From positions 62,001 to 126,000 of the forward strand of contig NZ_BOMB01000010.1 in assembly GCF_016861975.1 (NCBI RefSeq): a DNA stretch of 64,000 nucleotides, given 5' to 3'. Every line of letters starts with the position of its first letter. Within the stretch, counting starts at the first letter, position 1. The notes under the pieces were generated by a model that saw only the letters and a list, made by a program, of their open reading frames with translations, did not search any database and was not told the DNA's origin. Made by a program: the position numbers and the translations under genes. Source of the stretch: Actinocatenispora rupis (GTDB taxonomy: Bacteria > Actinomycetota > Actinomycetes > Mycobacteriales > Micromonosporaceae). Below are positions 1-64,000 of this stretch, piece after piece.

Positions 1-845
1 ATGCTGCCGGTGAACCGGTGCGCCACGTCGAACACGGCGGCGTTCGCGTCGGTCAGCTCGGCACCCCGGGCCAGCAGGTCCAGCGGCACCGGGCCGCCCG
101 ACCGGACCGCGTCGCGTACCTCGGCGTGCAGGGCGACCGCGGCCGGCGTCCACACCGCCCACTGGCCGAGCAGGCCGCCGACGATGTGCACCGTCCGCTC
201 GCCGAACCGGTACGGCGTGACCAGGTCGGCGACGATGTTGTCGTCGTTCCCGGTGTACAGCGCGATGTCGTCGGAGCGGCCGGCCTCGACGACGGCGCGC
301 ACCACGTCGAGCGTGGCGTACCGGTCGAAGGGGGCGACCTTGATCGCGGCCACCCCGGGGATCTCCGCGTACCCGCGCCAGAACTCGTACCCGAAGCGGC
401 GCTTGCCGATGGTCGGCTGGATGTAGAACCCGAACACCGGCATGATCTCGGCGACCGCCGCGACCCCGGCGAGGATCTCGTCGTCGGGCGCGTCACCCCA
501 GCCCGGCGTCGCCACCAGGGCCAGGTCGTACCCGAGGTCGGCGGCGATCTTCGCCTCGGCCACCGCGTTCTCCGTCGGCCCGAGTACGCCGGCGACGAGC
601 ACCGGGTCGGGTCCGGCCTCCTCGGCGGCCATCCGCAGCACCGGCTCGTACAGCCCGTGCGCCCGGATCTCGAACTGCGTCGTGTGCACGCCCACGGCCA
701 GCCCGCCGACGCCCGCGTCCGTGTAGTACCGGGTGAGGGCGCGCTGGCGGGGCTCGTCGAGGGCGCGGTCGGCGGTGAGGGCCAGCGGGTGCGCCGGAAT
801 GACCAGGCCCTCGCGCAGTCGCGCCCGCTTGTCGTCGGTGAGCAT
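1..845 (-). CDS. Dihydrodipicolinate synthase-family aldolase, C-terminus cut by window edge
   Basis: This frame is open from ATG 845 to the left edge, giving 281 residues without a stop, so the C-terminus lies outside the window. The residues read MLTDDKRARLREGLVIPAHP at the start, then a (beta/alpha)8-like pattern of strands. A lysine in the strand VAAIKVAPFDRY is the expected Schiff-base lysine of the DHDPS/N-acetylneuraminate lyase family, which performs aldol cleavage or condensation of 2-keto acids in the cytoplasm. The start codon lies immediately next to the stop of the upstream epimerase-like gene (TAG at 848-846), so the two are surely co-transcribed and probably translationally coupled. 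The context, divergent from a sugar ABC importer, suggests a step in sugar-acid breakdown. The exact substrate cannot be assigned. Confidence 0.8.
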   Translation of the reverse strand, partial: MLTDDKRARLREGLVIPAHPLALTADRALDEPRQRALTRYYTDAGVGGLAVGVHTTQFEIRAHGLYEPVLRMAAEEAGPDPVLVAGVLGPTENAVAEAKIAADLGYDLALVATPGWGDAPDDEILAGVAAVAEIMPVFGFYIQPTIGKRRFGYEFWRGYAEIPGVAAIKVAPFDRYATLDVVRAVVEAGRSDDIALYTGNDDNIVADLVTPYRFGERTVHIVGGLLGQWAVWTPAAVALHAEVRDAVRSGGPVPLDLLARGAELTDANAAVFDVAHRFTGS

Positions 846-1886
846 CTAGAAGGTGCCCTTGCGCTCGGTGAAGTGGGTCGGCTTGTCCAGCAGCGCACCG
901 CCGCCGGACAGCCACGCGACGGTCCAGTCCAGCATCTCGGCGAGCGTCACCCGCGGGTAGCCGAACAGGCCGAACGACCGGCCGGCGTTGGACAGCAGCG
1001 CCGTGTCGGCCTCGGCACCGGCGAACACCGGCTCCCTGCCGAGGCGCCGGCCGAGTTCGGTGGCGAGCCAGCGGACCGACGCGGTCTCCGGGCCGGTCAC
1101 GTTCAGGTACAGCGGGGGCGTGTCGACGTGCGCGAGCGCGCCGAGCACGTACCGGTTGGCGTCGCCCTGCCAGATCACGTTGACCGCGCCGTTGCCCAGC
1201 TCGACCGGTTCCCCGGCGGCGACCGTACGGGCCAGGTCGGTGAGCACCCCGTACCGGCAGTCGATGGCGTAGTTGAGCCGGATGATGGCCATCGGCGTAC
1301 CGGTGGTCTCGGCGACGTGCGCGAGGATCCGTTCCCGCCCGAGGCACGACTGCGCGTACTCGCCGACCGGGCCGGGCGCCGTCGTCTCGTCGGCGCCGCC
1401 GGACCCCACCGGCACCAGCGGGTACACGTTGCCCGAGGAGAACGCCACGAACCGCGATCCCTTGTACCGCAAGGCGGCCCGGCCCGGCAGGTACGTGTTG
1501 ACGGCCCAGGTGAGGGGCTCGCCGCCGCCGCTGGTGCCGAACTTCCGGCCGACCATGTACACGACGTTCGCGGCGTCGGGCAGGCCGGCGAGCGCGGCGT
1601 CGTCGGACAGGTCGGCCGCCACCGTACGGACGCCGGCCTCGTCGAGTTCGGCGCGCGCGGCGGGGTCGGAGAACCGGGACACCGCGTACACCTGGCGGTT
1701 GCCGGGGAGGGCGGCGAAGATCGTGGCGGCCATCCGGGCGAGGCTGACGCCCATCTTGCCGGCGGCGCCGAGCACCACCAGGTCGCCGTCGGTCGCGGCG
1801 AGCCGCTCGACGTCCGCCCCGGTCGGCTCGTGCACCCGGCGCGCGATCTCGGTGAGAAGCGGCTCGCCCGCGGTACCTTGCGTCAT
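846..1886 (-). CDS. NAD(P)-binding epimerase/dehydratase-like protein (atypical SDR)
   Basis: About 346 residues in the extended short-chain dehydrogenase fold. The N-terminal dinucleotide motif is VLGAAGKMG (GxxGxxG) near residue 38, and a strand FVAFSSGNVYP matches the epimerase serine/threonine motif. The usual YxxxK catalytic pair is broken: the segment reads GEYAQSCLGRE, so the lysine position is cysteine. This suggests a changed reaction or substrate. ATG 1886 was chosen because a GGGTGG stretch lies a few bases upstream; an in-frame ATG 27 bases further upstream is possible. It ends directly against the start of the DHDPS-family gene and is divergent from the sugar-binding lipoprotein gene, so it probably belongs to the same sugar-acid pathway. 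Confidence 0.72.
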   Translation of the reverse strand: MTQGTAGEPLLTEIARRVHEPTGADVERLAATDGDLVVLGAAGKMGVSLARMAATIFAALPGNRQVYAVSRFSDPAARAELDEAGVRTVAADLSDDAALAGLPDAANVVYMVGRKFGTSGGGEPLTWAVNTYLPGRAALRYKGSRFVAFSSGNVYPLVPVGSGGADETTAPGPVGEYAQSCLGRERILAHVAETTGTPMAIIRLNYAIDCRYGVLTDLARTVAAGEPVELGNGAVNVIWQGDANRYVLGALAHVDTPPLYLNVTGPETASVRWLATELGRRLGREPVFAGAEADTALLSNAGRSFGLFGYPRVTLAEMLDWTVAWLSGGGALLDKPTHFTERKGTF

Positions 1887-1989
1887 CACACCACCCAGTC
1901 TGTGCAGGGTCATGCCCCATTTAGGTCGTGCCGAAACTATCGGGTCATCGCCGGTGCCGTCAATCTGAGCGCGGCATCGGGGTGGGGTA

Positions 1990-2017
1990 TTGACCAGGGT
2001 GTTCACGCCTGTTTAGT
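1990..2017 (+). promoter_or_regulatory. Candidate promoter for the sugar ABC operon
   Basis: In the 237-bp divergent region 1887-2123, TTGACC (1990-1995) is followed after 16 bp by TTTAGT (2012-2017), a plausible sigma-70-type -35/-10 pair. The whole gap is less G+C-rich than its surroundings, as expected for divergent promoters. No clear operator palindrome was seen. Confidence 0.35.
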
Positions 2018-2123
2018 GTCTGACGAGATTTGAGCCACGACCGTAATTTGGTCGCGGCGCGGTCCCTGGGGAGCGATCAGCACGCGTGAGCGCCGGGCGT
2101 ACCGGCGAGCGAGGAGTTCACAC

Positions 2124-3395
2124 ATGCGGTGGGGCAAGACGACCGCCCTGGTCGCCGCCGGTGCGCTGGCGCTGTCCGCGCTGGCCGCCTGCGGCTCGGG
2201 CGGCGACGCCAAGGTGCCGAGCGACCCGAGCAAGGTCTCGGGCACGGTCACCATGTGGATCTACCCGATCAACCAGAACATCGAGAACACCTGGTGGAAG
2301 TCGAAGGTCGCGGCCTTCAAGAAGAAGTACGCCAAGGTGAACGTCAACGTCGTCGTCCAGCCCTGGGCGAACCGCGACGAGCAGCTCACCACCGCCATCG
2401 CCGGCGGCAAGGGCCCCGACGTGGTGTACCTGATCCCCGACCAGGTCCCGCAGTACGCGAACACGGGCGCGCTGGCGGACGTCTCGGACGTGGTAGCCAA
2501 GGACAAGGCCGACTTCCGGCCGAACGCGCTGTCGGCGATGACGTACCAGGACAAGCTGTACGGCGTGCCGATGCTGATGTCGGTGACGACCACGATCGCC
2601 AACAAGAACCTGCTGAAGAAGGCCGGCATCGCGGCCCCGCCGGCCACCTGGGACGAGGCGCTCGCCGACGGCGCCAAGCTCAAGAAGAAGGGCCTGTACC
2701 TCACCGACTACGTGGCCACCCCGGACGCCACGCTGAACCAGACGTTCTACCCGTTCCTGTGGCAGGCCGGCGGCGACGTCCTGAGCAAGGACGGCAAGAA
2801 GGCCGCGTTCAACTCGCCGGCCGGGGTCAAGGCGCTGACGTTCCTGAAGACGTTGGTGGACAAGGGATACGTGCCGAAGGACAGCCTGACGGTCACGCCG
2901 AAGCCGGACCAGAGCGTGCTCTGCACGAGCAAGGCCGCGATGGGCTTCGCCACCTCCACCGCCGAACTGTCCGTCTGCCCGGGCTTCAAGGCCACCGACT
3001 GGCAGACCGCCTCGCCGCTCAAGGAGACCACCTCCGTCGGGTACGGCACGGTCGGCGGGCTGAGCGTGCTGTCCGGTTCGAAGAACGCCGCGGCTGCGAA
3101 GGCGTGGGTGCAGTGGATCTCGGCGCCGGCGCAGCTCAAGGCGTTCGACGTGGACCACGTGTACTCGTCGCCGCGGGTGTCGGCCGGTAGCCTGCTGTCC
3201 GGCCAGCCGCTGATGGGCGACACGGAGAAGTACCTGGGCGACATGAAGACCGGCGTCACGAACGCGTCGGCGCCGCGTCAGCTCATGGACGTCATCAAGC
3301 CGCACCTGCAGGCGGCGCTGCTCGGGAAGGTGAGCGTCAAGCAGGCGCTCGCCGACGCCGAGAAGGACGCCAACCAGCAGCTGGCCCGGGGCTGA
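2124..3395 (+). CDS. ABC transporter sugar-binding lipoprotein (family 1 SBP)
   Basis: A 423-residue extracellular solute-binding protein. The signal peptide carries a lipobox LSALAAC, so Cys near residue 22 should be lipidated and anchor the protein to the outer face of the membrane. The mature part has the usual pattern of family 1 carbohydrate receptors: an early VTMWIYP strand, WANRDEQLTTAIAGGKGPDV, a hinge region around LYGVPMLMSVT, and a C-terminal helix rich in Ala/Lys. GAGGAG stands about eight bases before ATG 2124. Two permease genes follow after an intercistronic hairpin, and no ATPase gene is present; such systems usually share an MsiK-type ATPase encoded elsewhere. The ligand is probably an oligosaccharide or sugar acid, but the sequence does not settle it. 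Confidence 0.92.
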   Translation: MRWGKTTALVAAGALALSALAACGSGGDAKVPSDPSKVSGTVTMWIYPINQNIENTWWKSKVAAFKKKYAKVNVNVVVQPWANRDEQLTTAIAGGKGPDVVYLIPDQVPQYANTGALADVSDVVAKDKADFRPNALSAMTYQDKLYGVPMLMSVTTTIANKNLLKKAGIAAPPATWDEALADGAKLKKKGLYLTDYVATPDATLNQTFYPFLWQAGGDVLSKDGKKAAFNSPAGVKALTFLKTLVDKGYVPKDSLTVTPKPDQSVLCTSKAAMGFATSTAELSVCPGFKATDWQTASPLKETTSVGYGTVGGLSVLSGSKNAAAAKAWVQWISAPAQLKAFDVDHVYSSPRVSAGSLLSGQPLMGDTEKYLGDMKTGVTNASAPRQLMDVIKPHLQAALLGKVSVKQALADAEKDANQQLARG

Positions 3396-3403
3396 CGACG
3401 CCC

Positions 3404-3436
3404 GCCGCCGCCCGGCTCGTGGAGTCGGGCGGCGGC
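3404..3436 (+). terminator. Intercistronic hairpin after the binding-protein gene
   Basis: GCCGCCGCCCG (3404-3414) and its exact complement (3426-3436) form an 11-bp all-GC stem with an 11-nt loop, nine bases after the stop. There is no T-run. Such hairpins after binding-protein genes usually protect the upstream mRNA or reduce read-through, making receptor more abundant than permease. Confidence 0.65.
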
Positions 3437-3468
3437 TCCGACGTGGGTACGACGCGAGGAGCATGCCG

Positions 3469-4398
3469 ATGACGACCCAGACCGTGCCGCGGGCCGACGA
3501 GGCCGGTACGCCGGGGCGCGCGCGACCGCCCCGCTTCAGCCGGTTGCGCCGGTCGGGCAGCGGGATCGCGCTGCTGTTCGTCGCGCCGTACCTGCTGCTG
3601 TTCGTGGTGTTCCGGATCCTGCCGACGATCGCCGGCATGCTGCTGAGCCTCGCCAAGTACCAGATCACGGGGATCGTGGAGTGGCGCGGCCTGGACAACT
3701 TCCAGCGCCTGTTCTCCGACTCGCTGTTCTGGAACGCGCTGCGGGTGACCGCGGTGTACACGGTGATCGCGGTGCCGCTGACGCTGCTGGTGGCGCTGGT
3801 GATGGCGCAGCTGTGCGCCCGGTCCATCCGCGGCATCCGGATCTACCGCGGGCTCTACTTCCTGCCCGTCATCACGAGCCTGGTCACCACCGGCGTCATC
3901 TGGCAGTGGCTGTACGCCGAGCACGGCCCGCTGAACGCGCTGTTCGGGCTGATCGGTGTCGGGCCGGTGCCGTGGCTGTCGTCGGGCGCGATGGTGCTGC
4001 CGTCGCTGTCGTTGCTGAGCGTCTGGACCCGCTTCGGGTACGACATGCTCATCCTGCTCGCGGGGCTGCTGGCGATCCCGAAGGAGTACACCGAGGCGGC
4101 GATGATCGACGGTGCCTCGGCGTGGCAACGGTTCTGGCGGATCACGGTGCCGCAGCTGAAACCCGCGCTGTTCTTCGTGGTGATCCTGGAGCTGGTGCAG
4201 TCGTTCCAGGTGTTCGACGTCATCTACGTGATGACCGGCGGCGGCCCGGTCCGCTCCAGCTACTCGCTCGTCTTCTTCGTGTACGACCAGGGCTTCCACT
4301 ACTTCGACTTCGGGTACGCCAGCGCCGCGGGCGTGGTGCTGTTCGCCATCACGCTCGTCGTGTCGCTCGTGCAGCGGCGTCTGTTCCGGGAGGACTGA
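3469..4398 (+). CDS. Sugar ABC transporter permease, MalF/UgpA type
   Basis: A 309-residue polytopic membrane protein of the binding-protein-dependent transport superfamily, with about six hydrophobic segments starting at IALLFVAPYLLLFVVF. The cytoplasmic loop that contacts the ATPase reads EYTEAAMIDGASAWQRFWRI, the classic EAA-x3-G motif. I chose ATG 3469 over ATG 3463 because the GAGGAG at 3456-3461 is only one base from the first ATG and seven from the second. It pairs with the permease immediately downstream to form the heterodimeric channel fed by the lipoprotein upstream. Confidence 0.92.
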   Translation: MTTQTVPRADEAGTPGRARPPRFSRLRRSGSGIALLFVAPYLLLFVVFRILPTIAGMLLSLAKYQITGIVEWRGLDNFQRLFSDSLFWNALRVTAVYTVIAVPLTLLVALVMAQLCARSIRGIRIYRGLYFLPVITSLVTTGVIWQWLYAEHGPLNALFGLIGVGPVPWLSSGAMVLPSLSLLSVWTRFGYDMLILLAGLLAIPKEYTEAAMIDGASAWQRFWRITVPQLKPALFFVVILELVQSFQVFDVIYVMTGGGPVRSSYSLVFFVYDQGFHYFDFGYASAAGVVLFAITLVVSLVQRRLFRED

Positions 4399-4401
4399 GA
4401 C

Positions 4402-5244
4402 GTGTCCACTGTGGATAAAGGCGCCCGGATGTCCCGGCGTACCAAGCGGAAGCTGTGGGCGCACCTGCCGCTGACGCTGGTCGCGCTGGCCACCATCTTC
4501 CCGTTCTACGTGATGGTCGTGCTGTCCCTGCGCAAGGGCCAGTCGCTGTCGCTGCCGGACGCGCTGCTGCCGTTCCACGTCAACCTCGGCGCGTACGCCG
4601 ACGTGCTGGCGCACGCGCAGGTGCTGCGCTGGATGCTCAACACCGCCGTGTACTCGGTGGTCAGCGTGGTGCTGGTGTTGCTGTTCGCCTCGTTCGCCGC
4701 GTACGCGTTCGCGAAGAAGCGGTTCCTGGGCCGCAACGTGATGTTCTGGACGCTGCTCGCGACGCTGATGGTGCCGTACCACCTGACGTTGATCCCACAG
4801 TTCATCCTGATCTCGCGGATGGACGGGCTGGACAGCTGGTGGGGCCTGATCGTGCCGACGCTGGCCAACACGCAGGCGCTGTTCCTGATGCGGCAGTTCA
4901 TCATGGGCATCCCGGACGAGCTGATCGAGGCGGCCCGCATCGACGGCGCCGGCGAGCTGCGGCTGTTCTGGCAGATCGTGCTGCCGCAGACGAAGCCGAT
5001 CCTCGCCACCCTCGGCGTGTTCGTCTTCCTGTGGCACTGGAACGACTTCCTCTGGCCGCTGGTCGCGACCCGCTCGCCGGACCACTACGTGCTGACCGTC
5101 GGCCTCAACAGCCTCCAGGCGCAGGACTCGTCGTTGACCGTGACGATGGCCGCGGCGGTCCTCACCTTCCTGCCCATTCTCGTCGTGTACGTGTTGCTGC
5201 AGCGCCACTTCGTCCGCGGCGTGGCCACCAGCGGACTGAAGTGA
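4402..5244 (+). CDS. Sugar ABC transporter permease, MalG/UgpE type
   Basis: A 280-residue inner-membrane permease with about six transmembrane segments and the EAA motif in ELIEAARIDGAGELRLFWQI. GTG 4402 is the likely start: GGGAGGA at 4388-4394 is well placed, and only three bases separate it from the previous stop. An alternative ATG at 4429 lacks a good ribosome site. The start region carries a near-perfect copy of the dispersed palindrome GTCCACTGTGGAY (4404-4416), which encodes the N-terminal Ser-Thr-Val-Asp. It forms the second half of the importer with the preceding permease. Confidence 0.92.
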   Translation: MSTVDKGARMSRRTKRKLWAHLPLTLVALATIFPFYVMVVLSLRKGQSLSLPDALLPFHVNLGAYADVLAHAQVLRWMLNTAVYSVVSVVLVLLFASFAAYAFAKKRFLGRNVMFWTLLATLMVPYHLTLIPQFILISRMDGLDSWWGLIVPTLANTQALFLMRQFIMGIPDELIEAARIDGAGELRLFWQIVLPQTKPILATLGVFVFLWHWNDFLWPLVATRSPDHYVLTVGLNSLQAQDSSLTVTMAAAVLTFLPILVVYVLLQRHFVRGVATSGLK

Positions 5245-5255
5245 GGACGCCCGCG

Positions 5256-6242
5256 ATGCCCCGGATCCACCTCTCGCTGCCGCCCGAGCAGTACGCGGAG
5301 TTCTTCACGGCCGAGCAGGTCGGGCGGCTCGACGCGCTCGGTACCGTCACCCGGGACGACCCGGGGAAGCGTTGCACCGCAACCGAACTGCTGGCGTACG
5401 ACGTGGTCGTCACGGGGTGGGGGTCGCCGGCGTTGCCGGGCGTACCGCCGGAGTCGTCGGCGCTGCGGCTGGTCGCGCACGCCGCCGGATCGGTGCGGCA
5501 CGTCGTCCCCGCCGCGCTTCTGGAGCACGGCGTACAGGTGACGCAGTCGGCGGCGGCGATGGCCGACGCGGTCGCCGAGTTCGCGCTCACCCTCTGCCTG
5601 AACCTGCTGCGCAACGTCCACACGTACGACCGGGCGATGTACACGGCGGCGGACTGGTCGTCCCGCGAGTGGGGCGGGCTCGGCGGAGAGCTTCCGGCGC
5701 AACGGATCGGGGTCGTCGGCGCGAGCCGTACCGGGCGGTCGTTCGTCCGGATGGTGCGCGCGCTCGGCGCCGCCGTCACCGTCTTCGACCCGTACCTGTC
5801 GGCGGCGGACGCGGCCTCGCTCGGCGTGACCCGCGTCGACCTGGCGACGCTGCTGGCGAACAGCGACGTGGTCGTCGTGCACGCGCCGGTGACGGCCGAG
5901 ACGACCGGGATGCTCGGCGCCGCCGAACTCGCGCTGATCCCCGACGGCGGGATCCTCGTCAACACCGCCCGGTCCGCCGTACTCGACGAGAAGGCGCTCA
6001 CCGCCGAACTGGTGTCCGGCCGTCTGCGCGCCGGGCTCGACGTGTTCGACGTGGAGCCGCTGCCGGCCGGCCATCCGTTGCTGCGCCTGCCGAACGTCAT
6101 CGTCACCCCGCACGAGGCCGGCGCGAGCGTCCAGTCGCGTGAAGCGCAGGGCCGGATCGCCGTCGACGAGATCGAGCGTTTCCTTACCGGACAACCACTC
6201 CGGCACGAAGTGACCCGCGACAGATACGACCATCTGGCCTGA
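5256..6242 (+). CDS. D-isomer-specific 2-hydroxyacid dehydrogenase
   Basis: About 328 residues, the normal size for NAD-dependent D-2-hydroxyacid dehydrogenases (phosphoglycerate/glyoxylate reductase group). The Rossmann motif reads IGVVGASRTGRSF. The catalytic triad can be followed: Arg in VNTARSAVLDE, Glu in DVFDVEPLP, and His in VTPHEAGAS. The hinge of the substrate domain is around ADAVAEFALTL. ATG 5256 follows the permease stop by 11 bp, with GAGGA overlapping that stop. In this operon it presumably reduces a 2-keto acid, or oxidises a 2-hydroxy acid, derived from the imported sugar. It fits the aldolase-family and epimerase-like genes on the opposite strand. Confidence 0.88.
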   Translation: MPRIHLSLPPEQYAEFFTAEQVGRLDALGTVTRDDPGKRCTATELLAYDVVVTGWGSPALPGVPPESSALRLVAHAAGSVRHVVPAALLEHGVQVTQSAAAMADAVAEFALTLCLNLLRNVHTYDRAMYTAADWSSREWGGLGGELPAQRIGVVGASRTGRSFVRMVRALGAAVTVFDPYLSAADAASLGVTRVDLATLLANSDVVVVHAPVTAETTGMLGAAELALIPDGGILVNTARSAVLDEKALTAELVSGRLRAGLDVFDVEPLPAGHPLLRLPNVIVTPHEAGASVQSREAQGRIAVDEIERFLTGQPLRHEVTRDRYDHLA

Positions 6243-6257
6243 CCCCCTGGAGGGCAC

Positions 6258-8246
6258 ATGCGGCGCAGAACCCTGCTGGCGGCGGTACCGGCGGCGATCG
6301 GCGCCGCGGCGCTCGCCACCCCGGCACACGCCGGACCGGCGCTGACCGACCTCGGCGTACCGCTGGCGGACGTGCTGCTGATCGGCGGCTGCACCGGACG
6401 CGGCGACGACGGTACGACGTGGTTGTGGTCGGCGTCGTCCGGTACGCCGGCGCACCTGAACGCCGTCGATCCGTTGACCGGCAAGGCGTTGCTGTCGCTG
6501 GACCTGCCCGGCGCGGGCGGCGCGTACGCGGTGCGCGCCGCACCCGACGGCACCGTGTACGTCGGCACGTACGCCAACGGCCACCTGTACCGGCGGAAGC
6601 CCGGCGCGGACGGCATCGAGGACCTCGGGCGGGTCCTGCCGGACGAGACGTACGTGCAGGCGCTGGCGATCGACGCCGACGGCACCGTGTACGGCGCGAC
6701 CATCGGCACCGGCCGCGCCTTCGCGTACGACCCGGCGACCGGTAAGGTGCGCGACTACGGGCAGCTCGCCGCCGGCATCACGTACGCGCAGGCGATCGCG
6801 TGCGCGAACGGCAAGGTGTACGTGGGCACCGGTCAGGTCGCGCACCTGATCGAGCTGGACCCGGAATCCGGTGCCACGAAGGAGATCCCGGTCCCGGCGG
6901 ACACCGATCCCGCGCACAACGGCGTGTACGACCTCAACGCGTACGACAACCGCCTGTACGTGCGGATCGGCGGCGCGTCCGACGCCCCGCTCTGCGTGTA
7001 CGACCTGGCGTCGGGCGCCTTCACCGACCAGGTCGAGCACGCCGCCGGCCTCAACGTCTCCCCACCCGGCCCCGACGGCGCCGTGTACTTCACCGTCATG
7101 GACGGCACCAGCGGCGTGCTCTCCGCGTACCAGCCGGACGGCGGGACGGTGACGCCGGTCGGGCCGAGCTTCACCGGGCGGATCCTCAACAACCGCGGCA
7201 TCGGCTGGGCGACGCTGACCGACCCGGACTGGCCGGGGGAGACGCTCGTCGGGCTGCTGTGGCGGGGCCAGATCTTCCGGTACAACCCGACGACCGGCAG
7301 GAGCGACGTCCGGGACACCGACGTGCGCCGGGAGCCGATCCCGGTCCTGTCGCTCGCCGCCGACTCCGGCGTCGTGTACGCGGGCGGCTTCCTCAACGGC
7401 GGCCTGTCCACAGTGGACGGATCGACCACCACGTTCCACCGGTTCGCCCAGCTGGAGTCGATCGAACCGGCCGGCGACGGCACGCTGTGGCTCGGCGCGT
7501 ACCCGGGATCCCGGCTCTACCACTACGATCCGGCCAAACCCTGGAGCAGCCCCGAGTACGATCCGGGGCCGGCGGGCACGCCCGACAACCCGGTCCGCGT
7601 CGCGGATCTGACCGCGCAGCACCAGAACCGCGGCAAGGCCGTCGCCGTCGTCGCCGGCCGCGTCTACCTCGGCACCGCCGCCGACCTCACCACCCTCCAG
7701 GGCCTGCTGCTGCGCTACGACCCGGCCACCGGCGAGACCACCTCGTACCAGCCGGTCACGGACTCCAGCGTCGTGTCGCTCAGCGCGATCGGCACCCGGC
7801 TGTTCGGCGGCACCTCGATCTTCAACTCGTACTCCCAGCCCGCGCCGACGCAGGACGCCGGCCGGCTGTTCGGGTGGGACACCCGGGCCGGGAAGGTGCT
7901 GTGGCAGACCACCCCGGTGCCGGACGCGCCGCAGGTGACCGTCCTCGCCCACGGCGGCCTGCTGTACGGAGTCGCCGACGGCACCGTGTTCGTCGCCGAT
8001 CCCGGCACCGGGAACGTCCTGGTACGAAAGGAACTCCGGGCGCCGACGGGTTCGGTGGCGCAACGTCTCGTCCGCGCCGGCGGCACCCTGTACGCCCTGG
8101 TCCAGGGCCGCTACCTGTACCGCGTCACGCCGCGCCCGTTCGCCACCGACCTGGTACTCGACCACGCGGCGACCGCGCTCGCCGCCAGTCCCGACGCGCT
8201 GTACCTCGCCGACGGGCCCACCCTGTACCGGCTCGATCCGAACTGA
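6258..8246 (+). CDS. Exported beta-propeller-like protein (PQQ/WD-type repeats)
   Basis: A 662-residue protein with an N-terminal export signal: a short RRR cluster, then LLAAVPAAIGAAALATPAHA with an AHA cleavage site. The rest consists of repeated units of about 45 residues of the kind DGTVYVGTYANGHLYRR, typical of beta-propeller blades in PQQ-like or NHL-type folds. GGAGGG lies ten bases upstream of ATG 6258, and the gene follows the dehydrogenase by 15 bp, so it is the last member of the sugar operon. A surface-binding or lyase-like role on a polymeric substrate is possible; no catalytic signature is recognisable. The frameshifted gene at 58795-60947, next to another sugar-acid operon, is of the same general type. 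Confidence 0.75.
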   Translation: MRRRTLLAAVPAAIGAAALATPAHAGPALTDLGVPLADVLLIGGCTGRGDDGTTWLWSASSGTPAHLNAVDPLTGKALLSLDLPGAGGAYAVRAAPDGTVYVGTYANGHLYRRKPGADGIEDLGRVLPDETYVQALAIDADGTVYGATIGTGRAFAYDPATGKVRDYGQLAAGITYAQAIACANGKVYVGTGQVAHLIELDPESGATKEIPVPADTDPAHNGVYDLNAYDNRLYVRIGGASDAPLCVYDLASGAFTDQVEHAAGLNVSPPGPDGAVYFTVMDGTSGVLSAYQPDGGTVTPVGPSFTGRILNNRGIGWATLTDPDWPGETLVGLLWRGQIFRYNPTTGRSDVRDTDVRREPIPVLSLAADSGVVYAGGFLNGGLSTVDGSTTTFHRFAQLESIEPAGDGTLWLGAYPGSRLYHYDPAKPWSSPEYDPGPAGTPDNPVRVADLTAQHQNRGKAVAVVAGRVYLGTAADLTTLQGLLLRYDPATGETTSYQPVTDSSVVSLSAIGTRLFGGTSIFNSYSQPAPTQDAGRLFGWDTRAGKVLWQTTPVPDAPQVTVLAHGGLLYGVADGTVFVADPGTGNVLVRKELRAPTGSVAQRLVRAGGTLYALVQGRYLYRVTPRPFATDLVLDHAATALAASPDALYLADGPTLYRLDPN

Positions 8247-8250
8247 CCGG

Positions 8251-8278
8251 ACCGGGCCTGGTCGCCGGCCGGCCCGGT
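8251..8278 (+). terminator. Candidate terminator of the sugar ABC operon
   Basis: ACCGGGCC (8251-8258) and GGCCCGGT (8271-8278) form an 8-bp stem with a 12-nt loop, starting five bases after the propeller gene stop. No T-run follows, as is usual at this base composition. Confidence 0.55.
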
Positions 8279-8363
8279 ACCGGATCCCGGTGGGTGGACC
8301 GGCGTCGGTGAGATCCACCACTTGATCTTCGGCGCCGGCCCCGGCGGCTGAAAGGCTGGACCG

Positions 8364-9590
8364 GTGAGTGCTACGACCCTGGCGTCCGCGCCGTACCCGG
8401 TCCTGCGCCGGGCGGCGCTGGCCACCGGCGGCGTCTTCGCGCTGTCCGGTGCCGTCTCGGCCACCTGGATCTCCCGGCTGCCCGAGGTACGGACCGCGCT
8501 GTCGGCGGACCCCGGTTCGCTCGGCGTGGCGCTGCTCGGCAGCGCCATCGGGTCGGTCGCCGCCGCGCCCCTGACCGGCCGGGTCGCCGCCCGCTTCGGC
8601 AGCCGCATCGCGGTCGCCGGCTCGGTGGTCGTCTGCATGGCCGGGCTGGTCGGCCTCGGCCTGGTGCACTCGGTCGTCGCGCTCGGCCTGACCCTCGTCG
8701 TGTTCGGCTTCGGGTTCGGCTCGTGGGACGTCGCCATGAACATCCACGGGCACGGCGTCGAGGCCGCCGCCGGCCGCGCCTGGATGCCCCGGTACCACGC
8801 GGTCTGGAGCGTCGGCGGCTTCGTCGCGGCCGGCATCGGGTCCGCCGCCGCCGGCGCGCACCTGCCCGTACCGGCGCACTTCGCGATCGCCGCCGCCGTA
8901 CTCGGGCTGGGCACGTTCGGGTTGCTGACCCTGTTCCTGCGGGACGGCCGCCACGCCACGCCGGCGGAGTCCGTACGGTCCGGTGCAGAAGCGTCCCGGC
9001 CGCGGCACGCCGGCCGCATCCTCACCTGGCCGTTCGTGATGATGGGCGTCGTGATGGCGTGCGCGACCCTCGTCGAGGGCGCCGCGTCCGACTGGCTCGG
9101 CATCTACTTCAACGACGTACGATCCGCCAGCCCGGCCGCCAGTTCCGCCGCGTTCACGGTGTTCGCGATCGCGATGGCCGCGAGCCGCGCCGCCGGTACG
9201 TGGACGATCGGCCGCCTCGGTCGCGGCCGGGCCGTACGGTTCAGCGCCCTGCTCGCGATGGCCGGCGTCGTGGTACTGCTGCTCTCGCCGGTCACCGCCG
9301 GGGCGTACGTGGGGGCGGCGATGTGGGGGCTCGGCACCGCGATCGTGTTCCCCGCCGTGATCAGCGCGGCCGGCGACACCCCGGGCCGCTCCGCCGAGGC
9401 GATCGCGCTCGTCACCCCGATCGGGTACACCGGCTTCCTGGTCGGCCCGCCGCTCGTCGGCATGATCGCCCGGCACACCGGCCTGGAACACGCGCTCTGG
9501 CTGATCGGCGCGCTCGCCGCGGTGATGGCGCTGCTCGCCGGCGTCACCCGCGAACGGCGCCCCGGCGCGCCCGCCCCCGTCGAGCCCTGA
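8364..9590 (+). CDS. MFS transporter (YbjJ-like)
   Basis: A 408-residue integral membrane protein with about 12 hydrophobic segments. The opening SGAVSATWISRLPEVRTALS followed by LGVALLGSAIGSV, and GRVAARFGSR in the first cytoplasmic loop, match the YbjJ-like branch of the major facilitator superfamily. GTG 8364 has GAAAGG eight bases upstream. The gene stands alone, after the hairpin closing the sugar operon, and converges on the phosphotransferase-fold gene. It is probably an exporter or sugar-type transporter; the substrate is unknown. Confidence 0.82.
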   Translation: MSATTLASAPYPVLRRAALATGGVFALSGAVSATWISRLPEVRTALSADPGSLGVALLGSAIGSVAAAPLTGRVAARFGSRIAVAGSVVVCMAGLVGLGLVHSVVALGLTLVVFGFGFGSWDVAMNIHGHGVEAAAGRAWMPRYHAVWSVGGFVAAGIGSAAAGAHLPVPAHFAIAAAVLGLGTFGLLTLFLRDGRHATPAESVRSGAEASRPRHAGRILTWPFVMMGVVMACATLVEGAASDWLGIYFNDVRSASPAASSAAFTVFAIAMAASRAAGTWTIGRLGRGRAVRFSALLAMAGVVVLLLSPVTAGAYVGAAMWGLGTAIVFPAVISAAGDTPGRSAEAIALVTPIGYTGFLVGPPLVGMIARHTGLEHALWLIGALAAVMALLAGVTRERRPGAPAPVEP

Positions 9591-9605
9591 CCGTCCGCCC
9601 GCCGG

Positions 9606-10346
9606 TCACGACGGCGGGGCGTCCAGGGCCGCAGCGGTGTCGGCCAGCTCGGCCGGGGAGTACCGGTGGGCGAGGTCGGCGAGCAGGTGGTCCCGGGCCC
9701 AGCGGCGCGCCTCCGGGCCGAGCGCGGCGAATCCCGCGGCCTCCGCCCAGCCGGCGAACAGCGCCGCCGCCACCGGATCCGCCGCCAGCGCCCGCGCCGT
9801 CGGGTCACCGGCCAGGATCGCCGCGGTACGCGCCCGGTCCAGGTCCGGATGTCCCGCGGCGGCGTTCGCCCAGTCGAGTACGCCGGTGACCGCGGCGCCC
9901 TCGTCGACGAGCACGTTGAACGGGTGCAGATCCAGGTGCAGCAACCGATCCCCGGCGTACGGCGCGGCGACGGCGGGCGGCAGCTCCGGCGGCGCCGGTA
10001 CCGCGGAGAGCAGGTGGTGCACCCGACCGCAGGCGAGACCGCGACGGCGCGCGGCCGCCGGATCCAGCCCGGTCCGGTCCCCGGCCGGTACGCCCGGCAG
10101 CCGGCGCAGCAGCAGCGCCGCCGAGCCGGCCGTCTCGTACCGGTCGAGGACCTCGGGCACCGGTACGACCCGCGCGGCGGCGGTGTGCGCGGCGAGTTCG
10201 GCCGCGACGCGCCCGGGCCGGACCATCCGCAGGACGTGCGGGCCGGCCGACCACGTGTCGCCCGTCGCGCCCGGCAGCACCCGCAGTTCGCCGGCCGGTA
10301 CGCCGAACCGTGCCGCCGCGGCGGCCACCGTACCCGGAACGTCCAT
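9606..10346 (-). CDS. Aminoglycoside phosphotransferase-fold kinase (APH family)
   Basis: A 246-residue protein of the APH/choline kinase fold. The catalytic loop is LHLDLHPFNVLV, with the Brenner HxDxxxxN pattern, and the metal-binding strand is VLDWANAA, in place of the more usual IDWE/IDFG. The N-terminal nucleotide-binding lobe is small. I start at ATG 10346 (MDVPGTVAAAAARF), which has AGGATGA upstream, although the frame is open further. It acts in the cytoplasm and transfers phosphate to a small hydroxylated molecule. Resistance to an aminoglycoside is possible but cannot be inferred from these motifs, since many chromosomal members have other substrates. The gene is monocistronic. Confidence 0.78.
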   Translation of the reverse strand: MDVPGTVAAAAARFGVPAGELRVLPGATGDTWSAGPHVLRMVRPGRVAAELAAHTAAARVVPVPEVLDRYETAGSAALLLRRLPGVPAGDRTGLDPAAARRRGLACGRVHHLLSAVPAPPELPPAVAAPYAGDRLLHLDLHPFNVLVDEGAAVTGVLDWANAAAGHPDLDRARTAAILAGDPTARALAADPVAAALFAGWAEAAGFAALGPEARRWARDHLLADLAHRYSPAELADTAAALDAPPS

Positions 10347-10601
10347 CCGGTCATCCTGGCAAATTGCCCCCAGCCCGTCCATCGCCGGCGACACCGTCCG
10401 CCGGTAGGGATCCAGCCCGCTGATCGGCCGATGTACGGGTGCGGAACGGGGGATCTTCGCCCGATCCGGGACCGGTGTGCCGGCGCGGTTCTAGGGTCGG
10501 TGCCGGAGTCCCGGCCGGCCACGCGGTACGCCGGGGTCCACGGCAGACCCGGACGCCGGCCACCGGTACGGCGTCGTGTCGGGTACCTCCGAAAGGGGCG
10601 G

Positions 10602-10997
10602 ATGACCATGAGCGGCAGGATCGTGCACTTCGAGATCCCGGCGGACGACGTGGCGCGGGCCCGGTCGTTCTACGCGGACGCGTTCGGCTGGACGATGATG
10701 CCGATGCCGGAGATGGAGTACACCATGGTGCAGACCGGGCCGGGCACCGAGCAGGGGATGCCCGCCGAGCCCGGGTTCATCAACGGCGGCATGATGCACC
10801 GGCAGGAGCCGCTGACCCACCCGATCGTCACGGTCGACGTCGAGGACATCGACGCCGCGCTGCGCAAGGTCGAGGAGCTGGGCGGCAAGACCCTGCTGGG
10901 CCGGCAACCGGTGGGGGACATGGGATTCGCCGCGTACTTCACCGACACCGAGGGCAACACCGTCGGCCTCTGGCAGCTCGCCCGGCCGAGTTCCTGA
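10602..10997 (+). CDS. VOC (glyoxalase/bleomycin-resistance fold) protein
   Basis: A 131-residue single-domain VOC protein: IVHFEIPADDVARARSFYAD opens the first beta-alpha-beta-beta-beta module, and TDTEGNTVGLWQ closes the second. These are the standard flanks of the vicinal-oxygen-chelate fold. Family members bind a metal or small ligand; the function here is unknown. Two in-frame ATGs, at 10602 and 10608, compete. The AGGGG run at 10594-10598 is rather close to the first and well placed for the second, so the true start may be six bases later. It ends seven bases before the stop of the convergent TetR gene. Confidence 0.82.
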   Translation: MTMSGRIVHFEIPADDVARARSFYADAFGWTMMPMPEMEYTMVQTGPGTEQGMPAEPGFINGGMMHRQEPLTHPIVTVDVEDIDAALRKVEELGGKTLLGRQPVGDMGFAAYFTDTEGNTVGLWQLARPSS

Positions 10998-11003
10998 CGA
11001 CGC

Positions 11004-11702
11004 TCACGCGGGCGGCCAGTCCGCCTCGATCAGGGTGAAGAACCGCTCGGCGGCACGGTCCACCGCGGCCCGGTCGCCGGTGGTGAGCACGTCGAGGGCG
11101 AGCCCGCGGGCGACGGCGAGCGCCAGCCGGGCGTCGTCCGCGGCCTTCCCCGCCGGTACGCCCTGGGCGGCGATGAACTCGGTGAGCGGCGCCAGCCACT
11201 GCTCGACCACGCCGTCGAGCAGCGAGCCGGCCGCGGGATCGCCGCGCAGGCCGCGACCGTACAGGTCGAAGAACAGCCGCATGTACGGCGTGAGCGTCGG
11301 GTCGGACAGCTGCCGGTACATGCTGCGCATGGCGCGCCGGGGATCGGTGCCCGGTGCGAGGCCGATGTCGGCGAACGCGTCGCGCTGCCGGCGTTCCATC
11401 TCCAGGGCGACCTCGACAAGCAGCTGGTCCTTGCCGCCGAAGTGGTAGATGAGCATCCGGTGGCTGGTACCCAGCGCCGCGGCGAGTCCGCGCAGCGTGA
11501 GCCCGTCGGTGCCGTGCTCGGCGAGGTGCCCGATGGTGGCGTCGAGGAGCGCTCGGCGTGGCGAGTCCCGGCGCGCTCCGGCGCCCTTCTCCCCGGCACG
11601 GCGTGTCTCCCCGGTACGGCCTGCCTTGGCGCGGGGCACGCCGGCCCTGCGCGCCTCGGTGCTGCGGGCGTCGGTCCGGTGGGGCTCGGCTCGGGCGGGC
11701 AT
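11004..11702 (-). CDS. TetR-family repressor, probably leaderless
   Basis: A 232-residue regulator. After an Ala/Arg-rich N-terminal arm of about 50 residues comes the TetR DNA-binding domain, with the recognition turn LRGLAAALGTSHRMLIYHFG and then KDQLLVEVALEMERRQRDAF. The C-terminal ligand-binding part ends in AERFFTLIEADWPPA. ATG 11702 is directly abutted by a 32-bp palindrome (11702-11733), so no Shine-Dalgarno sequence is possible. Either the transcript is leaderless, or translation starts at a codon further inside the arm. The divergent partner is an SRPBCC gene; repressor and partner probably share the operator, giving autoregulation and control of the SRPBCC gene. Confidence 0.85.
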   Translation of the reverse strand: MPARAEPHRTDARSTEARRAGVPRAKAGRTGETRRAGEKGAGARRDSPRRALLDATIGHLAEHGTDGLTLRGLAAALGTSHRMLIYHFGGKDQLLVEVALEMERRQRDAFADIGLAPGTDPRRAMRSMYRQLSDPTLTPYMRLFFDLYGRGLRGDPAAGSLLDGVVEQWLAPLTEFIAAQGVPAGKAADDARLALAVARGLALDVLTTGDRAAVDRAAERFFTLIEADWPPA

Positions 11703-11733
11703 GTACCAGATGGTACATGTACCATCTGGTACA
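11702..11733. promoter_or_regulatory. Perfect 32-bp palindrome: tandem TetR operator
   Basis: The 32 bases equal their own reverse complement. Internally they are two 14-bp palindromes, GTACCAGATGGTAC (11703-11716) and GTACCATCTGGTAC (11719-11732), separated by AT. Each has arms GTACCA/TGGTAC around two central bases. This suits two repressor dimers side by side. It overlaps the first base pair of the TetR start codon and lies eight bases before the AGGAGG of the SRPBCC gene. Confidence 0.85.
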
Positions 11734-11750
11734 CGAGCCGAGGAGGAACG

Positions 11751-12173
11751 ATGCAGGTCGAGACGCAGATCGGGATCGCGGCACCCGCGGAGCGGATCTG
11801 GCGGGTGTGGACGGACGTCGAGCACTGGTCGGACTGGACGCCGTCGGTGACCTGGGTCCGCCGGCTGGACACCGGCGAGTTCGGCGTCGGCAGCCGGGCC
11901 GCCGTCAAGCAGCCGTCCATGCGGCCGATGGTCTGGGAGGTCACCGAGTCCACGCCGGGCGAGTCGTTCGTCTGGACCGCCCGCACCGCCGGCACCACCC
12001 TGGTCGCCGGTCACCGCCTCTCGCCCGGACCGGACGGCACCACCACCGCGACGCTCAGCATGAACCACACCGGCCTGCTCGCGCCCGCGCTCGGCGTCCT
12101 CGTCGGCGGCCGGATCAAGCGGTATCTGGCGCTCGAAGCCGACGGCATCCGCCGCTTCTGCGAGGCGGCCTGA
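11751..12173 (+). CDS. SRPBCC (START/polyketide cyclase-like) ligand-binding protein
   Basis: A 140-residue protein with the SRPBCC opening VETQIGIAAPAERIWRVWTD and VEHWSDWTPSV, then FVWTARTAGTTLVAGHRL and a long C-terminal helix ending LALEADGIRRFCEAA. The fold is a helix-grip pocket for hydrophobic ligands; members act as cyclases, dehydratases or ligand carriers. The ribosome site AGGAGG at 11741-11746 is ideal. It is divergent from the TetR gene and almost certainly under its control through the 32-bp palindrome. It converges on lanM with only an 18-bp gap, but nothing shows a role in lanthipeptide synthesis. Confidence 0.85.
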   Translation: MQVETQIGIAAPAERIWRVWTDVEHWSDWTPSVTWVRRLDTGEFGVGSRAAVKQPSMRPMVWEVTESTPGESFVWTARTAGTTLVAGHRLSPGPDGTTTATLSMNHTGLLAPALGVLVGGRIKRYLALEADGIRRFCEAA

Positions 12174-12191
12174 GCCGTCGTCCGGCCGGCG

Positions 12192-15100
12192 TCAGCGGGA
12201 CATCCGGAGGACGGAGGGAACGGTGGCGGGGGAGGCGGCGCGCAGCAGCCCGTAGCCGATGCCGGCCAGGCCGACCAGCAGCCCGGGACCGGTGCCACCG
12301 CGCGGCATCCCGCCGAGCCAGCCGTACTCGTCGAGCCCGTCGAGGATGCCGGCCAGGTACCGGTCGGCGGCACTGTCCGATGTGGACAGCAGCAGGTCCA
12401 GGTTGCCCAGATCGCCGTGGCAGAGCGAGAAGTCGTGGCCGAAGCCGGCCCGGAGTACGGTGGCGCGGGCGGCGGTCAGCTCGTCGGACGCGCCCGGCAC
12501 GCCGAGGCGGGACAGGCCGACGCCGGTCGCGCCGTGACACCACGCCACCGGGTACGCCGTGGCCGAGTCGCGCGGCACCCGCACGTCCCACCAGGTCCCC
12601 GCGTCCTCGTCGAACAGCGTCCGCTCGTACGCGCGGGCGTCGGCGGCGGCCGCCGCGTACCGCTCGTCGCCGAGCAGGGTGGCCGCGCCGTCCAGCGCCC
12701 ACGCGCAGCCCGCCGCGCCGTGCGCGAACCCGGCCGGCGGCCGGTCCGCGACCGACGCCAGGGTGTCGGGCAGCCAGCCGTGCCCGACCGGCCCCGGCCG
12801 CGCCGTGGCGCACAACCGGTCCGCGCAGCGGCGCACCGCGTCCCGTACCGCGCCGGCCGGATCCGTTGCGTACCAGGCGATCAGGCCGCCGATGCTGCCG
12901 GCGCAGCCGCCGAGTACGTCGAGGGTCGCATCGTCGCCGGCGGTGGCCGCGATCCGCCGGACCAGCCGCGCCGCGAGCCCCGAGTACTCCGGCGACGGGC
13001 GCCGCGCGTGCAGCAGGGCCAGCGCGTACAGCACGCCTCCGGCGGAACCGTAGCCGCCGGTCAGCGTCTCCGCGCGGCGGTCCACCTGGCGGCGCAGCGT
13101 ACGGGCCGCGCCGTCGGCGGCCGCGCCGTACCCGCCGGTCGCGTCGTCCAGGTACGCCAGGAACAGCGCCGGTCCGGCGGTCCCGCCGTACAGTTCGGGG
13201 CCGAGCGGTGCGAGCACCCAGCCGTCCGCGGTCAGGTTGGGCCCGACCCACGCCAGCTCGCCGTCCGCCCGGTACGCCAGCCGTACCAGCTCGTCGCCGA
13301 CGCGCGCCGCCGCCGCCACCGCGCGCTCGCGTACCGCGTCGGGGGTGGTGGGGGTGAACGGGTATCCGGTCGGCGCGGTCTCCGTCGGTGCCACCGCGGT
13401 GATCGCCGCCGCGCAGAGGTCGCGCTGCCGGGCCAGATCGGCTTCGTCGAGCCGATCCAGCCGGTCGAGCACCGCGTCGAGCGCGGACCGCGGCACCGCG
13501 CGCGGGATCGTCGCGCCGGTCGTGGACACCGCGTCGACACCGTCCGCGCGTACGGTGAACAACGGGATGTCGTTGCGCCACAGGTCGTCCCGCTCGTACG
13601 GCAGGAAGTCGGCGACGCCGGGCTGCCGGTCGGCGAGCACCCACAGCCGGTCCAGGTGCCGGTCCCGGTCGAGCGCGTCGCGCAGCAGGTCCGGGTGCAG
13701 CCCGGCGCGCAGCAGCGACCCGTACTCCAGCGTGTCGCGGCGCAGCAGCCGGATCTCGTCGCCGGCGAACGCGCCGAGCAGCTTCCGCACGGATCCCTTG
13801 TCCCCGGCCAGGATCCGGTACGCCTCGGCGAAGCCACTGTCCACATCGGACAGATGATCGACCGGGTGTACGGTCGCGCCCGGCCGCGCGTCCGCCATGC
13901 CCGCCAGCGGCGTCCGCCGGTACGCCACGCGCGCCGTGTCGGTGCCCGCGCCCGCCACCGCCGGTGCCGGGCGACCCGGGTCCGCACCCGGCGCGTACCC
14001 GAGGGCGGAGACGTCGGTGCCGCCGTCGCCGCCGGACGTCCACGACCGTTGCGGCAGCAGCCCGGACCGCAGGACCGAGTGCAGGGTGCCGTCGCGGGCC
14101 GCGACCTCCGCCGGGCCCAGATCCTTGTCCCGGTCGGGAAACTGCGGCTGCAGCGCCGTCTCCAGGTCCACGAGTACCGGCTGGTTGCCGGCGGCCACCA
14201 GGTTCTGCGCGTGGCAGTCCACCGCGTCCAGCAGGTACAGCACGGCGAGCAGGCTGCCCGCCCGGTGGTAGAACGCGGCCGGGTCGTCGCTCGGGTGCGC
14301 CGCCACGTGCTCGACCCAGCCGTACCCGTCGCGGGCCAGCGTCACCGGCATCCGCAGCGGCCGGGCCAGCTGCCCGTTGAGCCAATCGACCAGCGCCGCG
14401 ACGTGCCCGTCCACCGCCACCGACCGCGGCTTGTACACGACCCGCAGCCCGGACGCGAAATCCACCAGCGCGACCGCGCGGCCGTCCCGGTGCCGGTCGC
14501 CCAGCCCGGTCCGGATCGCCGCCACCGGCCCCGGATCCGCCCCGCCGCCGAACGTCTCCGCCAGCGCCGCCCGGTCCGCGGCGAGCCGGGTCAGCAGCTC
14601 GGCGCCCGCGCGTACCCACTGGTCCGCCGCCGTCGTCAGCAACCGCGCCAGCACCGGGTACTCGGCCAGCAACGGCACCGCCACCGCCGGATCGCCAAGC
14701 CCCGCAACGAATTCCGCGTACCGCCCGCGCGGCGTGTCGGCGGTCAGCCGCTCCGTCACCCGCGCCACGTTCAGCTCCAGCAGCATCGTGCGCGTCGCCA
14801 TCTCGTGCGCCGTCACCGCCAGCGCCGGTACGAGCAGCGCCACGTCCGCGGCACGCCCTGGCACCGCCGCCCGGAGCCGGTCCCGCGCGTCGGTCAGCAG
14901 CGGCGACACCAGCGCCGCGAACTCGTACCCGGGTGGGGGAGTGACGGGATCGGCCGCCGCGGGCCGCTCGAACGCCGCGACCAGCCGGTCCACCCAGCCG
15001 CCGCGCACCGGCTCGTCCGGTGGCGCGGCGAGCCACGCCGCCACCGCCGCCTCGTCCGTACCGTCGGCGGCCAGCCGGCGCGCGAACGCGTCGCCGGAGT

Positions 15101-15242
15101 CGAACGGCGGCTGCGCCCGCCACCGCGCCAGGATCCGCGCCGCCCGCGCCCGGGACCGCTCCGTACCGGCGTCGGGGTCCGGCGGCGTTCCCCGCTCCGC
15201 CAACGGAACCGCCCGCGCCGCCGCCCGCCGTAGCTGATCCAC
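12192..15242 (-). CDS. lanM: Class II lanthipeptide synthetase LanM
   Basis: A 1016-residue bifunctional enzyme that dehydrates Ser/Thr of the precursor and then cyclises with Cys thiols. The N-terminal dehydratase has the lipid-kinase-like core: Lys271 in LRVVYKPRSVAVDGH, Asp342 to Asn347 in DAVDCHAQN, and Asp359 in VLVDLETAL. The C-terminal LanC-like cyclase has its zinc ligands: Cys902 in AWCHGATG and Cys941-His942 in SLCHGDLGN, plus FAHGAAG. The start is GTG 15242, with GAGGAGG about five bases upstream. The putative precursor gene lies 70 bp upstream on the same strand, separated by a strong hairpin. All catalytic motifs look intact. No LanT, LanP or LanFEG gene is adjacent. Confidence 0.95.
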   Translation of the reverse strand: MDQLRRAAARAVPLAERGTPPDPDAGTERSRARAARILARWRAQPPFDSGDAFARRLAADGTDEAAVAAWLAAPPDEPVRGGWVDRLVAAFERPAAADPVTPPPGYEFAALVSPLLTDARDRLRAAVPGRAADVALLVPALAVTAHEMATRTMLLELNVARVTERLTADTPRGRYAEFVAGLGDPAVAVPLLAEYPVLARLLTTAADQWVRAGAELLTRLAADRAALAETFGGGADPGPVAAIRTGLGDRHRDGRAVALVDFASGLRVVYKPRSVAVDGHVAALVDWLNGQLARPLRMPVTLARDGYGWVEHVAAHPSDDPAAFYHRAGSLLAVLYLLDAVDCHAQNLVAAGNQPVLVDLETALQPQFPDRDKDLGPAEVAARDGTLHSVLRSGLLPQRSWTSGGDGGTDVSALGYAPGADPGRPAPAVAGAGTDTARVAYRRTPLAGMADARPGATVHPVDHLSDVDSGFAEAYRILAGDKGSVRKLLGAFAGDEIRLLRRDTLEYGSLLRAGLHPDLLRDALDRDRHLDRLWVLADRQPGVADFLPYERDDLWRNDIPLFTVRADGVDAVSTTGATIPRAVPRSALDAVLDRLDRLDEADLARQRDLCAAAITAVAPTETAPTGYPFTPTTPDAVRERAVAAAARVGDELVRLAYRADGELAWVGPNLTADGWVLAPLGPELYGGTAGPALFLAYLDDATGGYGAAADGAARTLRRQVDRRAETLTGGYGSAGGVLYALALLHARRPSPEYSGLAARLVRRIAATAGDDATLDVLGGCAGSIGGLIAWYATDPAGAVRDAVRRCADRLCATARPGPVGHGWLPDTLASVADRPPAGFAHGAAGCAWALDGAATLLGDERYAAAAADARAYERTLFDEDAGTWWDVRVPRDSATAYPVAWCHGATGVGLSRLGVPGASDELTAARATVLRAGFGHDFSLCHGDLGNLDLLLSTSDSAADRYLAGILDGLDEYGWLGGMPRGGTGPGLLVGLAGIGYGLLRAASPATVPSVLRMSR

Positions 15243-15268
15243 CCGACCTCCTCGACGTCCGTACGCGA

Positions 15269-15303
15269 CGCGGCCCCGGCGCCCACCGGACGCCGGGGCC
15301 GCG
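15269..15303 (-). terminator. Attenuator-like hairpin between lanA and lanM
   Basis: A 13-bp perfect stem (15269-15281 with 15291-15303; arm CGCGGCCCCGGCG) closes a 9-nt loop. It occupies most of the 70 bases between the two genes. In lanthipeptide operons a partial terminator here commonly allows far more precursor than synthetase. Confidence 0.75.
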
Positions 15304-15312
15304 CTCAGCCCA

Positions 15313-15501
15313 TCACCACGCGCTGCACAGGTGGTAACAGCTGGAGTACGACTCGCAGGTGTTGAGCGTGCGCCCGCCCGCCGCGGTCAGGTAGATCTCC
15401 GCGTCCGGCGTGCCCGCCGGGTGGTCCGGCATCTCGTCGGCCGTCAGCGACAGCCGGTAGTCCTCGTCTTTCCACGCACGTACGAGATCTGCACCGGTCA
15501 T
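15313..15501 (-). CDS. lanA: Lanthipeptide precursor, mersacidin/lichenicidin-type leader
   Basis: A 62-residue precursor. The leader begins with TGADLVRAWKDEDYRLSL, a pattern known from mersacidin/lichenicidin-family class II precursors, and ends in AAGG (residues 40-43), a double-glycine cleavage site. The predicted core, Arg44 to Trp62, is RTLNTCESYSSCYHLCSAW: three Cys (49, 55, 59) with Thr45, Thr48, Ser51, Ser53, Ser54 and Ser60 as dehydration candidates, so up to three thioether rings. GAGGAGG stands about six bases before ATG 15501. The gene precedes lanM on the same strand. The core resembles no lantibiotic I can recall. A protease/exporter for the GG site is not in the window. Confidence 0.88.
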   Translation of the reverse strand: MTGADLVRAWKDEDYRLSLTADEMPDHPAGTPDAEIYLTAAGGRTLNTCESYSSCYHLCSAW

Positions 15502-15726
15502 TCGGACCTCCTCGTCGGAACGGCTGGAAACAGCGCAATGCTAGAGAGATCCCAACGTACGGGAAAGGTTGCTATGAGATACCCCATTTCCCGGCCGGTA
15601 ACCTGAACCGATCCGCCCCTCACCCAGCGTCGCCACGCCGGCCTCCACCGGCCGGCGCGCCGCGGCGAGTCGTACCGGGATCGGGTTGTGGGTCGGATCC
15701 GTTGTGTCGCAACGGATCCGGGAGTG
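15502..15726 (-). other. lanA upstream region with 11-bp inverted repeat
   Basis: This gap holds the lanA promoter, with locally AT-richer sequence around 15535-15600; no convincing -35/-10 pair was identified. At 15694-15720 CGGATCCGTTG and its exact complement flank the loop TGTCG (11-bp stem). The hairpin begins seven bases after the pentapeptide-repeat gene stop and may be its terminator. Its arms are copies of the dispersed word GGATCCGTTG. Confidence 0.6.
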
Positions 15727-16380
15727 TCACTCGACGGTCAGGCCGAGCTCGGCGGCGAGCTGCGGTGCGATCGTGACCGTCTGGCTGGCGGTGACGCGGG
15801 CGCCGCGCAGGGTGGCGAGGCCGCGCGCGCCGGTGAGCTGGGACGTGCGCAGGTCGCACCCGCGCGCCGTGGCCGCCTGGAACTCGACCCCGGCGAGATC
15901 GCAGTCCAGGAACAGCACGCGGGACAGGTCGCCGGAGATGCGCGCCTGGTCGACCGTGCACCGCTCGAACACGACGAGACCCTTGGTGCGCTCGATGTGC
16001 AGGTGCGCGTAGTCGAGCCGGGTGTCGCCGACGTAGAGGTCGGCGGCGAGGGCGATCCAGACACCCCAGCCGGTCGCCCGGCACGACACCAGCTCGGTAC
16101 GCCGGGCCACCAGGTTCGACCACTGCGCGTTGGAGACGTCGACGCCGGTGAACGACACGTCGGTGAGCGTGAGCGGGGTGTACCGCGTCTCGGCCAGGTC
16201 GACGCGGGACAACACGGTACGGTCGAGGTCGCCGTCACCCTCCGCGCCGGTGAACGAGACCCCCTCGTACCGCGCGCCGGAGACGTCCAGCTCGCCGGAC
16301 AGCTCGCCGCCCTCGGTCAGGTCCTCGTCGATCGTGGGGCGCCGCAGCGACCGCCGCTCGTCGTACTTCCGGAACTCCAT
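15727..16380 (-). CDS. Pentapeptide-repeat protein
   Basis: A 217-residue protein made of A(D/N)LxX-type pentapeptides, for example VLSRVDLAETRY, LTDVSFTGVDVSNAQWSN and VLFLDCDLAGVEFQA, which fold into a right-handed quadrilateral beta-helix. No signal peptide or membrane segment is seen. Known members include DNA-mimic gyrase protectors (Qnr, MfpA, McbG) and many proteins of unknown role. It is transcribed toward lanA and separated from it by a hairpin and 225 bp, so it may be an independent unit. A self-protection role beside the lanthipeptide genes is conceivable but is inference from position only. Confidence 0.8.
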   Translation of the reverse strand: MEFRKYDERRSLRRPTIDEDLTEGGELSGELDVSGARYEGVSFTGAEGDGDLDRTVLSRVDLAETRYTPLTLTDVSFTGVDVSNAQWSNLVARRTELVSCRATGWGVWIALAADLYVGDTRLDYAHLHIERTKGLVVFERCTVDQARISGDLSRVLFLDCDLAGVEFQAATARGCDLRTSQLTGARGLATLRGARVTASQTVTIAPQLAAELGLTVE

Positions 16381-16481
16381 CCGGCGACCGTACCGGCCGG
16401 GTCCGACACTCCTCGCGACCGGCGCACCGCCAAGCGGACCACAGCACGGACCTGCCGGTGCGGCAAGGGAACCCGACCGTA

Positions 16482-16506
16482 CGGCGGGGCCGGGGTGGCC
16501 CCGCCG
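16482..16506 (-). terminator. Terminator hairpin after the aldo/keto reductase gene
   Basis: CGGCGGGGCC (16482-16491) and GGCCCCGCCG (16497-16506) form a perfect 10-bp stem with a 5-nt loop, seven bases beyond the reductase stop and before the pentapeptide-repeat gene. Confidence 0.7.
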
Positions 16507-16513
16507 CGAGTGG

Positions 16514-17500
16514 TCACCAGGCCCAGGCTTCGGGGCCGGGACCGCCGTTGCCGGGCGCGGGGAACAGCTCGTCGAGCCGGGTCAGCGTCGCCTCGTCGAG
16601 CGTGAGCGTCGCGGCCGGTACGGCGGAGTCGAGCTGGTCGAGCGTGCGCGGGCCGATGATCGGCGCGGTCACGGCGGGACGGGACAGCAGCCAGGCGAGC
16701 GCCACGGTCGACGGATCCTGGCCGAGTTCGGCGGCGAGCTTCTCGTACGCCTCGATGGTGTCGCGGTGCTCGGCGAGCCCGTCGCGGGAACGCCCTTCCG
16801 CGGAGCGGGCGCCGGTGCCGTCCCGCTCCTTGCGCAGCGCGCCGGACAGCAGCCCGCCGTGCAGCGGCGACCACGGGATGAGCCCGATCCCGTACTCCTG
16901 CGCGGCCGGTGCGACCTCCAGCTCGACCCAGCGGGTGAGCAGGTTGTAGATGCACTGCTCGCTGACGAGGCCGAGGAAGTTGCGGCGGCGGGCGGCCTCG
17001 TTCGCGGCGACGAGGTGCCAGCCGGCGAAGTTGGACGACCCGACGTAGCGCACCTTTCCTTGCGCGACAAGGATCTCCATCGCCTGCCAGATCTCGTCGA
17101 ACGGCGTGTTCCGGTCGACGTGGTGCATCTGGTAGAGGTCGATCCAGTCGGTCTTGAGGCGGCGCAGGGACGACTCGCAGGCGGCGATGATGTGCCGGGC
17201 GGACAGGCCGCGCTCGTTCGGCCAGTCACCCATCTCGCCGTACACCTTGGTGGCGAGGACGGTGCGCTCGCGCCGGCCGTCGCCCTGGGCGAACCAGCGG
17301 CCGAGGATCTGCTCGGTGACACCCTCGCCGCGCTGCCACCCGTACACGTCGGCGGTGTCGAAGAAGTTGATGCCGTGCTCGTGTGCCCGGTCCATGATCT
17401 GGTGGCTGTCCGCCTCGCTGGTCCGGGGCCCGAAGTTCATGGTGCCCAGGCACAGCCGGGAGACCGACAGCCCGGTCCGGCCGAGATTCGTGTACTCCAT
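16514..17500 (-). CDS. Aldo/keto reductase
   Basis: A 328-residue TIM-barrel NADPH-dependent oxidoreductase. The catalytic tetrad can be traced: Asp and Tyr in FFDTADVYGWQRG, Lys in VLATKVYGEMG, and His in YQMHHVDRNTP. The NADP site is near the C-terminal APIIGPRTLDQLDSAV. The length and the VYGWQRGEGVTEQILGRWF insert are typical of the actinobacterial L-glyceraldehyde-3-phosphate reductase-like group. I use ATG 17500 (MEYTNLGRTGLSV); an in-frame GTG nine bases upstream would add three residues. Single gene, closed by a hairpin. Confidence 0.9.
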   Translation of the reverse strand: MEYTNLGRTGLSVSRLCLGTMNFGPRTSEADSHQIMDRAHEHGINFFDTADVYGWQRGEGVTEQILGRWFAQGDGRRERTVLATKVYGEMGDWPNERGLSARHIIAACESSLRRLKTDWIDLYQMHHVDRNTPFDEIWQAMEILVAQGKVRYVGSSNFAGWHLVAANEAARRRNFLGLVSEQCIYNLLTRWVELEVAPAAQEYGIGLIPWSPLHGGLLSGALRKERDGTGARSAEGRSRDGLAEHRDTIEAYEKLAAELGQDPSTVALAWLLSRPAVTAPIIGPRTLDQLDSAVPAATLTLDEATLTRLDELFPAPGNGGPGPEAWAW

Positions 17501-17540
17501 ACGCCCCACTCTGCCACCCGCCCCCGCGGTACGCAGCGGG

Positions 17541-18516
17541 CTAGCGGCCGAGCAGCCCGCGGCGTTCGGCGAGTACCCCGGCCTGGAACCGGGTACGCGC
17601 GTGCAGCGTGTCGGTCAGCTCGACGATGCGCCGCCGTACGGTCCGGGTACTCGTGCCGAGCTGCCGGGCGACCGCGTCGTCCTTGAGCCCGGCGGCGAGC
17701 GCGGTGAGCAGCGCGTCGTGTTCGCCGGATGGGCCGCCCTCGGCCCGGAACACCGGCACCGCCTGCTGCCACAGCAGGTCGAACAGCGCCCGCAGCGCGT
17801 CCAGCAGCGCGCACGGGTGTACGACGAGCGCGCCGTCGACGGCTTCGCCGGAGGCGAGCGGCAGCAGCGCGAGCCGGGCGTCGGCGACGGCGAGCTTCAT
17901 CGGTACGTGCGGGTGCAGCCGGGACTGCTCGCCGAGCCGGGCCGCGTCGCGGGCCTCGGCGAGGGCGCCGGGCCGGTCCAGCGACTCCGGCGCGTACACG
18001 CCGCGGACGGTGACGCCGCGCCGGAGCTTGCCGCGTACCACGGGTTCGGCGTTGTCGTGGGCCACCGCGTACGGCGGGCGGTCGAAGACGTCGAGGGTGC
18101 GTTCGGTGGCGGTGAGCATCTGGGCGAACCGGGTGGCGACGGCCTCGCGCCCGTGCACCACCTCGACGAGCCGGTCCGGGCGCCGCTCGTCCTCGGTGAC
18201 CTGCTCGGCGAGCAGCGCGCGGGCGGACTCGCGGGCGCGCGAGTTCCTCCTGGCGGCGGGCGACGAGCACGTCGACGGCGACGTCCGGCCGGGACGCCAC
18301 CAGCCGCACCGCCCGGCCGTCCCGGTCCGCCTCGGTACGTAGGGCCGGCAGCCGGGTGACGAGCCCGAGCTGTTCGAGCCGCTGTACGGCGCGGCGCACC
18401 GAACCGGTGTCGCGCCGCAGCCCGCCCGCCAGGTCCGCCGCGGTACTCCGGGGTGCGCGCAGCAACGCGCGGTAGACCGCCTCGTCCGACGGGGTGACGC
18501 CGACCGCCTCCAACAT
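17541..18516 (-). pseudogene. TrmB/LuxR-type regulator, interrupted by one frameshift
   Basis: Two frames together give a complete regulator of about 324 residues. The first (from ATG 18516, with AGGAGG upstream) encodes a winged helix, DEAVYRALLRAPRSTAADLA to RAVQRLEQLGLVTR, ending VLVARRQEELA. The second continues RESARALLAEQ, through a phospholipase-D-like sensor region, to a C-terminal helix-turn-helix DDAVARQLGTSTRTVRRRI. They join at the GCGCGCG run at 18235-18241: restoring one GC dinucleotide would give EELARARESARALLAE. As sequenced, the product lacks its C-terminal HTH. It could be a true null allele, a slippage-prone switch, or a sequencing error. The gene is divergent from the S8 protease, its likely target. 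Confidence 0.8.
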
Positions 18517-18636
18517 CCGCGCCTCCTGGCCGGTTGGTGCCATGTCCGCTTCTGGACAAGGCTACTGGTCCGTTCCGGCCGCAAACAGCGGTAGGACCGT
18601 GGATGGCCCCTCCCGTCTGGTATCCCCGGAGGAACG

Positions 18637-21600
18637 ATGCGCGGCTCCCGCGTCCCCCGACCCCGTGCGGCACGGCGGCGCGCCCTCGCGGCGCTGACCG
18701 CGGCGGTGCTCGCGCTCGGCGCGCCCGTCGCCGCCGTCGCCGCACCGCACACCGCGACGCCACCCGCCGCCCCGCGGGTACGGCCGCCGGTGTCGGTCAC
18801 CCTGATCACCGGCGACCAGGTACGCGTCGGCGCGCCGGTCGCCGGTCACCCCGCCGTCACCGTCGTACCGGCGGACCGGGGTGGGCGGCCGGTGACGTTC
18901 CAGACCCGGTACTCCGGCGACGACGTCTACGTGCTGCCGTCCGACGTGGCGAGCCTCGTCCCCGGCGTCCTCGACGCGGAACTCTTCGACGTCACCGCCC
19001 TGGTACGCCAGGGATACGACGACGCGCACCGCGACTCGCTGCCGCTGATCGTCCGGTACGCGCCGGGCACGCGGTCGCTCGCCGCGCCGGCGGGCCTGCG
19101 TACCGGGCGGGCGTTGGGAAGCATCGACGCGGTGTCGGCGAGCCTGGCCAAGTCGGCGACCGCGGGCTTCGCGGACCGGTTGGCGCGCCTCGGTGGGCGC
19201 CGCACCGTCAGCCCGCGTACGGCCGGCGCCGCGCTGGGCGGCATCGCGAAGGTGTGGCTGGACCGTACGGTGCGGGCGGACACGTTGGATGCCAACCTGA
19301 CCCGGATCAGCGCGCCGGCCGCGTGGGACGCCGGTCTCGACGGCGCCGGCGTGCGGGTGGCGGTGCTGGACAGCGGCGTCGACGCCGGGCATCCGGACCT
19401 GGCGGGCCGGGTCGGCGACAGCGCGAGCTTCACCGGCTCGGCCACCGCCGACGACGACAACGGTCACGGTACGCACGTCGCGTCGCTGCTCGCCGGCAGC
19501 GGCGCCGCGGCCGACGGCGCGCGCCGGGGCGTGGCGTACCGCGCGGATCTGGTGGTGGGCAAGGTACTCGCGGCCAACGGCACCGGTCAGCTGTCCTGGG
19601 TGATCGCCGGAATGCAGTGGGCGGTGGCGGAGCACGCGAGCGTCGTCAGCATGAGCCTCGGCGCGCCGCCCGCCGCGGACGACCCGGTCGCGGCGGCCGT
19701 GGACGAACTGTCCGCGTCGTCGGACACCCTGTTCGTGGTGGCGGCCGGGAACAGCGGGCCGGGCAACGGATCGATCGAGAGTCCCGGCATCGCCGCGGCG
19801 GCGCTGACGGTCGGCGCGACCGACGGAAACGACGCGGTGCCGTTCTTCTCCTCGCGCGGGCCGACCCGCGGCGACCACCGCCTCAAGCCGGAGATCACCG
19901 CGCCGGGTGTGTCGATCACCGGGGCGCGCGCCGGCGGCGGTACGGGCAACCCGTACACGCAGCTGTCGGGGACCTCGCAGGCGACGCCGCAGGTGGCCGG
20001 TGCCGCCGCGCTGCTGCGGCAGGAGCATCCACAGTGGACAGCCGCGCGGGTGAAGGCGGCGCTGTCCACCACCGCCTCGGCGTACGCGAAGGGGACGGTG
20101 TGGGACCAGGGTGCCGGGCGGCTGGACCTGGCCCGTGCCAGCACGACCGCGCTGACCGCCGATGTGTCCACTGTGGACTTCGGGGCGGTGCGCTGGCCGC
20201 ACGCCGGGCCCGTGACGAAAACGGTGACGCTCACGAACGACTCGGCCGCGGCCGTCACCGTCACCCCGTCCGCGACGTTCGCCCAGCGGTCCGGTACGGC
20301 CGCGCCGGCGGGTACGCTCGCCGTCGCACCGTCCACCGTGGACGTACCGGCGCACGGGTCGGCGGCGGTCACGGTGACGCTCGACCCGAACAGCGGTCCG
20401 GCCGCGGAGTACGGCGGAACCCTCGTGCTGGCAACGGATTCCGGTGACCTGCGGCTGCCCGTCGGCGGCTACGTCGAGCCGGAACGCTACGACGTGTCGG
20501 TCACCGTGACCGACCACCTGGGCCGACCCTACGCGTACGGCCGGGCCGACGTGGTGAACGCCGACAACGTCAACGGGGCGTCCGCGTTCAACGTACCGCT
20601 CGACGCGCACGGCCACGGTACGGCGCGCGTCGCGCCCGGCTGGTACAGCGTGCAGTCCCGGGTGGAGACCGACGAGGCGGACGGCACCGTGGAGTCGGTC
20701 GCGTTCACGGGCGACCCGGAGGTGCGGGTCGCCGGTGACACCGCGGTCGCGCTGGACGCCCGCGACGCCGTGCCGCTGGTACCGACGAGCGTGCCGCACG
20801 TGCCGACCCGCGTCGACCAGGCCCAGGTGTACGAGAGCCGGTACGACGCCGGCCAGGGCGGGTACATCGACTCGATCCTGCCGTCCGCCGACGACCTGGC
20901 GCAGCACCGGGTACTCGTGCAGCCGACCGCGCCCGTCACCCACGGCGTGTACGGCCTGACCACCCGGTTCCGGTTGCTGCCCACCGGAAAGCGCGCCCCC
21001 GCCGACGTGTACGACGTGGTGCAGCAGAGCCCGGTCGTGCCGAGGACCGGCGCGCTGCCGTTCGGCGAGCGGGACGTGCGCGACCTGGCCCGGCTGGACG
21101 TCACGTACCACGCGCTCGGCGCGCCGGCGACGACGGACGAGATGCGCGCCGACTACACGGATCTGGCGCCGATGGCGGTCGGCGCGTACCGGCCGGTGGC
21201 GTTGCCGTCGCGGCGCACCGAGCTGGTCACCGCCGCGCCGGGCGTCCGGTTCCAGCAGGAGGTCCGCACCCCGGGCGCCGCGTCCGCGCGACTGTACGAC
21301 CCGGTCACCGTGTACGAGCCGGGGGAGCGGCGTGCCGTGCACTGGTTCCGTACGTTGGCGCCCACGGTGGTCGACGCCCCGCGGTACCCGACGAACCAGT
21401 GGCTGGTGACCGGGCTCGGCGACGGCGAACACGCCGGCAGCTGGGGCACCGGCAGCGTCTCCGCGGCCACCCTGGCGCTGAGCCGCGATGGCACCCCGGT
21501 CGGCGCCAACACCTGGACCTACGGGTACTTCCCGGTCGCGGCCGGCCCCGCGACGTTCACCGCGGACAGCACCGTGACCGTGGATCCGGCCCGGTTGAGC

Positions 21601-22005
21601 GGATTCGCGTCGGCGCGGACGCGCTGGACGTTCTGGTCCCGCCCCACCAACAACCCCGGGTACGAGGCCGCGCCGCAGCCCGCGGTCCCGGTCCTCGACT
21701 ACCAACCGGCGCTCGACTCCACCGGCCACGCCGTACCGGGGCGGCCGACGGTGCTCGGGCTGCGCGCCACGCACGTCTCGCAGGCGACCCTCCCGGCCGG
21801 CACCTTCCGCACCGTCACCCTCGCGTACTCCAGCGACGCCGGCGCGACGTGGCACCGCGTGCACCTCGCCGGCACCGCCGGCCGGTACGCCGGGGTGGTG
21901 CCCGCGTTGCCCTCCGGTACGGCGGTGTCGCTGAAGGCCGCGGCGACCGACAGCGCGGGCAACGCGATCGAGCAGACGGTGATCGGCATCTGGCGGGTGC
22001 GCTGA
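18637..22005 (+). CDS. Secreted subtilisin-like (S8) serine protease, multidomain
   Basis: A 1122-residue exported protease. The signal is RRRALAALTAAVLALGAPVAAVAA, followed by a propeptide of about 190 residues. The S8 triad is clear: Asp in VAVLDSGVDAGHPDL, His in NGHGTHVASL, and Ser in GTSQATPQVAGAAALL, with the oxyanion Asn in VAAGNSGPGNG. About 600 further residues form beta-rich C-terminal domains starting TADVSTVDFGAVRW and ending TVIGIWRVR. There is no sorting signal or C-terminal membrane segment. GGAGG precedes ATG 18637. It is divergent from a TrmB-like regulator gene; this gene pairing is common in actinobacteria. The gene carries three copies of the STVD-encoding palindrome. Confidence 0.93.
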   Translation: MRGSRVPRPRAARRRALAALTAAVLALGAPVAAVAAPHTATPPAAPRVRPPVSVTLITGDQVRVGAPVAGHPAVTVVPADRGGRPVTFQTRYSGDDVYVLPSDVASLVPGVLDAELFDVTALVRQGYDDAHRDSLPLIVRYAPGTRSLAAPAGLRTGRALGSIDAVSASLAKSATAGFADRLARLGGRRTVSPRTAGAALGGIAKVWLDRTVRADTLDANLTRISAPAAWDAGLDGAGVRVAVLDSGVDAGHPDLAGRVGDSASFTGSATADDDNGHGTHVASLLAGSGAAADGARRGVAYRADLVVGKVLAANGTGQLSWVIAGMQWAVAEHASVVSMSLGAPPAADDPVAAAVDELSASSDTLFVVAAGNSGPGNGSIESPGIAAAALTVGATDGNDAVPFFSSRGPTRGDHRLKPEITAPGVSITGARAGGGTGNPYTQLSGTSQATPQVAGAAALLRQEHPQWTAARVKAALSTTASAYAKGTVWDQGAGRLDLARASTTALTADVSTVDFGAVRWPHAGPVTKTVTLTNDSAAAVTVTPSATFAQRSGTAAPAGTLAVAPSTVDVPAHGSAAVTVTLDPNSGPAAEYGGTLVLATDSGDLRLPVGGYVEPERYDVSVTVTDHLGRPYAYGRADVVNADNVNGASAFNVPLDAHGHGTARVAPGWYSVQSRVETDEADGTVESVAFTGDPEVRVAGDTAVALDARDAVPLVPTSVPHVPTRVDQAQVYESRYDAGQGGYIDSILPSADDLAQHRVLVQPTAPVTHGVYGLTTRFRLLPTGKRAPADVYDVVQQSPVVPRTGALPFGERDVRDLARLDVTYHALGAPATTDEMRADYTDLAPMAVGAYRPVALPSRRTELVTAAPGVRFQQEVRTPGAASARLYDPVTVYEPGERRAVHWFRTLAPTVVDAPRYPTNQWLVTGLGDGEHAGSWGTGSVSAATLALSRDGTPVGANTWTYGYFPVAAGPATFTADSTVTVDPARLSGFASARTRWTFWSRPTNNPGYEAAPQPAVPVLDYQPALDSTGHAVPGRPTVLGLRATHVSQATLPAGTFRTVTLAYSSDAGATWHRVHLAGTAGRYAGVVPALPSGTAVSLKAAATDSAGNAIEQTVIGIWRVR

Positions 22006-22118
22006 CCGCATCGCGGTTACCGTGACGGTGGGGTGGCGGGCAGCGCGCCGCGCACCCCACCGGTGGCCGGTCCGGGCGCCGGACCGGGCCGCGCAGGGTC
22101 CGAGGTCGGGGGGCTGCC

Positions 22119-22760
22119 ATGGCGAGGATCGCGGTGTTCGGGGCGAACGGGACGATCGGTTCGCGGATCGTCCGGGAGGCGGTCGGCCGTGGCCACCAGG
22201 TCACCGCCGTCGTACGGGACGCGCACAAGGTCACCGATCCGGACGTCACGGTCGCCGTCGCCGACGCGCTCGACCCGGCCGCCGTCGCCCGGATCACCGG
22301 CCAGGACGTGATCGTCTCGGCGATCGGCGGCGGCGACGGCCCCCACCACCAGGCGGTCATCGCGCCGTCCGCCCGGTCGCTGGTGGAGGGGATCCGCCGG
22401 CAGGGGCCGGACGGGCCGCGGCTGATCATGGTCGGCGGCGCCGGCTCGCTGCGTACGCCGAACGGCACGCAGGTGTGGGACGCGCCGGGCCTGCCGAAGA
22501 CGATCCTGCTGATCATGCACGCGCACGGCGACGCCCTCGACTACCTGCGTACGGTCTCGGACGTGCGGTGGACGAACCTGTCGCCGGCCGCGCAGGTCGC
22601 GCCGGGCGAGCGCACCGGCCGGTACCGTACCGGGCTGGACGAGCTGGTGGTCGGCGCCGACGGGGACAGCCACATCTCCGCCGAGGACTACGCCGTCGCC
22701 GTACTCGACGAGATCGAACGTCCCGCGCACGTCGGCGAGCGCTTCAGCGTCGGCTACTGA
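22119..22760 (+). CDS. NAD(P)-binding reductase (NmrA/YwnB-like atypical SDR)
   Basis: A 213-residue single-domain Rossmann protein: RIAVFGANGTIGSRIVREAV carries GxxGxxG, VTAVVRD ends the second strand, and VIVSAIGGG the fourth. There is no YxxxK motif, as in the atypical SDR group that includes NmrA-like sensors and flavin reductase-like proteins. The substrate is unknown. Its 3' end overlaps the convergent MFS gene by 17 bp, an unusual tail-to-tail overlap that leaves no room for a terminator. Confidence 0.82.
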   Translation: MARIAVFGANGTIGSRIVREAVGRGHQVTAVVRDAHKVTDPDVTVAVADALDPAAVARITGQDVIVSAIGGGDGPHHQAVIAPSARSLVEGIRRQGPDGPRLIMVGGAGSLRTPNGTQVWDAPGLPKTILLIMHAHGDALDYLRTVSDVRWTNLSPAAQVAPGERTGRYRTGLDELVVGADGDSHISAEDYAVAVLDEIERPAHVGERFSVGY

Positions 22761-24162
22761 CGGCGGCCACGACGGGCGCGGTCCCCGGCGCGGGTGCCGC
22801 CACCGCGCGCAGCCGTACGGTGAGCCCGGCCATCGCGGCGGTGAGCCCGAGTGCCGACCACACCACCAGTTCCGCGCCCCGGGCGTAGCCGGTGGGGGTG
22901 GCGTGGTGGGCGGCGAGGACGGCGAAGAACGCGGTGCCGAGCACGGCGAGCCCGGCGGTACCGGCGAACTGTTGCGCGGTGGCGAGGACGCCGGCCGCGA
23001 CCCCGGCCCGGTCCGGGCGTACGCCGGCGAGGGTGGCGCCGAGGAGTGCGGGCAGCAGCAACGTGTTGCCGAGGCCGAGGCCGGCCAGCGGCACCACCAA
23101 CCAGCCGGCCCCGACCGCGCCGCCGCGCAGCTGCAACGCCAGCCCGAGCGCGCCGAACGCGACCGCGTTCACCGCACAACCCAGCAGTACCACGGGAACC
23201 GGGCCGTGGCGGGTGACGAGGCGGCGGCCGAGGGGCGGGACGAGTACGCCGACGACCGCCATCGGCGCGAACGCCAGCCCGGACTGCACCGCGCTCAGCC
23301 CGAGCCCGCGCTGGAGCAGCAGCGTCGTCACGAACACCACCCCGCTGAAGGTCGCCATGAACGCGGCGGCGACGGCGATCCCCAGCCGGTACCGCCGGTC
23401 GGTGAACAGCGCGAGGTCGAGCAGTGGTGCGGTGACCCGGCGTTCCCACCACACGGTGCCGACCGCGACCGGTACGGACGCCGCGAGCAGCGTCCAGACC
23501 CACCACGGCCAGCCGAGGTCACGCCCGAGTACGAGCGGGACGAGGGCGAGGCCGAGCGTCGCGGACAGGGCGAGCGCGCCGGCGAGGTCGAGCCGCACCC
23601 GGGTGGTGGGTTCGTGGCGGGGAAGTACGCGGGGCGCGACGGCGAGGACGATCGCCGCGGCCGGAACGTTGACGAGGAAGACGGCCCGCCAGCCGAGCCC
23701 GAACACGTCGGCGCTCAGCAACATCCCGCCGAGCACCTGGCCGCAGATCCCGCTGACCGCGGCGACCACGCCGTACCCGGCGAGCGCGCGCGGGCGTTCC
23801 GCGGCCGGGAACGCGGTGGTGATCATGGCGAGGACCTGGGGGACCATCGCGGCGGCGGTGAGCCCCTGGACGAGCCGCGTGGCGACGAGCTGGCCGGGTG
23901 TCTGCGCCAGCCCGCACAGCGCCGAGGCGACCGCGAACGCCGCCATCCCGGCGAGGAACATCCGCCGGTGCCCGTACAGGTCGCCGAGGCGGCCGCCGGT
24001 GACCAGGCCCGCGGCGTACGTGAAGGTGTAGCCGCCGACGACCAGTTGCAGCGCGGCGGGGCCGGCGTGCAGCTGGCCGGCGAGCGTGGGGAGCGCGACG
24101 TTCACGACATTCAGGTCGAAGCCGTAGAGGAACATCGCGGAGAGGATCGCGGGCAGCAGCAT
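22744..24162 (-). CDS. MFS drug exporter (DHA2, 14-TM type)
   Basis: About 472 residues with roughly 14 hydrophobic segments. The signature FLYGFDLNVVNVALPTLAGQL in segment 1, GGRLGDLYGHRRMFLAGM in loop 2-3 and RLVQGLTAAAMVPQVLAMI are those of DHA2 drug:proton antiporters. The start is placed at ATG 24162, preceded by CCGGAG. It is divergent from an ArsR-like gene across a 96-bp region that contains an inverted repeat, so drug- or ligand-induced derepression is likely. Its C-terminal codons overlap the convergent reductase gene. Confidence 0.88.
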   Translation of the reverse strand: MLLPAILSAMFLYGFDLNVVNVALPTLAGQLHAGPAALQLVVGGYTFTYAAGLVTGGRLGDLYGHRRMFLAGMAAFAVASALCGLAQTPGQLVATRLVQGLTAAAMVPQVLAMITTAFPAAERPRALAGYGVVAAVSGICGQVLGGMLLSADVFGLGWRAVFLVNVPAAAIVLAVAPRVLPRHEPTTRVRLDLAGALALSATLGLALVPLVLGRDLGWPWWVWTLLAASVPVAVGTVWWERRVTAPLLDLALFTDRRYRLGIAVAAAFMATFSGVVFVTTLLLQRGLGLSAVQSGLAFAPMAVVGVLVPPLGRRLVTRHGPVPVVLLGCAVNAVAFGALGLALQLRGGAVGAGWLVVPLAGLGLGNTLLLPALLGATLAGVRPDRAGVAAGVLATAQQFAGTAGLAVLGTAFFAVLAAHHATPTGYARGAELVVWSALGLTAAMAGLTVRLRAVAAPAPGTAPVVAAVSSRR

Positions 24163-24181
24163 CGGCGCTCCGGAGTTCGAT

Positions 24182-24221
24182 AACCATCGACTGTCGACGG
24201 CGATCGAACAGTACGATGGTT
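24182..24221. promoter_or_regulatory. Candidate operator between MFS exporter and ArsR-like gene
   Basis: AACCATCG (24182-24189) and its complement CGATGGTT (24214-24221) flank 24 bases that include TGTCGAC; a second TGTCGAC begins at 24221. This lies in the divergent promoter region and is the obvious target for the ArsR-like protein. Confidence 0.5.
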
Positions 24222-24258
24222 GTCGACATAAGCGCAAGGGCGAACTAGGATCCGGTCC

Positions 24259-24594
24259 GTGGATGCCGAGACGAGCGGCGCGCACCCGGCGCGCGCCGAC
24301 CTGCGACTGCCGAAGGTCCTCGCCGCGCTGGCCGACCCGGCCCGCCTGAGCGCCGTGCGTACGCTCGGGCGGCTCGGCGAGTCACCGTGCACCGAGCTGC
24401 TGCACGCCGCCAACCTGGACATCGGCCGGTCGACGTTCTCCCACCACCAGAAGGTGTTGCGGGAAGCCGGCATCCTGCACGTCGAGATCCGCGGCGCCCA
24501 GCGTGTGCTCACCCTGCGCCGCACCGACCTCGACGCGTGCTTCCCCGGCCTGCTCGACTCCGTCCTCACCACCGCCGACCGGTACGTCGCCTGA
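24259..24594 (+). CDS. ArsR-family winged-helix repressor
   Basis: A 111-residue regulator with the ArsR-type winged helix: KVLAALADPARLSAVRTLGR, then the recognition helix IGRSTFSHHQKVLREAGILH and the wing VEIRGAQRVLTLRR. There are no metal-binding cysteine pairs of the ELCVCDL type, so an organic inducer or redox input is more likely than metal. GTG 24259 has AGGA about eight bases upstream. It probably controls itself and the divergent MFS exporter. The palindrome GTCCACAGTGGAC (24610-24622) lies just after its stop, between convergent genes. Confidence 0.85.
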   Translation: MDAETSGAHPARADLRLPKVLAALADPARLSAVRTLGRLGESPCTELLHAANLDIGRSTFSHHQKVLREAGILHVEIRGAQRVLTLRRTDLDACFPGLLDSVLTTADRYVA

Positions 24595-24629
24595 CCGCGC
24601 CGCCACGCTGTCCACAGTGGACGGTACGG

Positions 24630-25562
24630 TCAGGGTCGTACCGGGTGCGGCGCGTGGTCCGCCAGCACGTCACGCAGGATCTCGTCGAGCCCGCGGGTCG
24701 GCGCGAACCCGATCAGCTCGCGCGCCCGCCGGCAGTCCGGCACCCGCCGCGACAGCCCGTCCTCCGCCGCCGGTACGCGCACGATCGGGGCGAACGAACC
24801 GGTCAGCTCCAGTACCCGCTCGGCGAGCCGTCCGATCGTGGTCTGCTCACCCGAACCCAGATGGAACACCCCGCCGTACGCGATCGGCCGGTCGATCAGC
24901 GTCGCCAGCGCCGGTACGACATCGGCGACGTGGCAGAAGCAGCGCACCTGCCGGCCGTTGCCGTGCACGGTCAGGGGCGTGCCGGACAGCGCCTGCCCGA
25001 CGAACCGCGGCACCACCCCGTCGCGCTGGCGCGGCCCCGCGGTGTCGAACAGCCGGACGACCACTGCGCGCAGGCCCGCCCGGGCGTACCCGGCGACGAC
25101 GGCCTCGGCGACGGCGGCGGCGTCCGCGGACCACCACCGGGGCTCCGGACCGACGATCCGGTCGTCCGGCTCGCGCAGCCCGATCCGAGCGTTCCGGCCG
25201 TACACCGCGCCGGTGGAGACGTGCAGCAGGCGCGCGTCGTACCGGTGGGCGGCGGCGGCCACGTGCTCGGTCCCGTGCACGACCGTACGCAGGTCGGCCA
25301 GGGCGCGGTCCGGGTAGCGGCCCGGCGGCGCGGCCAGGTGGTGCACCGTGTCGCAGCCGGCGACGAGCCGGTCGACGAGGTCGGCGTCCAGCACCGAACC
25401 GTGCACCAGCCGCAGCCCCGGCCGGTCCGACACCGCGGCGAGGTTGGCCCACCGGCCGGTACTCAGGTCGTCGAGCACCCGCACCTCGTACCCGGCGTCC
25501 AGCAGTGCCTCCGTCAGGTGCGATCCGACGAACCCGGCACCGCCGGTGACCAGTGTGCGCAT
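24630..25562 (-). CDS. NAD-dependent epimerase/dehydratase fold protein lacking the catalytic Tyr/Lys
   Basis: A 310-residue extended SDR. The coenzyme motif LVTGGAGFVGSHLTEAL and HVSTGAVYGRN are textbook UDP-sugar epimerase elements, and TVHGNGRQVRCFCHVADVVPAL matches the family's C-terminal part. Where YxxSKxxxE is expected, the protein reads WWSADAAAVAE, so both Tyr and Lys are missing. It may therefore bind a nucleotide sugar without epimerising it, or catalyse something else. ATG 25562 has only a weak upstream ribosome site. Single gene, convergent with the ArsR-like gene. Confidence 0.82.
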   Translation of the reverse strand: MRTLVTGGAGFVGSHLTEALLDAGYEVRVLDDLSTGRWANLAAVSDRPGLRLVHGSVLDADLVDRLVAGCDTVHHLAAPPGRYPDRALADLRTVVHGTEHVAAAAHRYDARLLHVSTGAVYGRNARIGLREPDDRIVGPEPRWWSADAAAVAEAVVAGYARAGLRAVVVRLFDTAGPRQRDGVVPRFVGQALSGTPLTVHGNGRQVRCFCHVADVVPALATLIDRPIAYGGVFHLGSGEQTTIGRLAERVLELTGSFAPIVRVPAAEDGLSRRVPDCRRARELIGFAPTRGLDEILRDVLADHAPHPVRP

Positions 25563-26205
25563 GGGAGGTTCCCGTCGTCGATGGTCCTGGTGTCCGACCG
25601 TAGGCCGGTCGCGGCGCCGGCGAGTCCGCCGGATCGCGTAGACCGGCTACGACGAACCACCGACCCGCCCCGCTACGACGTGGACCGCCTGTGCCGCAAC
25701 CGATCCGCGGACCATCACACGGTACGCACGGCGCCGGCCCGGGACGTCCGCATCCGCGGTCCAGCGGGCAGGAGGGTCACGATGATCCGGCGCTGACAGG
25801 GGCGGCTGGTGGACGACGCGCTCGCCGAGACCGGCCGGCCGGAGGACGACCACCTGCTCGGCGGATCGAGACCACGTCATCACGCCGTACCGTGGAACCG
25901 CGCTGTACCAACGGATGCGGGGATCGGTACCGATGACTGGCACGCCCACGGCACCCGGCACGTCGGGTACCGGCCGGTGGACGCCGACCCGGCGTGTCGA
26001 CGGCTCGCGCTCGTGTACCCGGAGTTCCACCGGTGGTCGGCGATCCGGCGCGGCGCATGAACGGCGCCGCGACCGGCTGCGCCACCTCGCGTACGCGGGC
26101 GGGTGGACGAAGCCGGAACCGTTGTGGGACATGCTGATCCGGGCCGGCCAGGTGACCCGGGTGGAGCCGCCGCTCGGCGGCTTCGGTACCCGCCGGTCGC
26201 CCCGA
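25563..26205. other. 643-bp region without a confident gene; possible decayed ORF
   Basis: No intact gene is convincing here. Two plus-strand frames look protein-like and could be one damaged gene: from about 25809 (VDDALAETGRPEDDHLLGG...) to RLALVYPEFHRWSAIRRGA, stopping at 26060, and then, in another frame, ERRRDRLRHLAYAGGWTKPE and LWDMLIRAG up to about 26180. A 1-2 base change near 26055 would join them. I do not recognise a family. AGGAGG is also followed by a four-codon ORF (ATG at 25781 to TGA). Confidence that anything here is translated is low. Confidence 0.3.
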
Positions 26206-26275
26206 ACCGTGGCACGGGGCAACCGTGGCGCGGGGCTGACCGTGGTGCGGGGCGACCGTGGTGCGGGGCGGACCG
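26206..26275. repeat. 16-17-bp minisatellite, four copies
   Basis: ACCGTGGYRCGGGGC starts at 26206, 26222, 26239 and 26255, with a fifth partial copy at 26272. The array ends against the stop codon of the M23 peptidase gene. Confidence 0.85.
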
Positions 26276-27259
26276 TCAGCCCTTGCCGCCGTTGCGGACG
26301 ATGTCCAGGCCGTGGCCCGTCAGGTACGGCAGCGGGTCGAACGCGACGCCGTGCCTGCGCATCTCGAAGTGCAGGTGCGGCCCGGTCGAGTCGCCGGTGT
26401 TGCCGGAGAAACCGATCAGCTGCCCGGCGCGGACGTGGTCGCCGGTGTGCACCACGACGCGGGAGAGGTGGCCGTAGACGGTGGCGATGTCGTTGCCGTT
26501 CTCCAGGCCGACCGCGTTGCCGTACCCGTCGTACGCGCCGGCGATGCTGACCGAACCGGCGTGCGCGGCGTGGATCGGCGTGTTCATCGGTACGGCGAGG
26601 TCGACGCCGGCGTGCAGTACGCCCCACCGGGTACCGAACGTGGAGCTGACCCAGTAGTGCTTCGCGGCCACCGGGAGCTGCCACTCGGCCGGCGGCTTCG
26701 GCTTCGCGGCCGGTGCCTTCGCCGCGGGCGCCTTCCCGGCCGGAGCCGGCGCCTTCCCTGCAGGGGCCTTGCCGGCAGGGGCCTTGGCGTCCGGTGCCTT
26801 CGCGTCGGGCGACGGGGCGGTACGGGCCTGGCCCCGGTCGGCGCGGTCCGGCGCCACCCGGGCGCTGTCGTACCCGGCGGCCTGGGTGGGGTGGTCCGGT
26901 GCGGTGGTGAGCGTCGCGGTGGTCACGGCCACGCCGACCGCGACGGCGGCCAGTACGGCCATGCCGAGGCCGCGGCGGGCCGGGACGCGCCAGCTGCGGC
27001 GTACCCACTCCGCGCCGCGCAGGCCGCCGCGCCGCCACCACCACGGGTCACCGGCGCGGTCCGCCGCGGTCCGGGCGTACTCCCGCCACGGCTGCGCGCG
27101 CAGGGTCGGGACCAGGCCGCGCGCGGCCGACGGCAGCCCGCGCAGTACGGCAGGCAGTGAGCGCAGCGCGAGCATCAGCGTGCCGGGTACGGCGCGCAGG
27201 AGCAGCAGCCGCCGGGCGACGGTGTCGACGGCACGAAACAGGTACGACAGGGGATTCAT
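26276..27259 (-). CDS. Membrane-anchored M23 metallopeptidase
   Basis: A 327-residue cell-wall hydrolase. A basic N-terminal region of about 100 residues precedes one membrane segment, GLGMAVLAAVAVGVAVTTAT. Then come an Ala/Lys/Pro/Gly linker of repeated KAPAG units (about residues 165-205) and a C-terminal M23 (LytM) domain. Zinc ligands are visible: His and Asp in GVLHAGVDLAVP, and His in HLHFEMRRHG. Such enzymes cut peptidoglycan cross-bridges outside the membrane. ATG 27259 is my choice; GTG/ATG codons further upstream are possible. The linker DNA is itself repetitive and prone to length change. Confidence 0.88.
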   Translation of the reverse strand: MNPLSYLFRAVDTVARRLLLLRAVPGTLMLALRSLPAVLRGLPSAARGLVPTLRAQPWREYARTAADRAGDPWWWRRGGLRGAEWVRRSWRVPARRGLGMAVLAAVAVGVAVTTATLTTAPDHPTQAAGYDSARVAPDRADRGQARTAPSPDAKAPDAKAPAGKAPAGKAPAPAGKAPAAKAPAAKPKPPAEWQLPVAAKHYWVSSTFGTRWGVLHAGVDLAVPMNTPIHAAHAGSVSIAGAYDGYGNAVGLENGNDIATVYGHLSRVVVHTGDHVRAGQLIGFSGNTGDSTGPHLHFEMRRHGVAFDPLPYLTGHGLDIVRNGGKG

Positions 27260-27765
27260 GGGGGGTGTCCTCGGCGTCGGGGCTCGGGTGCGCAGGCGGG
27301 TCGGCCCGGGGAACGCCACCGTCCGTACGCGACCCGGCGGCAGCGGGGTCGTGGTCACCCTCGTGCGCGTCGTCGGGTCGGGCCGTACGCGGTCCGGCAG
27401 CCGCAGGCCACGGTAGACGCAAAGTCACCGGCCGGGTGCTCCGTACGCGGCAATCCGCACCGTTGCGCGGTACGCACGGATCGCTTTGCCCGCCTTGGTA
27501 CCGCGGTGCCGGGCAGGGTCTCCGTCACACCGTGACCCCCGACTCACGCCATCGTGGTACGCGCGGCCCGCGGTGCCGGCCCCTCCCGCCGCCGGAGATT
27601 TCCGTCGGGAAAGGTAATGGCAGTGCAAACTGCCGTCACCGGGCCCTTGCGGACGGACCGAACATCGACTGTCATTCATGGCGCGGGTGATGGCACGTCA
27701 CGTACGGGCCATCACCCGTCGAGATCCTCGCAAGGGCTGTCCCCCCAACGGTTCGAGGAGTGCGC
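27260..27765. other. 506-bp divergent intergenic region
   Basis: This separates the M23 peptidase (left) from the phosphoesterase (right) and must contain both promoters. It includes AT-richer patches near 27590-27700. I looked for the c-di-AMP (ydaO) riboswitch that often precedes cell-wall hydrolases in actinobacteria and did not find its conserved blocks. No protein-coding gene is supported. Confidence 0.5.
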
Positions 27766-31364
<3,599 letters not shown>

Positions 31365-31378
31365 CCCGCGCGAGCGAC

Positions 31379-31403
31379 TCCGGCAGCCAGTCCGGCTGCC
31401 GGA
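31379..31403 (+). terminator. Terminator hairpin after the GH13 gene
   Basis: TCCGGCAGCC (31379-31388) and GGCTGCCGGA (31394-31403) form a perfect 10-bp stem with the loop AGTCC, 15 bases after the stop. Confidence 0.75.
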
Positions 31404-31532
31404 TCGTCGGCGGCGCCGCGGTACCGGGGCGGCACGCGGTGCCGCGCACGCCGCCTCCGTGGTGCCCGACAACCCGCTCGACGGGGACCTGTCGGCGCGG
31501 CCGAACGGGGCGGGCACGGTAGGGTCGGCGCC

Positions 31533-32042
31533 ATGTCGATCTCGCCGTACCTTGCCGGTCTGCGCAAGCACGTCGGTCACGAGCTGCTGATGGTGCCCAG
31601 CGTCAGCGGTGTCGTCGAGGACGGCGACGGCCGGGTACTGCTGGAGCGCCGCGCCGACAACGGGCTGTGGAACCTGCCGTCCGGCGCGCTGGACCCGGGC
31701 GAGCAGCCGGCCACCGCGCTCGTCCGCGAGGTGTACGAGGAGACCGGCCTGCACGTGCGCGTCACCCGGCTGGCCGGTGTCGCGTCGCACTTCACCCGCT
31801 ACCCCAACGGCGACCGGTGCCAGTACGTGAACGTCTGGTTCCACTGCCGGCCGGAGCGCGGCACCGCCCGGGTCAACGACGAGGAATCCGTTGCGGTGCA
31901 ATGGTTCGCGGTCGGCGAGCTGCCCGACCTGCACCCGTACGTGCGGCGCCGGATCGACACCGCGCTCGCCGACGGGCCCGCCGCCTGGTTCGTCCAGCCG
32001 GGCGAGGACTTCCCGGAGCTGTCCGTGTCCGACGTCTCCTGA
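31533..32042 (+). CDS. NUDIX hydrolase
   Basis: A 169-residue protein with a canonical NUDIX box, GALDPGEQPATALVREVYEE followed by TGL, matching Gx5Ex7REUxEExGU without exception. The glutamates bind the metal that activates water against a nucleoside diphosphate linked to another moiety. The N-terminal LRKHVGHELLMVPSVSGVV is typical of ADP-ribose/(d)NTP-type members. The substrate cannot be read from sequence. The gene stands alone after the GH13 terminator. Confidence 0.92.
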   Translation: MSISPYLAGLRKHVGHELLMVPSVSGVVEDGDGRVLLERRADNGLWNLPSGALDPGEQPATALVREVYEETGLHVRVTRLAGVASHFTRYPNGDRCQYVNVWFHCRPERGTARVNDEESVAVQWFAVGELPDLHPYVRRRIDTALADGPAAWFVQPGEDFPELSVSDVS

Positions 32043-32185
32043 CCGCACCGGCGCCGCCCCCGGCAGCGCCCACGGCCGTGCAACGCGGTCGGCAGGACGC
32101 GGAACCTCGCCCGGACGCCGCGGCACCGTCGCGTGGGGACGCCCGGCGCGGGCCGCTACCGTGGAGGTACGAGGGGGTCTGCCGC

Positions 32186-32674
32186 ATGGACTGGTCGCAG
32201 TACGAGTCGGTCATCGACAAGCAGATCCGGGAGGCCGCCGAACGCGGCGAGTTCGACGACCTGCCCGGTACCGGCAAACCGCTGCGCAACCTCGGCGCGG
32301 CCGACGACGAGCTGTGGTGGCTCCGCGGGTACATGCAGCGCGAGGGGCTGTCGTCGGACGCGCTGCTGCCGACCGCGCTCCAGCTGCGCCGGGCGGTCGA
32401 ACGGCTCCGCGAGGAGGTCCGCGACCTGTACGCGGAGGAGACCGTACGGGAGGCGGTCGCCGCACTGAACAAGCGGATCGTCGAGCACCTGCGCGCGCCG
32501 TCCGGCCCGCACGTGCCGGTGGCGCCGGTGGACGCGGACGCGGTGGTCGCCACCTGGCGCGCGGACCGTACCGCCCGACGGGAGGCCGCGGCGGCGGACC
32601 GGGCGGCCGACCCCGCGCCGGAGCCGGCGGCGGGGCGGTCGTGGTGGCGGAGGACGTTCCGCCGCGGCCGTTGA
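32186..32674 (+). CDS. DUF1992 (DnaJ-homologue C28-type) protein
   Basis: A 162-residue cytosolic protein with the DUF1992 signature: YESVIDKQIREAAERGEFDD followed by LPGTGKPLRNL, then WWLRGYMQREGLSSDALLPT. The domain is shared with eukaryotic DNAJC28; its function is unknown. The C-terminal 40 residues are charged and Ala-rich, ending SWWRRTFRRGR. AGGGGG at 32172-32177 sits eight bases before ATG 32186. Confidence 0.88.
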   Translation: MDWSQYESVIDKQIREAAERGEFDDLPGTGKPLRNLGAADDELWWLRGYMQREGLSSDALLPTALQLRRAVERLREEVRDLYAEETVREAVAALNKRIVEHLRAPSGPHVPVAPVDADAVVATWRADRTARREAAAADRAADPAPEPAAGRSWWRRTFRRGR

Positions 32675-32759
32675 CACATTTCGGCGCTACCGCAATGATC
32701 TCGGACAATCGGCGCCGACAGCGCGGTCGGGGCGTGGCCCGTCGTGTCCGGGAGGTTCC

Positions 32760-34310
32760 ATGCGATCGGATGGCCTGTCCCGCCGCCACCTGCTCGGCGC
32801 CGCCGGGCTCGTCGCGGCCGGTGTCGCCGGTGCCCCGGAGGTCGCCGCCGCGGCCCCGCGTACCGCCGGGGCGGACGTGACGCCCGCGCGCCCGGAGATC
32901 GAGTTCGCGCCGGACGTCGACGACCTGCTCGGCGGCGCCTACCGGGCGGCGCTGGGGAACCTGCTCGACACCAACACCGTCGCGTACGATCCGGCCGTCT
33001 ACGACCGGACCGGGCTGCTGACCGACCCGCCCGGCACGTTCTTCCGCGCCGGCGGCGGGTACGAGCAGCCGTGGACCCGGGACGCCGCCACCAACTCCTG
33101 GAACGCCGGCAGCCTGCTGGCCCCCGCCGTCGCCCGCAACACGCTGTGGGCGGTGTGCGAGCGGCGCGCCGACGGTTCGTTGCTGGTACAGCGGGACAAC
33201 CAGTGGTGGGACCAGATCGTGTGGGCGATCGCCGCCTGGCACCACCATCTCGTCACCGGCGACCGCGCGTTCCTCACCGACGCGTACGCCTGCGCCGCGG
33301 CGACCCTGGGGCTGCTGCGCGCCACCCGCCACGACCCCGCGTACGGGTTGTTCCGGGGGCCGGCGTACATGCAGGACGGGATCGCCGGCTACCCGAGCCC
33401 GCCGTACGACCCGGCGAACGACTCGTCGTTCGTCCTCGACCACCCGCACACGGACACGCTGATGTGCCTGTCCACCAACTGCGTGTACCACGGGGCGTAC
33501 CTGGCGCTCGCGGCGATGGCCGACGCGGTCGGCGAGCACGCCGCCGCCGGGCGGTACCGTGCCGCGGCGGCGGACCTGCGCGCGGCGATCGACCGGCACC
33601 TGTGGCGCCCCGACGCCGGCACGTACGGCTACTTCGTGCACGGGGCGGGGGAGCGGGCCGGCACGCTGGAGACGTACCAGGAGGGTGCGGGGCTGGCGTT
33701 CGCGGTGCTGTTCGGGGTGGCGTCGCCCGGCCGCGCCCGCTCGGTGCTCGCCACCCTGCACCACGAGCCGTACGGCGCGGTCAACGTGTGGCCGCACTTC
33801 GCCCGGTTCGACGACGCGCATCCGGGGCGGCACAACGTGATCGTGTGGCCGATGGTGGTCGGCATGGTCGGGCACGCGGCGGCTGCCGCCGGGCGTACCG
33901 ACCTGCTGGCGCGGGCGATCGGCGACGTGGCCCGGCTGTGGCGCGCCGACGGCCACTTCTGGGAGTTGTACAACGCGCGGACCGGTGCGGTGGACGGCGG
34001 GTGGCAGGTCGGCCGGCACTGGCCCGCCGAGCCGGACCAGACCTGGTCGGCCACCGGGTACCTCCGGATGGTGCACGACGGGCTCTTCGGGATCCGTTGC
34101 ACCCCAACGGGTCTACGCTTCGCGCCGAGCCTGCCGGACGGCTGGGGTCCGGTCACGCTGCGCGGCCTGGCGTACCGGGGGATGACGCTGGACGTGACGC
34201 TCACCGGTGCCGGTCGCCGACTGGTGTCGTCCACTGTGGACGGTCGGCGGGCCGACCTGGTCCGCGCCGACCTCACCGGCCACCACACGGTACGCCTCGC
34301 GCTCGGCTGA
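32760..34310 (+). CDS. Exported (alpha/alpha)6-barrel glycoside hydrolase-like protein
   Basis: A 516-residue protein with a Tat-type signal, LSRRHLLGAAGLVAAGVAGA. The mature part resembles the catalytic (alpha/alpha)6 barrel of GH78/GH63/GH37-type enzymes: FFRAGGGYEQPWTRDAATNS, DNQWWDQIVWAIAAWHHHL, LETYQEGAGLAF, NVIVWPMVVGMVGHAAAAAG and WELYNARTG. A short C-terminal beta domain begins GIRCTPTGLRFAPSLPDGW. The acidic residues in PWTRDAA and ETYQEG are candidate catalytic groups, but the family number is uncertain. GGAGG stands before ATG 32760. It probably trims a plant or microbial polysaccharide, in line with the secreted GH13 nearby. Confidence 0.78.
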   Translation: MRSDGLSRRHLLGAAGLVAAGVAGAPEVAAAAPRTAGADVTPARPEIEFAPDVDDLLGGAYRAALGNLLDTNTVAYDPAVYDRTGLLTDPPGTFFRAGGGYEQPWTRDAATNSWNAGSLLAPAVARNTLWAVCERRADGSLLVQRDNQWWDQIVWAIAAWHHHLVTGDRAFLTDAYACAAATLGLLRATRHDPAYGLFRGPAYMQDGIAGYPSPPYDPANDSSFVLDHPHTDTLMCLSTNCVYHGAYLALAAMADAVGEHAAAGRYRAAAADLRAAIDRHLWRPDAGTYGYFVHGAGERAGTLETYQEGAGLAFAVLFGVASPGRARSVLATLHHEPYGAVNVWPHFARFDDAHPGRHNVIVWPMVVGMVGHAAAAAGRTDLLARAIGDVARLWRADGHFWELYNARTGAVDGGWQVGRHWPAEPDQTWSATGYLRMVHDGLFGIRCTPTGLRFAPSLPDGWGPVTLRGLAYRGMTLDVTLTGAGRRLVSSTVDGRRADLVRADLTGHHTVRLALG

Positions 34311-34372
34311 CACGCCACGGTGGATACGGTCGCGGGCCACGTTCCCGGGCTGACGCGCCACAGTGGACACCG
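34306..34372. repeat. 43-bp-spaced direct repeat at the 3' end of the barrel hydrolase gene
   Basis: A 24-base word beginning GCTGACRCGCCACRGTGGA occurs at 34306-34329 and 34349-34372. The first copy includes the stop codon of the hydrolase gene. The core CCACRGTGGA belongs to the dispersed palindrome family. The remaining gap, 34373-34601, shows nothing else. Confidence 0.7.
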
Positions 34373-34601
34373 GATGGCGGAGGCGTGGGCGGGTCGCTTG
34401 GGCGACCGGTGTTCGCCGAGCGGTGCCCGGGACCGGCGCCCGTCGAGCGCCGGACGGCGCCGCCCTGACCCGGGACGTCAGCGGAACGCGGGCAGCCCGG
34501 TCGGCGCCTGCCCGACCACGAGGGCGTACGGACGTCGGCTCCCACTCGTCGATCCGCGCGCCGTACCAGCGCCTCGTAGTGGCGGCGGTGGCCCCGGCGG
34601 T

Positions 34602-34633
34602 GGTGTGCCGGCCGGGATCGTCGCCGGCACACC
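34602..34633 (-). terminator. Terminator hairpin after the SDR gene
   Basis: GGTGTGCCGGC (34602-34612) pairs with GCCGGCACACC (34623-34633): an 11-bp stem with a 10-nt loop, ten bases beyond the SDR stop. Confidence 0.7.
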
Positions 34634-34642
34634 GGATCCGGC

Positions 34643-35575
34643 TCAGCCGAGCATGTCCTCGGTGACCTGCCAGAGCCGCGCCGCCCCCTCCGGATCCCGC
34701 GCGTACGGCGCGTAGCCCCGGCGGGTGCCCGGCTCGTTCGGCCCCGCCTCGTTGCAGTCCTCGAAGTACCGGCCGCCGACGCCGGCGAGTAGCGGCGACG
34801 TGGCCACGAGTACGGAGGTGGCGGCGCCCTGCTCGGGGGTCTTCCACTGCGCGGCGCCACCGCCGGACGCGGCGCGCATCCGGTCGAGCTCCGCGTCCGA
34901 GACGTACCGCTGGAGGTTGGTGCGGATGCCGCCGGGCATCAGGGCGTTGACCGTGATGCCGTCGGCCGCCCAGCGCCGGGTCGCCTCCACCGCGAACAGC
35001 ACGTTCGCCGTCTTCGACTGCCCGTACGCGAGCCACGGATCGTACGCCCGGCGCTCGAAGTGGATGTCGTCGAAGACGACGCCGGAGCGCAGGTGCGCGC
35101 TGGAACTGACGGACACGACACGGGCGTCGCCGGCCGCGGCGAGCGCGTCGTGCAGCCCGGTGGTGAGCGCGAAGTGGCCGAGGTGGTTGGTGGCGAACTG
35201 AAGTTCCCAGCCCTCGGCGGTGCGGGTCTCCGGGGAGGCCATCACGCCGGCGTTGTTGACCAGGATGGCCAGCGGGACGTGCCAGTCGGCGACGAACGCG
35301 GCGACCGACGCGCGGTCGGCCAGGTCGAGCGGGCGGACCGCGACCTCCCTCCCGGTACTCGCGCGCAGCTCGGCGGCGGTGGCGGCACCGGCGTCGAGGT
35401 TGCGGACGGCGATGGTGACGTCGGCGCCGGCGGACGCGAGCGCGCGGGCGGTCTCGATCCCGATGCCGGAGGCGCCGCCGGTGACGACGGCGCGGCGACC
35501 GGTCAGGTCGATGCCGGCGACGACCTCGGCGGCGGTGGACGCGGCACCGAACGGCGTGGTGATGGGTGTGGTCAT
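34643..35575 (-). CDS. Short-chain dehydrogenase/reductase (retinol dehydrogenase/WWOX-like)
   Basis: A 310-residue classical SDR. The motifs TGGASGIGIETARAL (TGxxxGxG), LVNNAGVM, VSVSSSAHLRSG and YGQSKTAN (YxxxK) are all intact, and NALMPGGIRTNLQRY follows. The closing region GGRYFEDCNEA is characteristic of the retinol dehydrogenase/protochlorophyllide-reductase-like subfamily common in actinobacteria. The start is ATG 35575, with AGGACA upstream. It is divergent from a TetR gene, and two related palindromes lie between them, so it is probably that repressor's target. The substrate is unknown. Confidence 0.9.
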   Translation of the reverse strand: MTTPITTPFGAASTAAEVVAGIDLTGRRAVVTGGASGIGIETARALASAGADVTIAVRNLDAGAATAAELRASTGREVAVRPLDLADRASVAAFVADWHVPLAILVNNAGVMASPETRTAEGWELQFATNHLGHFALTTGLHDALAAAGDARVVSVSSSAHLRSGVVFDDIHFERRAYDPWLAYGQSKTANVLFAVEATRRWAADGITVNALMPGGIRTNLQRYVSDAELDRMRAASGGGAAQWKTPEQGAATSVLVATSPLLAGVGGRYFEDCNEAGPNEPGTRRGYAPYARDPEGAARLWQVTEDMLG

Positions 35576-35611
35576 GGCGGTTGTCCTGTCCCACGAGTCG
35601 GTAGGCTGAAA

Positions 35612-35663
35612 CGGAGGTTCCTCCGCTACGTTGCCCAAGGCTAACCGGAGGATCCTCCGGTTA
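35612..35663. promoter_or_regulatory. Two TetR operator palindromes
   Basis: Site 1 is CGGAGGTTCCTCCG (35612-35625; arms CGGAGG/CCTCCG). Site 2 (35642-35663) is a perfect 22-bp palindrome with left arm TAACCGGAGGA. Both share GGAGGWWCCTCC, and their centres are 34 bp apart. They fill the divergent promoter between the SDR and TetR genes. Confidence 0.8.
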
Positions 35664-35712
35664 CTACCGTGGCGGCGTGGTCTCCGCCACGTCGCCGGCG
35701 CGAGGAGGGCAC

Positions 35713-36303
35713 ATGGCGGGCACCGACGCACGGCCGCTGCGGGCGGACGCCCGGCGCAACCGGGACCGCCTGCTCACCGCGGCCGTCCGCGCGTTCAGCG
35801 CCGACGGCGAAGGCGTCACCCTCGACGCCGTCGCGAAGGAGGCCGGCGTCGGCATCGGCACCCTCTACCGGCACTTCCCGACCCGCGAGGCGCTCGTCGA
35901 GGCCGCGTACCGCAGCGAGCTGTCCCGGCTCTGCGACGCCGTTCCCGACCTGCTGCGCGAGCTGCCCCCGGACGAGGCGCTGCGCACCTGGATGGACCGT
36001 TTCGTCGCGTACACGACGACCAAGCGGGGGATGGCCGACGCGCTCCGGGCCGTCATCGCGGCCGGCGGGCGCCCGTTCGAGCACAGCCGGGAGAACCTGA
36101 CCGCCGCCGTACGGACGCTGCTCGACGCGGGCACCGCCGCCGGAACCGTACGGGACGGGATCGAACCGGCCGACATCCTCGTCGCGCTCAACGGCATCTC
36201 CCTCGCCGCCGGCGCTCCCGAGCAGCGTGACCAGGCCCGCCGGCTGCTCGACCTGTTCGCCGACGGCCTCCGGTACGCCTCCCGATCCTTGCCCGACATC
36301 TAA
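35713..36303 (+). CDS. TetR-family repressor
   Basis: A 196-residue regulator with the TetR helix-turn-helix: LLTAAVRAFSADGEGVTLDA, then VAKEAGVGIGTLYRHFPTRE and ALVEAAYRSEL. The C-terminal part (EALRTWMDRFVAYTTTKRGM, EHSRENLTAAVRTLL) fits the TetR_C domain of the SbtR-like group. ATG 35713 is preceded by GAGGAGG (35702-35708). It probably represses itself and the divergent SDR gene through the two GGAGGWWCCTCC palindromes. The esterase gene follows after 35 bp and could be read from the same promoter. Confidence 0.9.
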   Translation: MAGTDARPLRADARRNRDRLLTAAVRAFSADGEGVTLDAVAKEAGVGIGTLYRHFPTREALVEAAYRSELSRLCDAVPDLLRELPPDEALRTWMDRFVAYTTTKRGMADALRAVIAAGGRPFEHSRENLTAAVRTLLDAGTAAGTVRDGIEPADILVALNGISLAAGAPEQRDQARRLLDLFADGLRYASRSLPDI

Positions 36304-36338
36304 CCGCATGTTTGCTTCACGGTACTTAGCGTGGAGGT

Positions 36339-37496
36339 ATGAGCCTTACCGGAGTTCCGCTGCTGATCCTGGTCAGCCTCCTCGCCGTCGGGCTCCCCGT
36401 CGGCGCCGTCGTCCTCTGGCGGTACCGCAGGCTCCGCGTGCTGCGTACCGCGGCGATGGTCGTCGTCGGCCAGCTGATGATCACCCTCGCTCTCGGCCTG
36501 GTGGTCAACCGGTCGCAGCAGTTCTTCACCAGCTGGTCGGACCTGTTCGGTACCAACAAACTCCCGGCACTGCCGACCGCGGCGCCCGGCGTCGGCACCG
36601 CCAAGGGCGGCACCGCGGCACCCGGCGGCACCTCCGCCACCCACACCCTGCACGGCTCCGTGTACGCCACCCGCATCGACGGGCCGACCACCCACATCGA
36701 CCTCCCCGCCGACGTGTACCTGCCGCCCCAGTACAACGATCCCGCGTACGCGCACCACAAGTTCCCCGTACTCGAACTGCTCGACGGGTTCCCCGGCAAC
36801 CCGGCACGCTGGCTCGGCGCACTCCACCTCCAGCAGGTACTCGACACCGAGATCGCCGCCGGCCGGATGCAGCCCGTCGTCGCCGTACTGCCCGAACAGA
36901 CCACCCAGACCTGGCACGACACCGAATGCGTCAACGCCGTGCACGGCCCGCAGTTCGGCACGTACCTCACGACCGACGTGCGCACCGTCATCGGCCGGCA
37001 GCTGCGGGTCCAGACCTCCCGCACCGGCTGGGGCGACATCGGGTACTCCACCGGCGGCTTCTGCGCCAACAACCTCGCCATGCAGGCCGGCTACCCGTTC
37101 ACCGCCGCCGTCAGCCTCTCCGGGTACTTCAAGCCCTACCGCGACCGCTCGACCGGGAACCTGTTCCACGGCAACGCCCTCGCGCAGCACACCAACGACC
37201 CGCTCTACCAGGTCACCCACGCCAAGCACCTGCCCGGCCTGTCCTTCTACGCGATGTGCGCCAGCCCCGACCCCGAACCCTGCCTCGAAGGACGCGCGTT
37301 CGCCGCGGCCGCCACCGGCGGACCCGTCCAGGTCGAACGTGTCGAGCTGCCCACCGGCGGTCACAACATGACGACCTGGCGCTCCGTCGAGGTACCCGCC
37401 TTCGACTGGCTCGCCTCGCACCTCACCGCCGGCGCCGGCCACACCGTCGTCCAGGCCCGCCCGCCGACACACCACGCCGCCGGCGGCACCGCCTGA
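36339..37496 (+). CDS. Membrane-anchored esterase (antigen 85/esterase D-like alpha/beta hydrolase)
   Basis: A 385-residue protein. Two hydrophobic segments at the N-terminus (LLILVSLLAVGLPVGAVVLW and AAMVVVGQLMITLALGLVV) anchor an outward-facing domain after a Gly/Thr-rich linker. The catalytic domain is esterase D/antigen 85-like: LPADVYLPPQYND, the nucleophile Ser in WGDIGYSTGGFCANN (GxSxGG), and His in PTGGHNMTTW. The acid residue was not placed with certainty. It may be co-transcribed with the TetR gene. Substrate unknown; mycolyltransferase activity should not be assumed outside mycolate producers. Confidence 0.83.
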   Translation: MSLTGVPLLILVSLLAVGLPVGAVVLWRYRRLRVLRTAAMVVVGQLMITLALGLVVNRSQQFFTSWSDLFGTNKLPALPTAAPGVGTAKGGTAAPGGTSATHTLHGSVYATRIDGPTTHIDLPADVYLPPQYNDPAYAHHKFPVLELLDGFPGNPARWLGALHLQQVLDTEIAAGRMQPVVAVLPEQTTQTWHDTECVNAVHGPQFGTYLTTDVRTVIGRQLRVQTSRTGWGDIGYSTGGFCANNLAMQAGYPFTAAVSLSGYFKPYRDRSTGNLFHGNALAQHTNDPLYQVTHAKHLPGLSFYAMCASPDPEPCLEGRAFAAAATGGPVQVERVELPTGGHNMTTWRSVEVPAFDWLASHLTAGAGHTVVQARPPTHHAAGGTA

Positions 37497-37602
37497 CCCA
37501 CCGTCCACCGTGGACGGTCCACCGCTCGCCCGGTACCGCACCGGTCCCGGCCGGCGTTCGGCCACTGCGACCGGGCTCCACCGGCCGGTGTGCCAACCAT
37601 TC

Positions 37603-37907
37603 CTGTCCACTGTGGACGGTGATGGCGCCGGTCGACCTGTCGCCGAACCTCAGCGGTCCCGGCCGGGTTCCGGTCCGCCGATCCCGGCCGCGTTCCCGTG
37701 ACATCGACCGCGGCGCCCGGCGCCCGCGGCCGGCCCGCGCGGCAGTTCTGTCTACTGCGGACCGTGCTGGCGTCGGTCGGCTCGTCGCCGAACGTCAGCG
37801 GTTCCGGCCGGGTTCGATCCGGCGAGCCTGGCCGGCGTTCCCGCGATACCGACCGCGGCGCCCGGCGCCCGCGGTCCTTTCATGCGGCAGTTCTGTCTAC
37901 TGTGGAC
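37603..37907. repeat. 145-bp tandem repeat, two copies plus the start of a third
   Basis: Units begin with the palindrome word CTGTCYACTGYGGAC at 37603, 37748 and 37893, exactly 145 bp apart. Units 1 and 2 are clearly homologous throughout (for example CGTCGCCGAAC-type, TTCCGGCCGGGTT and GACCGCGGCGCCCGGCG blocks) with scattered differences. Only the palindrome of unit 3 remains, and it contains the stop codon of the LacI gene. A further isolated palindrome copy is at 37503-37515. No gene is visible in 37497-37896. Confidence 0.88.
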
Positions 37908-39327
37908 TGTCGGGTGCCGCGGGCGGGAGGTGCTCCACGATCGTGGTCGGTACGACGATGCGCCGTGGCGGGGTGCCCGCGTCCACCGCGCCGTCGATGC
38001 GTTCCACGAGCAGCCGCGCGGCACGGCGCCCCAGCTCGTCCGCGTCGTACGCCACGATGGTGACGGGGACGCTCAGCACGTCGGCCAGCTCGAAGTCGTC
38101 GAAGCCGGCGATCGTCACGCTCACCCCGCGCCGCCGCAGCGCCCGGTACGCGCCGATCGTGTTGCGGTTGTTGGTGCACAGGATCGCCGTCGGCGGCACC
38201 GGCAGCGACAGCAGCTCGCCAGCGGCGCGCTCGGCCGACGCGAGGTCCTGCTGCGCCCGCCGCACGTACGCCTCGTCGGGGGTGACGCCGACCTCGTCGA
38301 GCGCCGCGCAGAACCCGCGGTACCGCTCGGAACCGGTGTAGACCGACGGCGGGTTGCCGAGGAACCCGATCCGCCGGTGCCCCGCCGCGAGCAGCGCGCG
38401 GGTCGCCGCGTGCGCCCCGCCGACGTCGTCCACCAGTACGCAGTCCGCGTCGATGCCGGTCGGCGGCCGGCCCACCGTCACCACCGGCACCGACGGCGGC
38501 AACTCGTCCCCCAGGTACGCCTGGGAGTGGCCGGCCGGCACCAGCACCAGGCCATCCACCCGGCGGTCGGTCAGGTCGCGGACCGCGGCACGCTCCCGGT
38601 CCACGTCGCCGCCGGTGTTGGTGATCATCACCCGGCGGTCGCCGGTGGACAGCTCGGCCTCGATGCCGAGCGCGAGCCGCGCGTAGAACGGGTTGGCGAG
38701 GTTGGTGACGACCAGGCCGACGGTGCCGGTCCGGCGCCCCTGCCGCAGGCTGCGCGCCACCACGTTCGGCCGGTACGCCAGCGCCTTCACCGCCGCCTCG
38801 ACCCGCTCCCGGTTCGCCGGGGTCACGCTCGGGCTGCCCCGCAGCACCCGCGACACCGTCATGGTGCTGACGCCGGCGAGCGTCGCCACCTCCCGGATCG
38901 TCGCCGGGTCACCGCCGCGCCCGGCCCCCGCCCGCACCCGGTACACCCCCGCGGCCGCGCGGTCCGCTGTCGCGTCGCCGGTCTCCGCGTTCGTCGTGGT
39001 CCCGGCGGCTGTGGTTTCGGCGGCTCCGGTGCCCGGCTCCGCGCCGTTGGCCGTACCGTCCGCGTTGGCGCCAGCGGCTCTGGTGCCGGCCTTCGCGCCC
39101 GCGCGACCCGTCGCCCGGGCAGGTCCCGTACCGGCGGCGCCGGTCCTCGCGCCAGCCGCCGCCCTGGTACGCCCGGCGTCACCCGTACCGGCGGGCGGTG
39201 TCGTGGCGGCGGGATCGGCTTCGTACGGCGGATCCGAGGTGTCACGGCGTGCCGCCGGACCGGCGTCGGCGGGTGGCGGCGGGGCGGCTGGTCCCGGGCG
39301 GCGGGTGCGGTCGGCCATGCCGGTCAC
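37897..39327 (-). CDS. LacI-family transcriptional regulator with long low-complexity N-terminus
   Basis: A 476-residue regulator. The LacI helix-turn-helix starts unusually late, near residue 140: TIREVATLAGVSTMTVSRVL, followed by the hinge AVKALAYRPNVVARSLRQGR. The periplasmic-binding-protein-like sensor then runs from TVGLVVTNLANPFYARLALG to the end. The first 130 or so residues are Ala/Gly/Thr-rich and look disordered; ordinary LacI proteins lack this. GTG 39327 overlaps the ROK kinase stop (GTGA). A shorter product starting at an internal GTG/TTG close to the HTH is conceivable. It ends in the third palindrome of the 145-bp repeat. It likely controls its own manA-ROK-lacI operon in response to a sugar (phosphate). 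Confidence 0.88.
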   Translation of the reverse strand: MTGMADRTRRPGPAAPPPPADAGPAARRDTSDPPYEADPAATTPPAGTGDAGRTRAAAGARTGAAGTGPARATGRAGAKAGTRAAGANADGTANGAEPGTGAAETTAAGTTTNAETGDATADRAAAGVYRVRAGAGRGGDPATIREVATLAGVSTMTVSRVLRGSPSVTPANRERVEAAVKALAYRPNVVARSLRQGRRTGTVGLVVTNLANPFYARLALGIEAELSTGDRRVMITNTGGDVDRERAAVRDLTDRRVDGLVLVPAGHSQAYLGDELPPSVPVVTVGRPPTGIDADCVLVDDVGGAHAATRALLAAGHRRIGFLGNPPSVYTGSERYRGFCAALDEVGVTPDEAYVRRAQQDLASAERAAGELLSLPVPPTAILCTNNRNTIGAYRALRRRGVSVTIAGFDDFELADVLSVPVTIVAYDADELGRRAARLLVERIDGAVDAGTPPRRIVVPTTIVEHLPPAAPDSPQ

Positions 39328-40499
39328 CCGTCGTGGTGTGGTCCGGCCGGATCGGCGGCGTCCGGTGCGGTTGCGGGGTCGGGACGGCCGGCAGGTCCGG
39401 CGGAGTCAGGCTCAACGAAACCGGATTCGGAGGGGGCCGGCCCGGGGGAGACCGGCTCAACGGAACCGGACTCTGGGGAGGCCGGCCCGGGGGAGCCGCC
39501 GCCACCCCCGGCGACCGGCTCCGGGGAGGCCGGCTCAAGGGAACCGGATTCGGGGGAGACCGGCTCAGCGGAACCGGACTCCGGGGAGGCCGGCTCGGGG
39601 GAGGCCGGCTCGGGGGAGGCCGGGTCGCGGGCGACCAGCGCGGCGCCGAACAGCGGCGAGTCGGCCGGTCGGGCCGCCACGGCGAGCGGCAGGGCGGCGA
39701 GGTCGGCGCCGAGCCCGGCGCGCAGGGCCGGCTCGATCAGGTCCCAGGAGGCGACCATCGCGCCGCCCACCACGACGACCTCCGCGCCGAACCGGGTCAG
39801 CCACGGTGCCAGCGCCACCCCGAGCTCCTCGAACGCGGAGCGCAGCGTCCCGGCGGCCACGGCGTCGCCGGCCCGTGCCGCGGTGGCGATCTCGCGTACG
39901 TCCTCGGCCCGGCCGGTGCGCTGGGCGTACGCGGCGATGACGGCGCGCCGGGAGACCGTCTCCTCCAGCGGTCGGCCGCGGTGGGTGAGCAGGTCGACGC
40001 GGCCTTGCGGCGGCACCGCGTCGCCGGAGCGGACGGCGACGCCGGCGCGCAGGAACGTGGAGCCGACGCCGGTGCCGAGGGTGATGGCGACGGCGCGGTC
40101 GTGGCCGCGACCCGCCCCGTACGCCCACTCGCCGATCGCGAACGCCTCCGCGTCGTTGACGAACCGGAAGTCGGCCGCGGCGGGGATCCGCGCGCAGAGC
40201 GCCGCGCGCAGGTCCACCCCGTACAGCGCCTCGAACTTGCCGACGCCGGCGAACAGCGCGATCCCCGCCGCGTAGTCGAACGGGCCGGGCAGCGCCACGC
40301 TCCACACCGCACCGGTCGGCGCGGTCAGGCCGCCGGCCGCGCGGGCGATCGCGCCGACGATCTCGTCCGCCGAACCGTCCGACGAGAGCGTCGTGCGGCC
40401 GCTGTCGACCACGACCGGCCCGGCGGCACGCCACTCCACCAGCGCGGCGGTGACGTGGGTGCCGCCGATCTCCAGTACGGGGACCGCAGGGGTGTTCAC
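39324..40499 (-). CDS. ROK-family sugar kinase with Ser/Pro/Glu-rich tail
   Basis: A 391-residue protein whose first 280 or so residues form a ROK kinase. The phosphate-binding motif is LEIGGTHVTAALV, then SVALPGPFDYAAG, catalytic Asp in FVNDAEAFAIGEW, ITLGTGVGSTFL and VVVGGAMVASWD. The CxCGxxGCxE zinc motif of classical ROK proteins is absent, as in a subset of sugar kinases. From about residue 285 the protein becomes an SPEPASPE-like repeat tail of roughly 105 residues. It starts at GTG 40499, overlapping the manA stop (GTGA), and its own stop overlaps the LacI start. It probably phosphorylates the hexose that ManA then isomerises. Confidence 0.87.
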   Translation of the reverse strand: MNTPAVPVLEIGGTHVTAALVEWRAAGPVVVDSGRTTLSSDGSADEIVGAIARAAGGLTAPTGAVWSVALPGPFDYAAGIALFAGVGKFEALYGVDLRAALCARIPAAADFRFVNDAEAFAIGEWAYGAGRGHDRAVAITLGTGVGSTFLRAGVAVRSGDAVPPQGRVDLLTHRGRPLEETVSRRAVIAAYAQRTGRAEDVREIATAARAGDAVAAGTLRSAFEELGVALAPWLTRFGAEVVVVGGAMVASWDLIEPALRAGLGADLAALPLAVAARPADSPLFGAALVARDPASPEPASPEPASPESGSAEPVSPESGSLEPASPEPVAGGGGGSPGPASPESGSVEPVSPGPAPSESGFVEPDSAGPAGRPDPATAPDAADPAGPHHDG

Positions 40500-42184
40500 C
40501 GGACGTGGGCCTTCACGATCCGGGACGCTACCGTCCCGAGCCCGGAGATCGTGTACCGGCCCACCGCGGCGGGCACGACCAGCGTCTCCGCGTAGTTCAG
40601 CCGGTGTTCGTGGCCGGCCGGGGTGCGCACCAGGACGCCGTCGCCCTCCACCACGTTGATGACGTGGAACCGGCCGGCGGTGTCGTCGGGCGCCTCGGTG
40701 CCGGCGGCCACCACGAGCCGGTGCACCGTGAAGAACATCTCCGGCAGCTCGCCGAGCAGCTCCTCGCGCCAGCCGTCGCCGCCCCGCACCGTACGCGGGG
40801 ACTGGACGAGGTCGGCGGCGACGGCCGCGCCGGTGCGCTGGGTGTTGAGGTTGCGGAACGCGTGCTCGACGTGCACCGCGCGCTGCCGGTCCTTCGCGTC
40901 GCGCCGCAGCCAGTCGTAGAACCGCAGCGAGTACAGGTACGGCGTGGCGCTGACCTCCAGCACCACGTTGCCCTTGCCGCTGCCGTGCGGGGTACCGCCG
41001 GGGATCAGGAACAGCTGGTGCTCGTCGGCCGGGAACGTCTGCACGTACTTCGTGATGTCGAACTCGGTGCCGGCGTGGTCGGCGGCGTGCGCGTCGGCGT
41101 GGAACGCGTCGACGTCGACCCCCTCGCGCAGCCCGAGGAACACCGTGTTCTCCGCGCTGCCGACCATCATGTAGTACGTCTCGTGCTGCGTGTACGGCCA
41201 GCCGAACACCTCGGTCATGTACGTCGACTGCGGATGGCAGTGCACGGACAGGTTGCCGCCCGCCACGGTGTCCAGGTAGTCGAACCGGATCGGGAACGAC
41301 GTGCCGAACGTGCGGTGCACCTCCTGACCCAGCACCTGCTCCGGGTGCAGCGCCACCAGCAGCTGGAACGGCAGCTCGATCCGGTGCTCGTCGTCGCCGA
41401 TCAGCACCCCCGACTCCGGCGCGATCAGCTCGTATCCCAGCGCGGTGTTCTCGGCGTCCGGGTTGAAGCCCAGCTCGGTGCGGGCCCACTGGCCGCCCCA
41501 CGGCGTCGTGTTGAACGTCGGCCGGGTCCGGAACGGCCGCCGCACCAGGTCGTCGGCGGTGGCGCGCAACGCCGGGCCGGACAGCGAGACCGGCTCGTCC
41601 GGCCGCTGGGTGTCCAGGTAGCGGTCGAGGGTCGCGGCGATGTCGTCGCGGTGCCGGTCGAGGATCGGCCAGTCGATGTAGAACAGTCGGCGGTTGGTGC
41701 CGGCGCCGGCGGACTGCCCGAGGTTGCTTCCGGTACCGTCGCCGACCGCGGCCTCCGCGTACCGCTTCGGCAGGTCGGCGTACCACAGCGCGTCGTGCGC
41801 GACGAGGGCCGCGCCCGGCCCGTACACGACGGTCAGGGTGTCGGTGGGCGCGACCTCGGGCAGGTCGGCGAAGAAGTCGGCGAGGGTGGCGTCGGACAGC
41901 CGGGCGAAGTGCGGGTCGCCGGTCAGCTCGGACGTGTCGGTCCGCGCGGCGATCGTGTCCCAGTCGGCCAGGTGGTCCCGGACGTCGACGGCGACCAGCC
42001 CCGGCACCGCCGCGGCGAGGCCCTTGACCAGGGTGTCCCAGTCGAGGATCCACGGTCCGTCGACGGCCAGCACGCGGGTGCCGGCCGGCAGCTCGTCGAC
42101 CGCCTGCCGCCACCCGACGCGGACCCGGCCGCCGACCGGCGCATACCGCGGGTTGGGCTCGTAGCTGCGATCGGTGTCCGGCAC
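40496..42184 (-). CDS. manA: Class I mannose-6-phosphate isomerase-like protein with N-terminal kinase-like domain
   Basis: A 562-residue protein. The C-terminal two thirds are a cupin of the class I phosphomannose isomerase group, with zinc ligands in LSVHCHPQSTYM (two His), the Glu in WPYTQHETYYMM, and a His in LIPGGTPHGSGKG. The N-terminal ~200 residues (RVLAVDGPWILDWDTLVKGL, VVYGPGAALVAHDALWYADL, LFYIDWPILDRHRDD) resemble a nucleoside/uridine-kinase fold without a standard P-loop. The start GTG 42184 has AGGGGG upstream. It heads a three-gene operon with GTGA overlaps. Role: interconversion of a ketose- and aldose-6-phosphate; the N-domain role is unknown. Confidence 0.87.
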   Translation of the reverse strand: MPDTDRSYEPNPRYAPVGGRVRVGWRQAVDELPAGTRVLAVDGPWILDWDTLVKGLAAAVPGLVAVDVRDHLADWDTIAARTDTSELTGDPHFARLSDATLADFFADLPEVAPTDTLTVVYGPGAALVAHDALWYADLPKRYAEAAVGDGTGSNLGQSAGAGTNRRLFYIDWPILDRHRDDIAATLDRYLDTQRPDEPVSLSGPALRATADDLVRRPFRTRPTFNTTPWGGQWARTELGFNPDAENTALGYELIAPESGVLIGDDEHRIELPFQLLVALHPEQVLGQEVHRTFGTSFPIRFDYLDTVAGGNLSVHCHPQSTYMTEVFGWPYTQHETYYMMVGSAENTVFLGLREGVDVDAFHADAHAADHAGTEFDITKYVQTFPADEHQLFLIPGGTPHGSGKGNVVLEVSATPYLYSLRFYDWLRRDAKDRQRAVHVEHAFRNLNTQRTGAAVAADLVQSPRTVRGGDGWREELLGELPEMFFTVHRLVVAAGTEAPDDTAGRFHVINVVEGDGVLVRTPAGHEHRLNYAETLVVPAAVGRYTISGLGTVASRIVKAHVR

Positions 42185-42197
42185 GGGTGCCCCCTCG

Positions 42198-42219
42198 GAG
42201 GTCGAAGTTATCGTTATCC
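42198..42219 (-). promoter_or_regulatory. Conserved regulatory element in front of the manA operon
   Basis: Read on the minus strand it begins GGATAACGATAACTTCGACC, ending 14 bases before the manA start codon. A near-copy on the plus strand (42321-42341) precedes the divergent acs unit. It could be an operator, for instance for the LacI protein of the operon, or a shared promoter element. Confidence 0.6.
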
Positions 42220-42320
42220 TAGCCCGGCCGCCGGATGCTGCGACCGCCGGGTGACCCGGATCAGGTGTATCACGGGGAGTCCGCCGTCGTCGGCGAGTCG
42301 CCACGCCCAACGACCGTCCG

Positions 42321-42341
42321 GGATAGCGTTAACTTGACCTC
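42321..42341 (+). promoter_or_regulatory. Second copy of the regulatory element, in front of the acs unit
   Basis: It begins GGATAGCGTTAACTTGACC. Compared with the copy at 42198-42219 it has two substitutions and a one-base gap over 21-22 bases. It lies about 95 bp upstream of the small gene that precedes acs. Confidence 0.6.
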
Positions 42342-42436
42342 AGGCGGGGCCGATCGTTCGGGTGGTGCCGGCGGGCCGGGGCGGGGGCTAGCTTGGATGT
42401 GACGCCCGGATGCGGGTGACGGACGGCTGATCGCGG

Positions 42437-42759
42437 ATGACCCTGCAGTACCTGGTGGGTGAGGTGTCGTGGCGGCTCGCGGAGCTCGCCGCGGCGGCGG
42501 ACGACGGCCCGGCGCGGGAGCTGTCCGCGTTGCGTCGTCGGGCCGAGACCGCGCCGCTGCCGCTGCTCGGGCCGGTGCTGCTGGACGCGCTGCGGGTGGC
42601 CGAGCGGGTCGCCGCCGAGTCCCTGCGCCGTGGTGACGTGTCGTCGTTCGTCCGGCAGAGCGCGGCATCGACCGAGCTGTACGGATTCGCGCTGTGTGCG
42701 GATCTCGTCGACGAACGGCTGGTCGTCGCGCCGGGCGGGACTGTCGAGGAGGTCTGCAG

Positions 42760-42763
<4 letters not shown>
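42437..42763 (+). CDS. Small conserved-looking protein encoded upstream of acs
   Basis: A 108-residue, mostly helical, Ala/Leu/Arg-rich protein with no signal peptide (MTLQYLVGEVSWRLAELAAA; ALRVAERVAAESLRRGDVSS; STELYGFALCADLVDERLV). I do not recognise a family. The stop overlaps the acs start as ATGA, so the two are translationally coupled, which suggests a role linked to acetyl-CoA synthetase amount or activity. The ribosome site is weak. Confidence 0.7.
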
Positions 42764-44874
<2,111 letters not shown>

Positions 44875-44973
44875 CGCCGCGACGCGGTGACCGGGCCGGC
44901 CGTCGGACCCGGCGACCGGCCCGGCCGTCGGCGCGACGGCCCCGCACAGGGCGGAACGACGCCGGCGTCCGGC

Positions 44974-45145
44974 GTCCTCCGCCCGGCGGAACGGCGCCGC
45001 CTCCCTCGTGCGTCCCGGCCCGCGACAGGCGCACCCGCCGGGCCAGGGTCGACGTGCGCGTCCTCCGCAGGGCGGAACGGCGCCGCGTGGTGCGTCGCGG
45101 GCCTGCGACAGGCGCATCCGCCGGTCCGGGTCCGACCGCGGGGAC
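44974..45145. repeat. 86-bp tandem repeat between convergent genes
   Basis: Copy 1 (44974-45059) and copy 2 (45060-45145) share GTCCTCCGC, GGCGGAACGGCGCCGC, GCGACAGGCGCAYCCGCCGG and further blocks. A third, partial copy (GGGCGGAACGACGCC-like) begins near 44942. The array fills the gap between acs and the epimerase gene; no other terminator was seen. Confidence 0.82.
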
Positions 45146-45147
45146 CG

Positions 45148-46062
45148 TCAGTGCGTGCGGGGGGTGGTGTCGACGGCGGCGAGGGCCTCGTCGAGCGGCG
45201 TCGGCTCGATGCCGAACGTACGGGTCGTCAGGTCGGCGTGCATCGTGAACGGCCGGTCCCACTGGTAGTACGTGGTGCGCAGCTCGCGGACGAGCGGCGA
45301 CACGAGCCCACCCACCCAGAGCACCGGGTACGGCATGGCGGTGAGCTTCGGTGCACCGGCGCCGGTGACCTCCGCGTACCGGGTGGCGAGTTCGCGGACG
45401 GTCAGCGGGTCGTTGCTGGGTACGAGCCAGCCGTGGCCCCAGGCGCGTTCGGTGGTGGCGGCGGTGACCAGCGTGCGCGCCACGTCCCGGATCGAGGTCC
45501 AGGTGTGCGGCTGGTCGAGCCGCGCCGGCACGTACGCCCGGCGGCCGGCGGTGACGGGTCCGGCGACGGCGACCGCGAGCAGCGAGTTCGCCTCGATGTA
45601 GTCGCTGGCCCGGACCTCGGTGGCGCGGACCCGGCCGGCCTCGTGCGCGGCGAGCGCGGCCCGCCACATCTCGGCACGCAGCCGCAGCTTCGGATGCGTG
45701 GCGGCGAGCGGCGTGTCGGCGGTGATGGGACCGACGACCGGACCGTACCCGTAGAGGTTGCTCGCGGTGGCGAGCACGGCGCCGGTGCGTTCGGCGGTGG
45801 TGAGGAGGCTGGCGGCGAGCGGCGGCCAGTCCGTCAACCACCGGTGGTACTGCGGGGACGCGCAGTTGTACAGCGCGGCGGCGCCCTCGGTCAGCGCGGT
45901 GAGCCGGTCGGCGTCGGTGGCGTCGGCGGCGACCGGTTCGGTGCCGTCGGGGCCGGTGCCGTGCCGGGTCACCACCCGGACCCGGGCGCCGCGGTCGAGC
46001 AGGGCGCGGGCGGTCGCGGTACCGACCGGGCCGCCGCCCACGATCACGTGCAGGTCGTCCAC
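45148..46062 (-). CDS. NAD-dependent epimerase/dehydratase-like (atypical SDR) protein
   Basis: A 304-residue protein. The dinucleotide motif is HVIVGGGPVGTATARALLDR, closer to GxGxxG than to the SDR TGxxxGxG. It is followed by YNCASPQYHRW and ATASNLYGYGPV, where an extended SDR has its Ser/Tyr region. RASDYIEANS and HTWTSIRDVARTLV match sugar-nucleotide epimerase-like proteins. No YxxxK is evident. GTG 46062 has GGAAGGAA upstream. It is probably a single gene, ending at the 86-bp tandem repeats. Confidence 0.8.
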   Translation of the reverse strand: MDDLHVIVGGGPVGTATARALLDRGARVRVVTRHGTGPDGTEPVAADATDADRLTALTEGAAALYNCASPQYHRWLTDWPPLAASLLTTAERTGAVLATASNLYGYGPVVGPITADTPLAATHPKLRLRAEMWRAALAAHEAGRVRATEVRASDYIEANSLLAVAVAGPVTAGRRAYVPARLDQPHTWTSIRDVARTLVTAATTERAWGHGWLVPSNDPLTVRELATRYAEVTGAGAPKLTAMPYPVLWVGGLVSPLVRELRTTYYQWDRPFTMHADLTTRTFGIEPTPLDEALAAVDTTPRTH

Positions 46063-46141
46063 GGTGTCGTTCCTTCCCGTCGTGGCCTGACCCGGGCCCG
46101 TCCGGTACGTCGGCCGCGACCGGTACGCCGCGGTCCTGTGG

Positions 46142-47830
46142 TCACGAGGGGAGCTGCCACTGCTGGTTCTCCCCGCCGGTGCAGTCCCAGATCTGCGCCT
46201 GCGTCCCATCCTCGGTACTGGAGTCGGTCGCGTCCAGGCACCGGCCCGACTTGGTGTTGACGAGCTGGCCGTCCCGCGCGGTCCACTGCTGCGCCGGCGT
46301 GCCGTTGCAGTCGTACAGCTGGACCTTGGTGCCGTTGTCGGTGGCGCCGCCGGTCGCGTCCAGGCACTTGCCGAGCGAGCGCAGCGTGCCGTCGGCGCCG
46401 AACAGCCAGTTCTGCGCGTCGGTTCCGTTGCAGTGGTACACCTGCACCGCGGTGCCGTTGTCCGTCGCGGCGTCGTGTACGTCGAGGCACAGCCCGCCGA
46501 GCCCGTGGACGGGGCCGGCGACCGGTGCCGGCGTGGTCGGTGCGGTGCTCGGGCTCGGGCTCGTCGGGCTCGGCGTCGGCGACGCGGTGCGCCGGTGCTG
46601 GCCGGACGCCGCCGCGCCGCGGTCGGTGGTGGCGAGCGTCCAGCCGATCCCGATGCCGAGCGTGGCCAGCAGCACCACCGCGGTACCGGCGGCGCAGAGC
46701 CAGAACACCAGCCGCAGCCGGGAACGCCGCGCGGCCGGCTGGCGTTCGCCGGGCTCCTCGGTCCCGGGGGCGGGGCCGACCGCGGCCACCCCGCGCGGGA
46801 ACCCCCCGCCCGCGCCAGTGCCACCCGAGCCCACCCCGCTCGTTCCCGCACCAGCGCCACCCGCGCCCGCACCGACCACGGCAGCCCCGCCCGGTTCACC
46901 GACCGCCGGTACGACGGTGGTCGTGCCGGCGACGGTGCCGGTGTCGAGCAGCCGGGCCAGATCGGCGCGCTGCCGGGCGATCAGCCCGTGTACGCCGGCC
47001 GGCCAGGGCTGCGCGGCCGGGACGATGGCGCCGGCCAGCTCGCGCAGCTGCGCGGCGGTGGGCCGCCGGGCCGGGTCCTTCGCCAGGCACGGCGCGACGA
47101 GCCGGCGTACCCGCGGCGGGACGGCACTCAGGTCCGGCTCGGTGTGCACGATCCGTTCGAGTACGCGGGGCGCGGCGTCGCCGTCGAACAGGTCGACGCC
47201 GGTGCAGGCCAGGGCCAGTACGCAGCCGACGGAGAACATGTCGGAGGCGGGGCCGGTGGGCAGGCCCCGGGCGCGCTCGGGCGACATGTACCCGGGGGCG
47301 CCGACGACGGAGCCGGCGCGCGTGAGCCCGGCGACGGCCGTACTGTCCGCGGCGTGCGCGATGCCGAAGTCGATGACGCGGACGCCGTCGTCGGTGAGCA
47401 GCACGTTGCCGGGGTTCAGGTCACGGTGCACCAGGCCGGCGCCGTGGATGGTGATGAGCGCGGACGCCAGGCCGGCGGCGAGCCGGAGTACCGAGTCCTC
47501 GGACATCGGGCCGGCGGCGGCGACCGCGTCGCGCAGCGCCGGACCGGGTACGAACACGGAGGCGAGCCACGGGGTCGCGGCGTCCGGGTCGGCGTCGATG
47601 ACCGCGGCGGTGTGCGCGCCGGACACCCGCCGGGACGCGTCGACCTCGCGGCGGAACCGTTCCCGGAAGCCGGGGTCGGCGGCGAGCTGGTCGTGGATCA
47701 GCTTGACGGCGACGAGCCGCCCGTCGGGCCCCGCGCCGAGGCACACCTGACCCATGCCGCCCCGGCCCAGCTCGGCCAGCAACCGGTACGGACCGACGGC
47801 GGTCCGCTCGGACGGGCCCAGCGGCCGCAT
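46142..47830 (-). CDS. Membrane Ser/Thr protein kinase with extracellular ricin-type lectin domain
   Basis: A 562-residue receptor-like kinase. The cytoplasmic kinase domain has ELGRGGMGQVCLG, the ATP Lys in LVAVKLIHD, HRDLNPGNVLL, DFG in VIDFGIAHA, and GAPGYMSPERARG. A Gly/Ala-rich linker leads to one membrane segment, LVFWLCAAGTAVVLLATLGI. A Ser/Thr/Pro stalk is followed by a beta-trefoil of three ricin-B repeats, each with CLD and a terminal QxW or QNW (AQNWLF, AQQWTA, NQQWQLP). This predicts binding of an external sugar. ATG 47830 has GGAGGG five bases upstream. The kinase core appears complete. Confidence 0.93.
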   Translation of the reverse strand: MRPLGPSERTAVGPYRLLAELGRGGMGQVCLGAGPDGRLVAVKLIHDQLAADPGFRERFRREVDASRRVSGAHTAAVIDADPDAATPWLASVFVPGPALRDAVAAAGPMSEDSVLRLAAGLASALITIHGAGLVHRDLNPGNVLLTDDGVRVIDFGIAHAADSTAVAGLTRAGSVVGAPGYMSPERARGLPTGPASDMFSVGCVLALACTGVDLFDGDAAPRVLERIVHTEPDLSAVPPRVRRLVAPCLAKDPARRPTAAQLRELAGAIVPAAQPWPAGVHGLIARQRADLARLLDTGTVAGTTTVVPAVGEPGGAAVVGAGAGGAGAGTSGVGSGGTGAGGGFPRGVAAVGPAPGTEEPGERQPAARRSRLRLVFWLCAAGTAVVLLATLGIGIGWTLATTDRGAAASGQHRRTASPTPSPTSPSPSTAPTTPAPVAGPVHGLGGLCLDVHDAATDNGTAVQVYHCNGTDAQNWLFGADGTLRSLGKCLDATGGATDNGTKVQLYDCNGTPAQQWTARDGQLVNTKSGRCLDATDSSTEDGTQAQIWDCTGGENQQWQLPS

Positions 47831-47901
47831 CGCACCCTCCCCATGGGCGTTCACCGCCCGAGGCGCCGTGCCCGGACGCCAAACATGGTACGAGGGTGCG
47901 C

Positions 47902-47934
47902 CGGGCCGGCGGCCCGCGGTCGCCTGCCGGCCCG
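47902..47934 (-). terminator. Terminator hairpin after the dipeptidase operon
   Basis: CGGGCCGGC (47902-47910) pairs with GCCGGCCCG (47926-47934): a 9-bp stem with a 15-nt loop, about 18 bases after the dipeptidase stop and before the kinase start. Confidence 0.6.
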
Positions 47935-47951
47935 TACGCGCCGGGGCGGGG

Positions 47952-49301
47952 TCAGCGGGAGAGGTAGAGGGCCTCGGTGAGCGCCATCCGCTCCAGCTCG
48001 CCGGGCGACACGGACTCGTTGGGCGCGTGGATGAGGCAGGCGGGTTCCTCGACGCCGAGGAGCATGATCTCCGCCTCCGGGTACGTGTCGGCGAAGACGG
48101 TGCACAACGGGATGGACCCGCCCTGCCCGGACTCGACCGGGTCGGTGCCGAACGCGGTGCGCATCGCCGCCGACATCGTCCGGTACGCCGGCCCCGTGGT
48201 GGTCGCGCGGAACGGCTGGCCGACGGCCTCGACCGTCACGTCCACCTTTGCGTGCCACGGGGTCGCGGCGACGAGGTGCGACCGCAGCGCGTCGAGCGCC
48301 TCGTGCGCGTCCGTACCCGGGGGGACGCGGAGGTTGATGCGGGCGGCTGCGGTGGGCTGGATGGCGGCGGAAGAGCCGACGACCTTCGGCGCGTCGATGC
48401 CGAGCACGGTGACGGCGGGCCGGGCCCAGAGCCGGTCGGCGACGGTACCGGTGCCGGTGAGGGAGACGCCGTCGAGTACGTGCGCGTCGCGCCGGAACGT
48501 CTCCTCCGGGTACTCGACGCCCGGCCAGGTCTGGTCGTTGCGCAGCCCGCGCACCGTGGTGTCGCCGGTACCGTCGCGCAGCGTGGCGAGTACCCGGATG
48601 AGGGCGGCGAGCGCGTCCGGTGCGGGGCCGCCGAACATCCCCGAGTGCAGCTCACTGTCCATTGTGGACATCGTGACCACCAGCAGGACGGTACCGCGCA
48701 GGCTGGTGGTGAACGTCGGCTGGCCGAGCGTCGCGTTGCCGCAGTCGGCGACGAGGATCTCGTCGGCGCGCAGCAGGTCCGGGTGCGCGGCCACGTACTC
48801 CTCCAGGCCGCCCGTGCCCTGCTCCTCCGAACCCTCCGCGATGACCTTGACGCCCACGTTCGGCGCACCGTCCAGGGCGCGCAGCGCGGTCAGGTGCGCG
48901 ACGATGTTGCCCTTGCAGTCCGCCGTACCCCGGCCGTACCAGCGGCCGTCGACCTCGGTCAGCTCGAACGGCGGCGTACGCCAGGCGGTGTCGGACAGCG
49001 GCGGCTGCACGTCGTAGTGGCAGTACAGCAGGACGGTGGGGCTGCCGGCGGGGCCGGGACGCTCGCCGTACACGGCGGTGCTGCCGTCGGCCACGGTCAG
49101 CAGCCGGGTGGACAGCCCCGTCGCCGAGAACGCGTCGGCCACCCAGCGCGCCGTCTTCGCGCACTCCTCCGCCGGGTACACCCGCGCGTCGGCCACCGAA
49201 CGGTACGACACGAGTTCGGTGAGGTCGTGCCGGGCGCGCGGCATCAGCTCGTGCACCCGCGCGGTCAGTGCCGCCACGTCGGTCTGTCGCGTCGTCTGCA
49301 T
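47952..49301 (-). CDS. M20-family dipeptidase
   Basis: A 449-residue cytosolic metallopeptidase. Metal-site motifs: VLLYCHYDVQPP (His, Asp), WYGRGTADCKGNIVAHL (Asp bridging both metals), VIAEGSEEQGTGGLEEYV (Glu-Glu) and CLIHAPNESVSPGEL (final His). The lid domain lies between GNATLGQPTFTTSLRG and VPPGTDAHEAL. It matches the M20 dipeptidase/carnosinase-like group. It is the last gene of a three-gene unit with an APC permease and a small membrane protein, suggesting peptide or amino-acid uptake followed by hydrolysis. One STMD-encoding palindrome copy lies at 48657. Confidence 0.92.
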   Translation of the reverse strand: MQTTRQTDVAALTARVHELMPRARHDLTELVSYRSVADARVYPAEECAKTARWVADAFSATGLSTRLLTVADGSTAVYGERPGPAGSPTVLLYCHYDVQPPLSDTAWRTPPFELTEVDGRWYGRGTADCKGNIVAHLTALRALDGAPNVGVKVIAEGSEEQGTGGLEEYVAAHPDLLRADEILVADCGNATLGQPTFTTSLRGTVLLVVTMSTMDSELHSGMFGGPAPDALAALIRVLATLRDGTGDTTVRGLRNDQTWPGVEYPEETFRRDAHVLDGVSLTGTGTVADRLWARPAVTVLGIDAPKVVGSSAAIQPTAAARINLRVPPGTDAHEALDALRSHLVAATPWHAKVDVTVEAVGQPFRATTTGPAYRTMSAAMRTAFGTDPVESGQGGSIPLCTVFADTYPEAEIMLLGVEEPACLIHAPNESVSPGELERMALTEALYLSR

Positions 49302-49331
49302 CCGCCCGGTCCCTTCCGGAGTACACGCTGG

Positions 49332-49781
49332 TCAGGGGTTGGCCGTGTCGCCCAGCCGCAGGTCGTCGACCGCCCGCTCGAACGCGTCGGCCTCCTCCGG
49401 GCAGTACGTCCGGATCACCAGGCGTTCGGCGACGACCAGGTCCGCGTCGCCGATCACGCCGCGCTGTCCCGGCCCCGCCGCCCCGTTCGACAGCCCCTGG
49501 TACGCCCGCGCCGTGGACAGCGCCGACCCGGGGTCCTGGCACACCACCCCGCCGTCGGTACCGAACAGCCGGACGACCTGCGCCTTGGACAGCGGGGTCG
49601 GGATGCCCGCGTCGTGCGCGGCGGCGATGAGCCGGTCGGCCTTCGCCGAGGCGTCCCGGGACTCGTGCTGCTGGTGGAACGCGAACAGTCCCCACCCGAC
49701 GCCGATCACCAGCAGCAGCCCGAGCAGCGCGTACGTGACGATCCGCAGGCGGCGGTGGGACCGCACCAGATCCGTACTCAT
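49332..49781 (-). CDS. Small single-pass membrane protein
   Basis: A 149-residue protein with one N-terminal membrane segment, IVTYALLGLLLVIGVGWGLF, so about 115 residues lie outside. The outer part contains two cysteines (VVCQDPGSA and IRTYCPEEA) that may form a disulfide. No family is recognised. It overlaps the permease stop (ATGA) and precedes the dipeptidase by 30 bp, so it is firmly in that operon. An accessory role for the permease is possible. Confidence 0.78.
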   Translation of the reverse strand: MSTDLVRSHRRLRIVTYALLGLLLVIGVGWGLFAFHQQHESRDASAKADRLIAAAHDAGIPTPLSKAQVVRLFGTDGGVVCQDPGSALSTARAYQGLSNGAAGPGQRGVIGDADLVVAERLVIRTYCPEEADAFERAVDDLRLGDTANP

Positions 49782-51259
49782 GCCGGCTCACCCGCCTGTT
49801 CGGCCGCCGGTGTCCGCCAGGACGGCCGCCGCAGCCGGTAGAACAGGAACGGTACGAGCAGGCCGACGACGCCGGCACCGCCCGCCACGATCGCGATGTA
49901 CCCGCCGACCGCGCCGGACTTGAACTGCGACGGCGGCACGAACCCGATGGCCAGCGCGGCGACCGACGCGGCGAACCCGACCACGCACAGCACCGGCAGC
50001 AGCGGCGCCCGGTACCCCCGCGGGTGATCCGGTTTGGTGCGCCGCAACCGCATCGCCGACACGAAGATCAGCAGGTACACGATCAGGTAGACCTGGGTGG
50101 TGATCACCGACAGGATCCAGTACGCGCTGGACACGTCCGGGATGAACGCGTACAGCAGGGCGATGACGGTGGTGACCGCGCCCTGGCAGACCAGGATGTT
50201 GCGCTGCACGCCGTGCTTGTTGAGCCGCTGGAGGAACGGCGGCAGGTAGCCCTCCTCGCGGGCGATCATCAGCAGGCCCTTGCTCGGCCCGGCCAGCCAG
50301 GTCAGCATCCCGCCGAGCGCCGCGGCGATCAGCATGATGCCCAGCACCGGCGTCAGGAACCCGACGTCGAACTCGGCGAAGAACGCGTCGAACGCCTGCA
50401 TCACGCCGGCGGTCAGGCTCAGCTGCCCGCTCGGTACGACCCAGGAGATCGCCAGCGCCGGCACGATGAAGATGGCCAGCACCAGCAGTACCGCGAGAAA
50501 CATCGACCTCGGGTACTCCCGGCCCGGGTTGCGCAGCGACGACACGTGCACCGCGTTCATCTCCATGCCGGAGTACGACAGGAAGTTGTTGACGATGAGC
50601 ACGAGGCTGGCGAGCCCGGCGTACGGCGGGAGCAGGTGCGAGGCGGTCATCGGCGCGGCCGACGGGTGCCCCTGGCCGAGGAACACGATGCCCAGCACCA
50701 GCAGCAGCGTCCCCGGTACGAGCGTGCCGACGATCAGCCCGGCCGACGACAGGCCCGCGACGGACTTGGTGCCCTGCGACGAGACGAGCACGCCGAGCCA
50801 GTACAGGGCCATGATGACGATGGCGGTGAACACGCCGCTGGACGCCAGCTTCGGGTCGAACACGTACGCCAGCGTGCTGGCCACGTACGCGAGCAGGCTG
50901 GGGTAGTAGAAGATCGTCATCGCGAACTGGCACCAGACGGCGAGGAAGCCGAGCGGCTTGGACAGGCCCTCGCTGACCCACCGGTACACGCCGCCGGACC
51001 AGCCGGACGCGAGTTCCGCCGACACCAGCGACGTCGGCAGCAGGAACACGATGGCCGGCACCAGGTAGAGGAAGATGCAGGCCAGGCCGTACACGGCCAT
51101 GGTCGGCGAGGCGCGCAGGCTCGCCACCGAACTGGTCGTCATGAACGCCAGCGCGACCCACGTGATGCGGTTCGCCGGCGCCGGCCTCGGTACCGCCGCC
51201 GGCACGGTCGCGGTACGCCTCGCCCGGCGCCCGTCGGCCGGCATGTCCACCGCACCCAT
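49778..51259 (-). CDS. APC-superfamily amino acid permease (GadC-like)
   Basis: A 493-residue transporter with about 12 membrane segments. The first half reads ITWVALAFMTTSSVASLRAS and AIVFLLPTSLVSAELASGWS followed by GGVYRWVSEGLSKPLGF. The central NFLSYSGMEMNAVHVSSLRN and LTWLAGPSKGLLMIAREEGY are typical of the glutamate:GABA antiporter (GadC) and related exchangers. ATG 51259 follows GGGGAGG. It is the first gene of the permease/membrane protein/dipeptidase operon. The substrate is probably an amino acid or its decarboxylated product. Confidence 0.9.
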   Translation of the reverse strand: MGAVDMPADGRRARRTATVPAAVPRPAPANRITWVALAFMTTSSVASLRASPTMAVYGLACIFLYLVPAIVFLLPTSLVSAELASGWSGGVYRWVSEGLSKPLGFLAVWCQFAMTIFYYPSLLAYVASTLAYVFDPKLASSGVFTAIVIMALYWLGVLVSSQGTKSVAGLSSAGLIVGTLVPGTLLLVLGIVFLGQGHPSAAPMTASHLLPPYAGLASLVLIVNNFLSYSGMEMNAVHVSSLRNPGREYPRSMFLAVLLVLAIFIVPALAISWVVPSGQLSLTAGVMQAFDAFFAEFDVGFLTPVLGIMLIAAALGGMLTWLAGPSKGLLMIAREEGYLPPFLQRLNKHGVQRNILVCQGAVTTVIALLYAFIPDVSSAYWILSVITTQVYLIVYLLIFVSAMRLRRTKPDHPRGYRAPLLPVLCVVGFAASVAALAIGFVPPSQFKSGAVGGYIAIVAGGAGVVGLLVPFLFYRLRRPSWRTPAAEQAGEPA

Positions 51260-51473
51260 GGCGCCTCCCCAGCCCGGTGACGTGTGCACCGACGGTAAGC
51301 CGGCGCCCACCCCGCGCGGGGGCGGTTGCCGAAACATCCCCCGGGAACCCGTCAACGGGGCCGTTTCCGCCCCGTCCACAGTGGAGACTCACCCGGGTAC
51401 GCCGGTGCCGGAGGTGGCGCGGGCGCCGTAGCATCGGGTACCCGGTGGTGCGGTACGAGGGGGAGTCGGCGTG

Positions 51474-51884
51474 ATGCGGCGGATCGGGATCGTGCGGCGG
51501 ATCGGGTTCGTGATGCTGGCGCTGGTGGCGATGGCCGGCTGCGGCGGGCAGTCCGCCCGCTCCACGGACCACCACCCGGCCGCGGCTCGCGCGGCGGTGC
51601 TCACCGCGTACCTGGCGGCCGACGCCACGCCCGACGAGCAGGGCGCGGTGCGCGCGGCGTTGCAGCGGGGCCGTGCGGTCACGAGCACGGTGTTCGTGTC
51701 CAGGGACCACGCGTACCGGGGGGCGAAGGAGGCCGGGCTCACGGTCGATCCGCGGTCGGTCAAGGCGTTCTACCGGTCCACGGTGACCGACGTCGCCGCC
51801 GGTACCGGCCTGGCCACGGCGATCCGGCGGATGGCCGGCGTCGACTCCGTCACCGTCTTCCCCGCGCCGAGCCCCACCCGCTGA
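51474..51884 (+). CDS. Lipoprotein carrying an FtsX extracellular-type domain
   Basis: A 136-residue secreted protein. The signal RIGFVMLALVAMAGC ends in a lipobox (VAMAGC), so it should be a membrane-anchored lipoprotein. The mature part matches the FtsX extracellular domain pattern: TSTVFVSRDHAYRGAKEAG (compare VxfvskeeAyxrfke) and later GLATAIRRMAGVDSVTVF (compare lrglpGVdxV). The FtsX membrane segments are missing. FtsX normally relays FtsE ATPase signals to cell-wall hydrolases; a free domain might compete for or tether such hydrolases. ATG 51474 or GTG 51471 may serve as start, with GAGGGGGAG upstream. Monocistronic. Confidence 0.8.
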   Translation: MRRIGIVRRIGFVMLALVAMAGCGGQSARSTDHHPAAARAAVLTAYLAADATPDEQGAVRAALQRGRAVTSTVFVSRDHAYRGAKEAGLTVDPRSVKAFYRSTVTDVAAGTGLATAIRRMAGVDSVTVFPAPSPTR

Positions 51885-51926
51885 CGCCGACCGGGGCGCG
51901 CCGAGGTGCCGGTCCGGCGCCCGGGG

Positions 51927-52676
51927 TCAGTGCCGGTGCGTGTTGTCCGGCTGGTGCGGGTCGGCCGGGTGCTCGAAGCCGGGGCGCAGCGTCACGCGGG
52001 CGCGGCGCTGCCGTTCGATCCAGTCCACGAACGCGTGCCGCCGCGCCGCGTCCCGCAGGTCCGCCACGTCCGCGGTACGCACGCCGCCGGGGCGTACCTC
52101 GTCGACGTGCACGGTCCAGGCCGCGCCCGCGAACCCGACCGGCCCGGACGACCGGCCCGGCTCCGTTGCGGCGATCGCCGCGCCGAGCGGCCCCGCGTAC
52201 TGGTCGACCCGTACCCAGCCGAGGTGTTGCGGCGCGCCGCCGTCCGCGGGCACCAGCCGGACCAGCCGGCGCTCCGGTTCGGTGTCCTCCTGCCGCCGGT
52301 GGCCGGCGGGCGCGTCCACGCCGGCGGTGACCACCTCGTACACGGCGCGGGCGAGCGGGGACGCGACGAGCACCGCGACCGGTACGCTGCCGAGTTCCAG
52401 AGCGGCGGTCGGGTCGGGGCGCCACGGCGCGCGGTGCCGGTCGGCGGGGGTGACGCCCCGCTCGGCGGCGGTGTGCTCGACCAGCCGCTCCACCGTGAGC
52501 AGCTGGACCAGCCAGCGGCGCAGCTGCCGCCCCTCGGCGCCGTCGTCGCGCGGCAGCAGCGGGGCGGCCGGCCCGCGCCGCATCCGGGCCAGTACGTCCT
52601 CCACGGCGTCCAGCCCGATCGCGACGCCGTCGACCTCGGCGACGACGGCGTCGTGCGGGTGCGCGTGCACGGTCAC
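51927..52676 (-). CDS. SurA/PpiC-like protein linked to the mannosidase gene
   Basis: A 249-residue protein. The N-terminus (VVAEVDGVAIGLDAVEDVLA, then LRRWLVQLLTVERLVEHTAA) resembles the N-terminal helical region of SurA/PpiC-type foldases, and the end (FVDWIERQRRARVTLRPGFE and HPADP) is like proteins often annotated as malonyl-CoA-ACP transacylase in streptomycetes. No acyltransferase GHSxG motif is present, so that label is doubtful. There is no signal peptide. GTG 52676 overlaps the alpha-mannosidase stop as GTGA, so the two are translated together. The function is unknown. Confidence 0.72.
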   Translation of the reverse strand: MTVHAHPHDAVVAEVDGVAIGLDAVEDVLARMRRGPAAPLLPRDDGAEGRQLRRWLVQLLTVERLVEHTAAERGVTPADRHRAPWRPDPTAALELGSVPVAVLVASPLARAVYEVVTAGVDAPAGHRRQEDTEPERRLVRLVPADGGAPQHLGWVRVDQYAGPLGAAIAATEPGRSSGPVGFAGAAWTVHVDEVRPGGVRTADVADLRDAARRHAFVDWIERQRRARVTLRPGFEHPADPHQPDNTHRH

Positions 52677-55600
52677 CGGCCGGTCCCGACGATGAGCGGG
52701 ACGGCGGGGGAGTAGCGCACGGCGCCGGCCGACGCCGCCTTGAGGAGTACCCAGGCGGTGCGGGGTGCGGCGTCCAGCGGCGCGGTGACGGTGACGGTGA
52801 CCGGCGCGGAACCACCGGCCGGTACGGTCACGCCCTGCACCCGCGGCCCGACCATGCCCCACGTCTCGTACGGGCTGAGCGCCCACACGGCCACGTCCGC
52901 GTCGGTACGGTTCGCGTTGTGCAGCACCGCCTCGACGGTGGTCGTCCCGCCCGGCTCCACCGTCGCACCGGTACTCGTCAGCTCCAGCGTCACGCCGCTG
53001 TCGCCGCCCTGGATCGCTTGCGCCGCAACGGGATCCGCGGGCGGCTCCGGCTCCTCGACGGGGCCTGCGGTGAGCAGGGCGACGTCCTCGTACCGCTGGC
53101 CGGCGTCGGTGATGCCGACCCGGACCGCGTACCGCCCCGGCTCCGGTTCGGCCGGCGGCGTCACCGTCACCGTGTACTCCACGTGCCCGCCCGGACCCAG
53201 CTCGTACGGCAGGGTCGTGGCGCTGGCGGTCCAGCCCGCCGGTACGGCGACGGTGGCCAGGCCGGCGCGGTCGGCGTCGACCACGTCGGACGAGACCACC
53301 ACCCGCAGGCTCACCGGTACGCCGCCGTCGACGGCCGCGCGGGTCGGTTCGACGTGCACCGACACCGGCTGGTACCCGAGCGGGGCGGGGCCGGAGTTGT
53401 GCAGCCAGTACCGGGAGAAGAGGGGTTGCACGGGGTCGGTGGTGGGGCCGAGCGGCGAGGCGGGTGCCGCGGCCAGCCCGGTGGCGTCGACGTCGAGCAC
53501 AGCGGTGACCACATCGGACGGTCCACTGTGGAGCGTCGCGGTCCCGCCGCGGACCGGCAGCGGGTCGCCCGGCCGTTCCAGCAGATCCGCGGTACGGGCC
53601 GCGACGACCGGCGTCACCAGGCCGATCCGCACCTCGCCGCCGCGACCGTACGCGTCGTAGCCGCGGACGGTGACGCCGTCGCGGACGGACGGCCGGGCCG
53701 CGCTGCCCACCGCGATCGGGTTGCCGGTCGGCTTCAACGTCGTCAGCACGAACCCGTCGGAGACCTCGACGAGCGCCGCGCTGGCCGGCAGCGGCCCCGG
53801 ATGCGGCGGCGCGACCACCCCGCGCAGCGGGTTCGTGAACCCGGCACCCGCCTCGACCATGCCGGCCCGCCGCCAGTCGCCGTCCCCCGCGACGAACGCG
53901 TACTCCAGCTCGTGCGTCCAGTGCTGCAACTGGAACGCCGACCCGTCCGGCGCGGTGCGCTTCGGCGGATCCAGCCAGACCCCGGACGGCCAGCCCGTGC
54001 AGGACCGCAGCAGCGACAGGTGCAGCGCGCCGTCGGAGGTGACGGCGAACCCGGGGATGCCGCGGTTGAGCAGCCCCACCGTCCGGTCCTCGTAGGAGGC
54101 CACGCCGTGCGGAACCCGTTGCGCCACAGCGATGTCCGCGTCGGCCAGGTCCGCGACGACCGCGGCCAGCTCGGCGTCCAGCGCCGCGTCGTCCACGCCG
54201 TCGACCAGCAGGCAGTCGAGCGCCTCCGGGTCGCGCAGGTCGGCGCCCGGCACCCACACCTCGGCCAGCGGCCGCGCCGCCGGCACCCACACCCGCGCCC
54301 GGCCCGTCTCCGCGAGCTGCCGCGTCCACTCCTCCGCGTACGCCTCGCCCGCCTCGGCGAGCACCCGCGCCGCGTACCCGTTGCGCTCGGGGCCGCCGAC
54401 GAGGACCCGGACGTCGGGGAGGTTGGAGTCGACGTCGAGCAGCCCGTACCGGGAGCCGCCGGCGCGGGACGTGGTCGCGGTGACGCCCTGCCCGACGAGC
54501 GCCACCACCAGGGGCCGCACCCGACCCTGGTCGAACGCGTCCGGGCAGACCACCTCGGCGATGCCGATCGCGCGCCGGCCCGTACCGTCCGATGTGGACA
54601 CCGAGACGCGCGCCGCCGCCGACAGCCCGAACCACGTGTACGCCGGATTGTCGAGCGTCCACGGGTGTTCCGCGCTGTCCACGTCGATCAGGCCGAACCC
54701 GCGGCCGATCACCGCGTCGCCCACCTCACTGACCGGCAGCGCGCCCGGCACCGGGCTCGGGAACCGCACCCGGACCAGCTTGTCCGAGCCGGTGAACTCG
54801 TCGACCCGGGTCCGCACGTCGACCCGGTCCACGCCGTCCAGCACCGTCACGTACTGCGTGTACCGCACCGGGCCGACCTCGCCGCGCACCACCAGCCGCT
54901 CGCCGAGCGGGCCGCGCTCCGCGGTGACCGTCGCCGCGGTGTCGCGCGCGTACGTCCGGCCGCCGGACGGCACCAGGTGCCAGGGGCCCTCCTTGAACCG
55001 CGGGTGCTCGGCGTACTCGTCGTACACCACGAGCTCGTTGGCGACCTCGCCGGCGGCGACCAGTTCCCGGCCCGTCGCGCGCTCGACGACGCTGGCCAGC
55101 CCGCCGCCGCGGGCCGGGTCGGCGCGCACCGTGAACCGGTCGCTCGTCGCCGTCACCCCGTCGACCGGAACCCACCGTCCGTCGACCTCCGCCGGTACGA
55201 GATGCACTGTGCGGTAACCGATCCCGGGCACGTCCACCGCGACGAACGACACCACCGCGGCGCGCAGCCCGCCCTCCGGGTACTCCTCGGCGGCCTCGAC
55301 CGCCACCGGCCGCACCGAGTCGCCGTCGGCGGCCACCAGCCCGGTGACGCCCGGCGCGGGCAGCTCGACGCGTACCGTGACGACGTCGGTCCGGGCGAAC
55401 GACTGTCCATTGTGGACCGTGACGGCGAGCACGCCGTCGCCCGCCGTGCTGTCCACCAACCCCGTCAGGTACTCCTGCGCGGCGTCGCGGACGTCGCCGG
55501 CCCGCTCCAGCGCCTCCCGCCACCCCGTCATCAGATCCAGGTACACCTGGTCGGACTCGGAGCCGGTCACCGCGTCGTGGTGCGCCCCGTACGCCAGCTG

Positions 55601-56962
55601 CCGCCAGGCCGAGTCCAGCGCCTCGTGCGGGTAGCCCGCCCCGTACAGCGAGGCGAGGGTGGCGAACTTCTCCGCCTCCATCGCCGCCTGCTCGCCGGCC
55701 CGGTGCGCCTGCTTCGTGTCGATGTACGACACGTCCTTCCCGGTGTACACCGGGTTCATGTCGCGGCTCTGCGGCGTCGCGGTCCGGCCCTGCTCCGCCA
55801 GATCCCGGCGCACCAGGTCGAAGAACTCGCGCGGCAGCCCGGACACGAACCGCGGCCACACGTACCGGTCGCGCCAGTGCCGGTGGATCTCGGTGACCCA
55901 CCGGTTCGGCGGGGTGTAGTCGGTGCCGACCGGCAGCAGGATCGACTTCCCCGCCGCGACCGGCTTCAACCCCTGGTACAGCCGGTACGTCTGCGCGACC
56001 GCCTCGTCCAGCGTCGGCGCCGAGTCCATCCACCACCCGGCCGAGTAGTGGTTCGCCATGTACGCGGTGAGCACGCCGCGCCCGCTCGGCGAGATCCACT
56101 CGAACTCGGCCGGGAACTGCATCACCGTCGCGTCGCCCGGCTCCGCGTTCCACATGTCGAGCATCGGACCCCACTGGTGGAACGGGCCGCGCGCCCACGA
56201 CGACGAGGTGAGCCCCGCGTCCGCCACCATCCCCGGGAACTGCGGGTCGTGCCCGAACACGTCGAGCTGCCACGCCGTCGCCGGCTCGCCGCCCAGCACC
56301 CCGCGCTGGAAACCGATGCCGTACACCAGGTTGCGGGCGGTGGTCTCGGCCGCGGTGAGGTTCGAGTTCGGCTCGTTGTACGTGCCGCCCATCAGTTCCA
56401 GGCGGCCCTCGGCGAGCAGCGCGCGCAGCTCCGACCGGTGCTCCGGATACGCGTCCCAGAACGGCTTCAGGTAGTCCAGCTCCGCCAGTACGAACGTGTA
56501 GTCCGGGTCGCGGCGCGCCTGCGCCAGGTGCGCGCGGACCAGCGCGAAACCGGGCATCCCGCGGTGGTTCTGGTCGGTCAGGTCCGGCCGCTGCCACTCG
56601 CTCGTGTACGCCGCCTGCGTGTTCCACCAGACCGGGTCGTAGTGGAAGTGGTTGACCATGACCATCGTCCAGCCCGGCTCCGCCACCGTCAGCACCCCGG
56701 TACCGCCGGGCGCGGCCACGCCGTCCACGGTCACCGTGACCGCGACCGACGACCCCACCGCCGCCTCGGTACGCACGCCGACCTCGACCGTCGTGTCACC
56801 CGCCAGCGGTACCGGATCGGGGGTGGTGACGCCGGGTCCGGTCACCGCGAGGATGCCGGTACCGGCGGGCTCGGCCAGCCGGACCCGGACGACCTGACGC
56901 GGGTCCTCCTCGGTGCCGACGAACAGGTCGGTCGACTCGACGGAACTGATGACAGTCGGCAC
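52673..56962 (-). CDS. GH38 alpha-mannosidase, large form
   Basis: A 1429-residue glycosidase with no evident signal peptide. The GH38 catalytic features are NHFHYDPVWWNTQAAYTSEW (metal His and Asp) and the nucleophile Asp in WQLDVFGHDPQFPGM; HHDAVTGSESDQVY and EFEWISPSGRG also match the family. A central helical bundle precedes long beta-rich C-terminal domains, and the last ~300 residues (PVSLRVVVSSDVVDADRAGL, GGTTTVEAVLHNANRTDADV) look like NEW3-type beta sandwiches, which explains the extra length. GTG 56962 with GGGAGCC upstream is chosen. The start is near a GAGAATTCTC palindrome (56994-57003). It hydrolyses alpha-mannosides. Confidence 0.9.
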   Translation of the reverse strand: MPTVISSVESTDLFVGTEEDPRQVVRVRLAEPAGTGILAVTGPGVTTPDPVPLAGDTTVEVGVRTEAAVGSSVAVTVTVDGVAAPGGTGVLTVAEPGWTMVMVNHFHYDPVWWNTQAAYTSEWQRPDLTDQNHRGMPGFALVRAHLAQARRDPDYTFVLAELDYLKPFWDAYPEHRSELRALLAEGRLELMGGTYNEPNSNLTAAETTARNLVYGIGFQRGVLGGEPATAWQLDVFGHDPQFPGMVADAGLTSSSWARGPFHQWGPMLDMWNAEPGDATVMQFPAEFEWISPSGRGVLTAYMANHYSAGWWMDSAPTLDEAVAQTYRLYQGLKPVAAGKSILLPVGTDYTPPNRWVTEIHRHWRDRYVWPRFVSGLPREFFDLVRRDLAEQGRTATPQSRDMNPVYTGKDVSYIDTKQAHRAGEQAAMEAEKFATLASLYGAGYPHEALDSAWRQLAYGAHHDAVTGSESDQVYLDLMTGWREALERAGDVRDAAQEYLTGLVDSTAGDGVLAVTVHNGQSFARTDVVTVRVELPAPGVTGLVAADGDSVRPVAVEAAEEYPEGGLRAAVVSFVAVDVPGIGYRTVHLVPAEVDGRWVPVDGVTATSDRFTVRADPARGGGLASVVERATGRELVAAGEVANELVVYDEYAEHPRFKEGPWHLVPSGGRTYARDTAATVTAERGPLGERLVVRGEVGPVRYTQYVTVLDGVDRVDVRTRVDEFTGSDKLVRVRFPSPVPGALPVSEVGDAVIGRGFGLIDVDSAEHPWTLDNPAYTWFGLSAAARVSVSTSDGTGRRAIGIAEVVCPDAFDQGRVRPLVVALVGQGVTATTSRAGGSRYGLLDVDSNLPDVRVLVGGPERNGYAARVLAEAGEAYAEEWTRQLAETGRARVWVPAARPLAEVWVPGADLRDPEALDCLLVDGVDDAALDAELAAVVADLADADIAVAQRVPHGVASYEDRTVGLLNRGIPGFAVTSDGALHLSLLRSCTGWPSGVWLDPPKRTAPDGSAFQLQHWTHELEYAFVAGDGDWRRAGMVEAGAGFTNPLRGVVAPPHPGPLPASAALVEVSDGFVLTTLKPTGNPIAVGSAARPSVRDGVTVRGYDAYGRGGEVRIGLVTPVVAARTADLLERPGDPLPVRGGTATLHSGPSDVVTAVLDVDATGLAAAPASPLGPTTDPVQPLFSRYWLHNSGPAPLGYQPVSVHVEPTRAAVDGGVPVSLRVVVSSDVVDADRAGLATVAVPAGWTASATTLPYELGPGGHVEYTVTVTPPAEPEPGRYAVRVGITDAGQRYEDVALLTAGPVEEPEPPADPVAAQAIQGGDSGVTLELTSTGATVEPGGTTTVEAVLHNANRTDADVAVWALSPYETWGMVGPRVQGVTVPAGGSAPVTVTVTAPLDAAPRTAWVLLKAASAGAVRYSPAVPLIVGTGR

Positions 56963-57086
56963 GGACGGCTCCCGGAGGTGGGCGAGCAATTCCGAGAATT
57001 CTCTCCCCGCCCCCGGCCCGCCGCACCCGAGACGAGCGCCACAGTTTCACCCCGTCCGGTACGTGGGACCGGGCTGGCGTCCGCGC

Positions 57087-57123
57087 CGGCTCAGCCGCGC
57101 CGCGTCGGCTCAGCCGCGCCGCG
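57087..57123. repeat. 19-bp direct repeat across the rnhA stop codon
   Basis: CGGCTCAGCCGCGCCGCG occurs at 57087-57104 and 57106-57123. The downstream copy holds the rnhA stop codon, so the last codons and stop of the gene are duplicated outside it. Confidence 0.8.
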
Positions 57124-57613
57124 CGGCCGTACGCGGGCGTCGGGTCGGCGGGGCGACGATGCCGGCCGCGTCCAGCGCCTCGCGCAGCCCGCGCGCGGCG
57201 AGCCGGTCGGCGCGCTCGTTGCCCGGATGGCCGGCGTGCCCCTTCACCCAGTGCCACTCGACCTGGTGTCGTCCGGCGGCGGTGTCGAGCGCCTGCCACA
57301 GATCGGCGTTCTTGACCGGCTCCCGCCCCGTCGTACGCCAGCCGTTCGCCTTCCAGCGCGGCAGCCACCGCGTCACGCCGTTCCGCACGTACGTGCTGTC
57401 GGTGTAGAGCAGCACGTGCACCGGGCGGGTCAGCGTGGACAGCGCCTCGATCGGCGCGGTCAGCTCCATCCGGTTGTTCGTGGTGGTGCCGGCGTCGCCA
57501 CCGCACAGCTCCCGCTCGTGCCCGCCGTACGTCAGCAGGGCGCCCCAGCCGCCCGGCCCCGGATTGGGCACGCACGCCCCGTCGGTGTACACCTCGACCT
57601 GCTGCACCGGCAC
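57110..57613 (-). CDS. rnhA: Ribonuclease HI
   Basis: A 167-residue type 1 RNase H that degrades RNA in RNA:DNA hybrids. The four catalytic acids are visible: Asp in [12 protein letters not shown], Glu in [13 protein letters not shown], Asp in [13 protein letters not shown], and Asp in [11 protein letters not shown]; His lies in [11 protein letters not shown]. The basic handle region [20 protein letters not shown] is present. GTG 57613 follows the LacI stop by three bases, so the gene is read from the lacI transcript, an odd partner for a housekeeping enzyme. It may be a second RNase H. Confidence 0.95.
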
Positions 57614-57616
57614 AGC

Positions 57617-58663
57617 CTACCGGTGCCCGCGGGGCGGGGCGGTGGAGGCGCGGACCACCAGCGTGCCCGGGAGTACCGTCTCGCGGGGTGGGTCGGCCCG
57701 CTCGTCGATCAGGTCGAACAGCAACTGTGCCGCGCGCCGGCCGAGATCGGTGCTGTGCAACGAGACGCTCGTCAGCGGCGGGTCGACCAGCCCGGCCGCG
57801 GCCGTGTCGTCGAACCCCGCCACCGACACGTCCCCCGGTACGGCGCGGCCGTGCTCGCGCAGCCAGCGCAGCGCCCCCACCGCCATCCCGTCGTTGAACG
57901 CGAACAGTGCGGTCGGCGGGTGCCGCCGGGACATCAGGCGGCCGGCCGCGGCGTACCCGGAGTCGACGGTGAAGTCGCCCGGCTCGGTCAGGTCGGCGGG
58001 CAGCCGGCGCCGCGCGTCCGCGTACGCCCGCTCGTGGCCGCGCAGCCGCGCCCCGCTGGCGAGCGCGGACGGGCCGGTGACGGTGCCGATCCGGCGGTGG
58101 CCGAGGGCCAGCAGGTGCTGCGTCACCGCGTACGCGCCGGCCTCGTCGTCCGGGTGCACACACGGCACGTCCTGGTGGGTGTACCCGACGACGACCACCG
58201 GGTAGCCGCTGGCGGCGAGATCGGGCAGCGCGTCGGCGCCCACCCCGGCCTCCACCAGCAGCCCGTCCACCAGCCGCCGCCGGTCGAACCGCCGGTACGC
58301 CGAGGCCGCGCCGCCGCCGGTCTCCCGCGTCGACAGCAGCATCCCGTACCCCCGGGCGGCCAGCTCGGTGTCGGCGCCGCCGATCAGCCGCAGCAGGTGG
58401 TCGTTGGCGAACGTGAAGCCGGGATCGTGCGGCACGACCATCCCGACCACCTCGGTACGCCCGCGCACCAGCGCCCGCGCGCCCGCCCCCGGCCGGTACG
58501 CGAGGGAGCGCATGGCGGCGAGCACCCGGTCGCGCGTGCCGTCGGTGACCCCGGGCTCGCCGTTGACCACCCGGGACACCGTCTGGTGGGACACCCCGGC
58601 CGCGGCCGCGACGGTACGCATGGTCGGGCGGGCGTCCCGACGTCGTGAACGTTCATTTGACAT
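57617..58663 (-). CDS. LacI-family transcriptional regulator
   Basis: A 348-residue repressor. The helix-turn-helix is TMRTVAAAAGVSHQTVSRVV, with hinge AMRSLAYRPGAGARALVRGR, followed by a sugar-binding sensor (VVGMVVPHDPGFTFANDHLL; VSVAGFDDTAAAGLVDPPLT). ATG 58663 is used; another ATG lies at 58672. Neither has a ribosome site, so the mRNA may be leaderless. A TGAACGTTCA palindrome lies inside the first codons (58646-58655) and a second in front of the divergent propeller gene. Autoregulation and control of that gene are likely. rnhA follows directly. Confidence 0.9.
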   Translation of the reverse strand: MSNERSRRRDARPTMRTVAAAAGVSHQTVSRVVNGEPGVTDGTRDRVLAAMRSLAYRPGAGARALVRGRTEVVGMVVPHDPGFTFANDHLLRLIGGADTELAARGYGMLLSTRETGGGAASAYRRFDRRRLVDGLLVEAGVGADALPDLAASGYPVVVVGYTHQDVPCVHPDDEAGAYAVTQHLLALGHRRIGTVTGPSALASGARLRGHERAYADARRRLPADLTEPGDFTVDSGYAAAGRLMSRRHPPTALFAFNDGMAVGALRWLREHGRAVPGDVSVAGFDDTAAAGLVDPPLTSVSLHSTDLGRRAAQLLFDLIDERADPPRETVLPGTLVVRASTAPPRGHR

Positions 58664-58756
58664 CAAACGCATAGTACGTGGGATCTGCGAAACCGCCCAG
58701 CGGTTGACATTGCGGTACACGGGTTCTAACGTCCGATTGTTCACGTGAACGTTCAC
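58645..58756. promoter_or_regulatory. Paired LacI operators and promoter of the propeller gene
   Basis: GTGAACGTTCAY occurs at 58645-58656 (inside the lacI 5' codons) and as a perfect palindrome, GTGAACGTTCAC, at 58745-58756; the centres are exactly 100 bp apart. The upstream half of the second site overlaps another palindrome, TTCACGTGAA (58740-58749). Between them TTGACA (58704-58709) and TAACGT (58727-58732), 17 bp apart, form a good promoter for the rightward gene. The second operator covers the expected transcription start. Confidence 0.82.
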
Positions 58757-58794
58757 ATCGCGGTAACCCCTACACCCGCAATGGAGGCGTCGTC

Positions 58795-60947
58795 GTGTCC
58801 GAATCCGCACCCAACCCGCCCCGCCCGCCCGGCGGCCTCACCCGCCGCCAGGCCCTCACGTACGGGCGGAACGCGGCGATCGCCACCGGTCTCGCCGCCG
58901 CGTTCCTCAGCGACCCGGGCCAACCGGCGAGCGCCGCCATCGACCGCGGCACCGCCGCCCCGGTACCCGACGCCACCGCCCTGACCGTCACCACGTCCTG
59001 GACCGGCAACACGTACTCCGGTGCCACGCAATGGATGCAGGACTTCCTGTTCGACATCGCCGTCACCGCCGACGGCACCGTCTACACCGCCAGCTTCTGG
59101 GACGAGGCGCACCAGCAGGCCGGCATCTACCGGGACGGCGCGCCGATCGGCAACTGTGCCAACGCCATCGGTGACGCCGTCGCCGTCGGCGGCACGTACG
59201 CCTACCTGACCGTGGGCAACGGCCTGACCCGCTACACCCTCGACGGCACCCCCACCACCCTCACGTACGACGTCGGCAGCCCGCCCGCCGCCGCGGCCGC
59301 CTCCGCCACCCAGGTCGTCGCCACCGACCGCGTCACCAACCAGGTCAAGGTCTTCGACGCCGCCGACGGCACCCTCGTACGCAGCTGGGCGGTGAACCGG
59401 CCGGGCGCCGTCGCGCTCGCCGCCAACGGCGACGTGTGGGTCGTCGCGAACGTCACCCGGGACACCGACGACGGCCACTTCTGCACGTCGACACCGCGAA
59501 ACCCGCGCAGATCCTGCACTTCTCCAACACCGGTGCCGCGCTCGGCGGCACCATCGCCGGGCCCGGCAGGGACTGGATCCCGACCGCGCTGGCCATCGAC
59601 CACCAGGGCAACCTGCTCGTCGGCGACAACGGCCCGCACCGCCAGGTCTACACGTACGCCAACCTGTCCGGTACGCCGACGCTCGCGCGCACCCTCGGCC
59701 AGCGCGGCGGCATCGGCTCCGGTACGCCCGGGCTGGTCACGCCGCAGAAGCTGTTCGGCATCGTCGGGGTCGGCGCCGACCAGGCCGGCAACGTCTACGT
59801 CGGGATGCACGAGTACGGGACGGTGCTGCGCGCGTTCGACCCGGCGGGGAAGCTCGTCTGGGAGCTGATCGGGCGCGGGTTCGTCGACTCCGCCGACTTC
59901 GACCCGGCCAGCGACGGCGCCGACGTGCACTCCAAGCAGAACCACTACCGCATCGACCACGGCAAGCCCGCCGGCTCGGACGCCACCTGGGTCGGCTACT
60001 CGCTCGACTCGGTGAGGTACCCGCAGGATCCGCGGCTGTTCCTGCCCGCGCAGCACCACCACGCGACCTCGCCGTTTCTGTTGCGCCGCAACGGATCCCT
60101 CTACATGTACCTGACCGGCATGTACTCGTACCACCTGGTCGTGTACAAGTTCGACGGGGAGATCGCGCGGCCGGCGGGGATGTTCGCCAAGTCGCGGTGG
60201 GCCGGCGACGAGCCGGCGTGGCCGCCGAACCAGCCGGCCAGCGGCGAGTGGATCTGGCGCGACACCAACGGAAACGGCGCGTTCGAGGCCGGCGAGTACA
60301 GCCAGCCGGCGACCGTGGCGAACGCGCCGAGCGGCTGGGTCTGGCACGTCGACACCAACGCCGACGTGTGGCAGGGCGGCGACCGGCTGCTGCGCCGCTT
60401 CCCGCTCCAGGGCTACGACTCCCACGCCAACCCCGTCTACACGTACGCCAGCGCGGTCAGCTACGCGCTGCCCGCCCCGTTCACCAAGGTCATGCGGCTG
60501 CACTACGACCCGGCCACGGACGTGATGTACCTGTCCGGCTACACCGCGGCCGCGCCGTACGACAACGCGCACTGGAAGGAGCTGGGCCGCGTCCTCGCCC
60601 GGTACGACAGGTGGAAGACCGGGAACCGCACCGCCACCTGGACCGTCGACCTGCCGTGGGACGTCACCTCCGACCCGATGGTCACCATGGTCGGGCTGGC
60701 GGTGGCCGGCGAGTACCTGTTCACGGTGGGGATCGCGACCCGCGGCCAGGTGTGGGTCTGGAAGCAGAGCGACGGGTCCGCAGTCGGCACCTGGCAGCCC
60801 GGGGCGAACGTCGGCGGCGTCGAACGCACCGGCTGGGTCGACATCCCGTACGGGGTGACGGCGATGCGCCGGTCGAACGGTGACTACCTGGTCAACGTGG
60901 AGGACGACCTGCTCAACAAGGTCCTGCTGTACCGCTGGCGGCCCTGA
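58795..60947 (+). pseudogene. Exported beta-propeller-like protein, interrupted by a one-base deletion
   Basis: The gene would encode about 717 residues. The start is GTG 58795 with GGAGG upstream. A Tat-like signal, LTRRQALTYGRNAAIATGLA, is followed by propeller-like repeats (FDIAVTADGTVYTASFWDE; TALAIDHQGNLLVGDNG). The reading frame breaks near 59481: frame 1 runs to DTDDGHF, and LHVDTAKPAQILHFSNTGAA continues in another frame. Restoring one C (TTCTG to TTCCTG) rejoins them exactly. As sequenced, translation would end at 59868 after out-of-frame residues. It may be a recent mutation or a sequencing error; the downstream frame is otherwise open to 60947. It is controlled by the divergent LacI protein through the GTGAACGTTCAC sites. 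Confidence 0.82.
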
Positions 60948-60954
60948 GGCGGCA

Positions 60955-60988
60955 CCGGGGCCCGCGGCGACGTCGCCGCGGGCCCCGG
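60955..60988. terminator. Bidirectional terminator, perfect 34-bp palindrome
   Basis: The left arm CCGGGGCCCGCGGCGAC (60955-60971) is matched exactly by 60972-60988. It lies seven bases after the propeller gene and about 35 bases beyond the stop of the convergent mannonate dehydratase gene, so it can serve both. Confidence 0.85.
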
Positions 60989-61023
60989 GAAACCCTTGCG
61001 CGGCAACGGATCCGGGCGAGGCA

Positions 61024-62049
61024 TCAGTCGGCGTCCAGGGCGGCGAGAACCCCCTGGAGGTACCCGAGGGCGTGCGCCCGGCCGCGGCTCACGTACGCCT
61101 CCGACGACGTGTCGGCCCAGGTGTCCCGGTCACCGACCATCGCCGGTACGTGGTCGTCGATGACGAAACCCGTGAAGCCCGCGTCGCGCAGGTGCCGCAG
61201 CACCCGCGGCGGCGAGATGTTGCCCTCGCCGAGGAAACACTCCGCGAACCTCGGTACGGTGCCGCGCACGTCGCGGAAGTGCACGTAGCTGATCCGGTCA
61301 CCGCCCAGCCGGTCCACGACCTCCAGTACGGCCGGCTCGCCGCCCATCTCGGAGACCGTGCCGACGCACAGGTCCAGCCCCCACGCGGGACTGCCACCCG
61401 CCTGCCGGGCCGCCTCCGCCAGCGCCGCCGGCGACGTGAAGATGCGCGCCGCCCCACCCAGCGGTACGTCGACGGGCGGGTCGTCCGGGTGCAACGCCAG
61501 CCGCACGCCGGCCTCCTCGGCCACGGGTAGCACCGCGTCCAGGAAGTACCGGTGGTGGGCCCACATCTGCTCGGCGGTGATCGGCTCCGTGACCGGCTCG
61601 TCCGGCGTCAACTTGTACGCGGCCAGCGCGTTGCCGCGCCCCGCGTCCGCCAGGTCGAACGCGGTGACGAGCGCACCACCACGGCCCGCCGCGCGCAGCC
61701 GCGTGCGCCACACGTACGTGGTGATGAAGTGGTAGCCGAGGACCGGGATGCCGGCGCGGCCCATGTTCACCACGGTGCGCCGGTAGTTGTCGAGCTGCTC
61801 GTCCCGGCCCGGCAGCCCGCGCTGGATCCGCCAGAAGTTCGCGGCCGGCACGTTCTCCAGACCCTCCAGGCGCAGCCCGTCCGACTCGCACCGCTCCCGG
61901 AGCGCCCGCAGCTCCGCCTCGCCCCAGTACCCGTCGGTGCCGGACAGGTTCGTCGGGTTGTGCAACTGGACGCTGCCCAGCCCCAGCTGCCGGGCGAACG
62001 TCGCCGTCCGCTCGTCGTACTCGTCGATGTGGCCGAGGGTGAGGCGCAC
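61024..62049 (-). CDS. Mannonate dehydratase (UxuA-like)
   Basis: A 341-residue TIM-barrel enzyme of the xylose isomerase-like superfamily. Metal ligands can be placed in RLALHPDDPPVDVP (His, Asp), WGLDLCVGTVSEMG (the Cys typical of UxuA), YVHFRDVRGTVPRFAE (His) and GFVIDDHVPAMVGD (Asp, His). Known UxuA converts D-mannonate to 2-keto-3-deoxygluconate in glucuronate breakdown. GTG 62049 has GGAGGG six bases upstream and is one base from the stop of the SDR gene before it. In this operon the SDR may supply mannonate from fructuronate. The C-terminus GRAHALGYLQGVLAALDAD matches the family. Confidence 0.87.
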   Translation of the reverse strand: MRLTLGHIDEYDERTATFARQLGLGSVQLHNPTNLSGTDGYWGEAELRALRERCESDGLRLEGLENVPAANFWRIQRGLPGRDEQLDNYRRTVVNMGRAGIPVLGYHFITTYVWRTRLRAAGRGGALVTAFDLADAGRGNALAAYKLTPDEPVTEPITAEQMWAHHRYFLDAVLPVAEEAGVRLALHPDDPPVDVPLGGAARIFTSPAALAEAARQAGGSPAWGLDLCVGTVSEMGGEPAVLEVVDRLGGDRISYVHFRDVRGTVPRFAECFLGEGNISPPRVLRHLRDAGFTGFVIDDHVPAMVGDRDTWADTSSEAYVSRGRAHALGYLQGVLAALDAD

Positions 62050-62050
62050 G

Positions 62051-62887
62051 TCAGCCCTCCCGCGGCTCGTCGGGCAGGGACACGCCGACCGCGGCGAGCA
62101 ACCCACCCTCCACCGGTACGTCCGCGCCGGTGAGGAAACTCGCCCGCGGCCCGGCGAGGAACGCGATCACCTCGGCGATCTCCCGCGGCTGCGCGATCCG
62201 GCCCAACGGATGCGACGCGCCCCACCGGCCGAGCAGGTCCGCCACCGCGTCCGGACCGTCACCGGCGAACAACTCCGCCGAATGCCGCAGCATCGGCGTG
62301 TCCACCGAACCCGGACTGACCGCGTTCGCGCGCACCCCGTACCGGGCCTCGTCCACGGCGATCGAGCGGACCAGCGCCGCCAGCGCACCCTTGCTCGCCG
62401 TGTACGCCGCGACCTCGGTCTGCGTGGCGTGCCCCTGCACCGACGACACCACCACGATCGCCCCACCGGTACTCCGGCGCAGGTGCGGGATCGCCGCCCG
62501 CGCCGCCAGGAACGCGCCCTTCGTGTTCACCGCGAACACCTCGTCCCAGGTCGCCTCGTCGGTGTCGGCGACCGTGCCGTACCGCTGGATGCCGGCCGAG
62601 ACGACGAGCGTGTCGAGACCCCCGTACTCGGCCACGGTCCGCTCGACCGCGGCGGCGACCGCGGCGGCGTCCGCCACGTTCGCCGCCACCGGCAGGGCCC
62701 GGCCGCCCGCCGCGGCGATCGCGTCCGTGACGGCGCGCGCCTCGTCCAGCGTCAGCGCGGTGACCGCGACCGCGGCGCCGCGCTCGGCGAGCAGTTCGGC
62801 CGTGGCGCGGCCGATCCCGCCGGCCCCGCCGGTCACCAGTACCGTGCGGCCGGCGTGTTCGCCGTCGCTGTCTCCGCGGTGAGCCAT
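62051..62887 (-). CDS. SDR oxidoreductase, probable sugar-acid dehydrogenase
   Basis: A 278-residue classical SDR: TVLVTGGAGGIGRATAELLA (TGxxxGxG), LVVSAGIQRYG (NAG replaced by SAG), VVVSSVQGHATQTEVAAYTA then SKGALAAL (Ser-Tyr-Lys), and NAVSPGSVDTPML. All catalytic residues are present. ATG 62887 follows AAAGGA. It is directly upstream of the mannonate dehydratase gene (one-base gap) and downstream of a uronate dehydrogenase-like gene, so a role such as fructuronate reductase (mannonate oxidoreductase) is plausible, though inferred from context only. Confidence 0.85.
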   Translation of the reverse strand: MAHRGDSDGEHAGRTVLVTGGAGGIGRATAELLAERGAAVAVTALTLDEARAVTDAIAAAGGRALPVAANVADAAAVAAAVERTVAEYGGLDTLVVSAGIQRYGTVADTDEATWDEVFAVNTKGAFLAARAAIPHLRRSTGGAIVVVSSVQGHATQTEVAAYTASKGALAALVRSIAVDEARYGVRANAVSPGSVDTPMLRHSAELFAGDGPDAVADLLGRWGASHPLGRIAQPREIAEVIAFLAGPRASFLTGADVPVEGGLLAAVGVSLPDEPREG

Positions 62888-62903
62888 CCCGAGTCCTTTC
62901 GCT

Positions 62904-62931
62904 TTGTCCACAGGCGTTCCGGCTGTCCACA
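62904..62931 (+). promoter_or_regulatory. Two DnaA-box-like 9-mers
   Basis: TTGTCCACA (62904-62912) and CTGTCCACA (62923-62931) match the actinobacterial DnaA box and stand 19 bp apart, just upstream of the SDR gene. There are too few for an origin; chance or a link to the GTCCACWGTGGAC word is possible. Confidence 0.4.
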
Positions 62932-63000
62932 GGCCCGCCCGCGAGGGCCGCGCGGCCGGTAGGATGGGCCCCGGGGTCGCCCCCTGGGAGGGTGGGGGCT

Positions 63001-63142
63001 GCGCGGCGCACAGTGCAACACCTTCCGCCCCAGCGGCGCGGCGGACAGCCGCAACACCCTCCGCCCAGCGGCGCGGCGGACAGCCGCATCGTCCCCCGCC
63101 CCGACAGCGCGGCGGGTCACCCGCATCATCCCCGCCCCAGCG
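63001..63142. repeat. 35-36-bp tandem repeat, four copies with conserved hairpin
   Basis: Units start GCGCGGCGSRY at 63001, 63036, 63071 and 63107. Units 2 and 3 contain GCGGC-GGACA-GCCGC; unit 4 contains GCGGGT-C-ACCCGC; unit 1 contains GCAC-A-GTGC. The bases change but pairing remains. The last unit overlaps the 3' codons of the uronate dehydrogenase gene. Confidence 0.8.
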
Positions 63143-63911
63143 GCATCGCGCAGAAGGTTCCGCCCACCAGCCGCTCCGGCGGCCCGGCGCCGATCTCCCC
63201 GGCGTACGTCTCGGCGTCGTCCACGCCCCGGTACCCGATGGCGTCGCTTTCCGCGGTGGTGAACCAGCGGCGCGTGTTGCGCGATATGCCCCACAGCACC
63301 CGGTATCCACCGGCGGTGGTGGTCAGGCACGCGTCGACGAGCCGCACCGCGTCGCCGTACGAGAGCCACATGGCGAGGTCGGCGGGCGTGACGGGCCGTG
63401 GCCGGAACGCGCCGATCCGCAGGCAGGTGATGTCGGTGCCGTACCGGGCGTGGAAGAGGGCGCCGAGGGCTTCGACGGCGGCCTTGCTGGCGCCGTAGTA
63501 CGTGTCGGGCCGGGGTGGGGTGTCGGCGGCGATGGGCGCGTCGCCGGCGGTACGGAAGCCGGCGGCGTGGATGCTGGAGGCGAGCACGACGCGTGGTACG
63601 TGGTGTTGTCGGGCGGCGTCGAGGACGAGCCGGGTGCCGTCGATGTTGACGGCGGCGAGGTCGGGCCAGGGTGCTTCGCCGGCGAGCCCGCCGAGGTGGA
63701 CGACGGCGTCGACGTCGCGGCAGGCGGCGCCGATGGCGTCCGGGTCGAGGAACGAGGCGGTGACGGGTTCGACGGGTTCGCCGGGGGCGGCGGGCGGCTG
63801 CGGCGCCACGTCGAGCAGCCGGAGTACGCGGCCGGGGCGGGCGAGTCCGGCCCGCAGTACGGTGCCGATCCGGCCGGCGGCGCCGGTGACGAGGATCCGG
63901 GTGTCAGGCAT
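63126..63911 (-). CDS. Uronate dehydrogenase-like NAD-dependent oxidoreductase
   Basis: A 261-residue SDR. RILVTGAAGRIGTVLRAGLA gives the coenzyme motif. VVHLGGLAGEAPWPDLAAVN and VVLASSIHAAGFRTAG match bacterial uronate dehydrogenase, and YYGASKAAVEALGAL supplies YxxxK. LRIGAFRPRPVTPADLAMWL and FTTAESDAIGYRGVDDAETY continue that pattern. Known Udh oxidises D-glucuronate or D-galacturonate to the aldaro-lactone. AGGAGG stands six bases before ATG 63911, which overlaps the end of the upstream gene. The 3' end enters the tandem-repeat array. Confidence 0.87.
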   Translation of the reverse strand: MPDTRILVTGAAGRIGTVLRAGLARPGRVLRLLDVAPQPPAAPGEPVEPVTASFLDPDAIGAACRDVDAVVHLGGLAGEAPWPDLAAVNIDGTRLVLDAARQHHVPRVVLASSIHAAGFRTAGDAPIAADTPPRPDTYYGASKAAVEALGALFHARYGTDITCLRIGAFRPRPVTPADLAMWLSYGDAVRLVDACLTTTAGGYRVLWGISRNTRRWFTTAESDAIGYRGVDDAETYAGEIGAGPPERLVGGTFCAMPLGRG

Positions 63912-64000
63912 CGTCGGCCTCCTGCGGGGTGTACGGCGGCGAGTGGTACGTGTGCCGTTCCCGGTACGCGGGCGGGACGGGCGGTTGCCAGTGCAGCCAG
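63904..64000 (-). CDS. C-terminal fragment of an upstream operon gene
   Basis: This frame is open to the right edge and ends in TGA at 63906-63904, overlapping the uronate dehydrogenase start by eight bases. The last 31 residues are visible (WLHWQPPVPPAYRERHTYH and on to QEADDA), too few to name a family. Tight overlap puts it in the uronate operon. Confidence 0.65.
   Translation of the reverse strand, partial: WLHWQPPVPPAYRERHTYHSPPYTPQEADDA

Follow-up and report, generated by a model that had tools for sequence, protein, structure and literature searches.

A compact two-gene class II lanthipeptide locus in Actinocatenispora, with relatives in a second genus

Does a short open reading frame next to a gene for a LanM-like enzyme belong to a genuine lanthipeptide locus, and how new are its core peptide and ring pattern? 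The question was raised by an earlier note on a stretch of 64 kb (C10:62001-126000, the window hereafter) of an Actinocatenispora genome (G000, family Micromonosporaceae, 7.83 Mb in 81 contigs), which described a complete LanM and a 62-residue precursor lying together. Both open reading frames were indeed found at the positions given in Table 1, and both products passed curated family cut-offs. LanA scored 39.4 bits against NCBIfam TIGR03898, the mersacidin/lichenicidin family (cut-off 23.5), in agreement with the leader type that the note had proposed, and LanM scored 712.4 bits against TIGR03897 (cut-off 304). The same precursor model scored above 23.5 in relatives of LanA, with 39.2 bits in Fodinicola feengrottensis, 30.9 at locus L036 and 42.8 at locus L095. 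No Pfam family matched LanA, and DUF4135 (dehydratase) and LANC_like (cyclase) matched LanM.

Among solved structures, those resembling LanM were LicM2 (E 2e-85) and CylM (E 1.7e-31). Residues D249, H251, K271, D342, H344, N347, D359, E361, R498 and T504 of LanM are the same as those of CylM at the aligned positions and were also placed by motif; following the CylM assignment, we take them to be catalytic or essential positions. LanM also shares its zinc ligands C902, C941 and H942 with LicM2 and, through a second, weak segment alone (2.6 bits), with CylM. As relatives of lanA adjoin a LanM gene in five other genomes, lanA is no chance open reading frame, and the two genes constitute a real, intact and compact class II lanthipeptide locus. 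In all likelihood they form a minimal two-gene cassette that would make a thioether-ringed peptide, and this predicted product is very probably a small peptide of a well-known kind.

Table 1. Features of the lanthipeptide locus, in window coordinates.
Feature	Position	Strand	Description	Basis
lanA	15313-15501	-	62-aa class II lanthipeptide precursor, ATG start	TIGR03898; relatives in three Actinocatenispora and two Fodinicola genomes
lanM	12192-15242	-	1016-aa class II lanthipeptide synthetase, GTG start	TIGR03897; DUF4135 and LANC_like; similarity to LicM2 and CylM; motifs
GAGGAGG	15507-15513	-	likely lanA ribosome-binding site	read directly
GAGGAGG	15247-15253	-	likely lanM ribosome-binding site	read directly
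Hairpin	15268-15304	-	17-pair stem, loop GGU, in the 70-base lanA-lanM gap	fold z, shuffles
Core	part of lanA		within RTLNTCESYSSCYHLCSAW or slightly longer; leader end between E35-I36-Y37 and G43	

Judged by its sequence, the core is not an orphan but belongs to a new sequence family, which comprises six loci detected in two genera, within a known kind of system. A lanA gene lies beside lanM in all four Actinocatenispora genomes, the window's own included, and the pair also occurs in two genomes of Fodinicola (genus g184), namely F. feengrottensis (G770) and G748. Searches at E ≤ 0.01 matched 36 of 354 Micromonosporaceae genomes with the window LanA and 12 of 394 genomes of the class with LanA alignment A1, and a search of the order with alignment A2 at E ≤ 0.001 matched 17 of 397, both Fodinicola genomes among them; these genome sets overlap, and those of the class and the order are samples of larger groups. 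The precursors inspected outside Actinocatenispora and g184, a part of all matches, had the leader alone in common. When genome contigs were scanned, the LanA alignment yielded 330 pattern matches, two of which were relatives (F. feengrottensis and A. comari), and a LanM query yielded 14 with no relative among them.

Direct inspection of the window core RTLNTCESYSSCYHLCSAW confirmed the three Cys, the six Ser/Thr and the terminal Ser-Ala-Trp that had been described, as well as the lack of a CTxTxEC pattern. The lipid II motif of the mersacidin group, TxTxEC, was absent from all six cores on direct reading. The core is LSLNTCEFATSCFRICSN in F. feengrottensis and KSLNTCEHRSSCGRICSA in the second Fodinicola genome, and the other three Actinocatenispora genomes have ASTCNYASVTCSHICSCAI twice and ASTCNYASVTCAHICSCAA once. 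The pattern [ST]LNTCE..[ST]SC.[HR][IL]CS is common to the window core and both Fodinicola cores, and columns T48, C49, C55, C59 and S60 were invariant when five precursors, all but that of G748, were aligned. The Ala-Trp ending is not conserved in the family, the SAW ending being particular to the window genome. Over the whole precursor, the window sequence is 58% identical to that of F. feengrottensis, against 47% to those of its own genus. Searches of the main text of the open-licence literature returned no paper for five core strings or for class II lanthipeptides together with Actinocatenispora; within that literature, the core is as unfamiliar as had been claimed.

The synthetases gave a similar grouping. 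In a LanM tree of 23 rows, which included a shortened F. feengrottensis row and neither piece of the split L036 copy, the window protein grouped with those of two other Actinocatenispora and both Fodinicola in one clade with a support of 100/100. The support applies to the clade of five as a whole, in which the window row was flagged for unusual composition. Both transfer of the pair between Actinocatenispora and Fodinicola and an old divergence are possible histories from these data. A wider clade of nine rows comprised the window, L035, L037, L038, L042, L050, L051, L095 and L096. The closest LanM proteins beyond the family, at 38-44% identity, belong to the Micromonosporaceae loci L038, L042, L050 and L051, among which we know of no characterised member. 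These sister loci resemble the window family in their RAWTD leaders and in having no C39 region in the fetched stretch, but their cores end in CCC or CCAC, unlike those of the window family.

Where the leader ends bears on how it would be removed. The earlier note had the core start after GG, which was not upheld by the comparison: the leader ends in AAGG in the window and in STGA in the other three Actinocatenispora, and both Fodinicola precursors have neither GG nor GA there. A search with PF03412 (C39) gave no match at E ≤ 0.001 in the window genome, a draft of 81 contigs and 96.8% completeness from which a C39 gene could be missing, or in G002, a single contig listed at 96%. With GG/GA not conserved and no C39 match in the window genome, the GG cut is unsafe. 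In ordinary class II systems LanT cuts after GG; a C39 transporter whose gene lies outside the locus could act here in that way, which would suit the AAGG and STGA endings. PF03412 matches do occur in two relatives, with one in G001, on a different contig from lanA, and a pair in G003 some 4.4 Mb from lanA; this explanation is nevertheless improbable, given the two genomes with no such match and the Fodinicola leader ends.

The distribution of C39 regions around related loci was also followed by tblastn, in which the C39-bearing frames from G001 and G003 were searched against 21 stretches (18 loci, two Fodinicola and the window). C39 regions were detected in eight stretches (L039, L040, L041, L044, L045, L046, L047 and L048), and the precursors inspected at these loci, which do not include that of L041, have GG or GA near the core. 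The other 13 stretches, those of the six family loci among them, yielded no C39 region (window, L035, L036, L037, L038, L042, L043, L049, L050, L051, L052, L095 and L096); that of L052 is without a LanM as well. All nine members of the wider LanM clade are thus among the loci with no C39 in the fetched stretch, as are L043 and L049 from outside the clade. The precursors of L042, L050, L051, L095 and L096 have neither GG nor GA near the core. GG occurs in the precursor of L049, a locus where no C39 was seen. The GG/GA flag of L038 stems from letters elsewhere in its sequence and not from the leader end.

An E[IL]Y motif was kept in the leaders of all six family members. M1 enzymes of the AplP type remove the leaders of class III precursors, with E-(I/L)-(L/Q) among the motifs after which they cut, and a related enzyme removes a class IV leader (PMC10885120). 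Such enzymes are not universal, as an unrelated class III precursor was not processed by one that is AplP-like (PMC8960859). By analogy, E[IL]Y resembles the AplP motif, and it may equally be a recognition element for LanM. M1 peptidases were present in all four Actinocatenispora genomes, with five matches each, and also in eight of 14 control genomes, so that their presence shows possibility only. A bolder scheme would make the nine-row clade a LanT-free branch of class II, with leaders cut by an unclustered, housekeeping AplP-like M1 protease at or after E[IL]Y and then trimmed as in classes III and IV, and a product carrying interlocked rings Thr/Ser2-Cys6, Thr5-Cys12 and Ser10 or 11-Cys16; taken as a whole, we consider this scheme unlikely. 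If LanT-free processing or interlocked rings were proven, the locus would become more interesting. Together with its sister loci, it offers a clean case for studying how class II lanthipeptides mature when LanT is absent.

The surroundings of the pair were then compared among loci. Between the window genes at 2-28 kb and the fetched regions of five relatives, lanA and lanM alone matched (E ≤ 1e-8), with a crude gene caller, at least one of whose frames (near 9.7-11 kb) is doubtful. In G748, clpX and an MFS gene precede lanA, in the same order as in F. feengrottensis, and the MFS genes of these two Fodinicola loci are 64.6% identical over 291 aa. The neighbours in A. comari are an FGE-sulfatase-like gene and a metallophosphatase gene. 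An MFS exporter was considered as a common part of the system and rejected: comparison of two MFS proteins of the window and that of L037 with those of Fodinicola gave E 0.012 or worse. A subtilisin-family protease is encoded 3.1 kb from lanA (18637-22005, + strand; Peptidase_S8, 185 bits), and was considered as a dedicated LanP. It was not counted in the system because it matched the other three Actinocatenispora over part of its length at most, with 36-44% identity, and the fetched lan regions not at all at E ≤ 1e-8; it is a possible protease candidate for the window genome alone.

This lack of a common transporter, protease, immunity or regulator gene, as far as crude gene calls go, would suit a decaying or silent pair whose peptide is no longer made, as would the state of lanM in the available sequence of two family loci: that of G003 (L036) is split over two frames and that of F. 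feengrottensis is cut short, through possible sequencing error or decay. We find a decaying or silent pair very unlikely. The window copy is intact and has the residues presumed to be catalytic, [ST]LNTCE and all three Cys recur in both genera, and NG86 estimates among the other three Actinocatenispora gave dN of 0.007-0.03, far under a dS of about 0.21. Between the window and F. feengrottensis, dN was 0.394 and dS 1.16, a value near saturation that makes this pair of estimates indicative only. That LanA is half of a two-component lantibiotic is highly improbable: a second class II locus does exist in the same genome, on contig C8, with a candidate partner precursor (core ...STSTSSAGCSQWSGGLCCC) and a LanM within the same nine-row clade, but each of the two precursors has its own LanM, and a leader-pattern search, which divergent leaders would escape, gave a single precursor in the window and a single one in each relative's stretch.

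The hairpin that separates lanA from lanM has a z of -3.77, and one of 200 shuffles was equally stable. Long hairpins were found in this gap in all six loci, with z from -2.68 (L035) to -5.85 (L036) and stems that differ in sequence; the gap is longer in the other Actinocatenispora genomes, where the fold covered its first 100 bases. As a control, 51 gaps between same-strand genes of these stretches were folded and ranked by z; they included five lanA-lanM gaps, all but that of L036. The five came at ranks 3, 4, 5, 6 and 11, and six of the 46 other gaps had z of -2.8 or lower, so the hairpins are not exceptional by z alone. Stems of at least 13 pairs were found in five of the five lan gaps, among which the three from Actinocatenispora are related, versus three of the 46 others. 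The window hairpin has no T run, and a scan of 15200-15800 for promoter and terminator consensus sequences found nothing. Shared by the loci and unusually long, the hairpin is probably a partial terminator or an RNA-stabilising element that would keep the output of precursor above that of enzyme.

With regard to the rings, a published rule works from the C-terminus and joins each Cys to the closest unpaired Ser/Thr before it, at a distance of three residues or more; it was correct for 92 of 100 known lanthipeptides (PMC11251773). The rule was coded here without its labionin step, the corresponding motif being seen by eye in no core. Applied to the window core, it gave T2-C6, S8-C12 and S11-C16 (SCSSCC), and for both Fodinicola cores S2-C6, T5-C12 and S11-C16 (SSCSCC). 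In the cores of the other Actinocatenispora the first Cys was left unpaired, and a longer start at VSTG, tried on the L036 core, pairs it. With no conserved Ser at position 8, the rule is either wrong here or implies that family members differ in topology. The code SCSSCC is the pattern of Pep5, and the rule thus makes no case for a new topology. The topology of the window core may still be new, as the earlier note had suggested. For this core, 24 N-to-C pairings are possible, nine of them without crossing, and none was favoured. For lichenicidin alpha, Abu3-Cys7 with Dha5 and Dhb6 is reported for strain VK21, by NMR, and Dha5-Cys7 for the I89 form, which has the same precursor sequence (PMC9863751). 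At the position of the Ser that yields Dha5, the window core has Asn. By analogy with one of these two published forms, Cys6 would most likely pair with Thr2 in core numbering.

Taking the locus as a minimal two-gene cassette, LanM would bind the mersacidin-type leader and then phosphorylate and dehydrate some Ser/Thr of the core, after which its zinc-containing LanC domain would add the three Cys thiols to dehydro-residues. The expected product would have some 19-25 residues and up to three rings. If the core started after GG, its 19 residues would have a calculated [M+H]+ of 2223.93 when unmodified, 2169.89 after three dehydrations and 2115.86 after six. As no LanT was found, we assign leader removal and peptide export to proteins presumably encoded elsewhere. 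At a guess, the peptide might serve an antibacterial or signalling role. The family is small and compact, and its conserved pattern of Cys and Ser/Thr is directly testable by co-expression of the two genes.

Among known systems, lichenicidin alpha is, like the predicted window product, made by a LanM from a precursor of TIGR03898, going by the name of that family, and it has a LanT. It also shares with the window core an N-terminal Thr-Leu-x-Thr-Cys stretch, has four rings and a partner peptide, and resembles mersacidin in its C-terminal part (PMC9863751). The window core, in contrast, has three Cys and no CTxTxEC, and no LanT was found for it. The mersacidin/actagardine group has the leader family and synthetase class in common with the window locus, which differs in the lack of CTxTxEC, in a GG/GA that is not family-wide and in that no MrsT-type C39 transporter was found. 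Pep5, a class I lantibiotic with other enzymes and another sequence, resembles the window peptide by the SCSSCC code, a rule-based prediction in the case of the window, which corresponds to one ring followed by two overlapping rings.

Besides the lanA-lanM pair, the genome of A. rupis holds another class II lanthipeptide locus, L038, whose precursor (8825-9031 of the L038 stretch) ends STSTSSAGCSQWSGGLCCC and whose LanM shares 43% identity with that of the window. Loci close to L038 in the LanM comparison and tree have CCC-ending cores. Two extra LanC-like proteins are encoded in the same genome, and these perhaps belong to other lanthipeptide classes.

The pentapeptide-repeat protein encoded beside lanA gave Qnr/MfpA-like matches with scores far under the family cut-offs, and no counterpart of it was found in the fetched regions of the five relatives. 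On the lanM side, a perfect palindrome lies at two divergent gene starts and is likely an operator of the TetR-type regulator.

Features of the A. rupis genome discussed here
Feature	Position	Strand	Remark
Pentapeptide-repeat protein gene	15727-16380	- (as lanA)	adjoins lanA
Palindrome, 32 bases, TGTACCAGATGGTACATGTACCATCTGGTACA	11702-11733		at divergent gene starts
TetR-type regulator gene	11004-11702	-	start at palindrome
polyketide_cyc2 gene	11751-12173	+	start at palindrome
LanC-like protein	G000:C3 about 160150-160998		PF05147 match
LanC-like protein	G000:C47:2668-3747		PF05147 match
L038, class II locus	G000:C8:175000-194500		precursor and own LanM

Among the relatives, lanM of the Actinocatenispora genome G003 (L036, 10209-13522) is split over two frames and that of Fodinicola feengrottensis (L096, 10000-12792) falls below the relatives' length, reflecting either decay or sequencing error. 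In the control scan of intergenic gaps, fold z-scores below -4.4 were also recorded outside the lanA-lanM gap, at 31365-31532 of the window and at 13809-13877 of the second Fodinicola locus (L095).

Three further loci (L009, L046 and L063) encode two precursors each, with cores reminiscent of roseocin alpha and beta; two of the host genomes belong to the same family as the window, the third to a different one.
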